From IMG/VR virus record IMGVR_UViG_3300045049_000102, positions 1-26,404 of that record: a stretch of DNA of 26,404 nucleotides. One strand, written 5' to 3'. Under the pieces are notes generated by a model. That model had not been told where the DNA came from, did not search any database, and saw nothing but the letters and a program-made list of their open reading frames with translations. The DNA is from a virus. The position numbers and the translations under genes are program-made. Of this stretch, positions 1 through 26,404 are shown one piece after another (the stretch's first letter is position 1; every line of letters begins with the position of its first letter).

Positions 1-120
1 GGCGTAGTAGCCGTCTTCGAAGGTCTTGGCCATCTCATCGCTAAAGACCCACGTTCTTGCGCCCCACGCCCACGCCTCGAAGGCAGCGCGCTCGGCATCG
101 ATGTTTTGTTCAGCGGCCAT
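1..120 (-). CDS. Hypothetical early phage protein, 3' end outside window
   Basis: The reverse strand reads an open frame from an ATG at 120 off the left edge, so only the first 40 residues are seen. They begin MAAEQNIDAERAAFEAW and are rich in Trp and acidic residues. A purine-rich AAAGGG lies just upstream of the ATG, and the gene follows the preceding cistron by 14 bases, so it looks like the next member of the leftward operon. The style (short, acidic, aromatic) matches many unnamed early proteins of proteobacterial phages. I cannot name a function. Confidence 0.6.
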   Translation of the reverse strand, partial: MAAEQNIDAERAAFEAWAWGARTWVFSDEMAKTFEDGYYA

Positions 121-134
121 GGGGTGCCCTTTCA

Positions 135-338
135 TCAAAGCGCGCCATCGGTCGGCGTCTCGTTAATTCGGCGCGCGTCCAGCGTGTGCGCCATCAGCAT
201 CTGCGCCGCATGAACGGGCAATTGCCCGTCGAACTCCATGCGCGCGCCGCCTGCGGTTTTGTAGGCGATGACGAAATGCGCGTGCCCTTCCTTGGGCTTC
301 GCCTTCGACATCGGGACTTTCCATTTCGAGCGCGCCAT
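135..338 (-). CDS. Hypothetical 67-aa protein
   Basis: A 67-residue frame begins at the ATG at 338, whose last base overlaps the stop codon of the HNH gene (TGATG junction). That overlap decides the start over the longer frame that runs antisense-like through the HNH gene. The N-terminus is basic (MARSKWKVPMSKAKPKEG), and the middle FVIAYKTAGGARMEFDGQLP could form a short beta sheet. No known domain is recognised. It is probably co-translated with the HNH gene. Confidence 0.6.
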   Translation of the reverse strand: MARSKWKVPMSKAKPKEGHAHFVIAYKTAGGARMEFDGQLPVHAAQMLMAHTLDARRINETPTDGAL

Positions 339-748
339 CACTCGCCTCCCTTCTGCTCTGCCGCGCCGCAGCGCTCGAAATAAAAAATGATCGGGGCCGG
401 CTTCTCTTCCAGCATCCCGAAGCGCAGCGCGTGCCGATACGTCGGATAGTTCCGCTGGAGGACTTCCAGCGTGCGCGCCAGCTTGTCGCGCCAGTCCTCC
501 AGGCTCATCGCGTGCTTGTCGATGTTGCAGGGCGCGCACGCCGGCGCCAGGTTGCCGATATGGTCGTGCTCGGGGCGGTACAACTCGCCGGTGGGCACGA
601 ACCCTTTGCCTCGCATGTGCACTAACTTGCGCTGCACCGATTCGATGTGATCGGCGTGCCAGCGGTCGCCCAGCGGTGCGCCGCAGTATGCGCAGCGTCC
701 GCCGTACTTCTCGCGCAGGGCCGCACGCTGCGATTTCGTCAGGCGCAT
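338..748 (-). CDS. HNH endonuclease
   Basis: This 136-aa protein has a clear HNH fold: a first zinc pair C19-x2-C22, the catalytic D33-H34 pair, a second zinc pair C71-x2-C74 and the final N75. This order is typical of HNH nucleases that nick or cut DNA using a metal held by the His. It starts at 748, overlapping the upstream cistron by 10 bases, and its stop overlaps the next ATG. It lies at the far end of the leftward early operon, not beside the terminase, so a role in packaging is less likely than a role in DNA metabolism or mobility. The family assignment is firm; the substrate is unknown. Confidence 0.85.
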   Translation of the reverse strand: MRLTKSQRAALREKYGGRCAYCGAPLGDRWHADHIESVQRKLVHMRGKGFVPTGELYRPEHDHIGNLAPACAPCNIDKHAMSLEDWRDKLARTLEVLQRNYPTYRHALRFGMLEEKPAPIIFYFERCGAAEQKGGE

Positions 749-1167
749 GCGGCACCGCCTTTCTGTTCTGCCGCCTCCTGGGAGGCCAAGCGTTTGCGGG
801 CTGCCTTTGCGATCTTCACGCCCACGCGAATGACCTGCATCGTGTTGTGGAACAGGGGCACGGCCAAGATGTCGGAATAGAACTCTCCCTTGCCGCTGAT
901 GTGCCCCATCCTGACCTTTTTCGCCTTGATGGCGAATTCGTCGTAAGCCTCCTCACTACCCCAGTATTCCTGCTCGCGCTTGCTCAGTTCGCTCCACTGG
1001 ACATAGAACTGGTCGCAGTCGATGTCGGCCATGTCGCAGACGCGCATCCATGCTGGCCGCTTCGCACACCATGCGGCAGCGTGCTGGGCGGCCTGTTCAA
1101 CCGAGTAGAATTCCGGTTCGGGATCGCTCTGCTTCGGCGCAGCCATGAATCCTGCCGGGCCGATCAT
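739..1167 (-). CDS. Hypothetical 142-aa protein
   Basis: The start at 1167 is chosen because its ATG forms a 4-base ATGA overlap with the stop of the upstream gene; an in-frame ATG at 1146 is an alternative. The protein is acidic in its middle (FYVQWSELSKREQEYWGSEE) and ends in a basic, alanine-rich tail. Trp and Tyr are abundant. I see no catalytic motif or membrane segment. It overlaps the HNH gene start by 10 bases, which implies translational coupling. Function unknown. Confidence 0.6.
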   Translation of the reverse strand: MIGPAGFMAAPKQSDPEPEFYSVEQAAQHAAAWCAKRPAWMRVCDMADIDCDQFYVQWSELSKREQEYWGSEEAYDEFAIKAKKVRMGHISGKGEFYSDILAVPLFHNTMQVIRVGVKIAKAARKRLASQEAAEQKGGAACA

Positions 1168-2600
1168 GATGCCTCTCCCTGCCGGCTGGCTGCAATTGCT
1201 GCGTCGATGGTTTCGGTGAAATGCTGGGCGACGCTGCCCCGCATCAGGTCTGCGCCCTTGGCGGGCGAGAGCCCGCGGAACACGAAACGTTGAGGATCGG
1301 CCGCCGCGCCCACATGCTTCAACGTTTCGCGCCACCGCTCCGCATCCTTTGCGTCTGCTGCGCTGGTGGCGCCGGTCAGGGCGTGCATTTCGGCGCGCAA
1401 GCCGGCAACAACGCGGTCCGCAATGTCCTTGTCGTAGGCTGCGAACGGTTCGCCGCTCCCATCATGGCAGCGGACCATCCGCATGGCCCCAGCGGCCTGC
1501 AAAATCGTCGCTACCCCGCCCGCACTGGCAGCGCCAGCTTTCCCCGTCGCGTCGGAAGGCGAGACAGCGGCGAGTTGTGCGCCGACGCGCTTCCCGGCCT
1601 CGAATCCGAGCGTCCAAGGATCGCCATCGGGTTGCGATGCGTCCTGCTGTGCATGCGCCGCCTCAGGTGCGGCCTTGATCTTGGCGACGATCTGGCTGCA
1701 ATAGTCGTCGGCCACCAGTCCTTGGCACATGCCGCTTTCGGCCAGCGCGAGGATTTCGGCCAGCAGCACGGGCGCCGCCTCGGGTGCGCGGTCCGGAACG
1801 ATGCCGCTGGCATCGCAGCGCTTGCACCACTCGTTCGCGCTGATTTTGGCCGAGCCTTCGCAGTCCGGGCACTCGCGCATATCAGCGGCCGGCGCATGGC
1901 ACACAGGCGCGGGAGGTTGACAGGCTTCGCGCTCCAGTTCGCGCGCCAAATCGCGCAGTTCGATGAATGCCGATCCGCGCGCGGCACCGTCGTCGTCCCA
2001 CTTCGCCATCAGGGCGTCGACGCGGGGCGTGCCGGCGGTAGGCGCGGCGGCCCGGTCGATAGCGGGCGATACCTGTCCGATAGGGTGGGCGAGAGCGGCG
2101 CGGGCCAATGCAACGCCAGCGGCAAATGCCTCGGCCTGATCCGTAATTGCGCCGCTCTGGTACAGCCCATCGCCGATATAGATCGCCGCCTCGCCGCGAT
2201 TCGACGCCCACTTCTCGAACTCGTACTTCACGTCCAGCGGCGCTGCCGGTGCATCTGCTGCAGCCCGGCGAGCGAGGGCGGCCAATTCAAGCGCGTCGTT
2301 TGCGAAGTTCTTCAGTTGCTGGAAATGCCCGGGATGAAAGGCGCAGATATCGCGGAACATGCTCGCGGCTCGCTCGATGCGGTTCAGCTGGTCCAGGTCG
2401 ATGCCTGCCGGTGCGGCTTGCAGCGGCTCGGTCGCCGGCGTGGCCACCTTCGCCAGATACTCGTCGTTGCCGATCAGGATGCGCTTGTCCGTGCCCGGGA
2501 TCTGCACCTCGGTGCCCGCCGTTCTCGTGCACTGCTGGTGCGCGATTGCTGCTGCGATCAGGCGGATTTTCGTGTGCTTGCAGGTGTCTTCGATGTTCAT
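1164..2600 (-). CDS. Large modular hypothetical protein with a zinc-knuckle motif
   Basis: This is the second-longest gene of the leftward operon, 478 aa, preceded by AGGGG six bases from the ATG. It looks like a chain of modules. An N-terminal part carries GTDKRILIGNDEYL. A central Ala-rich part follows. A DnaJ-like four-Cys motif (CPDC...CKRC near residue 250) comes next, then an EAGKRVGAQLA segment. The C-terminus, DAERWRETLKHVG followed by ETIDAAIAAS, resembles the DAxRYRxLR...DAAIDAA tail of many unnamed phage early proteins. I infer a patchwork built by recombination of short phage modules. No enzymatic function can be assigned. Confidence 0.7.
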   Translation of the reverse strand: MNIEDTCKHTKIRLIAAAIAHQQCTRTAGTEVQIPGTDKRILIGNDEYLAKVATPATEPLQAAPAGIDLDQLNRIERAASMFRDICAFHPGHFQQLKNFANDALELAALARRAAADAPAAPLDVKYEFEKWASNRGEAAIYIGDGLYQSGAITDQAEAFAAGVALARAALAHPIGQVSPAIDRAAAPTAGTPRVDALMAKWDDDGAARGSAFIELRDLARELEREACQPPAPVCHAPAADMRECPDCEGSAKISANEWCKRCDASGIVPDRAPEAAPVLLAEILALAESGMCQGLVADDYCSQIVAKIKAAPEAAHAQQDASQPDGDPWTLGFEAGKRVGAQLAAVSPSDATGKAGAASAGGVATILQAAGAMRMVRCHDGSGEPFAAYDKDIADRVVAGLRAEMHALTGATSAADAKDAERWRETLKHVGAAADPQRFVFRGLSPAKGADLMRGSVAQHFTETIDAAIAASRQGEAS

Positions 2601-2617
2601 GTCTGCCCCTAGTTTTG

Positions 2618-3169
2618 TTAGAACTGAACGTTGTTAGCCTTGATATGTGCCCACGATTCGCCTCTCAAAATCCGGTAGTACTGTGACTTTGAGATGCCGA
2701 AAAGCTTCTTTGCCTCATTCAATTTCATTCCTGCCTTGATGGCAGAAGCTTGGTCAGAAGTGAGCTTTGCGGTTGAGACCGCCTCGCCGCGCAGATCAGT
2801 TGCATGGATGATCCGATCATGCTGATTATTCGCCGGCGTATCCCACCGGAGATTGTCTTTATGGTTGTTCGTTTTATGACCGTCGTTGTGGCAAACCTGC
2901 ATACCTTCTGGCTTAGCCCCATGAAATGCAGTGCACACCAAAGCTGCGACGCGCATAGTTTTCGTCCCGCCGTCTTTGCATAGGCAGACGGTCATGTAAC
3001 CCGCACCAGCAGAGCTTTGGCTAAGAATTTTCCCTCGCCTTTTCAATGGAATTACCTTCCCAGCTTTATGACTGAACGAAGAGACAGTGCGGTCTACGCC
3101 CCTCACTCGTCCCAGGCTGGACACCTCATATAGGCCTTCGTAACCCGAGATCTGCTTCCAGATTTCCAT
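2618..3169 (-). CDS. NUMOD4/HNH homing-type endonuclease
   Basis: The 183-aa product begins MEIWKQISGYEGLYEVSSLG, the classic NUMOD4 DNA-contact module. An HNH_3-type core follows (HNDGHKTNNHKDNLRWDTP around residues 93-111, then NNQHDR). A C-terminal helix-turn-helix stretch (TSDQASAIKAGMKLNEAKKLF...SKSQYYRI) resembles target-reading modules of group-I-intron nucleases. The ATG at 3169 is chosen because GGAG lies 8 bases upstream; a GTG at 3184 would extend it by five residues. Base composition is visibly less GC-rich than the flanking genes, as expected for a selfish free-standing nuclease gene inserted next to ninB. Neither flanking gene looks interrupted. Confidence 0.9.
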   Translation of the reverse strand: MEIWKQISGYEGLYEVSSLGRVRGVDRTVSSFSHKAGKVIPLKRRGKILSQSSAGAGYMTVCLCKDGGTKTMRVAALVCTAFHGAKPEGMQVCHNDGHKTNNHKDNLRWDTPANNQHDRIIHATDLRGEAVSTAKLTSDQASAIKAGMKLNEAKKLFGISKSQYYRILRGESWAHIKANNVQF

Positions 3170-3171
3170 TG

Positions 3172-3549
3172 CTATGCGCTCCACTTCACGTCATGTTGTG
3201 CCCCGAATGCGGCTATCAATTCGAGCAGGTCTGACATCTCGCCTTTTGTCATCGAACTGGTTGAAATTCCCATGACAACGAATCCAGTTCCGTCTAGATT
3301 TGGCACGACGTCTTGTTTCTTGAGCGACGACGTGAAGATGTGCTTCCATGATTCAGTGCTCAGGCGCCGGCCATGCCAAACAACCTGCTCACTCACGTCG
3401 GTCAGCATCGCCCACATGGCTGCGTTGGCTTCCAGCGTGCGCGTTGGCGGACCGGCCTTGATCACGTAGCCCTCGGGCAGGTTCGCTACCTGCTCGGCTA
3501 CGTGGCGGCGGTTCGTGGCGGTGATGCGGAAGACGCGCTTTTCGCTCAT
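3172..3549 (-). CDS. ninB: NinB-like recombination protein
   Basis: The 125-aa protein matches the NinB (lambda Orf) family in length and in its conserved core: TRTLEANAAMWAMLTDVSEQ, WKHIFTSSLKK, and the C-terminal MTKGEMSDLLELIAAFGA. NinB/Orf binds single-stranded DNA and aids phage recombination by interacting with host SSB, substituting in part for host RecFOR. The ATG at 3549 is two bases after the stop of the upstream gene. It lies in the same operon as ERF, which fits a phage recombination module. In lambda, ninB sits in the rightward nin region; here it is in the leftward operon. Confidence 0.9.
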   Translation of the reverse strand: MSEKRVFRITATNRRHVAEQVANLPEGYVIKAGPPTRTLEANAAMWAMLTDVSEQVVWHGRRLSTESWKHIFTSSLKKQDVVPNLDGTGFVVMGISTSSMTKGEMSDLLELIAAFGAQHDVKWSA

Positions 3550-3551
3550 CG

Positions 3552-3854
3552 TCAACCCCAAGCGGACTGTTTCAGCATCGCGCGTTGCTGGGCCAGTCCT
3601 TCAATCTCGGCCACTTGGGCATCCATCTTGTCCAGAAGGTCGCCACCGTCCACCAGCAGCTTTCCGATTGCGGCACCGTCCGGCACCGCGTCGCCGTCCG
3701 GCTGGGCTAGTCGTAGAACCTGCGGAGCAATAGCCGCGAATGCGCCGCACAACACGGCAAGACGCTTCTTGGCGTCTTCATGCGCCGCGCGAACGATGGA
3801 ATACTGGCCTTTGGCGATCAATTCGCCTTGGTCAATGGCGTTGAAGTCGATCAT
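3552..3854 (-). CDS. Hypothetical helical protein between erf and ninB
   Basis: This 100-aa protein starts in an ATGA overlap with the end of the ERF gene. The sequence is mostly helical, with a heptad-like C-terminus (LLVDGGDLLDKMDAQVAEIE), and has no Cys or membrane segment. Its position between two recombination genes suggests a helper role, but no domain is recognised, so this is only contextual. Confidence 0.65.
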   Translation of the reverse strand: MIDFNAIDQGELIAKGQYSIVRAAHEDAKKRLAVLCGAFAAIAPQVLRLAQPDGDAVPDGAAIGKLLVDGGDLLDKMDAQVAEIEGLAQQRAMLKQSAWG

Positions 3855-4468
3855 GCTTGCTCCGCAAGGTTTTGGGTGAGTTGTGCTTTGCGCTCGCTGG
3901 CATGCTTCTGGAGCGCCTGTTTGCTGTTCGGGTACATCGCTACTGCGGCTTTCAGATGTTGGCCGATCTCTTCGACGGTTGCCGCAGCACGGATCGCGTT
4001 CACAGCATTCGCAAGACCCACACTATCCGGCTGGGCGCGCACCTCGTGCGTCTCTGCGTCCGAATCGACACTGGTTTCCTCAGTCGGGATGCAGAACGCC
4101 TGGAACGCGGCGTACTTGTAGGCGGCGCTCATGGCCTTGTTCGTGGCCTTGTCGCCACTGTCCATAGCCTCGCCGAACGTCGACACGGTGTGCTTGCTGC
4201 CGTCCTCCGCGCTCACCAGATCGAACTCGGCCTGCACCGTCACGTAGAACAGCGCGTTGCCCTTGGCGTTGGTGCGCTCGACGCATTCGCGGCTGATGCA
4301 GCGCGGCAGGATGCACAGCTTGTGCTTGGCCAGCAGCGGAGCCAGGGCGTTGTACACGGCGTCGATGCCGCGGAAGTTGAAACCTTGCGCCTGGTTGCGG
4401 CTATCCTTGGAGATTCCTCGCGCTGCCAGTTCGGCGGCGACTTCTGCGATTGCTTGGTAAACTTTCAT
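3851..4468 (-). CDS. erf: ERF-family single-strand annealing protein
   Basis: The 205-aa product opens with a helical segment and the family hallmark FNFRGIDAVYNALAPLLAKH at about residues 33-52. A beta-rich part follows (FYVTVQAEFDLVSAEDG) and then MDSGDKATNKAMSAAYKYA, another ERF signature. ERF proteins, known from P22, form rings that anneal complementary single strands and circularise or recombine phage DNA. The start at 4468 has GAGGA five bases upstream; the longer frame upstream is not needed. The acidic linker after TEETSVDSD probably separates the annealing core from a helical C-terminal domain. NinB and the coiled-coil gene are in the same operon. Confidence 0.93.
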   Translation of the reverse strand: MKVYQAIAEVAAELAARGISKDSRNQAQGFNFRGIDAVYNALAPLLAKHKLCILPRCISRECVERTNAKGNALFYVTVQAEFDLVSAEDGSKHTVSTFGEAMDSGDKATNKAMSAAYKYAAFQAFCIPTEETSVDSDAETHEVRAQPDSVGLANAVNAIRAAATVEEIGQHLKAAVAMYPNSKQALQKHASERKAQLTQNLAEQA

Positions 4469-4479
4469 GGTGTCCTCGA

Positions 4480-4710
4480 TCAGAAGGGCAAGTTGTTGTC
4501 TCGTACGTACTGCTCGTGCTTCTCGCGTTCCTGCTCGGTCATCACCGGGCGCCAGGGTTCGCCGCCTGCGGGCTTGACCGGCATCGGCGGCCACAGGGTC
4601 CGGCGCTGGGCTGCCTCTTCGTACCCCTGCAGCGCGTCGGCCGGATCGTCGGCCCACATGTCGCGCATCCTCTTCCCTGCGCGCATGGCTTCGCGGTATT
4701 TGCGTTTCAC
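4480..4710 (-). CDS. Hypothetical 76-aa protein, GTG start
   Basis: The frame could open at a TTG at 4722, but a GTG at 4710 has a strong GGAGG five bases upstream and forms a GTGA overlap with the stop of the tiny membrane-protein gene, so I choose 4710. The protein is highly charged (KRKYREAMRAGKRMRDMW) with a Pro/Trp-rich middle and an acidic end (TEQEREKHEQYVRDNNLPF). It lies 11 bases ahead of erf. Function unknown. Confidence 0.6.
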   Translation of the reverse strand: MKRKYREAMRAGKRMRDMWADDPADALQGYEEAAQRRTLWPPMPVKPAGGEPWRPVMTEQEREKHEQYVRDNNLPF

Positions 4711-4820
4711 ATCGGCCTCCAATATGCGATTTCGCTTTGATCATCCAACTGCTGCACTTCCGCTACGATGAACAGGAAGGCAGCGAGGAACAGCAGGGCT
4801 TGGGCGATGTTGCGAATCAT
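4707..4820 (-). CDS. 37-aa membrane peptide in overlapping operon
   Basis: The reverse strand encodes MIRNIAQALLFLAAFLFIVA followed by EVQQLDDQSEIAYWRPM. This is a short amphipathic N-terminus, one hydrophobic segment (residues about 8-20) and a polar tail. The ATG at 4820 forms an ATGA overlap with the stop of the HNH gene. Its own stop forms a GTGA overlap with the next gene. Such precise stitching on both sides supports a real gene despite the small size. It may be an early host-interaction peptide; the function is not known. Confidence 0.6.
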   Translation of the reverse strand: MIRNIAQALLFLAAFLFIVAEVQQLDDQSEIAYWRPM

Positions 4821-5272
4821 GTTGCCCTCACTTCCGGCATGCTGTTGCCGCGCTTGGTATTGCACGGCCCGCAGGCCAGCTTGCGGTTGTTGTCGTTGTC
4901 CAGGCCACCGCGCGACAGCGGGATCACGTGGTCAACCGTTGCGGTTTCTTCGGTCAGGCCGCAGCCGCACCAATGGCATGACTGGCTCTTGCGCAGCATC
5001 TTTAACTTGATGGCCTTGTAGCTCTTGCGCTTCACCTTCGTCACCGGCGGCGGCTCGCACGCCATCTTGATTGCCGCCTTCATGTCGACCTGCTGGAAGC
5101 TCTTCACGGTGTTGGCGACGTAGGCAGTGCGCTTTGCCGAGAACGGGTAGTAGTTCACCAGCAGCGCTCCTTGAAGGTGGAAGTGGCCTTCCGACTTAAG
5201 GGAGACCGTGACGCCGTGTTCCGACGCCAGATTCTGCAAGCGAGTCAACATCTGCTTATCTCGCGGGCTCAT
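4817..5272 (-). CDS. HNH endonuclease with N-terminal beta domain
   Basis: The 151-aa protein has two parts. Residues about 20-75 (GHFHLQGALLVNYYPF, SAKRTAYVANT) form a beta-rich module seen in front of other phage HNH proteins. The C-terminus is a compact HNH domain with C99-x2-C102, D114-H115, C134-x2-C137 and N138. The ATG at 5272 overlaps the stop of the preceding small membrane-protein gene. It is the third HNH nuclease in this operon and is not related in its accessory module to the NUMOD4 enzyme, so these are separate acquisitions. Confidence 0.88.
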   Translation of the reverse strand: MSPRDKQMLTRLQNLASEHGVTVSLKSEGHFHLQGALLVNYYPFSAKRTAYVANTVKSFQQVDMKAAIKMACEPPPVTKVKRKSYKAIKLKMLRKSQSCHWCGCGLTEETATVDHVIPLSRGGLDNDNNRKLACGPCNTKRGNSMPEVRAT

Positions 5273-5433
5273 GGCAACTGCTCCAAAACGCTCGACAGCA
5301 CGATCGTCATGACCAGACCAGCAAAGCAGATGAAAGGATTCGCCTCGAACCAGTCCAGCTTCCAGAACAGTGCTTCTCCGATAAGGTCGCGAGGCTTGCG
5401 CACCAGGCGGCGCGCGATGCGGGCGGCGATCAT
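5269..5433 (-). CDS. 54-aa single-pass membrane protein
   Basis: The ATG at 5433 is chosen because GGAGG lies four bases upstream; the frame also opens at a TTG at 5454. The product is strongly basic at the N-terminus (MIAARIARRLVRKPRD) with a hydrophobic segment FICFAGLVMTIVLSSVL near the C-terminus. By the positive-inside rule the N-terminus would be cytoplasmic. Its stop overlaps the HNH gene start. Function unknown. Confidence 0.55.
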   Translation of the reverse strand: MIAARIARRLVRKPRDLIGEALFWKLDWFEANPFICFAGLVMTIVLSSVLEQLP

Positions 5434-5443
5434 GCGGCCTCCA

Positions 5444-6544
5444 TCAGTAGACAATCGATACTGCCGGCACCTTGCCGGATGCGATCAGGGTCACGGCGAG
5501 CTTTGCCGATGCTTCCGGCAGGCCACCTTCGACCAGTGCGGCGAGCGCGGCGCGGTTGACTGCTGCTTTGTGCTTCTTGTCGCGCTCGCGGCGGGCCTGC
5601 TCGGCTGCTGCTGCAGCCTGCTCAGCGGCGACACGCGCTTGCTCGCGGCGCACGGCCTCGGCAGCTTCACGCTCCGCGCGTTCGGCGGCTTCCTTGGCCT
5701 GGCGTTCGGCGCGTGCGGCGGCTTCGAGGCGTTCCTGTTCGGCGCGCTGCTCAGCTTCGACGCGGCGGCGCTCCGCCTGCTCAGCCTGGAGCTTCAATTC
5801 CAGCTCGCGGCGAGCGGCGGCTTCGCGTTCTTCCGCTGCCTTGCGTTCTGCGGCCTCCGCTTCCATCTTGGCGCGCGCTTCGGCTTCGGCCAGTTTGCGT
5901 GCGGCTTCGACACGGGCGCGTTCCTCGGCTTCGCGGGCAATCGCTGCCTCGCGTTCCTTGCGCTCACGTTCCGCTGCTTCGGCACGCAGGCGAGCCAGCT
6001 CGGCTTCGCGGGCCTCGTGCTCGACACGTTCGGCATGACGCTCGCGCAGAACGCGCAGCGCGTTGTCCTTCGCTTCCAGTGCTTGCGGTTTGTATTCCTG
6101 CCAGTCGTCGCCGATCACGGTTGGCTCCAGGCCGGCGATTGCTTCCGCCAGCGCGGCAGCCGTTGTCGCTGCGGCACCGGTATTCGCCAGGTCGTGCAAG
6201 CGGGTCGCCAGCGCGGCAACGCGGTCTTTCTCGCGCTGTTCGATCGCGTCGATTGCCGACTGGTGTACGGTGATCATCGCTTCGATGCGGGCGTTGATTT
6301 CTTGCGCCTCGGCGTCGATGGCGCGTCCAATGCGCAGCGATTCGGCTTTCGCTTCTTTCCGGGTACGCTCCAGTGCGCCCTTCGTCTGGCGAAGGGCATA
6401 GACGTGGCTGCGTGCCTCCTTATTGCCCTTCGGCGATTCGTAGTCGAACACGAGCGTTGCATTCTTCTGCTCCAGCTCGACCAGCTGGGCGTAGAACGGC
6501 CGGTACTCCGCGACTGCGCTTTCTACTTTGCTCAGGACTTCCAT
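5444..6544 (-). CDS. Long coiled-coil protein of the recombination operon
   Basis: The 366-aa product has a helical N-terminal domain (to about residue 165). A very long Ala/Glu/Arg-rich coiled coil follows, to about residue 315. A short conserved C-terminal domain ends in EGGLPEASAKLAVTLIASGK and VPAVSIVY. That ending resembles coiled-coil phage proteins encoded beside RecT- or ERF-type annealing proteins, usually ending in a GKVPHVxxxY-like motif. AGGAG lies five bases before the ATG. The TolA-like repeats are a composition effect and do not imply a Tol function. I infer a structural or scaffolding helper in DNA recombination, with moderate confidence. Confidence 0.75.
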   Translation of the reverse strand: MEVLSKVESAVAEYRPFYAQLVELEQKNATLVFDYESPKGNKEARSHVYALRQTKGALERTRKEAKAESLRIGRAIDAEAQEINARIEAMITVHQSAIDAIEQREKDRVAALATRLHDLANTGAAATTAAALAEAIAGLEPTVIGDDWQEYKPQALEAKDNALRVLRERHAERVEHEAREAELARLRAEAAERERKEREAAIAREAEERARVEAARKLAEAEARAKMEAEAAERKAAEEREAAARRELELKLQAEQAERRRVEAEQRAEQERLEAAARAERQAKEAAERAEREAAEAVRREQARVAAEQAAAAAEQARRERDKKHKAAVNRAALAALVEGGLPEASAKLAVTLIASGKVPAVSIVY

Positions 6545-6580
6545 CGTTGCTCCTATCTGGCCGGCGGCGCCGGCGGTTGT

Positions 6581-6781
6581 TTATGGGTGTTGACCGGCCG
6601 CTGCGGCCTTGCCGTACTGGTAGATGGCCCAGAGGTCGACCAAGCCGGCGCTCGGTGCGTTGCGTCGGGCCCATACCTCGAGCTGGGTGCGCTCTTGAGC
6701 CACGTCGCAGTAGACGCAGTCCGGAAAACCGACGACGCTCTTCGACAGGCTGCCAGTACCGTTGCAGTGTTCGCAGGTCAT
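6581..6781 (-). CDS. Small zinc-motif protein
   Basis: The 66-aa protein begins MTCEHCNGTGSLSKSVVGF and continues with CVYC, giving a four-Cys CxxCxGxG...CxxC zinc knuckle of the DnaJ/rubredoxin-like style common in tiny phage proteins. The ATG at 6781 forms an ATGA overlap with the upstream stop, which excludes the longer frame from 6808. The rest is helical. It may bind nucleic acid or a host protein, but that is inference. Confidence 0.65.
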   Translation of the reverse strand: MTCEHCNGTGSLSKSVVGFPDCVYCDVAQERTQLEVWARRNAPSAGLVDLWAIYQYGKAAAAGQHP

Positions 6782-7122
6782 AGCAGCACCCCGATTTCGC
6801 GATCCCACGCCATGCGCTCGATGCGCGCTTGCTGCATCTCGTCGGCCCGGCGCTTCTCGATCGCTTCGACCTGCGAGATAGCCTCGACCTCGGCCTCCGC
6901 TTCCATCACCTTGTCGCGGATCGCTTCGAACGTCTTCTTGCCCAGCACCAGGTCGTGCAGGTCGTCGTATGCGGTGGCCAGGTAATCGGTCACCGAATCG
7001 CCAACCTCATGCGCCGTTTTCAAGTCGCCGGCAGCAAGCAGCGCCTTGCGGTAGTCGAGTTCTTTGGCGGTCAGGTCGCGAATGAGAAGCTCGCGGGCTT
7101 CGTCGTTTGAGAGGCGGTCCAT
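6778..7122 (-). CDS. Hypothetical 114-aa helical protein
   Basis: The protein is almost entirely helical and acidic, with a predicted coiled coil at residues about 70-105 (AEAEVEAISQVEAIEKRRAD). The ATG at 7122 follows the upstream stop by one base. It has no Cys and no membrane segment. I do not recognise the family. It overlaps the zinc-motif gene by four bases and is likely co-translated with it. Confidence 0.65.
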   Translation of the reverse strand: MDRLSNDEARELLIRDLTAKELDYRKALLAAGDLKTAHEVGDSVTDYLATAYDDLHDLVLGKKTFEAIRDKVMEAEAEVEAISQVEAIEKRRADEMQQARIERMAWDREIGVLL

Positions 7123-7123
7123 G

Positions 7124-7459
7124 TCAGGCCTCGGCGGCGGAAAGGGCGGCGGTGATCGTCGCGCGGCGCGGATCGTTCACACTGTCGACACGGTCGATGC
7201 AGGCGAGTGCCAGAGTATCGATCAGCGATTCAGCATCGCGCAGCGCCGCCACCAGCTGCTCGTGCGAGTTCACAGCGCGGACGATGAAGGCGGCGTTGGC
7301 GACAGCTTCCTCGTCAGTAGGAAAAAATCCGCTTTGCGAGTTGCCGTGCACGCTGGCAATCAGCACGCCGCTGTTATTGATCGGGCGGTTGTCCTGCCGG
7401 ATGATCAGGTCACTTCCGACGCGCCATGGCAATGCTGAGCGCTTGCTGGTGTTGCTCAT
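7124..7459 (-). CDS. Hypothetical 111-aa phage protein
   Basis: The start at 7459 is preferred over 7471 because GGAG is five to six bases upstream of it, inside the longer frame. The product begins MSNTSKRSALPWRV. Its NAAFIVRAVNSHEQLVAALR motif (about residues 55-75) recurs in unnamed early proteins of many proteobacterial phages. The segment before that is beta-rich and the C-terminus is helical. No biochemical role is known to me. Confidence 0.7.
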   Translation of the reverse strand: MSNTSKRSALPWRVGSDLIIRQDNRPINNSGVLIASVHGNSQSGFFPTDEEAVANAAFIVRAVNSHEQLVAALRDAESLIDTLALACIDRVDSVNDPRRATITAALSAAEA

Positions 7460-7518
7460 GCTGTTCTCCATGCCCTGCTGGGCGGTAACTGCCCGCAGTA
7501 GCGGGCGCGGGGTTGGTG

Positions 7519-7695
7519 TTAGGCGGCGCGAGTCAGATATGCGGCGGAAACGCGCTCTTTGACTTCCTCGCCAGCACGCGGGCCTTTCGTCGCCCAGTAG
7601 GTGACGGTGACGCCGTTGGCACGAACATGCAGGACCGTTGCCGGGATGTCGTGGTACATCACCTTGTCACCCGCTTTCAGTTCCGATGCCTTCAT
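7519..7695 (-). CDS. Hypothetical 58-aa beta-barrel-like protein
   Basis: Direct translation of the reverse strand from the ATG at 7695 gives MKASELKAGDKVMYHDIPAT, then VLHVRANGVTVTYWATKGPR and a short C-terminus to the TAA at 7519. The alternation of KAGDKV, ATVLHV and VTVTYW looks like a small SH3-like barrel. It sits in an otherwise empty gap of the operon with the right strand and codon style. It is a plausible early gene of unknown function. Confidence 0.65.
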   Translation of the reverse strand: MKASELKAGDKVMYHDIPATVLHVRANGVTVTYWATKGPRAGEEVKERVSAAYLTRAA

Positions 7696-7751
7696 CTTCG
7701 TTCTCCAGTTCTCGCCGCGCCCAGTGCGCTTGACGCTTGGCTCAGTTGGTA

Positions 7752-7880
7752 TTAGCGAAAGAACGCCACGATGTGCGGCAGCGCGTATGCCATCACAGCC
7801 GCAAACGCGACAGCCTTCGGGAAGAACTTGCGGAAGGCGTCAACGCTTTCGTTGTGTTCGCGGATCTCTTGTGCGGTCAT
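7752..7880 (-). CDS. 42-aa membrane peptide, first gene of the PL operon
   Basis: The ATG at 7880 has AGGAG six bases upstream; an earlier in-frame ATG at 7886 abuts the Shine-Dalgarno and is rejected. The product MTAQEIREHNESVDAFRKFF continues PKAVAFAAVMAYALPHIVAF FR. It has a charged amphipathic first half and one hydrophobic segment. It is the first cistron after the PL-like promoter, the place where lambdoid phages put host-takeover or superinfection functions. Function unknown. Confidence 0.6.
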   Translation of the reverse strand: MTAQEIREHNESVDAFRKFFPKAVAFAAVMAYALPHIVAFFR

Positions 7881-7901
7881 GTCCATCTCCTTGTTTGCCG
7901 C

Positions 7902-7915
7902 CAGGCTCTTGCCTG
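7902..7915 (-). other. Small hairpin in the PL leader
   Basis: In the transcript of the leftward operon the leader carries CAGGC-AAGA-GCCTG, a 5-bp stem with a purine tetraloop, about 20 bases after the expected start site. It recalls boxB hairpins used by N-type antiterminators, but the loop is one base too short and I see no convincing boxA nearby. Confidence 0.3.
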
Positions 7916-7935
7916 CGGTTGGTTGCGATGGAGTT

Positions 7936-7964
7936 ATATTAGCCCTAGGCTAATAGGAATGCAA
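7936..7964 (-). promoter_or_regulatory. PL-like early leftward promoter
   Basis: On the minus strand a -35 box TTGCAT (7959-7964) and a -10 box TAATAT (7936-7941) are separated by exactly 17 bases. The perfect operator fills the spacer, so repressor binding would block polymerase. The same architecture occurs at PR. It would drive the early operon beginning at 7880, with a leader of about 50 bases. Confidence 0.7.
7937..7955. promoter_or_regulatory. Operator OL1
   Basis: TATTAGCCCTAGGCTAATA is an inverted repeat with perfect 8-bp arms around a 3-base centre. The core TTAGCCCTAGGCTAA is identical to the operator in PR. It lies between the -35 and -10 of the leftward promoter. It is the expected binding site for the CI-like and Cro-like proteins of this region. 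Confidence 0.75.
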
Positions 7965-7972
7965 GCGATATT

Positions 7973-7987
7973 TTCGCCAAAGGCTAA
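7973..7987. promoter_or_regulatory. Operator OL2 (imperfect)
   Basis: TTCGCCAAAGGCTAA matches the operator arms TTAGCC/GGCTAA with a single changed base in the left arm. Its centre is 34 bp from the centre of OL1. OR2 has the same arm variant and the same 34-bp distance, so the match is unlikely to be chance. Confidence 0.65.
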
Positions 7988-8115
7988 TGAGCATCCATGA
8001 AGGCGATGCGATGGGCTAAACAATCACGCGAGTGCGAGATGTTGTAAGCATGTGATGTGCTCGTAGGCTGTTGCTATTAGGACACATCGGGCGCGCCGGC
8101 CCGGCGTTATGACGC

Positions 8116-8140
8116 AAAAAAGCCCGCTCGGGGCGGGCTT
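8116..8140 (-). terminator. Terminator of the moron unit
   Basis: On the minus strand AAGCCCGC pairs perfectly with GCGGGCTT around a 5-base loop and is followed by TTTTTT. It lies downstream of the secreted-protein gene and upstream of PL, so it would stop cargo-gene transcription from entering the early promoter. Confidence 0.8.
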
Positions 8141-8153
8141 ATGGGGGCAGTCG

Positions 8154-8176
8154 CTACAGCATCGGTGCCGCTGTAG
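8154..8176. repeat. Inverted repeat
   Basis: CTACAGC and GCTGTAG form 7-bp arms around a 9-base loop. There is no U-tract, so it is not an obvious terminator. It lies in the 125-base gap between the moron terminator and the secreted-protein gene, which otherwise shows no coding sequence. Confidence 0.4.
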
Positions 8177-8265
8177 AGGCCTCTAGTGAGGACTTAAGCC
8201 TGATGCCGGGGCAGAGCAGGAACACGGAAATTGTAACAATCACATCCTGCATTGAGCAAGATTCT

Positions 8266-8586
8266 TCATTGAACGTCCCGAATCGTGCCATTGAGAATCA
8301 TTTTCACGCCTGATCCTTTGACCAAAATCACGACAGTAGGATGGTATGCATACTCATACCAGTAGCCACTGCAAGTCACGGCAAACTGATAATTTAGGAT
8401 CAAGACTCGGCCGTAGTTACATCCTTCATATGCATCCCCTTTCTTTCCGTCTCGGTCCCTCCAGCCCGTGATCTGATAGGTTCCAAGAATCGTCCAGCCC
8501 TCCAATCGGCCTAGTTCATCTTCTATGGATGCGGTAGCTGAAAATGAGGCAACAGCAAGGGCTGCAGCTAGCAAGGTTCTTTTCAT
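8266..8586 (-). CDS. Secreted or periplasmic protein (moron)
   Basis: The 106-aa protein starts at the ATG at 8586, with GGGGA five bases upstream. The N-terminus MKRTLLAAALAVASFSATAS is a textbook Sec signal with a likely cut after ATA. The mature part is about 87 residues, aromatic-rich and beta-like (GWTILGTYQITGWRD, SGYWYEYAYHP), with two Cys that could form a disulfide. Its base composition is lower in GC than the phage genes. It is co-oriented with the lipoprotein gene, suggesting a two-gene cargo expressed from the prophage. It may alter the host envelope; the exact function is unknown. Confidence 0.75.
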   Translation of the reverse strand: MKRTLLAAALAVASFSATASIEDELGRLEGWTILGTYQITGWRDRDGKKGDAYEGCNYGRVLILNYQFAVTCSGYWYEYAYHPTVVILVKGSGVKMILNGTIRDVQ

Positions 8587-8625
8587 TTCATCCCCATCTG
8601 GCATCTTGGCGTGCCGTGGCGCCTT

Positions 8626-8650
8626 CCCCGCCGCGAGCGGGGATTATTTT
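8626..8650. terminator. Hairpin between the two moron genes
   Basis: CCCCGC (8626-8631) pairs with GCGGGG (8637-8642) around CGCGA. On the plus strand it is followed by ATTATTTTTATT, giving terminator character rightward. On the minus strand there is no U-tract after it. It may attenuate antisense transcription or act as an intercistronic stabiliser. Confidence 0.4.
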
Positions 8651-9288
8651 TATTGAACCTGGACACTCGCTGGGCACGTACTCACAAACGTCCGCCAAAA
8701 CGTCTGTCCGGCATAGCTATACTCGCATGTCCAACCAATCTGGTTAGTGATGGTCTGGGCCTGCTGCTGCTTTCCTGTCCAGTATGCGGTTACGCCAGTA
8801 TTCGTAGTTCTGATCGGCGGTACCTGCATAGGTTGTACGCGCTGAGTATTGGTCGTCGTTATGGGCGTAAACGGAACCGGAGAGATCAATGGGCGGTTCT
8901 GCATGATTTGGGTTGCTAGAGCCAAGTTTGCCGCTTGCCGCTGACGCGCCTCTTCGGCAAGTTGGTTGCTAATAATTTGCCATTGAGCTTTCCCATCGCG
9001 TTTTTCGAATTCGAAATCTTCTTGGGAAATTTCGCCCTTCTCGAATCGCTGCGCGCTATGTCGAAGCTTATTGGTAATCTGATACAACTGTGGCGGGAAG
9101 TCAGCCATTACCTGACGTTCATACACAGCAGCAAAATAATCGGACCATTTCATTTGGCCGGCTTCAGCCTGCGGCCTATGCATTGAAACATATTGCTGCA
9201 GTTCAGCCAACCTAGGGTTGGGGCGAGGTGGTTCGGGAGTGGCGCATCCACTGATGAGTATCAGGAAAGCTAACAAGATCTTCTTCAT
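8650..9288 (-). CDS. Lipoprotein (moron)
   Basis: From the ATG at 9288 the product begins MKKILLAFLILISGCATPEPP, a lipoprotein signal with lipobox ISGC and acylated Cys15. The mature protein (about 198 aa) has a helical, charged first half (FEKGEISQEDFEFEKRDG, EEARQRQAANLALATQIMQ). A Pro/Thr/Gln-rich middle follows, then a C-terminal Cys-containing patch (GWTCEYSYAGQTFWRTF). Lower GC content than its neighbours and a separate promoter suggest acquisition as a lysogenic cargo gene. Prophage lipoproteins often block re-infection or change the surface, which is a possible but unproven role here. Confidence 0.8.
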   Translation of the reverse strand: MKKILLAFLILISGCATPEPPRPNPRLAELQQYVSMHRPQAEAGQMKWSDYFAAVYERQVMADFPPQLYQITNKLRHSAQRFEKGEISQEDFEFEKRDGKAQWQIISNQLAEEARQRQAANLALATQIMQNRPLISPVPFTPITTTNTQRVQPMQVPPIRTTNTGVTAYWTGKQQQAQTITNQIGWTCEYSYAGQTFWRTFVSTCPASVQVQ

Positions 9289-9337
9289 CGCGCTCTCAGG
9301 CAGTATTAGGCGCCGTCGCGCCCGCTTCAATTGTTAA

Positions 9338-9366
9338 ATTATTCACTTCATATGACACGAACACAA
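9338..9366 (-). promoter_or_regulatory. Promoter of the moron unit
   Basis: On the minus strand TTGTGT (-35, 9361-9366) and AATAAT (-10, 9338-9343) are separated by 17 bases. No copy of the phage operator overlaps it, so these genes could stay on in the lysogen. The -10 matches the consensus in five of six bases. Confidence 0.55.
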
Positions 9367-9621
9367 CCTAGCGCAAACCACTGTATGGGTGTACAGTAAC
9401 TTTGTCGCAAACGCGCTGCTGCGCAGCAATTGCGGTCGAAATGTAACAGTGGTCGAATTGCTTCGCATCAATACAAAAACCGTGCTATTTTGTAAGGCAA
9501 TTCCTAGCAGAACCCATAAGGAAATCCCTAGGATGATGGGCGTCTACTGTTCTGGATTGCCACACGAAAACCATCAGATACTGAACGGGCTCGTTGATAC
9601 GTCCCTTCTTTCGAGGTGTGT
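9367..9621. other. Intergenic region, possible 30-aa leader ORF and weak promoter
   Basis: Together with 9289-9366 this is a gap of over 300 bases between divergent transcripts. It holds CTGTA-TGGGTG-TACAG (9381-9396), the palindrome TGCTGCGCAGCA (9417-9428) and an extended -10-like TGCTATTTT (9483-9491) facing right. A 30-codon plus-strand frame (9533-9625) begins MMGVYCSGLPHENH and ends in an ATGA overlap with the ATG at 9622, so it could be a leader peptide. None of these is strongly supported. Confidence 0.35.
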
Positions 9622-9870
9622 ATGAACCATTTGCCAGAGATCGCGGCGATGTATGCATTGCTGAATGACACAGGGCGAGAGCATCTCCGCGGCATGGCTC
9701 GGCAGCTGCTACGCCGCTATGCAAAACAGGCGCACCACGCGTCACTTTCTACCCTGGAGAGCCGCGACAATATCGAGCTTCTCGATGACCAGACGCACGG
9801 CACTGTCTATGAGTTCCCGCTGGTCAGCGTTGGCAAGGTTGTAAACGGACACAAGCCGGACGTCGGCTGA
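9622..9870 (+). CDS. Hypothetical protein convergent with and overlapping cI
   Basis: The ATG at 9622 has GAGG about seven bases upstream. The 82-aa product starts MNHLPEIAAMYALLNDTGRE HLRGMARQLLRRYA, which resembles small regulatory-region proteins of betaproteobacterial phages with a LLNDTGRExLxxxAR motif. Only the first ~40 residues look conserved in style. The remainder runs antisense through the last 129 bases of the repressor gene and may be a mutated extension. Its transcript would be antisense to cI. Real coding is likely but not certain. Confidence 0.5.
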   Translation: MNHLPEIAAMYALLNDTGREHLRGMARQLLRRYAKQAHHASLSTLESRDNIELLDDQTHGTVYEFPLVSVGKVVNGHKPDVG

Positions 9871-10164
9871 TGCTTCAGCCAGAAGCTTACGCAAAGCGGT
9901 AGCCTCGCTGGACGGGACTAGGGTCATAGGAGCGTGCTCGACGTCCATCCAGCCCTCTGGCTTCCGCAGGGTACGCTCGATCTCTCGGCACGACCCGCTG
10001 CTGATTGCTCGCGGCTTCCCAGTCCCGGAATGAGTGGACGCGTTGAGCCATTGACTGATCTGCGATTGACCTTTCCCAAGTCGATCGGCCAGTTCTTGAA
10101 CGCCACCTAGTTCATCACGCAAGCGACGTAAATTGTCGCGGCGCACATCCTCTATTTTTTTCAT
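9742..10164 (-). CDS. CI-like repressor without protease domain
   Basis: From the ATG at 10164 the 140-aa protein begins with a helix and an XRE helix-turn-helix (GVQELADRLGKGQSQISQWL, about residues 21-40). GSCREIERTLRKPEGWMDVEH follows, a pattern typical of short phage repressors. The C-terminus (LANADQRELIDSAVRLVIEK) is a helical, probably dimerising segment. The Ser/Lys S24 peptidase domain of lambda CI is absent and the protein is far shorter, so RecA-stimulated self-cleavage is not expected. It is divergent from the Cro-like gene and flanked by operators. A GTG at 10182 is a weaker start. No clear Shine-Dalgarno is visible. Confidence 0.82.
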   Translation of the reverse strand: MKKIEDVRRDNLRRLRDELGGVQELADRLGKGQSQISQWLNASTHSGTGKPRAISSGSCREIERTLRKPEGWMDVEHAPMTLVPSSEATALRKLLAEASADVRLVSVYNLANADQRELIDSAVRLVIEKLDIVAALQGRK

Positions 10165-10168
10165 TGTT

Positions 10169-10199
10169 GTATTAGACGCCACATTGGCTAAAGGTTGAA
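10169..10199 (-). promoter_or_regulatory. Possible PRM for the repressor
   Basis: On the minus strand a -10-like TAATAC (10169-10174) lies where transcription would begin at or just before the repressor ATG, giving a leaderless message as at lambda PRM. The only -35 candidate, TTCAAC (10194-10199), is poor and 19 bases away, so activation by repressor at OR2, which abuts this -35, is plausible. Confidence 0.3.
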
Positions 10200-10214
10200 T
10201 TCGCCTCTGGCTAA
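10200..10214. promoter_or_regulatory. Operator OR2 (imperfect)
   Basis: TTCGCCTCTGGCTAA has the same degenerate left arm (TTCGCC) and intact right arm (GGCTAA) as OL2. Its centre is 34 bp from that of OR1. A further lone half-site GGCTAA is at 10186-10191, close to the repressor start. Confidence 0.65.
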
Positions 10215-10222
10215 TAACGCGC

Positions 10223-10251
10223 TTGCGTTTGCATTAGCCCTAGGCTAATAT
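10223..10251 (+). promoter_or_regulatory. PR-like early rightward promoter
   Basis: TTGCGT (10223-10228) and TAATAT (10246-10251) are spaced by 17 bases with the perfect operator in the spacer, exactly as at PL. Transcription should start near 10258, almost on the ATG at 10259, so the first gene would be read from a leaderless or near-leaderless message. Confidence 0.7.
10233..10249. promoter_or_regulatory. Operator OR1
   Basis: ATTAGCCCTAGGCTAAT is identical in its 15-base core to OL1 and overlaps the PR spacer and -10 box. Binding of the CI-like or Cro-like protein would shut PR. Confidence 0.75.
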
Positions 10252-10258
10252 GGTGCGT

Positions 10259-10525
10259 ATGAACCTCGCTACCTACCTATCCGAGCAGCGCGGCCGCCAA
10301 GCAGCGTTGGCAAAAGCCATAGGCGTCCATGCACCAGACATCAGCCGGTGGCTCACCGGCTCGCGTCCTATCCCGACGAAATACGGCGCTGCCATCGAGG
10401 CGGCCACCGGTGGACTCGTGACCCGAAAAGAACTATTCCCCGACGAATGGAAGCGCATCTGGCCGGAGCTGGAACGTCGTCGCAAGACCGACGCGCCACC
10501 GGCGCCCGCATCCCAGCCGCAGTAA
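10259..10525 (+). CDS. Cro/YdaS-like DNA-binding protein
   Basis: The 88-aa product MNLATYLSEQRGRQAALAKA continues IGVHAPDISRWLTGSRPIP and then a C-terminal segment ending in a Pro/Ala tail. The HTH (about residues 14-32) and length fit the YdaS family of Cro-like phage regulators. The frame opens earlier at 10250, but that ATG overlaps the -10 box and would precede the predicted transcription start, so 10259 is preferred. It is the first gene of the PR operon and should bind the same operators to control the lytic switch. A hairpin terminator overlaps its stop codon. Confidence 0.85.
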   Translation: MNLATYLSEQRGRQAALAKAIGVHAPDISRWLTGSRPIPTKYGAAIEAATGGLVTRKELFPDEWKRIWPELERRRKTDAPPAPASQPQ

Positions 10526-10539
10526 CCCCTGCGGTTTTT
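10517..10539 (+). terminator. Terminator overlapping the end of the Cro-like gene
   Basis: CCGCAG (10517-10522) pairs with CTGCGG (10529-10534) and is followed by TTTTT. The loop contains the TAA stop codon, so a ribosome finishing the gene would cover the left arm. It resembles a tR1-style terminator placed after cro, limiting early transcription of replication genes unless antitermination or translation interferes. Confidence 0.6.
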
Positions 10540-10642
10540 CTGCGGCCGAAAAATTGCCGACAGGAAGAAGCCATTGAGCAACAGCAGTACCCGCCAGCCG
10601 CAAGGCTGACCCACGTAACCCGCACCACCAAGGAGAAACACC

Positions 10643-10882
10643 ATGAACCACGCAGCACGTATCGGAACCGTCGAAGTGAAGCTGAACGACGACGAGATGA
10701 GCCTTCTCGATCAGATTCGCGGCGGCTTGGGCCGAAGCCCGTTCTTTCGTGACCTGATGCACAAGGCAGCTCGCACGCATGGTAAGCCGCCGGCGCCACC
10801 GAAGGAATCCCGACATTGTCCGGGTCCGGGACGGATCGCCTGCCGTGCACGTGGCGTGAGCAACGGCCGGAGGCATCTTTAA
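10643..10882 (+). CDS. Small ribbon-helix-helix-type protein
   Basis: The ATG follows AAGGAG by seven bases. The first 45 residues (IGTVEVKLNDDEMSLLDQIR, then SPFFRDLMHKA) have the strand-helix-helix pattern of MetJ/Arc-type DNA binders. The remaining Pro/Arg-rich tail has no clear fold. The position directly after the Cro-like gene is where lambdoid phages place cII-type regulators, so a regulatory role is reasonable; I cannot assign a specific one. Confidence 0.65.
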   Translation: MNHAARIGTVEVKLNDDEMSLLDQIRGGLGRSPFFRDLMHKAARTHGKPPAPPKESRHCPGPGRIACRARGVSNGRRHL

Positions 10883-10917
10883 TGGGTTCCGACTGCGGCA
10901 TGAGTCGGAAAAAGAAA

Positions 10918-10938
10918 GGCCCGGAGGAGACCCGGGCC
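10918..10938. repeat. Inverted repeat before the next ORF
   Basis: GGCCCGG (10918-10924) pairs with CCGGGCC (10932-10938) around a 7-base loop. On the minus strand it is followed by CTTTCTTTTT, which would suit a leftward terminator; on the plus strand there is no U-tract. It may protect the cI side from antisense traffic or stabilise the mRNA. Confidence 0.4.
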
Positions 10939-10956
10939 GTGAAAGGAACTTCAACG

Positions 10957-11154
10957 ATGAGCAATGTACCACTAGATAGCTTCGAGGCGACGAAAGTCAT
11001 CGCGAAAGCTTGCAATTGGGCCGACCGGCGCCGGGATGTTCAGAAAGCGGCGCCGGCCGAGAAGCGTACTGCGGAAGGCCGCTACAAGGTCAGCCGTATC
11101 GAGCTGGCTGAGGCGGTCGAGCACTACCGCAAGGCCGAGAAGGCGGGTGATTGA
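10957..11154 (+). CDS. Hypothetical 65-aa protein
   Basis: The start is the ATG at 10957, preceded by AAAGGA about nine bases upstream. The frame opens earlier, but the upstream part is low-quality sequence crossing the inverted repeat. The product is helical and basic in the middle (NWADRRRDVQKAAPAEKRTA) and has no recognisable motif. The next gene begins one base after its stop. Function unknown. Confidence 0.55.
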   Translation: MSNVPLDSFEATKVIAKACNWADRRRDVQKAAPAEKRTAEGRYKVSRIELAEAVEHYRKAEKAGD

Positions 11155-11155
11155 C

Positions 11156-11365
11156 ATGGACCATGCAATCACCCTCGTCACTCCCGCCATGAACCGCCAG
11201 CGTGGCGCCGATGCATTCGATCGAGGCCTTGGCATCGACGATCACAACATGAATCCGTGGGTTGCGGCCGCTGCCGACTGGCGCAAGGGCTGGCAGGAGC
11301 GCAAAGCCCAGGTCGAAGCCGAACGGGTTCTTGCCGCTGCCATGGCAATGAGGTGCCCGCCATGA
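11156..11365 (+). CDS. RMF-like small protein
   Basis: The 69-aa protein contains GADAFDRGLGIDDHNMNPW followed by WRKGWQERKAQVE. This follows the AFxxG...NP(W/Y)...WxxGW pattern of ribosome-modulation-factor-like proteins that are frequent in phages. RMF itself binds 70S ribosomes and causes hibernation; phage members are mostly untested. The resemblance is short and I give it modest weight. The stop overlaps the next ATG in an ATGA junction. Confidence 0.6.
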   Translation: MDHAITLVTPAMNRQRGADAFDRGLGIDDHNMNPWVAAAADWRKGWQERKAQVEAERVLAAAMAMRCPP

Positions 11366-11688
11366 CCAAGCGCATCATCTCGTCAGACAAACTGGCCGAG
11401 GCCATCGAACTCCGCATCATCAAATCCGCCGACAAAGGGCTCACCGTCGACGCGATCATGAGCGGCTTCAAAATCGGCCGAGCCTGCGTCCGCAATAACC
11501 TCAAGTTCCTTGAGGAAGCGGGCCGCATCCATCGCGTCAAGCACACCAAGTCCAAGAACCGCTTTGCTCCGCCGACGACCTTCCACACCTACCATGCGGG
11601 CTCTGGCAAGCCTTCGCCGGCTGGCCCCGCACGCCGTGACTGGCTCGTAGAGGCGTTCTTCGGGCCTGCGCGTAGGGAGGCCGCATGA
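11362..11688 (+). CDS. Winged-helix-like DNA-binding protein
   Basis: The 108-aa protein from the ATG at 11362 has a probable winged HTH: SDKLAEAIELRIIKSADKG, then LTVDAIMSGFKIGRACVRNN and LKFLEEAGRIHRV, the sequence pattern of a transcription-factor reading head followed by a wing. The C-terminus is basic and Pro-rich. ATGA overlaps join it to both neighbours. It may regulate the replication genes downstream or bind the origin; this is inference. Confidence 0.65.
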   Translation: MTKRIISSDKLAEAIELRIIKSADKGLTVDAIMSGFKIGRACVRNNLKFLEEAGRIHRVKHTKSKNRFAPPTTFHTYHAGSGKPSPAGPARRDWLVEAFFGPARREAA

Positions 11689-11954
11689 CCACCAACATCC
11701 TCAGCCCGAATTGGACCGGCGAGACTGCAGCGCCAATGGACCCGGCCACGATTCGCTTCAAGGCCGCCAAGGCGCCGGTCTACGCCGATTGCGAAGGCTG
11801 CCTGTTCATGGGGCAGCGCAGCGCGGTATGCCGGCGCGCGTGCGAGGTCGCCAAAGTCGATTGCGACGATCCGTGGCCTGCTGGTGGCTCCATGATCTTC
11901 GTGCTCGACAAATCCGACCCGCGTCAGTTGAACCTGCTGGACAAGGAGCCCTGA
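11685..11954 (+). CDS. Cys-containing hypothetical protein
   Basis: The 89-aa product contains DCEGCLFMGQRSAVCRRACE followed by DCDD, a cluster of five Cys that could bind zinc. The first 30 residues are Pro/Thr-rich and look flexible. It is joined to its upstream neighbour by an ATGA overlap and precedes the replication gene by one base. Function unknown. Confidence 0.65.
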   Translation: MTTNILSPNWTGETAAPMDPATIRFKAAKAPVYADCEGCLFMGQRSAVCRRACEVAKVDCDDPWPAGGSMIFVLDKSDPRQLNLLDKEP

Positions 11955-11955
11955 C

Positions 11956-12792
11956 GTGGCACGTATCCGTTCCATCAAGCCCGAGTTCCCGCAGTCCGAG
12001 AGCATGGGCAACGTCTCGCGCGATGCCCGCCTGACGTTCATCCAACTCTGGACGATTGCCGACGACGAAGGGAGGCTTCGCGGAAATTCGCGAATGCTCG
12101 CGAGCCTTCTCTTCCCCTACGACGACGATGCGCCCGGCCTCATTGATGGCTGGCTGAAGGAACTCGAAGACGAGGGATGCATCGTCCGCTACACCTCGGG
12201 CAAGCAGAACTACATCCAGCTCTGCAACTGGCTCGTGCACCAGAAGATCGACAAGCCTTCCAAGTCGAAAATCCCGCCATTCGACGAATCCTCGCGAATC
12301 GTCGCGAAGCCTCTCGAAGTGTCGTCGGAGGAAGGGATCAAGGATCAAGGAGAGGAAGGGAAGGGATCGGAACCACATGTCGAGCGCCGCGGTGCGTCGC
12401 CCGACCGCGATGTTGTCGGCGAGGTGTTCGCCTACTGGCAAAAAACGATGAACTCGCCCGGCTCTAAGCTGGACGACAAACGCCGCAAGGCCATCGTCAA
12501 CGCCCTCAAGCTCTACGAACCCCGCCAGGTCTGCGAAGCGATCCTTGGTTGCTCGCGCAGTGTATGGCACATGGGCCAGAACGACCGGCACCGAAAGTTC
12601 AACGGGCTAGACCTGATCCTGCGCGACGCGGAGCACATCGACATGTTCGTCGAGCTGGCGAGCAAGCGAACCACCGGCCCGGAGAGCATTGAGGAGCGCA
12701 ACGCTCGCATCCTGGCCGAGTTGGTGGCGCAGGATTCGACGGCGGATCCGGACGTGATCGACGTGGACATGACCGAGGTGGACCATGCATAA
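11956..12792 (+). CDS. Phage replication initiator (O-like)
   Basis: The 278-aa protein has a GTG start at 11956. The N-terminus MARIRSIKPEFPQSESMGNV, then ARLTFIQLWTIADDEGRLRG and LKELEDEGCIVRY, is the winged-helix region found at the front of many phage replication proteins. A charged linker (about residues 105-150) leads to a C-terminal domain with HMGQNDRHRKFNGLDLILRD, the pattern by which such initiators contact the helicase loader. Position before the next gene mirrors lambda O-P. The origin may lie within the linker-coding region (12300-12420), which is rich in direct GGAAGG-type repeats, but I cannot show this. Confidence 0.8.
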   Translation: MARIRSIKPEFPQSESMGNVSRDARLTFIQLWTIADDEGRLRGNSRMLASLLFPYDDDAPGLIDGWLKELEDEGCIVRYTSGKQNYIQLCNWLVHQKIDKPSKSKIPPFDESSRIVAKPLEVSSEEGIKDQGEEGKGSEPHVERRGASPDRDVVGEVFAYWQKTMNSPGSKLDDKRRKAIVNALKLYEPRQVCEAILGCSRSVWHMGQNDRHRKFNGLDLILRDAEHIDMFVELASKRTTGPESIEERNARILAELVAQDSTADPDVIDVDMTEVDHA

Positions 12793-13555
12793 CGACGACC
12801 TGCCGCAGTTTGCCAAGCTGCTGGGCGACGTGTTCGCCGGCTACGGCAAATCGCTGACCGACGCGAAAGAGATTGGCCTGTGGTTCAAGCAGCTTTCGCC
12901 CTTCCCACCCGCGACGATCCGTAAGGCGTTCGAAGCCTACCGCATGGAGCGTCCGGACTTCGCGCCGGTACCCAACGGCATCGTTGCCCGCTGCAAGATG
13001 CTGGACGGCCGTCCGGACGAAAACGAAGCATGGGCCGTCGCCATCACCAGCCAGGACGAGCGCGAGACCGTCGTGTGGACTGGCGAGATGGCCGAGGCGT
13101 TCAACCTCGCTCGGCCGCTGCTGGACAACGGCGACGAGATCGGCGCGCGCATGGCGTTCAAGGACGCGTACAAGCGCCTTGTCGACGACGCCCGTGCTTC
13201 GAACAAGCCAGCGCAGTGGTCGGTGTCGGCCGGCTGGGACGCGTCGCGCCGCCAGATCGCCGTAGAGAAAGCCATCGTTGCCGGGCTGCTGGCCGGGCCG
13301 CAACCGCATCTCGCGCTGCCGAACGAGTCGGGCACTTCGCAAGCTGAGCCGGAAGGCCTCAAGCGTCTGAAGGAAGCGATGGCCCAACTGCACGACCAGA
13401 ATGCGCGCGCCGCGGAGCAGTACGAAGCTCAGATCGCCGAGCAGGAGAAGGCGGAACGCGCACGCCGCGAGGCGATCGACCAGAAGGTGCGCGATTACCT
13501 AGCCGCGCATCCGGAGGCGCGCTACGGCGATCTGCTGAAAGGTTACGCGCCATGA
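12785..13555 (+). CDS. Replication protein, candidate helicase loader (P-like)
   Basis: The 256-aa product begins MHNDDLPQFAKLLGDVFAGY and continues LWFKQLSPFPPATIRKAFEA with PVPNGIVARC. This N-terminal helical module is shared by phage helicase-loader/inhibitor proteins encoded just after the initiator. The middle is acidic; the last 80 residues are a coiled coil (EQYEAQIAEQEKAERARREA) ending in a short domain HPEARYGDLLKGYAP. It overlaps the initiator by eight bases, so the two are co-translated. I see no Walker motif, so it is not itself a DnaC-type ATPase. Confidence 0.7.
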   Translation: MHNDDLPQFAKLLGDVFAGYGKSLTDAKEIGLWFKQLSPFPPATIRKAFEAYRMERPDFAPVPNGIVARCKMLDGRPDENEAWAVAITSQDERETVVWTGEMAEAFNLARPLLDNGDEIGARMAFKDAYKRLVDDARASNKPAQWSVSAGWDASRRQIAVEKAIVAGLLAGPQPHLALPNESGTSQAEPEGLKRLKEAMAQLHDQNARAAEQYEAQIAEQEKAERARREAIDQKVRDYLAAHPEARYGDLLKGYAP

Positions 13556-13884
13556 CTGACGCCGATCTCCGTGCCTACTTCGCCACGCATGCGCCCCAGT
13601 CGATCCCCGACTGGTTCAAGGGCGAGCGCACGACTAGCGTTCCGGCCATTCCTGACGCTCCGTCTCACTGGGGTGCCGCGCAGGCCAGCCAGTTCGCCGA
13701 CCTAAAGAACGGCACCGGGCTTGTCTCTCATGCATCGCCCGAGGTGGCCGACTTCTACGCGCGCTGGTTGGCTGCGAAGGACCGTCAGAACGCATGGCGC
13801 GACCAGCAGCGCGAACGCAAGTACTTCGCCTGGCGTTGGTACTACGCCGACCAGATGATGGCCTCCCGCCGAGGACCGACATGA
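13552..13884 (+). CDS. Hypothetical 110-aa protein
   Basis: ATGA overlaps connect this gene to both neighbours. The first half is Pro- and Ser-rich (HAPQSIPDWFKGERTTSVPA). The second half is a highly charged helix with many aromatic residues (FYARWLAAKDRQNAWRDQQR, YFAWRWYYADQMM). It has no known motif. The operon position after the replication pair suggests an accessory early function. Confidence 0.6.
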   Translation: MTDADLRAYFATHAPQSIPDWFKGERTTSVPAIPDAPSHWGAAQASQFADLKNGTGLVSHASPEVADFYARWLAAKDRQNAWRDQQRERKYFAWRWYYADQMMASRRGPT

Positions 13885-14105
13885 ACCGCCCGCCCGAGCC
13901 CTGCGTCCTGTGCCAGCGCTTCCACCGCCACCCCGAAGCCCAGCCTGGCCAAGGCTACTGCGAAGGCAAAGAGGTGTTCCGGCGCCACGACGACACGAAC
14001 GAGGCGTGCCCGCTGTGGCGGGAAGCAGCGAACAGGCAAGAGCGCAGGGCGTGGGCGGAACAACAACCGAAGGAGACGACATGCACCGATACCACCTCGA
14101 AGTAA
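13881..14105 (+). CDS. Small Cys/His-rich hypothetical protein
   Basis: The 74-aa protein starts MNRPPEPCVLCQRFHRHPEA and later has GYCEGKE and EACPLW, giving a CxxC plus two further Cys and several His that could hold one zinc ion. The end is basic and polar. An ATGA overlap with the upstream gene fixes the start. This type of short zinc protein is common in phage middle operons. Function unknown. Confidence 0.65.
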   Translation: MNRPPEPCVLCQRFHRHPEAQPGQGYCEGKEVFRRHDDTNEACPLWREAANRQERRAWAEQQPKETTCTDTTSK

Positions 14106-14161
14106 TAGCCGCCCTTGAATTCGCCCGGCTGATGATGCGGCTGGGCGTGGGGCTCCACTGA
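14081..14161 (+). CDS. 26-aa peptide with strong Shine-Dalgarno
   Basis: An AAGGAG seven bases before the ATG at 14081 begins MHRYHLEVIAALEFARLMMR LGVGLH. It is an amphipathic, largely hydrophobic helix. It overlaps the end of the preceding gene in another frame. The ribosome site is as good as any in the operon, which is the only support for translation. Confidence 0.4.
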   Translation: MHRYHLEVIAALEFARLMMRLGVGLH

Positions 14162-14208
14162 CGAGACCATTTCGCGCGCGAGCGCATGACAACAAGGAGA
14201 ACTGAAAG

Positions 14209-14454
14209 ATGAATCGCCCCGACTACACCGAATTCGACAAAGCGCTGCTGGAGCAGATTGCTACCGGCCGCAACACGATGATGCAACTGGATGGAGAGGC
14301 AAGCGGCTTGCGCGCCCTGGCCAAGCCGTTCACCCTGCCGGCGCCGGGCTCGCGCACCGGCTGCCAACCATTCCGTGTGATCGATCGTCGTCTGCAAGCA
14401 CTGCGCAAAAAGGGATCGATCCGCTTCAACGGCAAGACTTGGGAAGTCGCCTGA
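14209..14454 (+). CDS. Hypothetical 81-aa protein
   Basis: AAGGAG lies ahead of the ATG. The product (FDKALLEQIATGRNTMMQLD, ... FRVIDRRLQALRKKGSIRFN, GKTWEV) has helix-helix-wing character: a first helix, a recognition-like helix and a short beta hairpin. It resembles small wHTH proteins in phages that read out as rule-of-thumb transcription regulators. Family not identified. Confidence 0.6.
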   Translation: MNRPDYTEFDKALLEQIATGRNTMMQLDGEASGLRALAKPFTLPAPGSRTGCQPFRVIDRRLQALRKKGSIRFNGKTWEVA

Positions 14455-14506
14455 CCACCACCCCGCCCGGCCAGCCCGGGCGCACTACAACGGGAGAACC
14501 TGATAG

Positions 14507-14770
14507 ATGACGATGATAAAAAAGATGGTGCTATCCGCGATTGAAGAGACAGCGGGCACGAGTCCCAGCGACATGCTTAAAAAAGCGAAAAGCGCCCCAC
14601 CAGCACGCGTTACGAGGATCTATGCAGCCGATTACATGCCGGCGGTAGATGAGCTTATGGCGAAAGGATATTCGACACGAGCCGCAGTGAAACTTTTGGT
14701 GGAAATGGGCTGCCCGTTTTCCGAATCAACTCTTTCTCAGCATTGGTGGCAACGCCGTAAGAAATCATGA
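14507..14770 (+). CDS. Hypothetical 87-aa protein with HTH-like C-terminus
   Basis: GGGAG stands about 10 bases before the ATG. The protein is basic with YMPAVDELMAKGYSTRAAVK LLVEMGCPFSESTLSQHWW, a layout resembling short HTH domains of the KfrA/repressor sort. The gene is noticeably less GC-rich than its neighbours, with AAA and GAA codons, and may be a recent insertion in the operon. An ATGA overlap links it to the lipoprotein gene. Confidence 0.6.
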   Translation: MTMIKKMVLSAIEETAGTSPSDMLKKAKSAPPARVTRIYAADYMPAVDELMAKGYSTRAAVKLLVEMGCPFSESTLSQHWWQRRKKS

Positions 14771-14997
14771 CCACCCTCACCCGCTCCACAGCTATTTGCC
14801 TCGTGCTGGCTGCGCTGGCCGGCTGCTCGGGTCAAACGAAGGAGGCCCGTGCGCTCCACAAGGTCATCGTCTTCGATCACACGGGTTGTGCATTCATGCT
14901 CCGCGCGAACCTGGGCGACACCTTGTTCGCCGACCGCTTGACCGATCTGGATCGCCAGGGTTGCGACACGAAGCGATTCCAAGAGGTGCAGCGATGA
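14767..14997 (+). CDS. Small phage lipoprotein
   Basis: The 76-aa product MTTLTRSTAICLVLAALAGC SGQTKEA has a signal peptide and lipobox LAGC, with Cys20 the acylation site. The mature part has about 57 residues and includes two further Cys. It is co-transcribed with ninG by an ATGA overlap. It is not in a lysis cassette, so an Rz1 role is unlikely; a membrane-side helper or exclusion function is possible. Confidence 0.7.
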   Translation: MTTLTRSTAICLVLAALAGCSGQTKEARALHKVIVFDHTGCAFMLRANLGDTLFADRLTDLDRQGCDTKRFQEVQR

Positions 14998-15602
14998 CGC
15001 TCGACCGCTCCACAGCCCTGCGCACCACGCTCCGCGAGCGGCGCTGCACCGTCTGCAAGGACAAGTTCAAACAGCAGCGGCCGATGCAGGCTGTGTGCTC
15101 GCCGGCCTGCGCGGTGGCCCACGGCAAGAAGGTAGCAGCCAAGCAGGCGGCGGCACGGGTGCGCGCCGACCGCGCCGCCACCAAGGCCGCGCTCGAGAAG
15201 TTCAAGACCAAGGCCCAATGGATCGCCGACGTCCAGAAGGTATTCAACGCCTACATCCGCGAGCGCGACCGCGACCGGCCGTGCATCTGCTGCGGCCAGT
15301 TCTTCGACGCCAAGGACACGATCACCGGTGGGCAGTGGGACGCCGGCCATTACATCAGCCGGGGTAGCGCGCCGCATCTGCGCTTCCACGAAGCCAACGT
15401 GCACAAGCAGCTCAAGGGCCACAACCGCCCCGGCGGCACGACTCGCGGCCAGTTCCGCGCCGGGATGATCGCACGGCTCGGCCTAGCCGCTGTGGAAGCG
15501 CTGGAGGCCGACCAGACGCCCCGCAACTACACCATCGACGACTTGAAGCGCATGAAGGCCGAATACGCCGCCAAGCTGCGCGCATTGAAGGAGGCAGTAT
15601 GA
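14994..15602 (+). CDS. ninG: NinG recombination protein
   Basis: The 202-aa protein shows the NinG (lambda Rap) pattern. An N-terminal zinc site has C18-x2-C21 and C35-x3-C39. A basic helical linker follows, then CICC at residues 97-100, and the diagnostic DAGHYISRGSAPHLRF beginning at residue 116. Rap is a Holliday-junction endonuclease that assists phage recombination. The start at 14994 forms an ATGA overlap with the lipoprotein stop. Together with NinB and ERF it makes a full lambdoid recombination set, split between the two early operons. Confidence 0.93.
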   Translation: MTLDRSTALRTTLRERRCTVCKDKFKQQRPMQAVCSPACAVAHGKKVAAKQAAARVRADRAATKAALEKFKTKAQWIADVQKVFNAYIRERDRDRPCICCGQFFDAKDTITGGQWDAGHYISRGSAPHLRFHEANVHKQLKGHNRPGGTTRGQFRAGMIARLGLAAVEALEADQTPRNYTIDDLKRMKAEYAAKLRALKEAV

Positions 15603-15703
15603 CCACTCTCGCCCTCTGGCTCGCCCTGTCTCCGGTAGTCGGCATCCTCGCCGGCCGATTCATCAACACTGGCATGGTGGAGAAAGAAAGGAGAACCGCA
15701 TGA
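15599..15703 (+). CDS. 34-aa membrane peptide
   Basis: The ATG at 15599 overlaps the ninG stop (ATGA) and its own stop overlaps the ATG at 15700 (ATGA). The product MTTLALWLALSPVVGILAGR FINTGMVEKERRTA has one hydrophobic segment and a charged tail. Its start follows a GGAGGCA tract. Like the other tiny membrane ORFs here it is supported by overlap geometry, not by homology. Confidence 0.55.
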   Translation: MTTLALWLALSPVVGILAGRFINTGMVEKERRTA

Positions 15704-16029
15704 TGCTCACGCCAAAACAGGCATCTGCAATGTGGTGCCCGATGGTGCGCGTAGCGGCGCAGCAGCCGGACAACCTCGTGCTGGCAAACCAAGTCGTATT
15801 CAATCGCCTGCAGAAGGGACCAGACGTCATTGTGCCGACAAGCGGCTGCTGCATTGCTGACAAATGTGCCATGTGGCGTTGGGGCGAGACGAAAACGGAA
15901 TGGCAACTCAAAGTCGTGGAACTCGGGCAAGGCATGAAGCGCGCAGATAACGTGCCCGTCGAGGTTCCGACGAGTGGCTACTGCGGTTTGGCAGGTACCC
16001 CGAAAATCGCTGGAGGGCTGCAGCCTTGA
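15700..16029 (+). CDS. Hypothetical 109-aa Cys-containing protein
   Basis: AAAGGAGAACC precedes the ATG pair at 15700. A CCIADKCAMWRW motif sits near residues 50-61, an arrangement (Cys pair followed by MxWRW) that I recognise from small unnamed phage proteins. VPTSGCC and VPTSGYCG recur as an internal near-repeat. The stop overlaps the TTG start of the next gene. Function unknown. Confidence 0.65.
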   Translation: MMLTPKQASAMWCPMVRVAAQQPDNLVLANQVVFNRLQKGPDVIVPTSGCCIADKCAMWRWGETKTEWQLKVVELGQGMKRADNVPVEVPTSGYCGLAGTPKIAGGLQP

Positions 16030-16397
16030 CGGAACAACACGACATCGACACCCGACTGGACAACTGGTCCCGCTGGCTCCGCTCCCTGGAGCGCAACCGC
16101 GGCTCGTGCATCACCGGCATCATCTGCGCCAACATGCGCGAGGCCGCGCTCGGCAACGTCTGGAGCGGCCACGACGCGCCAGAGCCGATCGACACGGACG
16201 ACGCCCAGCGCATCGAGCGCGCCATGCGGAGCGTCATCAAGCCAAAGCGCGACGCACTACGCCTGCACTACGTGGAGGGCGCCCGGTGGCAAATCATCTG
16301 CCGGCGCGCACACGTGCGGGTATCGCGCGAGCACTTCGACATGGTGATGCGGCAGGCCCGCGAGGCGGTAGAATGGCAGGTCAACAAGGAGCTATGA
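16026..16397 (+). CDS. Candidate Q-type late antiterminator
   Basis: The 123-aa protein uses a TTG start at 16026, inside a TTGA overlap, with GGAGG about nine bases upstream. Its C-terminal half (KPKRDALRLHYVEGARWQII CRRAHVRVSREHFDM) follows the L-HY...W..I.RR......F pattern of Q-like proteins that carry a helix-turn-helix. It lies a short distance upstream of the late promoter and terminators, where Q is found in lambdoid phages. The family call is by pattern and position, so moderate. Confidence 0.55.
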   Translation: MTEQHDIDTRLDNWSRWLRSLERNRGSCITGIICANMREAALGNVWSGHDAPEPIDTDDAQRIERAMRSVIKPKRDALRLHYVEGARWQIICRRAHVRVSREHFDMVMRQAREAVEWQVNKEL

Positions 16398-16942
16398 TGC
16401 TTGATATCCAACATCAGATCGATCTTGGCGGGAAACCGAACATTGTCGAGCGATGCTATTTCAATTTCCTGCGGGGGCAGTGGGATTACCGATGGGACTG
16501 CGGCCAGAACGTCATTACGAACAAATACATCCCCGAAGAGGATGGTGACCGTACGGAATGGGTTGAGGCCGAGCGAAAACGCGTTCGCGAACGATTCGCG
16601 GTCAACAAGGAGGTGGCAATGAGCACCGACCGAGAATTGCTGGAACTGGCGGCGAAGGCGGCTGGGTATGAGATCGAAGAGTCGGAAGTGGGCGGTGAAA
16701 TCAAACTTTACCGCATCGGTGAACTGCTCCAATGGAACCCGCTTACCGACGACGGCGATGCGCTGCGACTGGCGGTGAGGCTTAGGCTCAATGTCTACCA
16801 CGACTCCAATCTTGCCGATGTGCACGGGACGGTGAATGGGCGGGATGTGTATGCCACGGAAGCATACTTAGATGACCCGTACGCCGCGAGTCGCCGCGCC
16901 ATCGTCCGCGCCGCTGCCGAGATCGGGAGGGCCATGGCATGA
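16394..16942 (+). CDS. Probable fusion: short N-part plus conserved phage protein
   Basis: The frame from 16394 encodes 182 aa without a stop. Residues 1-75 (LDIQHQIDLGGKPNIVERCY, WDYRWDCGQNV) look like one small protein. From M76 it reads MSTDRELLELAAKAAGYEIE and then LLQWNPLTDDGDALRLAV, a family usually found as a separate phage protein beginning at that Met. A strong AAGGAGG lies five bases before the internal ATG at 16619. Either two proteins are made (182 and 107 aa) or only the shorter one matters. The second start codon at 16397 has better spacing to its AAGGAG than the first. Confidence 0.7.
   Translation: MMLDIQHQIDLGGKPNIVERCYFNFLRGQWDYRWDCGQNVITNKYIPEEDGDRTEWVEAERKRVRERFAVNKEVAMSTDRELLELAAKAAGYEIEESEVGGEIKLYRIGELLQWNPLTDDGDALRLAVRLRLNVYHDSNLADVHGTVNGRDVYATEAYLDDPYAASRRAIVRAAAEIGRAMA
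16607..16621 (+). promoter_or_regulatory. Strong internal ribosome binding site
   Basis: AAGGAGG (16607-16613) is spaced by TGGCA from the ATG at 16619, in frame within a longer gene. The 13-base string GGTCAACAAGGAG at 16600 is an exact copy of that at 16379, which precedes the gene's own start. This suggests a duplicated start region. Confidence 0.6.
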
Positions 16943-17214
16943 TGATAATTCCAGATCGCCCGTTGACGCGTGAAGAGCTGCGGCAGCGCGTCGAGCAATA
17001 TCACACCGAGATCGCACCATGGGTGCGCTATATGGCAATGATTGATGCGTTCCGCCCGCCGCCGGGCATCGTTTTGCACGATGACGGTCGTCTCGAACTC
17101 GGCGAACGGTCGCCGCTTCCGTCCGACAGCCAAGCGATATGGGACCGGTGTCAGGCCATGATTGAGACGATTCGCAAGTCACTGTTCCCGGAGCCGTACG
17201 GAGGTGATGCATGA
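16939..17214 (+). CDS. Hypothetical 91-aa protein
   Basis: ATGA overlaps join it to both neighbours. The protein begins MMIIPDRPLTREELRQRVEQ and contains a long helix, followed by a Pro/Gly segment (FRPPPGIVLHDDGRLELGER) and a second helix. No recognisable domain. It belongs to the small-ORF tail of the rightward middle operon. Confidence 0.6.
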   Translation: MMIIPDRPLTREELRQRVEQYHTEIAPWVRYMAMIDAFRPPPGIVLHDDGRLELGERSPLPSDSQAIWDRCQAMIETIRKSLFPEPYGGDA

Positions 17215-17561
17215 AGGTCGCGGAACTGGAAGGCGCGCTGCTCGATGCGTGGGTAGCGCGGGCAGAGGGCTACGATGTGATTCCGGCCCCGACTGACCCG
17301 CAAGGATGCTGGGTCGACACTGGCGGTACCCCGTTCCCGTTTCGGCCCTCGACCGACTGGGCCCAGGGAGGCCAGATCATCGAGCGCGAGGATATTTGCG
17401 TGATCCGTACAGGAAATGTTTTTTTAGCCATGATAAGCGTTCGACTCGACGACAAAAATTCAATTACATGCGATTTCGAGGCTGAGGGCCCGACCTACCT
17501 TATAGCTGCCACGCGCGCCTACGTCGCGTCGAAGTTTAGCGACACTGTCGAAGATTCCTAG
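17211..17561 (+). CDS. DUF2591 (NinX-type) phage protein
   Basis: The 116-aa product matches the DUF2591 pattern: an opening MKVAELEGALLDAWVARAEG, the central FRPSTDWAQGGQIIERE, and the closing GPTYLIAATRAYVASKF. These proteins are common in lambdoid and P22-like phages near the Q region, without a settled function. Part of the gene around 17415-17470 is AT-rich relative to the rest. Translation is linked to the previous gene by an ATGA overlap. Confidence 0.85.
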   Translation: MKVAELEGALLDAWVARAEGYDVIPAPTDPQGCWVDTGGTPFPFRPSTDWAQGGQIIEREDICVIRTGNVFLAMISVRLDDKNSITCDFEAEGPTYLIAATRAYVASKFSDTVEDS

Positions 17562-17571
17562 CCGAAATTTC

Positions 17572-17600
17572 TTGACAGCAGGCAAACTCAGCAGTAAATT
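17572..17600 (+). promoter_or_regulatory. Candidate late promoter (PR')
   Basis: A perfect -35 TTGACA (17572-17577), a 17-base spacer and TAAATT (17595-17600) lie just after the last middle gene. It is followed by two hairpins, the second a strong terminator. This order (Q, promoter, terminator, late genes) is the lambdoid late-control arrangement. Confidence 0.65.
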
Positions 17601-17641
17601 CCAAGCAACAACTAATTTCCGTCACTCAAGACGCGTCGATT

Positions 17642-17660
17642 GCTCCCATGCGGGAGCTTT
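17642..17660 (+). terminator. First hairpin in the late leader
   Basis: GCTCCC pairs with GGGAGC around ATGC and is followed by only three T's. It is a weak terminator or pause hairpin, about 40 bases after the expected late start, where Q-type systems need a paused polymerase. Confidence 0.5.
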
Positions 17661-17680
17661 CGGCCGCCTGGAGAAAATGA

Positions 17681-17713
17681 AGCCCCGCGATCAGCAGTGA
17701 TCCGGGGCTTTTT
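17681..17713 (+). terminator. Strong terminator after PR'
   Basis: AGCCCCG (17681-17687) pairs with CGGGGCT (17703-17709), with a nested GATCA/TGATC stem and GCAG loop, then TTTTT (the last two arm T's plus TTT). Without antitermination it should stop late transcription before the tRNA and head genes. Confidence 0.8.
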
Positions 17714-17821
17714 GTATTGGCGTCGGGATAAGTTACCACACGCATGCTGATTGGTAGCGAGGCGCTTCGCTGACCAGGCGCAGTTCGAATTGAGTAGAAC
17801 GCGGAATCAGTCAGCAGCCGT

Positions 17822-17897
17822 GTGGCCGTAGCTCAGATGGTAGAGCCGTGGATTGTGATTCCACTGGTCGTGAGTTCAATTCTCACCGGTCACCCCA
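17822..17897 (+). tRNA. tRNA-His (anticodon GTG)
   Basis: The 76 bases fold as a full cloverleaf. The acceptor GTGGCCG pairs with CGGTCAC (one G-U), the D-arm is GCTC/GAGC, the anticodon stem is GTGGA/TCCAC around TTGTGAT, the T-arm is GTGAG/CTCAC, and CCA is encoded. The discriminator base is C73, as in bacterial tRNA-His. The base before position 1 is T, so the G at position -1 normally encoded for histidine identity is missing. It lies between two terminators in the late leader, not beside an integrase. Confidence 0.92.
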
Positions 17898-17938
17898 GTT
17901 TCCCCGTCGTTGTCTCCGTCCCTCGTCCGCGAGGTTAA

Positions 17939-17975
17939 GGCCCGGCCGCCCGAAAGAGCGCCGGGCCATTTTTTT
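17939..17975 (+). terminator. Terminator between tRNA and co-chaperonin gene
   Basis: GGCCCGGC (17939-17946) pairs with GCCGGGCC (17960-17967), with two further inner G-C pairs, then ATTTTTTT. It closes the tRNA segment and would have to be passed to express the late genes. The region 17898-17938 just before it shows no gene. Confidence 0.8.
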
Positions 17976-17986
17976 GACCAAACACC

Positions 17987-18349
17987 ATGCTCAAACCCAC
18001 CGGCAACCGCATCGTCGTCCGCCTGGACGAGAACCTGCCCACCGCAATCGATGGCTTCGTGCTGCCTCCGAAGACCGACGCATGGCGCGCGAAGGATGGT
18101 GCCGTCGAGGGCATGAACCGCGGCACGGTCGTTGCCGTCGGCCCGGGCATGCGCCACCCGAAGACGGACAAGCTGCTGCCGATGGCTACCCAGGTGGGTG
18201 ACGTCGTCCGCTTCTCCGAGTTGCAGTACCACACATTCACCGAGGACGGTCACAAATACGTGCTCATCTCGGAGATGGACATCCTGGGCGTGGAAATGCC
18301 GCACCCAGCCGGGCTGGTCGATGCGCAGTTGGAGAAGGTGGCCGCGTAA
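17987..18349 (+). CDS. GroES (Cpn10)-like co-chaperonin
   Basis: The 120-aa protein opens MLKPTGNRIVVRLDE like Cpn10, and at residues 23-26 has GFVL where GroES has the mobile-loop tripeptide that docks on GroEL (GIVL in E. coli). Beyond an insert (about residues 28-45) come GTVVAVGPG, QVGDVVRFSELQYHTF and KYVLISEMDILGV, the strands of the Cpn10 barrel. At 120 aa it is longer than host GroES (about 97), with a 15-residue C-terminal tail. It is the first protein gene after the late leader, so it probably helps GroEL fold the coat or other head proteins, as gp31 does in T4. No clear Shine-Dalgarno precedes the ATG. Confidence 0.88.
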   Translation: MLKPTGNRIVVRLDENLPTAIDGFVLPPKTDAWRAKDGAVEGMNRGTVVAVGPGMRHPKTDKLLPMATQVGDVVRFSELQYHTFTEDGHKYVLISEMDILGVEMPHPAGLVDAQLEKVAA

Positions 18350-18489
18350 TGGAGATGTACCTTGTCATCGCGGCAATGATCGTTATCGACAAAAGCCCGT
18401 TTGCATCGCTCGCGTTGTCCTGCCTGGCTGCGGTCATCGTCGCCAGCAAACTGCCCAATCAGCTACGCAGGATGAGGAAGGCGAAATGA
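18349..18489 (+). CDS. 46-aa two-segment membrane protein
   Basis: The ATG at 18349 overlaps the stop of the co-chaperonin gene (TAATG), and its stop overlaps the TerS start (ATGA). The product has two hydrophobic stretches (MYLVIAAMIVI; ASLALSCLAAVIVAS) and a basic tail (LRRMRKAK). Size and charge distribution recall small holins, but no lysis genes follow. The start may also be the ATG at 18355. Function unproven. Confidence 0.6.
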   Translation: MEMYLVIAAMIVIDKSPFASLALSCLAAVIVASKLPNQLRRMRKAK

Positions 18490-18878
18490 GCCGCCCGACC
18501 GATTACGACCCCGCCTACTGCGATCAAGTCATCGAGTGGGGCAAAGACGGCAAGTCGAAGGCATGGATCGCGTCGAAACTCGACGTATCACGCCAGACGC
18601 TTGAGAACTGGTGTCAAGCGCATCCCGAGTTTTTGGACGCCATTACCCGCGCCATGACCCATTCGCAGGCGTGGTGGGAAGACATGGGGCAGGCGAACAT
18701 CGTCAGCATCCAAGGCCAATCGCTGAACGCTGGCGTCTACAGCCGCTCGATGGCTGCGCGCTTCCCTGACGACTGGCGCGAGAAGAACGCCACCGAACAC
18801 ACCGGCCCCAACGGCGGTCCCGTGCAACTGGAAAGGATCGAGCGTGTCGTCGTCCGTCCTGCAAATCCAGACGCCTGA
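18486..18878 (+). CDS. terS: Terminase small subunit
   Basis: The 130-aa protein begins MSRPTDYDPAYCDQVIEWGK and SKAWIASKLDVSRQTLENWC, an N-terminal HTH of the small-terminase family that reads out the packaging site. AWWEDMGQANIVS follows, then GVYSRSMAARFPDDWREKNA and a polar C-terminus ending in a GPNGGPVQLE stretch that contacts TerL or the portal. It overlaps TerL by 35 bases, consistent with a cos/pac recognition pair. The start is fixed by an ATGA overlap. Confidence 0.9.
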   Translation: MSRPTDYDPAYCDQVIEWGKDGKSKAWIASKLDVSRQTLENWCQAHPEFLDAITRAMTHSQAWWEDMGQANIVSIQGQSLNAGVYSRSMAARFPDDWREKNATEHTGPNGGPVQLERIERVVVRPANPDA

Positions 18879-20088
18879 GGTCTTCCTACCGCTGCTGGAG
18901 CCAGCCCGTTACAAGGGCGTGCACGGCGGCCGTGGTTCAGGCAAGTCGCACTTCTTCGGCGAGATGCTCGTCGAGCGCTGCATCATGGAGAAGACCGACG
19001 CCGTCTGCATTCGCGAGAATCAGAAGTCGCTCGACCAGTCGGTAAAGAAGCTCCTCGAAAACAAAATCGCGTCGATGAACGCCGGCGCCTATTTCGAGGT
19101 GCAGGACAAGAAGATCCGCGCGCACAACGGCGGCCTGATCATCTTCCAGGGCATGCAGAACCACACCGCGGAGTCGATCAAGTCGCTCGAAGGCTACGAC
19201 ATCGCATGGGTCGAGGAGGCGCAGACGCTGTCTCAACGCTCGCTCGACATGCTGCGCCCGACCATCCGTAAGCCCGGGTCTGAAATCTGGTTCAGCTGGA
19301 ACCCGCGTTTCGAGACCGATCCGGTGGATGTGCTGCTGCGCGGCGAGTCTCCGCCTCCGAATTCGGTCGTGCTGGAAGCGAACTACCACGACAACCCGTG
19401 GTTTCCCGATGTGCTGCGCGACGAGATGGAGTACGACCGCAAGCGCGACATCGACAAGTACACGCACATTTGGCTCGGCCAGTACCAGCAGAACAGCGAA
19501 TCGCGCGTCTTCCGCAACTGGCGCGTCGAAGAGTTCGACGTCGACCCCACGCAGATCATCCGCCAGGGCGCGGACTGGGGCTTTTCGGTCGATCCGACGG
19601 TACTCGTCCAGTGCTACATCGTCGGCCGCACGCTGTATGTGCCGCATGAGGCGTACCGCGTCGGCTGCGACATCGTCGACACGCCAGCCCTGTTCCTGAG
19701 CGTCCCGGACGCCGAGAAGTGGCCTATCACGGCCGACAGCGCCCGCCCGGAGACGATCAGCCACATGCGCAAGAACGGCTTCCCTAAGATCATGCCGGCC
19801 GTGAAAGGTGCACGCAGCTTGGAGGAAGGCGTCGAGTTCTTGAAGTCGTTCGACATCGTCGTACACCCGCGCTGCAAGCACCTCATCGACGAGCTGACGT
19901 ACTACAAGTACAAGGAAGACCCATTGACGGGCCTCGTGCTGCCGGTGCTGGAAGACAAAGACAACCACGTGATCGATGCGCTGCGCTACGCCTGCGAGGG
20001 CGCGCGGCGTGCACAGAAACCACAGGCAGTGAGCCGCACCATTGCGCCTCCGCCGCGGGTCTACCACTCTGAAGGATGGATGGCGTGA
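18844..20088 (+). CDS. terL: Terminase large subunit (Terminase_3/PBSX type)
   Basis: The 414-aa ATPase/nuclease uses a GTG start with AAAGGA upstream. Walker A is GGRGSGKS (residues 28-35), Walker B IAWVEEA (120-126), and a coupling motif FSWNP follows. The C-terminal RNase-H-like nuclease shows GADWGFSVDPT, TADSARPETI and DNHVIDALRYA, each giving a catalytic Asp. Length is typical for the PBSX (XtmB) group. It pumps DNA into the prohead and cuts the concatemer. It is followed by a P22-type portal, a combination of unrelated origins seen in mosaic phages. Confidence 0.95.
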   Translation: MSSSVLQIQTPEVFLPLLEPARYKGVHGGRGSGKSHFFGEMLVERCIMEKTDAVCIRENQKSLDQSVKKLLENKIASMNAGAYFEVQDKKIRAHNGGLIIFQGMQNHTAESIKSLEGYDIAWVEEAQTLSQRSLDMLRPTIRKPGSEIWFSWNPRFETDPVDVLLRGESPPPNSVVLEANYHDNPWFPDVLRDEMEYDRKRDIDKYTHIWLGQYQQNSESRVFRNWRVEEFDVDPTQIIRQGADWGFSVDPTVLVQCYIVGRTLYVPHEAYRVGCDIVDTPALFLSVPDAEKWPITADSARPETISHMRKNGFPKIMPAVKGARSLEEGVEFLKSFDIVVHPRCKHLIDELTYYKYKEDPLTGLVLPVLEDKDNHVIDALRYACEGARRAQKPQAVSRTIAPPPRVYHSEGWMA

Positions 20089-22190
20089 GCGAAGTCACCC
20101 AAGAAATGCGCCGCCGGCTGAACCTGGCTCGCGATGCCGAAGGCGGCAACCGCAACGACCAGCTCGAAGACAACCGTTTCCGGTTCGGCGAGCAGTGGCC
20201 GGCCGCGATGAAGCTCGCACGCCAGCAGGACGGCCGCCCGGCGCTCACGATCAACAAGACCGATACGTTCGTGCGCTCGGTCGTGAACAACATGCGCGCC
20301 CAGCGTCCGCGCATCCGCGTGCATCCGGTGGCGGACGGCGCCGACGTGAAGAAGGCCGACGTCATCGAGGGCCTGATTCGTCACATCGAGGTCAACAGCA
20401 ATGCCGACCTGGCGTATGACACGGCCGGCGAGTTCCAAGTGTCGATCGGCGAGGGCTACTGGCGCGTGTGCTCGCGCTACGTCGCTGACGACAGCTTCGA
20501 TCAGGAACTGTACATCGACCGCATCCGCAACCCGTTCACGGTCTACATGGACCCGTCGGCCACGATGCCGGACGGCTCGGATGCGGAATGGTGCATCCTC
20601 ACGTCATCGATGAAGAAGGATGCCTTCCGCAAGAAATACCCTCGCGCGAAGATCGCCGACGTCAAAGACCTGGGCCCGGGCGACGATAAGGCCGTGTGGG
20701 CAAGCGCGGAAGAGGTCGTCGTTGCCGAGTACTACCGCTTCGAGGACACGCCCGATACCCTCTGCCTGCTGTCCAGTGGCATCAAGATGTTCAAGTCGCA
20801 GATCGATCACGAGGCGCTCGAATACCTCGGAGTGGAAGTCGTGCACACCCGCCCGTCCGTTCGCCGGCAACTCAAATGGTCGATCTGCTCGGCCGTCGAG
20901 GAATTGGACAAGCGCGATCTGCCCGGCAAGTACATCCCGGTCGTGCGCGCAGTCGGCGCGGAAATGATCGATAACGGCAAGGTCATCCGCTTCGGCATGG
21001 TCCGCCAGCTCAAAGACCCACAGCGCATGTACAACTACTGGCGCACGCAGGAGACGGAGTTTGTAGCTCTGGCACCGTTGGCGCCGTGGCTGATTGCCGA
21101 GGGCCAAGACGAGGGCTACGAGACCGAATGGCAGAACGCCAACCGTAAGTCGTACTCGCGCCTGACCTATAAGCCAGTCCACGACGAGTCGGGCGCCCTT
21201 CTGCCACCGCCGCAGCGCCTAACGCCGCAGCAGATCCCAGCCGCCAGCGTCAACGCTGCCATGGCCGCGAGCGAAGACCTAAAGGCCGTCGCCGGTATGT
21301 TCGATCCATCTCTGGGCGCGCCGGGCCAAGAAACGTCCGGCAAAATGGTCACCGCGCGCCAGGGCCAGTCGGACATGTCGAATTACCACTTTTACGACAA
21401 CCTGACGCGCGCCATCCGCCATACCGGCGTGATCCTGCTCGACCTCATCCCACACTACTACGACACGCAGCGCGTCATCCGCATCCTCGGCATCGATGGC
21501 GTGCCGCAGACGGTCACGATCAATGAGAAGCAGCGCGACGAGATGGGCGCGATTCAGCAGGTGCTGAACGACGTCACCGTGGGAACGTACGACGTCGTCA
21601 TGGACACCGGCCCCGGCTACCAGACGAAGCGCCAGGAGAACAGCGACATGCTGCTGGGTCTGCTCAAAACCATGCCGCAGGTTGCGCAGACGGCGGGCGA
21701 CCTCGTTGTACGTCAAATGGACTTCGAGGCTGCGCAGGACGTGGCCGACCGCCTCGCCGCAGCGAATCCGCTCGCGATGGCCGAGAAGAAACTGCCGGAC
21801 GATCTGCCAGACGACGTCAAGGCGTTCATTGCTCACCTCATGGGTGCGAATCAGCAGATGCAACAGGCGCTGCAGCAGGCCGAGATGGAGCGCAAGTACC
21901 GAATGGGCGTGGAGCAGGTCCGCCAGGCAGGCAAGCTGCAGTCCGACACGCTGTGGGCGCAGCACGAAAGCCAGCAAGAGCGCATTCGCCAAGACGGCGA
22001 GAGCCGGCGCCTGCTGGCGAAGGAGCACGCCGAGAACGTGCGCGAAGAGATCCGGTCCCGCACGAAGCTCGAAGACACGCAGATGCGCAACGACGAGTCG
22101 TGGCGCGAAGCCCGGTTGGACGCTGCAACCGATCTGCACCTGGGCCAAGACCGTGGCCCGAACAACGAATTTCACCGCGAGCACGCGTAG
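20085..22190 (+). CDS. P22-type portal protein
   Basis: The 701-aa product matches the large P22 portal family: N-terminal FRFGEQWPAAMKLARQQDGR, PALTINKTDTFVRSVVNNMR, the CONNECTOR region, and a long C-terminal helical barrel (QMQQALQQAEMERKYRMGVE). I choose the GTG at 20085 because it forms a GTGA overlap with TerL and has GAAGGA eight bases upstream; the ATG at 20076 abuts that site. The portal forms the 12-mer DNA gate at one vertex. The length is close to that of P22 gp1 (725). Confidence 0.92.
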   Translation: MSEVTQEMRRRLNLARDAEGGNRNDQLEDNRFRFGEQWPAAMKLARQQDGRPALTINKTDTFVRSVVNNMRAQRPRIRVHPVADGADVKKADVIEGLIRHIEVNSNADLAYDTAGEFQVSIGEGYWRVCSRYVADDSFDQELYIDRIRNPFTVYMDPSATMPDGSDAEWCILTSSMKKDAFRKKYPRAKIADVKDLGPGDDKAVWASAEEVVVAEYYRFEDTPDTLCLLSSGIKMFKSQIDHEALEYLGVEVVHTRPSVRRQLKWSICSAVEELDKRDLPGKYIPVVRAVGAEMIDNGKVIRFGMVRQLKDPQRMYNYWRTQETEFVALAPLAPWLIAEGQDEGYETEWQNANRKSYSRLTYKPVHDESGALLPPPQRLTPQQIPAASVNAAMAASEDLKAVAGMFDPSLGAPGQETSGKMVTARQGQSDMSNYHFYDNLTRAIRHTGVILLDLIPHYYDTQRVIRILGIDGVPQTVTINEKQRDEMGAIQQVLNDVTVGTYDVVMDTGPGYQTKRQENSDMLLGLLKTMPQVAQTAGDLVVRQMDFEAAQDVADRLAAANPLAMAEKKLPDDLPDDVKAFIAHLMGANQQMQQALQQAEMERKYRMGVEQVRQAGKLQSDTLWAQHESQQERIRQDGESRRLLAKEHAENVREEIRSRTKLEDTQMRNDESWREARLDAATDLHLGQDRGPNNEFHREHA

Positions 22191-22241
22191 TGCACCCAGC
22201 CTACCGATGGGCCAGCATCGGGTAAATCCGTGAGAGACCTC

Positions 22242-23129
22242 ATGTCCACTGAGCAGCAAAATTCGACGACCGCACGTCAAGCGGAGCGCGTCCAACCCAA
22301 CGTTGTGACGAGCGAAACCATCGCAGCCATGTATTCCGGAGCTCCCCCGACAGCGGAGCCGCCTAAGGATGAGCCGAAAGCCGGCGAGCCGGGCGAAGTC
22401 CATGGCGATGGTGACAAGGGAGAGAAGCGCGCCAAGAAGCCATTTTCGGAGCGTTTGTCCGAGGTGATCAGCCAGCGAAAGGCAGCCGAAACCGAAGCTC
22501 AGCAGGCCAAGCGTGAAGCGGCCGAACTGCGCGCCAGATTGGAAGCCATGACCGCCCAGGCCGCTCCGGTCAAGGAGGAGCCGCGCCCGAGCCGCGACAA
22601 GTTCGCCTCGGACGAGGAATACATCGAGGCTGTCGCCGAATGGACGGCCGACAAGCGTCTGGCAAAGCGTGAACAGGAGCAGGCGGAAGCCCGCGCCGCG
22701 GCTGAACGCGAACAGCTCGTGAAGGGCTGGCAGAAGGCCCAGCAGCGCGCTCGTGCAGAGATCGACGACTACGACAAGGTCATCGAAGCATCTGACGTGA
22801 AGCTGCCCGGCCACATCCACCAGGCGATTCTGGAGTCGGACGTCGGCCCACACCTGGCCTACTACTTCGCGAAGCATCCGGACGAGGCCGCGCGCTACAA
22901 GGCGATGTCGGCCACCAAGGCGCTGCGCGAACTCGGTCGGCTGGAAGATCGACTGGCAGAAGACACCGACGATACGCCGGCCCCCAAGCCCTCTCCCAAA
23001 ATCGAAGTCGAAAAATCCAAGGCGCCCGCACCCATCACTCCGGTGAAGGACGGTCGCGCGGTCAACCCGGGCCCTGCACAGAGCTTCGAGGAATACCGCG
23101 CACGCCGCCGCGCCGAGATGAAGCGGTAA
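22242..23129 (+). CDS. Scaffolding protein
   Basis: The 295-aa product is nearly all polar and helical, with a coiled coil (RKAAETEAQQAKREAAELRA) and a basic C-terminal helix ending in YRARRRAEMKR. Acid-base alternation and a C-terminal helix-turn-helix that binds coat are typical of scaffolds, and the order portal-scaffold-coat is that of P22. GAGAG precedes the ATG at 22242. The basic tail would bind the coat N-arm and be released after assembly. Confidence 0.85.
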   Translation: MSTEQQNSTTARQAERVQPNVVTSETIAAMYSGAPPTAEPPKDEPKAGEPGEVHGDGDKGEKRAKKPFSERLSEVISQRKAAETEAQQAKREAAELRARLEAMTAQAAPVKEEPRPSRDKFASDEEYIEAVAEWTADKRLAKREQEQAEARAAAEREQLVKGWQKAQQRARAEIDDYDKVIEASDVKLPGHIHQAILESDVGPHLAYYFAKHPDEAARYKAMSATKALRELGRLEDRLAEDTDDTPAPKPSPKIEVEKSKAPAPITPVKDGRAVNPGPAQSFEEYRARRRAEMKR

Positions 23130-23150
23130 CGCGCCATCACCCACCACCGA

Positions 23151-23176
23151 AAGCCCGCCACTGAGCGGGCTTTTTT
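23151..23176 (+). terminator. Terminator between scaffold and coat
   Basis: AAGCCCGC (23151-23158) pairs with GCGGGCTT (23165-23172), followed by TTTTTTG overall. The coat gene's Shine-Dalgarno AGGAG comes only a few bases later, so the U-tract sits directly in front of the ribosome site. Confidence 0.8.
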
Positions 23177-23192
23177 GTTTTAGGAGTTCACC

Positions 23193-24509
23193 ATGAGTGG
23201 CAATACCTTGCTTAACATCGTCGACATCACCAACGAAGGGTTGATGATCTTCGAAAACGAACTGGTCCTGGCTGACAAGATCAACCGCGACTACGATGAC
23301 CGCTTCGGCATCGACGGCGCCAAGATCGGTTACACGACCAACGTCCGTCGTCCGGCCCGTTACAAGGGAACCGCCGGCCCGGCGCTGAACATCGAGGGCA
23401 CCGTCGAATCGAGCATCCCGGTGACGCTGACCACGCAGTTCCACGTCGATACGCAGTTCCAGACGTCGGACCTGCTGCTGTCGATGGACATGTTCTCGAA
23501 GCGCGTGCTGCAGCCGGCAATCGCCACCCTGGCAAACCGCGTCGACTACGACATCGCCATCGGCATGCGCAACAACTTCTTCAACATCGTCGGCACGCCG
23601 GGCACCGCCCTGACCACGACCGCGCCGTTCCTGCAGGCAGGCGCCTGGCTGGATTCGGAAGCCGTGCCGCGCGACGGCAACCGCCACATGGTCCTCGACC
23701 AGTGGACGCAGGCCTCGATGGTTGGCGCCCTGCAAGGCCTGTTCAACCCCCAGGCGCAGATCGGCGAGCAGTACAAGAAGGGCATGATGTCCAAGCAGAC
23801 GCTGGGCTTTGACTGGTACATGGACCAGAACATCACCGCCAAGTCGTTCGGCGCCCTGGGCGGCTCGCCGCAGTACGACACCTCGCAGACCTCGTCCGCT
23901 GTCATCTCGGATGGCTGGGTGGCCTCGGGCACGCTGGGCACGAAGGGCTGGAGCAACAGCACTGCCGTGGTCAAGGTGGGCGACGTGTTCTCGATCGCGA
24001 ACGTCAACGCGGTGAATCCGCAGAACCGCCAATCGGTCGGAAAGGCTCGTTACTTCGTCGTGCTGCCGCCGTCGGGCACGCCGTCGAACGGCACGTACGC
24101 ACCGAACTACGACCCGGTGACTGGCGCCGACATGGGCGGTACCTACACCTCGGATGGTTCGGGGAAACTGCAACTGACCGTGGCGAACGCCTGCATCACC
24201 GGCGGCGCTTTCCAGTCGGTCGACGCCGCCCCGGTCAACAGTGCCGCCCTGACCTTCGTCGCCAGCTCGGCCGCATCCGGCCCGCAGAACCTCGCGTTCC
24301 ACCGTGACGCCTACACGCTGGTGTCGGCTGACCTGCCGCTCCCGGGTGGCGTGGACATGGCCGCGCGTGCGTCCCACAAGGACATCGGCATGTCCATCCG
24401 CGTCGTGCGCCAGTACACGGTGAACAACGACGCACTGCCGACCCGCCTGGACATCCTGTACGGCCACGCCCCGCTTTACCGCGAAATGGGCTGCCGCGTC
24501 TCCGGCTAA
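23193..24509 (+). CDS. P22-type major coat protein
   Basis: The 438-aa product has the P22/HK97-fold coat pattern: an N-terminal helical region (SGNTLLNIVDITNEGLMIFE), MNNFFN-type helices, an inserted domain at about residues 220-330 with GALGGSPQYD and beta-strands corresponding to the P22 I-domain, and a closing SHKDIGMSIRVVRQYTVNND near the A-domain end. AGGAG stands six bases before the ATG. It forms the icosahedral head. P22 coat is about 430 residues, so the length fits. Position after the scaffold and flanking terminators suggest separate control of its level. Confidence 0.93.
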   Translation: MSGNTLLNIVDITNEGLMIFENELVLADKINRDYDDRFGIDGAKIGYTTNVRRPARYKGTAGPALNIEGTVESSIPVTLTTQFHVDTQFQTSDLLLSMDMFSKRVLQPAIATLANRVDYDIAIGMRNNFFNIVGTPGTALTTTAPFLQAGAWLDSEAVPRDGNRHMVLDQWTQASMVGALQGLFNPQAQIGEQYKKGMMSKQTLGFDWYMDQNITAKSFGALGGSPQYDTSQTSSAVISDGWVASGTLGTKGWSNSTAVVKVGDVFSIANVNAVNPQNRQSVGKARYFVVLPPSGTPSNGTYAPNYDPVTGADMGGTYTSDGSGKLQLTVANACITGGAFQSVDAAPVNSAALTFVASSAASGPQNLAFHRDAYTLVSADLPLPGGVDMAARASHKDIGMSIRVVRQYTVNNDALPTRLDILYGHAPLYREMGCRVSG

Positions 24510-24533
24510 TCCAATACACAGTCAATAACGACG

Positions 24534-24559
24534 AGCCCCGCAAGGGGCTTTTCCTTTTT
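24534..24559 (+). terminator. Terminator after the coat gene
   Basis: AGCCCC (24534-24539) pairs with GGGGCT (24544-24549) around a GCAA loop and is followed by TTTTCCTTTTT. As with the hairpin before the coat gene, the U-tract runs straight into the next Shine-Dalgarno (TTTTTAGGAG). Confidence 0.75.
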
Positions 24560-24570
24560 AGGAGCCATCA

Positions 24571-24951
24571 ATGACCACCACCAACCTGGGACCGGCCGTC
24601 ACCTCGTCCGGCCCGACTTCCCTCCCGTTCGGTAACGTCCAGATCAGCGCACTGCTGGCTGTCACCCTGTCGCCGGCGCAGGTCGCCGCCAACACCACGG
24701 CGGAACAGACGTTCACCGTCAATGGCCTCGTGATCGGCGATTTCGTCGAGGTCAACAAGCCGACCACGCAGGCCGGCCTGGGCGTCGTCAATGCTCGTGT
24801 GAGCGCCGCCAACACGCTGGCAATCGCGTTCTCGAACAACACGGCATCCCCGATCACGCCGACGGCCAGCGAGAGTTACCAAATCCTCGTCGTGCGCCCG
24901 ATCGCAAGCGCCCTGTCCGGCGGCCTGCCGTCGTCCCTGCCGCTGCCGTAA
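24571..24951 (+). CDS. Small structural protein, possible head decoration
   Basis: The 126-aa product MTTTNLGPAVTSSGPTSLPF continues SPAQVAANTTAEQTFTVNGL and VVNARVSAANTLAIAFSNNT. It is a beta-rich, Thr/Ala/Asn-rich protein with the look of an Ig-like decoration or head-stabilising protein. This family follows coat in several P22-like phages. A strong AGGAG precedes the ATG by seven bases. Exact role unproven. Confidence 0.65.
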   Translation: MTTTNLGPAVTSSGPTSLPFGNVQISALLAVTLSPAQVAANTTAEQTFTVNGLVIGDFVEVNKPTTQAGLGVVNARVSAANTLAIAFSNNTASPITPTASESYQILVVRPIASALSGGLPSSLPLP

Positions 24952-24958
24952 TCAACAC

Positions 24959-24990
24959 GGGCCGGGTTCGCTCGGCCCTTCCTCTTTCTG
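24959..24990 (+). terminator. Third hairpin between structural genes
   Basis: GGGCCG(G)G pairs with C(T)CGGCCC around a UUCG loop, eight pairs in all, followed by TTCCTCTTTCT, a weaker U-tract. It precedes the gp4-like gene, which lacks an evident Shine-Dalgarno. Confidence 0.55.
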
Positions 24991-24993
24991 ACC

Positions 24994-25716
24994 ATGGCTA
25001 CTGCCTACGACATCATCTACGGTGCACTGCGCAAGATCGGCGCCGTCCCTGTCGGCGACACGCTCTCTGCCGAGGATGGGACTACCGGCCTGGAACAGCT
25101 CAATGCGCTGCTCGACGTCTGGAGTACCGAGCATCTGGCGGTGTTCAACAACAACGAGTATGTGCTGACGCTCCAGGCGGGCAAGGCCAGCTATTCGATT
25201 GGCTCGGGCGGTGACTTCGACATACCGCGCCCACTGCGCCTCTCCGGCGCGTACACGCGGCTTCAACCTACCGGCACAACGGTCGACTATCCGTGCACGG
25301 AGGTCGACTTCACTCGCTGGTCGAAGATCGGCATCAAGAGCCAGCCGGGGCCGTGGCCGAAGGTCATGTACTTCAACACGTCGTTCCCGCTGGCCGAACT
25401 GATTTTCTGGCCGGTGCCGTCGCAAAATGCCGAGTTTCACCTGTGGGTCGACATGGTATTCACGCAGTTCGCGAACCTTACCGACACCGTCTCGCTGCCG
25501 CAAGGTTACATGCTCGCGCTCCAGACGAATTTGGCCCTCCTGCTCGCGCCGGAGTATGGCGTCGAACCTTCGCCACAGCTTCAGGACCAGGCGCGCGCCA
25601 CCAAGAAGGCGCTCAAGGCGCTGAATGCGACGCCTACGGCGACGTCGACGTATGACGCGGCCATCATCACGGGCAATGCGAACGACGCGGGCTGGATCCT
25701 CACGGGGGGCTTCTGA
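24994..25716 (+). CDS. P22 gp4-like tail accessory factor
   Basis: The 240-aa product begins MATAYDIIYGALRKIGAVPV GDTLSAEDGTTGLEQLNALL, the helical start of the gp4 head-completion family. A middle beta region follows and a C-terminal helix (LQDQARATKKALKALNATPT). In P22 this factor binds the portal after packaging and links it to the tail; P22 gp4 is shorter at 166 aa. No Shine-Dalgarno is visible before the ATG, so translation may depend on the upstream gene or on RNA structure. Confidence 0.85.
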   Translation: MATAYDIIYGALRKIGAVPVGDTLSAEDGTTGLEQLNALLDVWSTEHLAVFNNNEYVLTLQAGKASYSIGSGGDFDIPRPLRLSGAYTRLQPTGTTVDYPCTEVDFTRWSKIGIKSQPGPWPKVMYFNTSFPLAELIFWPVPSQNAEFHLWVDMVFTQFANLTDTVSLPQGYMLALQTNLALLLAPEYGVEPSPQLQDQARATKKALKALNATPTATSTYDAAIITGNANDAGWILTGGF

Positions 25717-26404
25717 TGCCTGAGTTCGCATTCGTCGGCCCTTCATACGAGGCCGCGAACCCGATGCAGGACGCGCAGCGCCTGATCAATTGGTTCGTCG
25801 AGGTCGACCAAAACAGTGAAGCCAAGGCGCCGCTCGCGCTCTTGGGGACGCCCGGCCTGATCTCGGTTGCCACCGGGCCGACTGCGCCTGTGCGCGGCAT
25901 GTGGACACTGCCCGGGAACACCCGCGGTGCGGTCGTCATCGGCACCGGTGCGTACCTGTTCGATGGCACGACGCTGACGCTGATCGGCTCCCTCGGCACG
26001 AGCACGGGCCCGGTATGGATCCGCGATAACGGCGCTGGCCAGGTCGTTGCGTTCGCGGACGGGTCGAATATCTATGCGTACAACTTGTCGACGAGCACAT
26101 GGCACGCCGTGGGCAGCCCGGCGCGTGGGGTTGCCTTCATCGACGGCTGGCTGACGTTCGGGCAGCCTGGGTCGCAAAAATTCTTCACGTCGCCGCTGTA
26201 CTGGGACGGCTCGGCCGCATTCGACGCCACGTATTTCGCACTGAAGGATGCAGCGTCCGACAACCTCGCGATCCCCATGGAGAACAATCGCCAGCTTTGG
26301 CTGATCGGCGAGCGCACGACCGAGGTGTGGTATGACGCCGGCAACCAATATTTCCCCTATTCCCGGCTGCAGGGCGCGATGCTGGACATCGGCTGCCAGG
26401 CTCC
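25716..26404 (+). CDS. P22 gp10-like stabilization protein, partial
   Basis: The frame starts at the ATG at 25716, overlapping the previous stop, and runs off the right edge after about 229 codons. MPEFAFVGPSYEAANPMQDA, RLINWFVEVDQNSE and later NNRQLWLIGERTTEVWYD match the packaged-DNA stabilization protein (P22 gp10), which plugs the tail tube below gp4. Beta strands dominate. GGGGGG precedes the ATG by several bases. It is only partly seen. Confidence 0.85.
   Translation, partial: MPEFAFVGPSYEAANPMQDAQRLINWFVEVDQNSEAKAPLALLGTPGLISVATGPTAPVRGMWTLPGNTRGAVVIGTGAYLFDGTTLTLIGSLGTSTGPVWIRDNGAGQVVAFADGSNIYAYNLSTSTWHAVGSPARGVAFIDGWLTFGQPGSQKFFTSPLYWDGSAAFDATYFALKDAASDNLAIPMENNRQLWLIGERTTEVWYDAGNQYFPYSRLQGAMLDIGCQA

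Follow-up and report, generated by a model that had tools for sequence, protein, structure and literature searches.

Operator pairs 34 bp apart in a putative lambda-like phage switch, and a 24/34/44-bp spacing series among its relatives

How could a phage switch work if its paired operators stand one helical turn farther apart than those of phage lambda? The question is raised by a 26,404-bp stretch of viral DNA (hereafter the window), in which the motif TTAGCCNNNGGCTAA is present in four copies, two perfect and two with one mismatch. The perfect palindromic form, TTAGCCCTAGGCTAA, is located on the plus strand at 7939-7953 (OL1) and at 10234-10248 (OR1), and the one-mismatch form with the TTCGCC half, TTCGCCNNNGGCTAA, is located at 7973-7987 (OL2) and at 10200-10214 (OR2) of the same strand. 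The centre-to-centre distance is 34 bp in the OL pair as well as in the OR pair, and 2295 bp separate the centres of OL1 and OR1. All four sites were assigned from the sequence, together with shuffles, and for OL1 and OR2 also with relatives. With at most one mismatch, four sites were counted against 0.02 expected, and none of 100 shuffles reached four; when up to three mismatches are allowed, 15 sites are found where 5.5 are expected, so that the motif is informative in its strict form only. A preliminary description had considered that the motif might be equally common elsewhere, which the four strict sites of the window speak against. It had also reported identical cores at 7939 and 10234, each in a TTGC(A/G)T-17-TAATAT promoter, which is correct to the base, and TTCGCC-NNN-GGCTAA partners 34 bp away, in agreement with both centre distances. 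Its mirror-image arms hold for the order of the sites and fail for the orientation of O2, because the TTCGCC half points in the same absolute direction at OL and at OR. A remnant half-site, GGCTAA (10186-10191, plus strand), occupies the OR3 position of relatives; OR3 is a half-site in the window's clade, and most relatives possess a full OR3.

Three promoters are predicted around the operators. PL, on the minus strand, consists of a -35 box (TTGCAT, 7959-7964) and, after a 17-bp spacer, a -10 box (TAATAT, 7936-7941) that overlaps OL1; PR, on the plus strand, consists of a -35 box (TTGCGT, 10223-10228) and a -10 box (TAATAT, 10246-10251) that overlaps OR1. PRM, on the minus strand, has a -35-like hexamer (TTCAAC, 10194-10199) adjoining OR2, a 17-bp spacer, and a -10 box (TCTAAT, 10171-10176) placed 6 bp upstream of the repressor ATG, and the repressor mRNA is presumably leaderless. 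Column conservation in 72 regions showed that the PRM -10 and the TT at -35/-34 are kept at canonical distances from the ATG. The centre of OR2 lies exactly 43 bp upstream of this ATG in the window and in 69 of 93 related regions (42 bp from the cI start in lambda). In the 34-bp class, the TTG of the PR -35 begins 7-9 bp past OR2 in 23/23 regions, and the extra helical turn is located between OR2 and the PR -35 box. A tandem duplication as the origin of this turn was not apparent, with a self-match at shift 10 of 42/208 (20%), which is the chance level.

The gene to the left of OR (9742-10164, minus strand) encodes a CI-like repressor of 140 aa, predicted from profile matches and a modelled structure to comprise an HTH domain and a short helical C-terminus. 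HTH families alone were matched in the profile comparison, no S24 motif was found, and the C-terminus was modelled with moderate confidence as an all-helical hairpin. The nearest solved structure to the N-terminal half, by sequence and by fold, is Rep of the Salmonella phage SPC32H (PDB 5d50); the sequence match is restricted to residues 1-78 and does not extend to the C-terminal half, where the Rep type carries a TetDloop tetramer domain, and no antirepressor was identified in the window. To the right of OR, a Cro/YdaS-like regulator begins with an ATG at 10259 (10259-10525, plus strand) and belongs to the YdaS family according to its match to PF15943 (57.7 bits, cut-off 30); the same frame has another ATG at 10250, overlapping the PR -10. 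The leftward (PL) operon includes an Erf-type recombinase (3854-4681, minus strand), assigned by profile matches.

From this arrangement, the window probably carries a temperate lambda-like phage's immunity region, in which two operator pairs act as the switch, repressors cooperate and PRM is activated from OR2; the predicted switch is of the lambda type with one helical turn inserted. The OL and OR reading of the preliminary description is borne out by the CI-like repressor and the Cro/YdaS-like protein that flank OR, and by the matched pairs kept in relatives. With the sites, spacing, conservation and promoter geometry established here, we infer binding, cooperativity, PRM activation and looping as follows. 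The same 15-bp operators, at OL as well as at OR, would be bound by both the repressor and the Cro/YdaS-like protein. PL and PR would be shut by repressor occupying OL1 and OR1, since each of these operators takes up the spacer of its promoter and overlaps its -10. The neighbouring site, OL2 or OR2, would receive a second dimer cooperatively with the first, one turn farther away than in lambda and on nearly the same DNA face. OR2 has its centre 43 bp upstream of the presumed leaderless start, from where its dimer would activate PRM in the manner of lambda CI on its own OR2. Since OR2 of the 34-bp class lies off the PR -35, it should aid repression only via cooperativity and PRM activation. Pairing between OL and OR, with a loop of ~2.3 kb, is plausible.

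The window resembles lambda in the placement of operators between divergent genes for repressor and Cro, in the same operators recurring at OL/PL in mirrored order, in OL1 lying within PL and OR1 within PR, in the distance of OR2 from the repressor start, and in the OL-OR distance (about 2.4 kb in lambda). However, its OR1-OR2 spacing is 34 bp rather than ~24 bp (lambda: OR1-OR2 24, OR2-OR3 23, OL1-OL2 24), the three operators of lambda OR are replaced by two and the half-site of its clade, OR2 is clear of the PR -35, the operator sequence is unrelated, and the repressor has no self-cleaving S24 domain. An S24-type domain is the part through which lambda CI cooperates, and the short repressor of the window is without it. 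As described for the 933W repressor, adjacent lambdoid operators need not be cooperatively bound (PMC3317979). The 933W case and the missing S24 domain weigh against cooperativity in the window's switch.

Other known switches share further parts. A YdaS-family Cro and, by description, a short repressor with a C-terminus that is not CI-like characterize the PaaR2-YdaS switch of CP-933P and the RacR-YdaS switch of K-12 Rac; the accounts of this type also give a leaderless paaR2 with a measured start and a PL with operators (PMC8630535, PMC11014345). Unlike the window, with two sites and a half-site at OR, these switches are described with four inverted repeats there, and their operator sequence is another one; the operator spacings in K-12 Rac are 26, 25 and 36 bp. 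Burkholderia phages KS9 and BgManors32 and Bordetella phage vB_BaM-IFTN9 have related Cro proteins (49-69% identity) and the CI-Cro layout, with repressors of 133 aa in KS9 and BgManors32, but their operators are of a TTAGCG type. OR1-OR2 is 25 bp in KS9 and BgManors32, and a tie (25 or 32 bp) in vB_BaM-IFTN9.

The paired-operator design is conserved among relatives, and 34 bp is one rung of a 24/34/44 series in a large family rather than private to the window's phage. A sample of 167 CI-Cro regions was reduced to 102 distinct ones after identical intergenic DNA was merged, and nine were omitted from the OR count, namely four ties (L037, L092, L114, L181), four with an OR2 score of 6 (L093, L119, L172, L173) and one with a misplaced OR1 (L110). 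An earlier OR search, anchored on OR3, misassigned OR2 in the window's clade and was superseded by the search counted here. Of the 93 regions in which one OR2 candidate alone scored best, 64 have OR1 and OR2 23-25 bp apart, 23 have them 33-35 bp apart and one has them 44 bp apart (88/93), and no region falls at 26-32 or 36-43 bp; the other five, L164 and L174 among them, stand off the series at 17, 17, 18, 48 or 49 bp. As a control, 11% of trials with shuffled intergenic DNA give a qualifying site, which lands on 23-25, 33-35 or 43-45 bp in 30% of these cases. OL pairs are spaced by 25-26, 33-35 or 45 bp in 82/95 (82/102 regions overall), and OR2-OR3 is 24 bp in 79/88. The OR/OL combination is 24/25 in 27 regions, 24/34 in 26, 34/34 in 22, and 34/45 and 44/34 in one each. 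Three relatives with 64-74% identical repressors (L003, L004, L005) retain both 34-bp pairs, with variation in the NNN core, and L022 and L085, with Cro proteins 90% identical, have OR spacings of 23 and 34 bp, respectively.

Protein-independent DNA scans, in which 20-50 bp was allowed, placed 14/14 and 13/13 pairs (27/27) at 24-26, 33-35 or 45 bp, compared with 6/12 pairs in a cellular-genome control, near the expected 12/31. A first scan had required the second site to start with TT, which disfavours the 25-26-bp OL class, and was rerun without this limit. From an independent set of 399 cellular genomes, all belonging to a single order, 30 loci were taken and six scored (23, 24, 25, 25, 25 and 31 bp), most loci being too remote; the result is weak and mixed.

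The steps of about one turn among relatives suggest that bound repressors must share a side of the DNA to cooperate; for cooperative binding and OL-OR looping, such phase-locked spacing is only indirect evidence. We would give about an even chance to a natural helical ladder, in which the pair distance evolved only in whole turns (OR 24, 34, 44; OL 25, 34, 45) while OR2-PRM and OR2-OR3 stayed fixed. The added turn would free OR2 from the PR -35, separating PR blocking from PRM activation with cooperativity kept, across unrelated repressor C-terminal domains.

Three other explanations were weighed. It is unlikely that a single stable tetramer of repressor holds both operators of a pair, with domain pairs formed in trans as proposed for SPC32H Rep and with 24 or 34 bp as the distances it can span. 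Rep, the nearest solved structure to the repressor N-terminal half, is described as a DNA-bound tetramer in which the members of a pair come from different dimers (PMC9638917), and octamers are described for two small repressors of YdaS-type switches, RacR and PaaR2 (PMC11014345, PMC8630535). However, the structural match spans residues 1-78 only, and no single tetramer architecture explains the rungs, because S24-type and short C-termini share them.

Shared ancestry alone, with few spacing changes and an accidental gap between rungs, is improbable. Any count of independent changes in spacing is tentative: the tree, from which L113 was excluded for its length, gives six minimal changes of OR class, weakly supported in a phylogenetically nested sample, of which its starred branches force only one, and a single clade for the 34/44 class was not rejected (p 0.355). 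The tree and the class counts use OR spacings of 24 or 25 read by eye for L077, L092, L112, L114 and L140. Against ancestry alone, the OL and OR loci, the singletons at 44 and 45 bp and the 36 bp of Rac need several length changes, all near whole turns, and OR2-OR3 remains 24 bp. Short repressors make up 16/23 of the 34 class versus 13/72 of the 24 class, with too few independent pairs for a link to be drawn and with S24 counted by a short-motif regular expression.

That the series reflects the geometry of divergent PRM and PR, the two promoters being in phase for RNA polymerase with operators riding along and no repressor contacts, is decidedly improbable. OR1 does keep a fixed place relative to PR, as does OR2 relative to PRM (43 bp), which makes the OR1-OR2 spacing equal to the inter-promoter spacing. 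However, the same rungs (25-26, 33-35, 45) recur in OL pairs, for which no PRM-like partner is known; OR and OL rungs combine freely; and, since PRM is absent from OL, the ladder cannot result from the geometry of divergent promoters alone.

Hochschild and Ptashne (1986) moved operators and reported that lambda repressors cooperate across integral turns. Searches of open-licence PMC papers listed no earlier account of an operator-spacing series. Here the same distance has apparently been varied by nature, at two operator regions and with differing repressor C-termini. Natural pairs such as L022 and L085 would serve to address two questions: does OR2 have to overlap PR, and do short repressors without a cleavable domain cooperate like CI? 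In the phage collection, neither the DNA of the window nor its repressor found a match, and the terminase is nearest to that of Xanthomonas phage PBR31 (75.5%).

The virus record of 26,404 bases, covered whole by the window, follows a lambda-like plan: a leftward Erf recombinase operon, OL, two small leftward genes, the leftward repressor gene (9742-10164) and OR are succeeded, to the right of OR, by a rightward Cro/YdaS-like gene (10259-10525) and rightward genes as far as terminase. The operator motif TTAGCCNNNGGCTAA is present in two exact copies and two copies with one mismatch (0.02 expected), and no further copies at one mismatch or fewer were found elsewhere in the window. The preliminary description placed paired operators, 34 bp apart, at the promoters of OL and OR; its coordinates, promoters and both distances proved right on the window sequence. 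Among 2.9 million viral contigs, scanning recovered four repressor relatives. The three closest (loci L003-L005, 64-74% identity) possess both operator pairs, 34 bp each, in which the NNN core varies freely and O2 carries the variant half; the fourth (L006, 44%) has a different palindrome with spacings of 24 and 24 bp. The sites and their conservation are secure. In the PL leader (7915-7941, minus strand), TAATATAACTCCATCGCAAC lies directly downstream of OL1 and is nearly invariant in several relatives (L010, L012, L019, and L021), despite differing sequence after it.

The spacing was then counted across related loci. A repressor N-terminal domain profile (A1) yielded 79 loci and a Cro profile (A2) the best 80 of 187 loci. 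Together with loci identified previously and three named phages, these gave 102 distinct CI-Cro intergenic regions. OR2 was taken as the best non-overlapping site, with no spacing prior except at least 17 bp to OR1 and at least 28 bp to the repressor start, and regions with a unique OR2 scoring ≥7/10 were retained (n=93). The OR1-OR2 spacing was 23-25 bp in 64 regions, 33-35 bp in 23 and 44 bp in one (L063), forming rungs about one helical turn apart; five lay elsewhere (17, 17, 18, 48, and 49 bp). Read by eye, the 48- and 49-bp calls pass over a weaker OR2 at 24-25, and the site of L140 (17 bp) overlaps another at 24, leaving L164 and L174 as the apparent exceptions. OL pairs (one site ≥9/10, the other ≥8/10, 15-60 bp apart; n=95) comprised 30 at 25-26 bp, 51 at 33-35 and one at 45; the remaining 13 had other spacings, each in a region that has a rung pair as well. 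Two scans for palindrome pairs that made no use of protein sequence, with a distance of 20-50 bp allowed, placed all C-type (14/14) and G-type (13/13) pairs at 24-26, 33-35 or 45 bp, and an earlier sequence-limited scan gave 23/23 pairs at 24, 34 or 35; these scans are not independent trials, because some contigs turn up in more than one. The pattern of that sequence-limited scan, searched in 257 Gb of cellular genomes, returned 12 hits, six on rungs, about equal to the expectation of 12/31. The independent but small cellular sample includes one call at 31 bp (L201), with an overlapping weaker site at 24 adjoining by eye.

The count behind the ladder is secure, although the phages it is drawn from are related. 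Six OR-class changes are needed on the tree, whose branch support is weak, and on it a single origin of the 34/44 class is not rejected. The best single contrast is L022 versus L085, with Cro 90% identical and OR spacings of 23 and 34 bp.

The place of OR2 relative to the repressor start is kept, the distance to its ATG being 43 bp in 69/93 regions and 44 in 13/93, and OR2-OR3 measures 24 bp in 79/88 regions where OR3 is unique. In the 72 regions with OR2 exactly at 43, columns -12 to -7 upstream of the repressor start read T-N-T-A-A-T, with TT at -35/-34. By a rough hexamer search, the top-scoring PR -35 hexamer shares bases with OR2 in 69/73 regions of the 24-bp class versus 0/23 of the 34-bp class, where TTG begins 7-9 bp past OR2 in all 23 inter-operator sequences read. 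The predicted leaderless PRM, with OR2 at about -42, is therefore preserved, and the inserted turn parts OR2 from PR. In the window (10246-10261), the cro ATG (10259) lies 7 bp past the PR -10, as in relatives, where it is 17-19 bp from the OR1 centre in 87/93 regions; the cro mRNA may be leaderless too.

The switch in the window is lambda-type, with a new spacing variant. According to its annotation, lambda has OR1-OR2 at 24, OR2-OR3 at 23, OL1-OL2 at 24, OL2-OL3 at 20 and OR2-cI ATG at 42. In K-12 Rac, successive TTAGGC-type palindromes around the racR start and onward to ydaS lie 26, 25, and 36 bp apart, consistent with the four inverted repeats that PMC11014345 describes for RacR. By analogy with lambda, RacR and PaaR2, we infer that cooperativity, PRM activation and looping would operate here. 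PMC8053113 reports that two-site OL12-OR12 loops of lambda do form, about two-fold weaker than three-site loops, so the two-site arrangement of the window could loop. The finding is ordinary in kind, and the part worth following is the series of whole-turn spacings that runs through the family.

The repressor is a 140-aa protein with a Pfam match in its HTH half only (HTH_3, just over the cut-off). Its AlphaFold model (eight sequences, mean pLDDT 78) consists of an HTH domain and C-terminal helices 86-110, 113-129, and 132-138, and the closest solved structure, SPC32H Rep, matches across residues 1-78. Among relatives sharing this N-terminal domain, 67/101 carry an S24-like domain (by motif) and 30/101 a short tail; the C-terminal type changed at least 17 times on the tree, and both types are found with 24- and 34-bp spacing. 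The repressors of the window, L022, L008, and L018, for example, combine one DNA-binding domain with an S24-like C-terminus or one of several short tails. The short form might, at a guess, be induced via an antirepressor, as in SPC32H.

A small plus-strand ORF (9616-9870) is convergent to the repressor gene and overlaps its 3' end. Counterparts occur at the equivalent place in 7/7 close relatives of the window's clade (40-52% identity). In addition, L021 has a 31-residue match of 74% identity located at a contig end, and KS9 and BgManors32 have a similarly placed plus-strand gene. The ORF is a possible regulator of the repressor, and the antisense overlap may contribute part of its conservation. 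Between the repressor and OL, two minus-strand genes (8269-8604 and 8653-9294) occupy the rex position of lambda and encode proteins with signal-peptide-like starts, one lipoprotein-like, the larger having partial relatives in L003, L021, and L127; they are candidate lysogenic conversion or exclusion genes.

Finally, L005 has four palindromes of the GTCCCGATTTGGGAC type (2702-2797), at intervals of 24, 23, and 34 bp, within a replication-initiator-like ORF (2088-3224, minus strand). They are probably origin iterons, and the resemblance of their spacings to the ladder rungs reflects either coincidence or constraint.

Follow-up and report, generated by a model that had tools for sequence, protein, structure and literature searches.

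A Cpn10-family co-chaperonin gene with a lengthened docking loop before the packaging genes of a P22-headed phage fragment

The stretch of DNA analysed here (the window) spans 26,404 bases and is a virus record in IMG/VR, where it is classed as linear; it may therefore be a fragment. Its left part carries, in order, genes for a repressor, a Cro-like or YdaS-like regulator, a replication initiator, NinG, a Q-like antiterminator and NinX, followed by a tRNA-His gene and a terminator hairpin. Next comes the GroES-like gene with which this report is concerned; after it lie a 46-residue frame, which shares one base of its start codon with the GroES stop codon, the genes for the small and large terminase subunits (terS and terL), those for a P22-type portal, a scaffold and a P22-type coat, and tail-accessory genes (Table 1). 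The portal and coat belong to the families that mark the P22-like head lineage (PF16510 and PF11651) and are accompanied by a scaffolding protein (phrog_8865); these neighbours support the first-pass annotation in calling the phage P22-like, and the window is a fragment of a lambdoid, P22-headed phage.

Table 1. Features of the window and, in the last eight lines, tiny frames of related records (positions within the record named).
Feature	Coordinates	Strand	Evidence or remarks
Antitermination protein Q-like gene	16026..16397	+	phrog_79 1.5e-5
tRNA-His, anticodon GTG	17822..17897	+	ARAGORN; Rfam RF00005 63.7 bits
Intrinsic terminator, GC-rich hairpin and T run	17939..17975	+	read directly, folded, about -23 kcal/mol
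Phage Cpn10/GroES-like co-chaperonin gene	17987..18349	+	120 aa, 13.1 kDa; PF00166, phrog_3188, AlphaFold2, dN/dS
GroEL-docking mobile loop, residues 13-45	18023..18121	+	low pLDDT; alignment to Cpn10
FVL tripeptide, residues 24-26	18056..18064	+	aligns with GroES I25-V26-L27
C-terminal loop arm, residues 27-45, conserved KTDxxRxxxGxxxGxxRG	18065..18121	+	9-residue gap in cellular Cpn10
Roof beta-hairpin region, residues 53-69	18143..18193	+	collinear with Cpn10
C-terminal tail, residues 104-120	18296..18346	+	variable; predicted disordered, pLDDT 44
Terminase small subunit	18486..18878	+	phrog_309 1.3e-26
Terminase large subunit, 47.4 kDa	18844..20088	+	PF04466 110.6 bits
P22-like portal, 79.8 kDa	20076..22190	+	PF16510 569.9 bits
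Head scaffolding protein	22230..23129	+	phrog_8865 1.8e-38
P22-like coat protein, 438 aa, 46.7 kDa	23193..24509	+	PF11651 124.1 bits
Tiny frame, L023	8432-8494		
Tiny frame, L024	9936-9998		
Tiny frame, L025	3474-3536		
Tiny frame, L026	1439-1495		
Tiny frame, L031	7045-7113		
Tiny frame, L033	3778-3849		
Tiny frame, L034	9942-10004		
Tiny frame, L091	774-845		

The intrinsic terminator ends 11 bases 5' of the GroES start codon, and a like hairpin with a T run stands at the same position in 19 of 21 close relatives, several of them near-copies. A simple promoter and terminator scan missed the window's terminator, which came to light when the DNA was read and folded. The product of the Q-like gene had no Pfam match, and a Q-like gene is recognisable 5' of GroES in most of the close relatives. 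On the natural reading, the terminator would be read through under the Q-like antiterminator. The GroES gene had been proposed to head the packaging operon, before terminase and coat, and its place beside the Q-like gene and the terminator agrees with this; that the operon is a late one is suggested by the lambdoid gene layout. A second hairpin followed by T residues was read by eye at 17681-17713, 5' of the tRNA-His gene, which is thus bracketed by two terminator-like sites. A tRNA gene lies in the gap before GroES in three phages, being a tRNA-His gene in the window and a tRNA-Asn gene in the related records L007 (9834-9909) and L030 (4467-4542).

The GroES frame runs from an ATG start codon to a TAA stop codon and encodes 120 residues (MLKPTGNRIVVRLDENLPTAIDGFVLPPKTDAWRAKDGAVEGMNRGTVVAVGPGMRHPKTDKLLPMATQVGDVVRFSELQYHTFTEDGHKYVLISEMDILGVEMPHPAGLVDAQLEKVAA). 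It matches the Pfam Cpn10 profile PF00166 at 51.6 bits, against a curated cut-off of 21.1, over residues 2-102 and profile positions 2-92 of 93, and the phrog_3188 'co-chaperonin GroES' profile at 50.3 bits (3.2e-13). In a search of solved structures the sequence matched the Thermus, Mycobacterium and chloroplast co-chaperonins (1e-10 to 1e-6). In an AlphaFold2 model built from 44 related sequences, the core is confident (pLDDT 84-93 as block means over residues 51-100) and the predicted fold is the beta-barrel of Cpn10; the model's top Foldseek matches in the PDB were Cpn10 chains (1p3h, 1wnr, 4pko and 1aon; E-values of 1.9e-7 to 1.6e-5), with T4 gp31 (1g31) ranking below them at 1.6e-3, and its matches in a viral structure library were phage GroES models. 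Comparison with 25 related frames gave dN/dS values of 0.07-0.29, which mark it as a frame under purifying selection rather than a chance one. The profile and structure matches, the predicted fold and the dN/dS values together confirm a genuine gene of the Cpn10/GroES family. The first-pass annotation was also accurate in detail: GFVL lies at residues 23-26, and the strands GTVVAVGPG and VGDVV at residues 46-54 and 70-74. Overlapping minus-strand frames (e.g. 17876-18304) were dropped, because selection and homology sit in the GroES frame. We likewise rejected the idea that the gene was captured recently from a host, the window's branch standing apart from the sampled bacterial GroES proteins in a tree whose deep branches are weakly supported.

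The mobile loop, with its hydrophobic tripeptide, aligns with that of Cpn10 and is predicted to be disordered on its own (pLDDT 53-72 for residues 11-40, compared with 91-93 in the core), as expected of the GroEL-docking loop that had been claimed at this position. The docking tripeptide is FVL, FIL, LYV or LWV among the relatives. A long insert had also been noticed after the loop, and it is real: the structure-sequence alignments place a gap of 9 residues in cellular Cpn10, all of the extra residues lying C-terminal to FVL, and the N-terminal loop arm (arm lengths were counted by hand) is equal in length to that of E. coli GroES. In alignment A1, K29, T30, D31, R34, G38, G42, R45 and G46 are invariant in 21 relatives.

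Outside the loop the protein is collinear with the bacterial GroES proteins of E. coli, Thermus and Burkholderia, with which it shares the Cpn10 fold and the tripeptide; it differs from them in the 9-residue loop extension, in an extra C-terminal tail and in having no groEL in its operon. T4 gp31 is likewise a phage-encoded lid of Cpn10 fold with a longer mobile loop, of 22 residues compared with 16 in GroES, but it is without roof loops, its chamber is about 8% larger and it is dedicated to a larger coat, gp23, which at about 56 kDa is described as too large for the GroEL-GroES cage (PMC6318259). The window protein is nearer to cellular Cpn10, and its residues 53-69 are collinear with the Cpn10 roof. 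The earlier proposal that it enlarges the folding chamber as gp31 does is therefore not borne out, since the roof loop is retained and the coat has a mass of 46.7 kDa. The C-terminal extension fared better in part, as the extra tail exists, but its suggested part in the enlargement is not supported, because the tail is unconserved: in relatives it is absent, different or longer, at about 6 to 30 residues. With the roof retained, the tail unconserved and the coat smaller, what the window protein shares with gp31 in these respects is only the longer loop.

Two scans of viral contigs with a GroES query yielded 40 loci in all, and GroES lies 5' of a P22-like portal gene in nearly all of those with enough flanking sequence. 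A third scan was made with the coat protein as query, in order to avoid bias. Among the records fetched in this way, with a coat identity of 49% or more and upstream sequence of 6.6 kb or more, Cpn10 lies 5' of the portal gene in every one (32 of 32), a count that includes three prophages or bins from a bacterial genome scan and many near-duplicates; the profile used was trained partly on these records, and Pfam alone, or the narrower A1 profile, agrees for most. The lineage with a Cpn10 gene in every informative record has coats of 435-443 residues. Three records were considered as true absences and rejected: L088 and L092 begin inside the terminase and portal genes, respectively, and L107, of the L108 clade, does not extend far enough upstream to reach the position that Cpn10 occupies in L108. 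Cpn10 is patchy with more distant coats (40-46% identical, about 400 residues); 11 of 15 named phages with P22-like coats had none, and none was found in the records of P22 or Sf6 by the same search that recovers the T4 positive control. The possession of some Cpn10 is, then, a fixed trait of one P22-like coat lineage, and this speaks for a connection with head building generally.

When bacterial genomes were scanned with the GroES profile no relative emerged, the pattern being too narrow; a second scan was therefore made with the coat alignment, which found prophages. Those of Paraburkholderia silvatlantica and Burkholderia sp. Ax-1719 have the gene order Cpn10-terS-terL-portal-scaffold-coat (terS assigned by position). 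Each of these bacterial genomes also contains two or three host GroES genes, which score 115-125 bits against PF00166, compared with about 60 bits for the prophage copies.

The position of the gene is not new, because a Cpn10 before terminase is already annotated in Xanthomonas phage PBR31, where a 'co-chaperonin GroES' (QIN95328.1, in MT119766.1) lies in the same place, after the gene for antiterminator Q and immediately before those for terminase, P22 portal, scaffold and coat. The PBR31 coat is 59.5% identical to that of the window, but its GroES differs, being about 32% identical over 83% of the window query and of another loop type; the main text of the PBR31 genome paper mentions no chaperonin (PMC10975493). 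Myo-, podo- and siphoviruses with GroES genes have all been described (PMC4294664, PMC9599517, PMC3012670). The groES-bearing genomes of marine podoviruses (HTVC023P-type pelagiphages) belong to another phage group (PMC9599517), as does siphovirus B8b, in which groES lies directly before the tape measure gene rather than terminase (PMC4294664). We found no discussion of an association of Cpn10 with P22-like heads in the openly licensed papers searched, which is not proof of absence.

Phages with P22-like coats also carry other forms of Cpn10. Two unlike Cpn10 genes lie close together in L036 (3175-3480 and 3526-3834), L140 (1339-1803 and 1775-2089) and L109 (3732-4019 and 4412-4825), one of each pair being nearer to ordinary GroES and the other of a phage-specific loop type; mixed rings or a division of labour are possible. 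A tiny conserved frame of 18-23 codons (M-K-K/L-x-D-L-L-P-K-x-L-R-D-K...; Table 1) lies directly 5' of Cpn10 in several records, often with a 4-base start-codon overlap, and is absent from the window type. The members of a separate subtype (L094, L097, L104, L105, L106, L108 and L112) have a short loop, of the 'SSVLSVVHESKALRG' type, that lacks the usual GGIVL pattern, and their roof region contains additional residues. In L035 (9436-9741) the roof hairpin is nearly missing (VGPDADGLAVGDVV), like that of T4 gp31.

Neither the window nor any of 39 related records yielded a GroEL gene in a search whose control detected GroEL in 14 of 14 genomes, although such absence is weak evidence where the records are fragments. 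With no GroEL from the phage, the partner should be that of the host, as it is for the lid of another phage, T4 gp31 (PMC3012670). As to clients, P22 coat folding in vivo involves GroEL/GroES, for mutants more than for the wild type (PMC2267774). The coat and the large terminase subunit of the window are both below 56 kDa, and the portal is too large for the cage; these masses are more easily reconciled with retuned binding and release, or with added late capacity, than with a lid that enlarges the chamber.

We therefore favour, with a probability of roughly 0.6, the explanation that a late-made, heptameric phage Cpn10 caps host GroEL, and that its longer loop favours phage head proteins. The Cpn10 would be made together with the late packaging and head genes, as the lambdoid layout suggests, would assemble as a heptameric ring, and would cap host GroEL either in place of or alongside host GroES. 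The longer docking loop would change binding to, and release from, GroEL, and this change may lead the chaperonin to prefer newly made phage head proteins, the likeliest clients probably being coat and terminase, both about 47 kDa. The explanation is supported by the Cpn10 identity, the conserved position before the packaging genes, the lack of a phage GroEL, the loop extension and the association with one head lineage. It is weakened by P22 and Sf6, which manage with host GroES, by the two or three GroES genes of the Burkholderiaceae hosts and by the low confidence of the loop model. It is weakened further by L005, L020 and L021, in which a GroES 80-86% identical to that of the window accompanies coats only 37-39%, and portals only 34-36%, identical; the GroES proteins of L005 and L021 branch within the window group in the tree. 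Such like GroES proteins beside unlike coats and portals indicate reshuffling between GroES and the head genes, and this counts against strict matching to the coat.

This near-constancy of GroES through the exchange of head genes would also suit a general spare lid, that is, an ordinary GroES-like protein that adds or preserves late chaperonin capacity when host GroES is limiting, has no client preference and gives the longer loop no special role. The resemblance of the roof loop and core to ordinary Cpn10 points the same way, as do the masses of coat and terminase, both smaller than gp23, for which the cage is too small (PMC6318259). We nevertheless consider a spare lid unlikely, because the loop extension is one of the protein's well conserved regions and the phage form, by its PF00166 scores, is far from host GroES, both of which suggest a specialised interaction. 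A closer analogue of gp31, dedicated to the coat, with a long loop that lifts the lid and so enlarges the chamber for coat folding, would account for an extension of 9 residues, comparable to that of gp31 over GroES (PMC6318259), and for a gene in every informative record with coats of 435-443 residues. The retained roof, the smaller coat and the unconserved tail described above all tell against it, however, as do the almost unchanged GroES beside coats of 37-39% identity and the related P22-coat phages that carry a Cpn10 without the long loop, and we regard it as decidedly improbable. Least probable is a Cpn10 fold turned to another task, as a GroEL decoy directed against host folding, a counter-defence factor or a head-associated protein: Cpn10 is extremely varied at this place in P22-headed phages, some having hardly any GGIVL-like tripeptide, but the window lineage keeps the position of the docking tripeptide and a core under strong purifying selection.

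Only tentatively would we extend the favoured explanation to the whole lineage, as an obligate 'head co-chaperonin' in which an operon-opening Cpn10 uses its long loop to retune host GroEL and paired, unlike Cpn10s may form mixed rings; on balance we doubt so general a form.

Since phage co-chaperonins are already known, the interest lies less in the existence of the gene than in its consistent association with one head lineage and in its loop, the extension of which is worth testing. The P22 coat is a classic client of GroEL/GroES, yet P22 is without a lid of its own, whereas a large sister lineage always has its own lid beside homologous coats. The two form a natural comparison for asking what makes a GroES of its own necessary to a phage and what role a longer docking loop plays.
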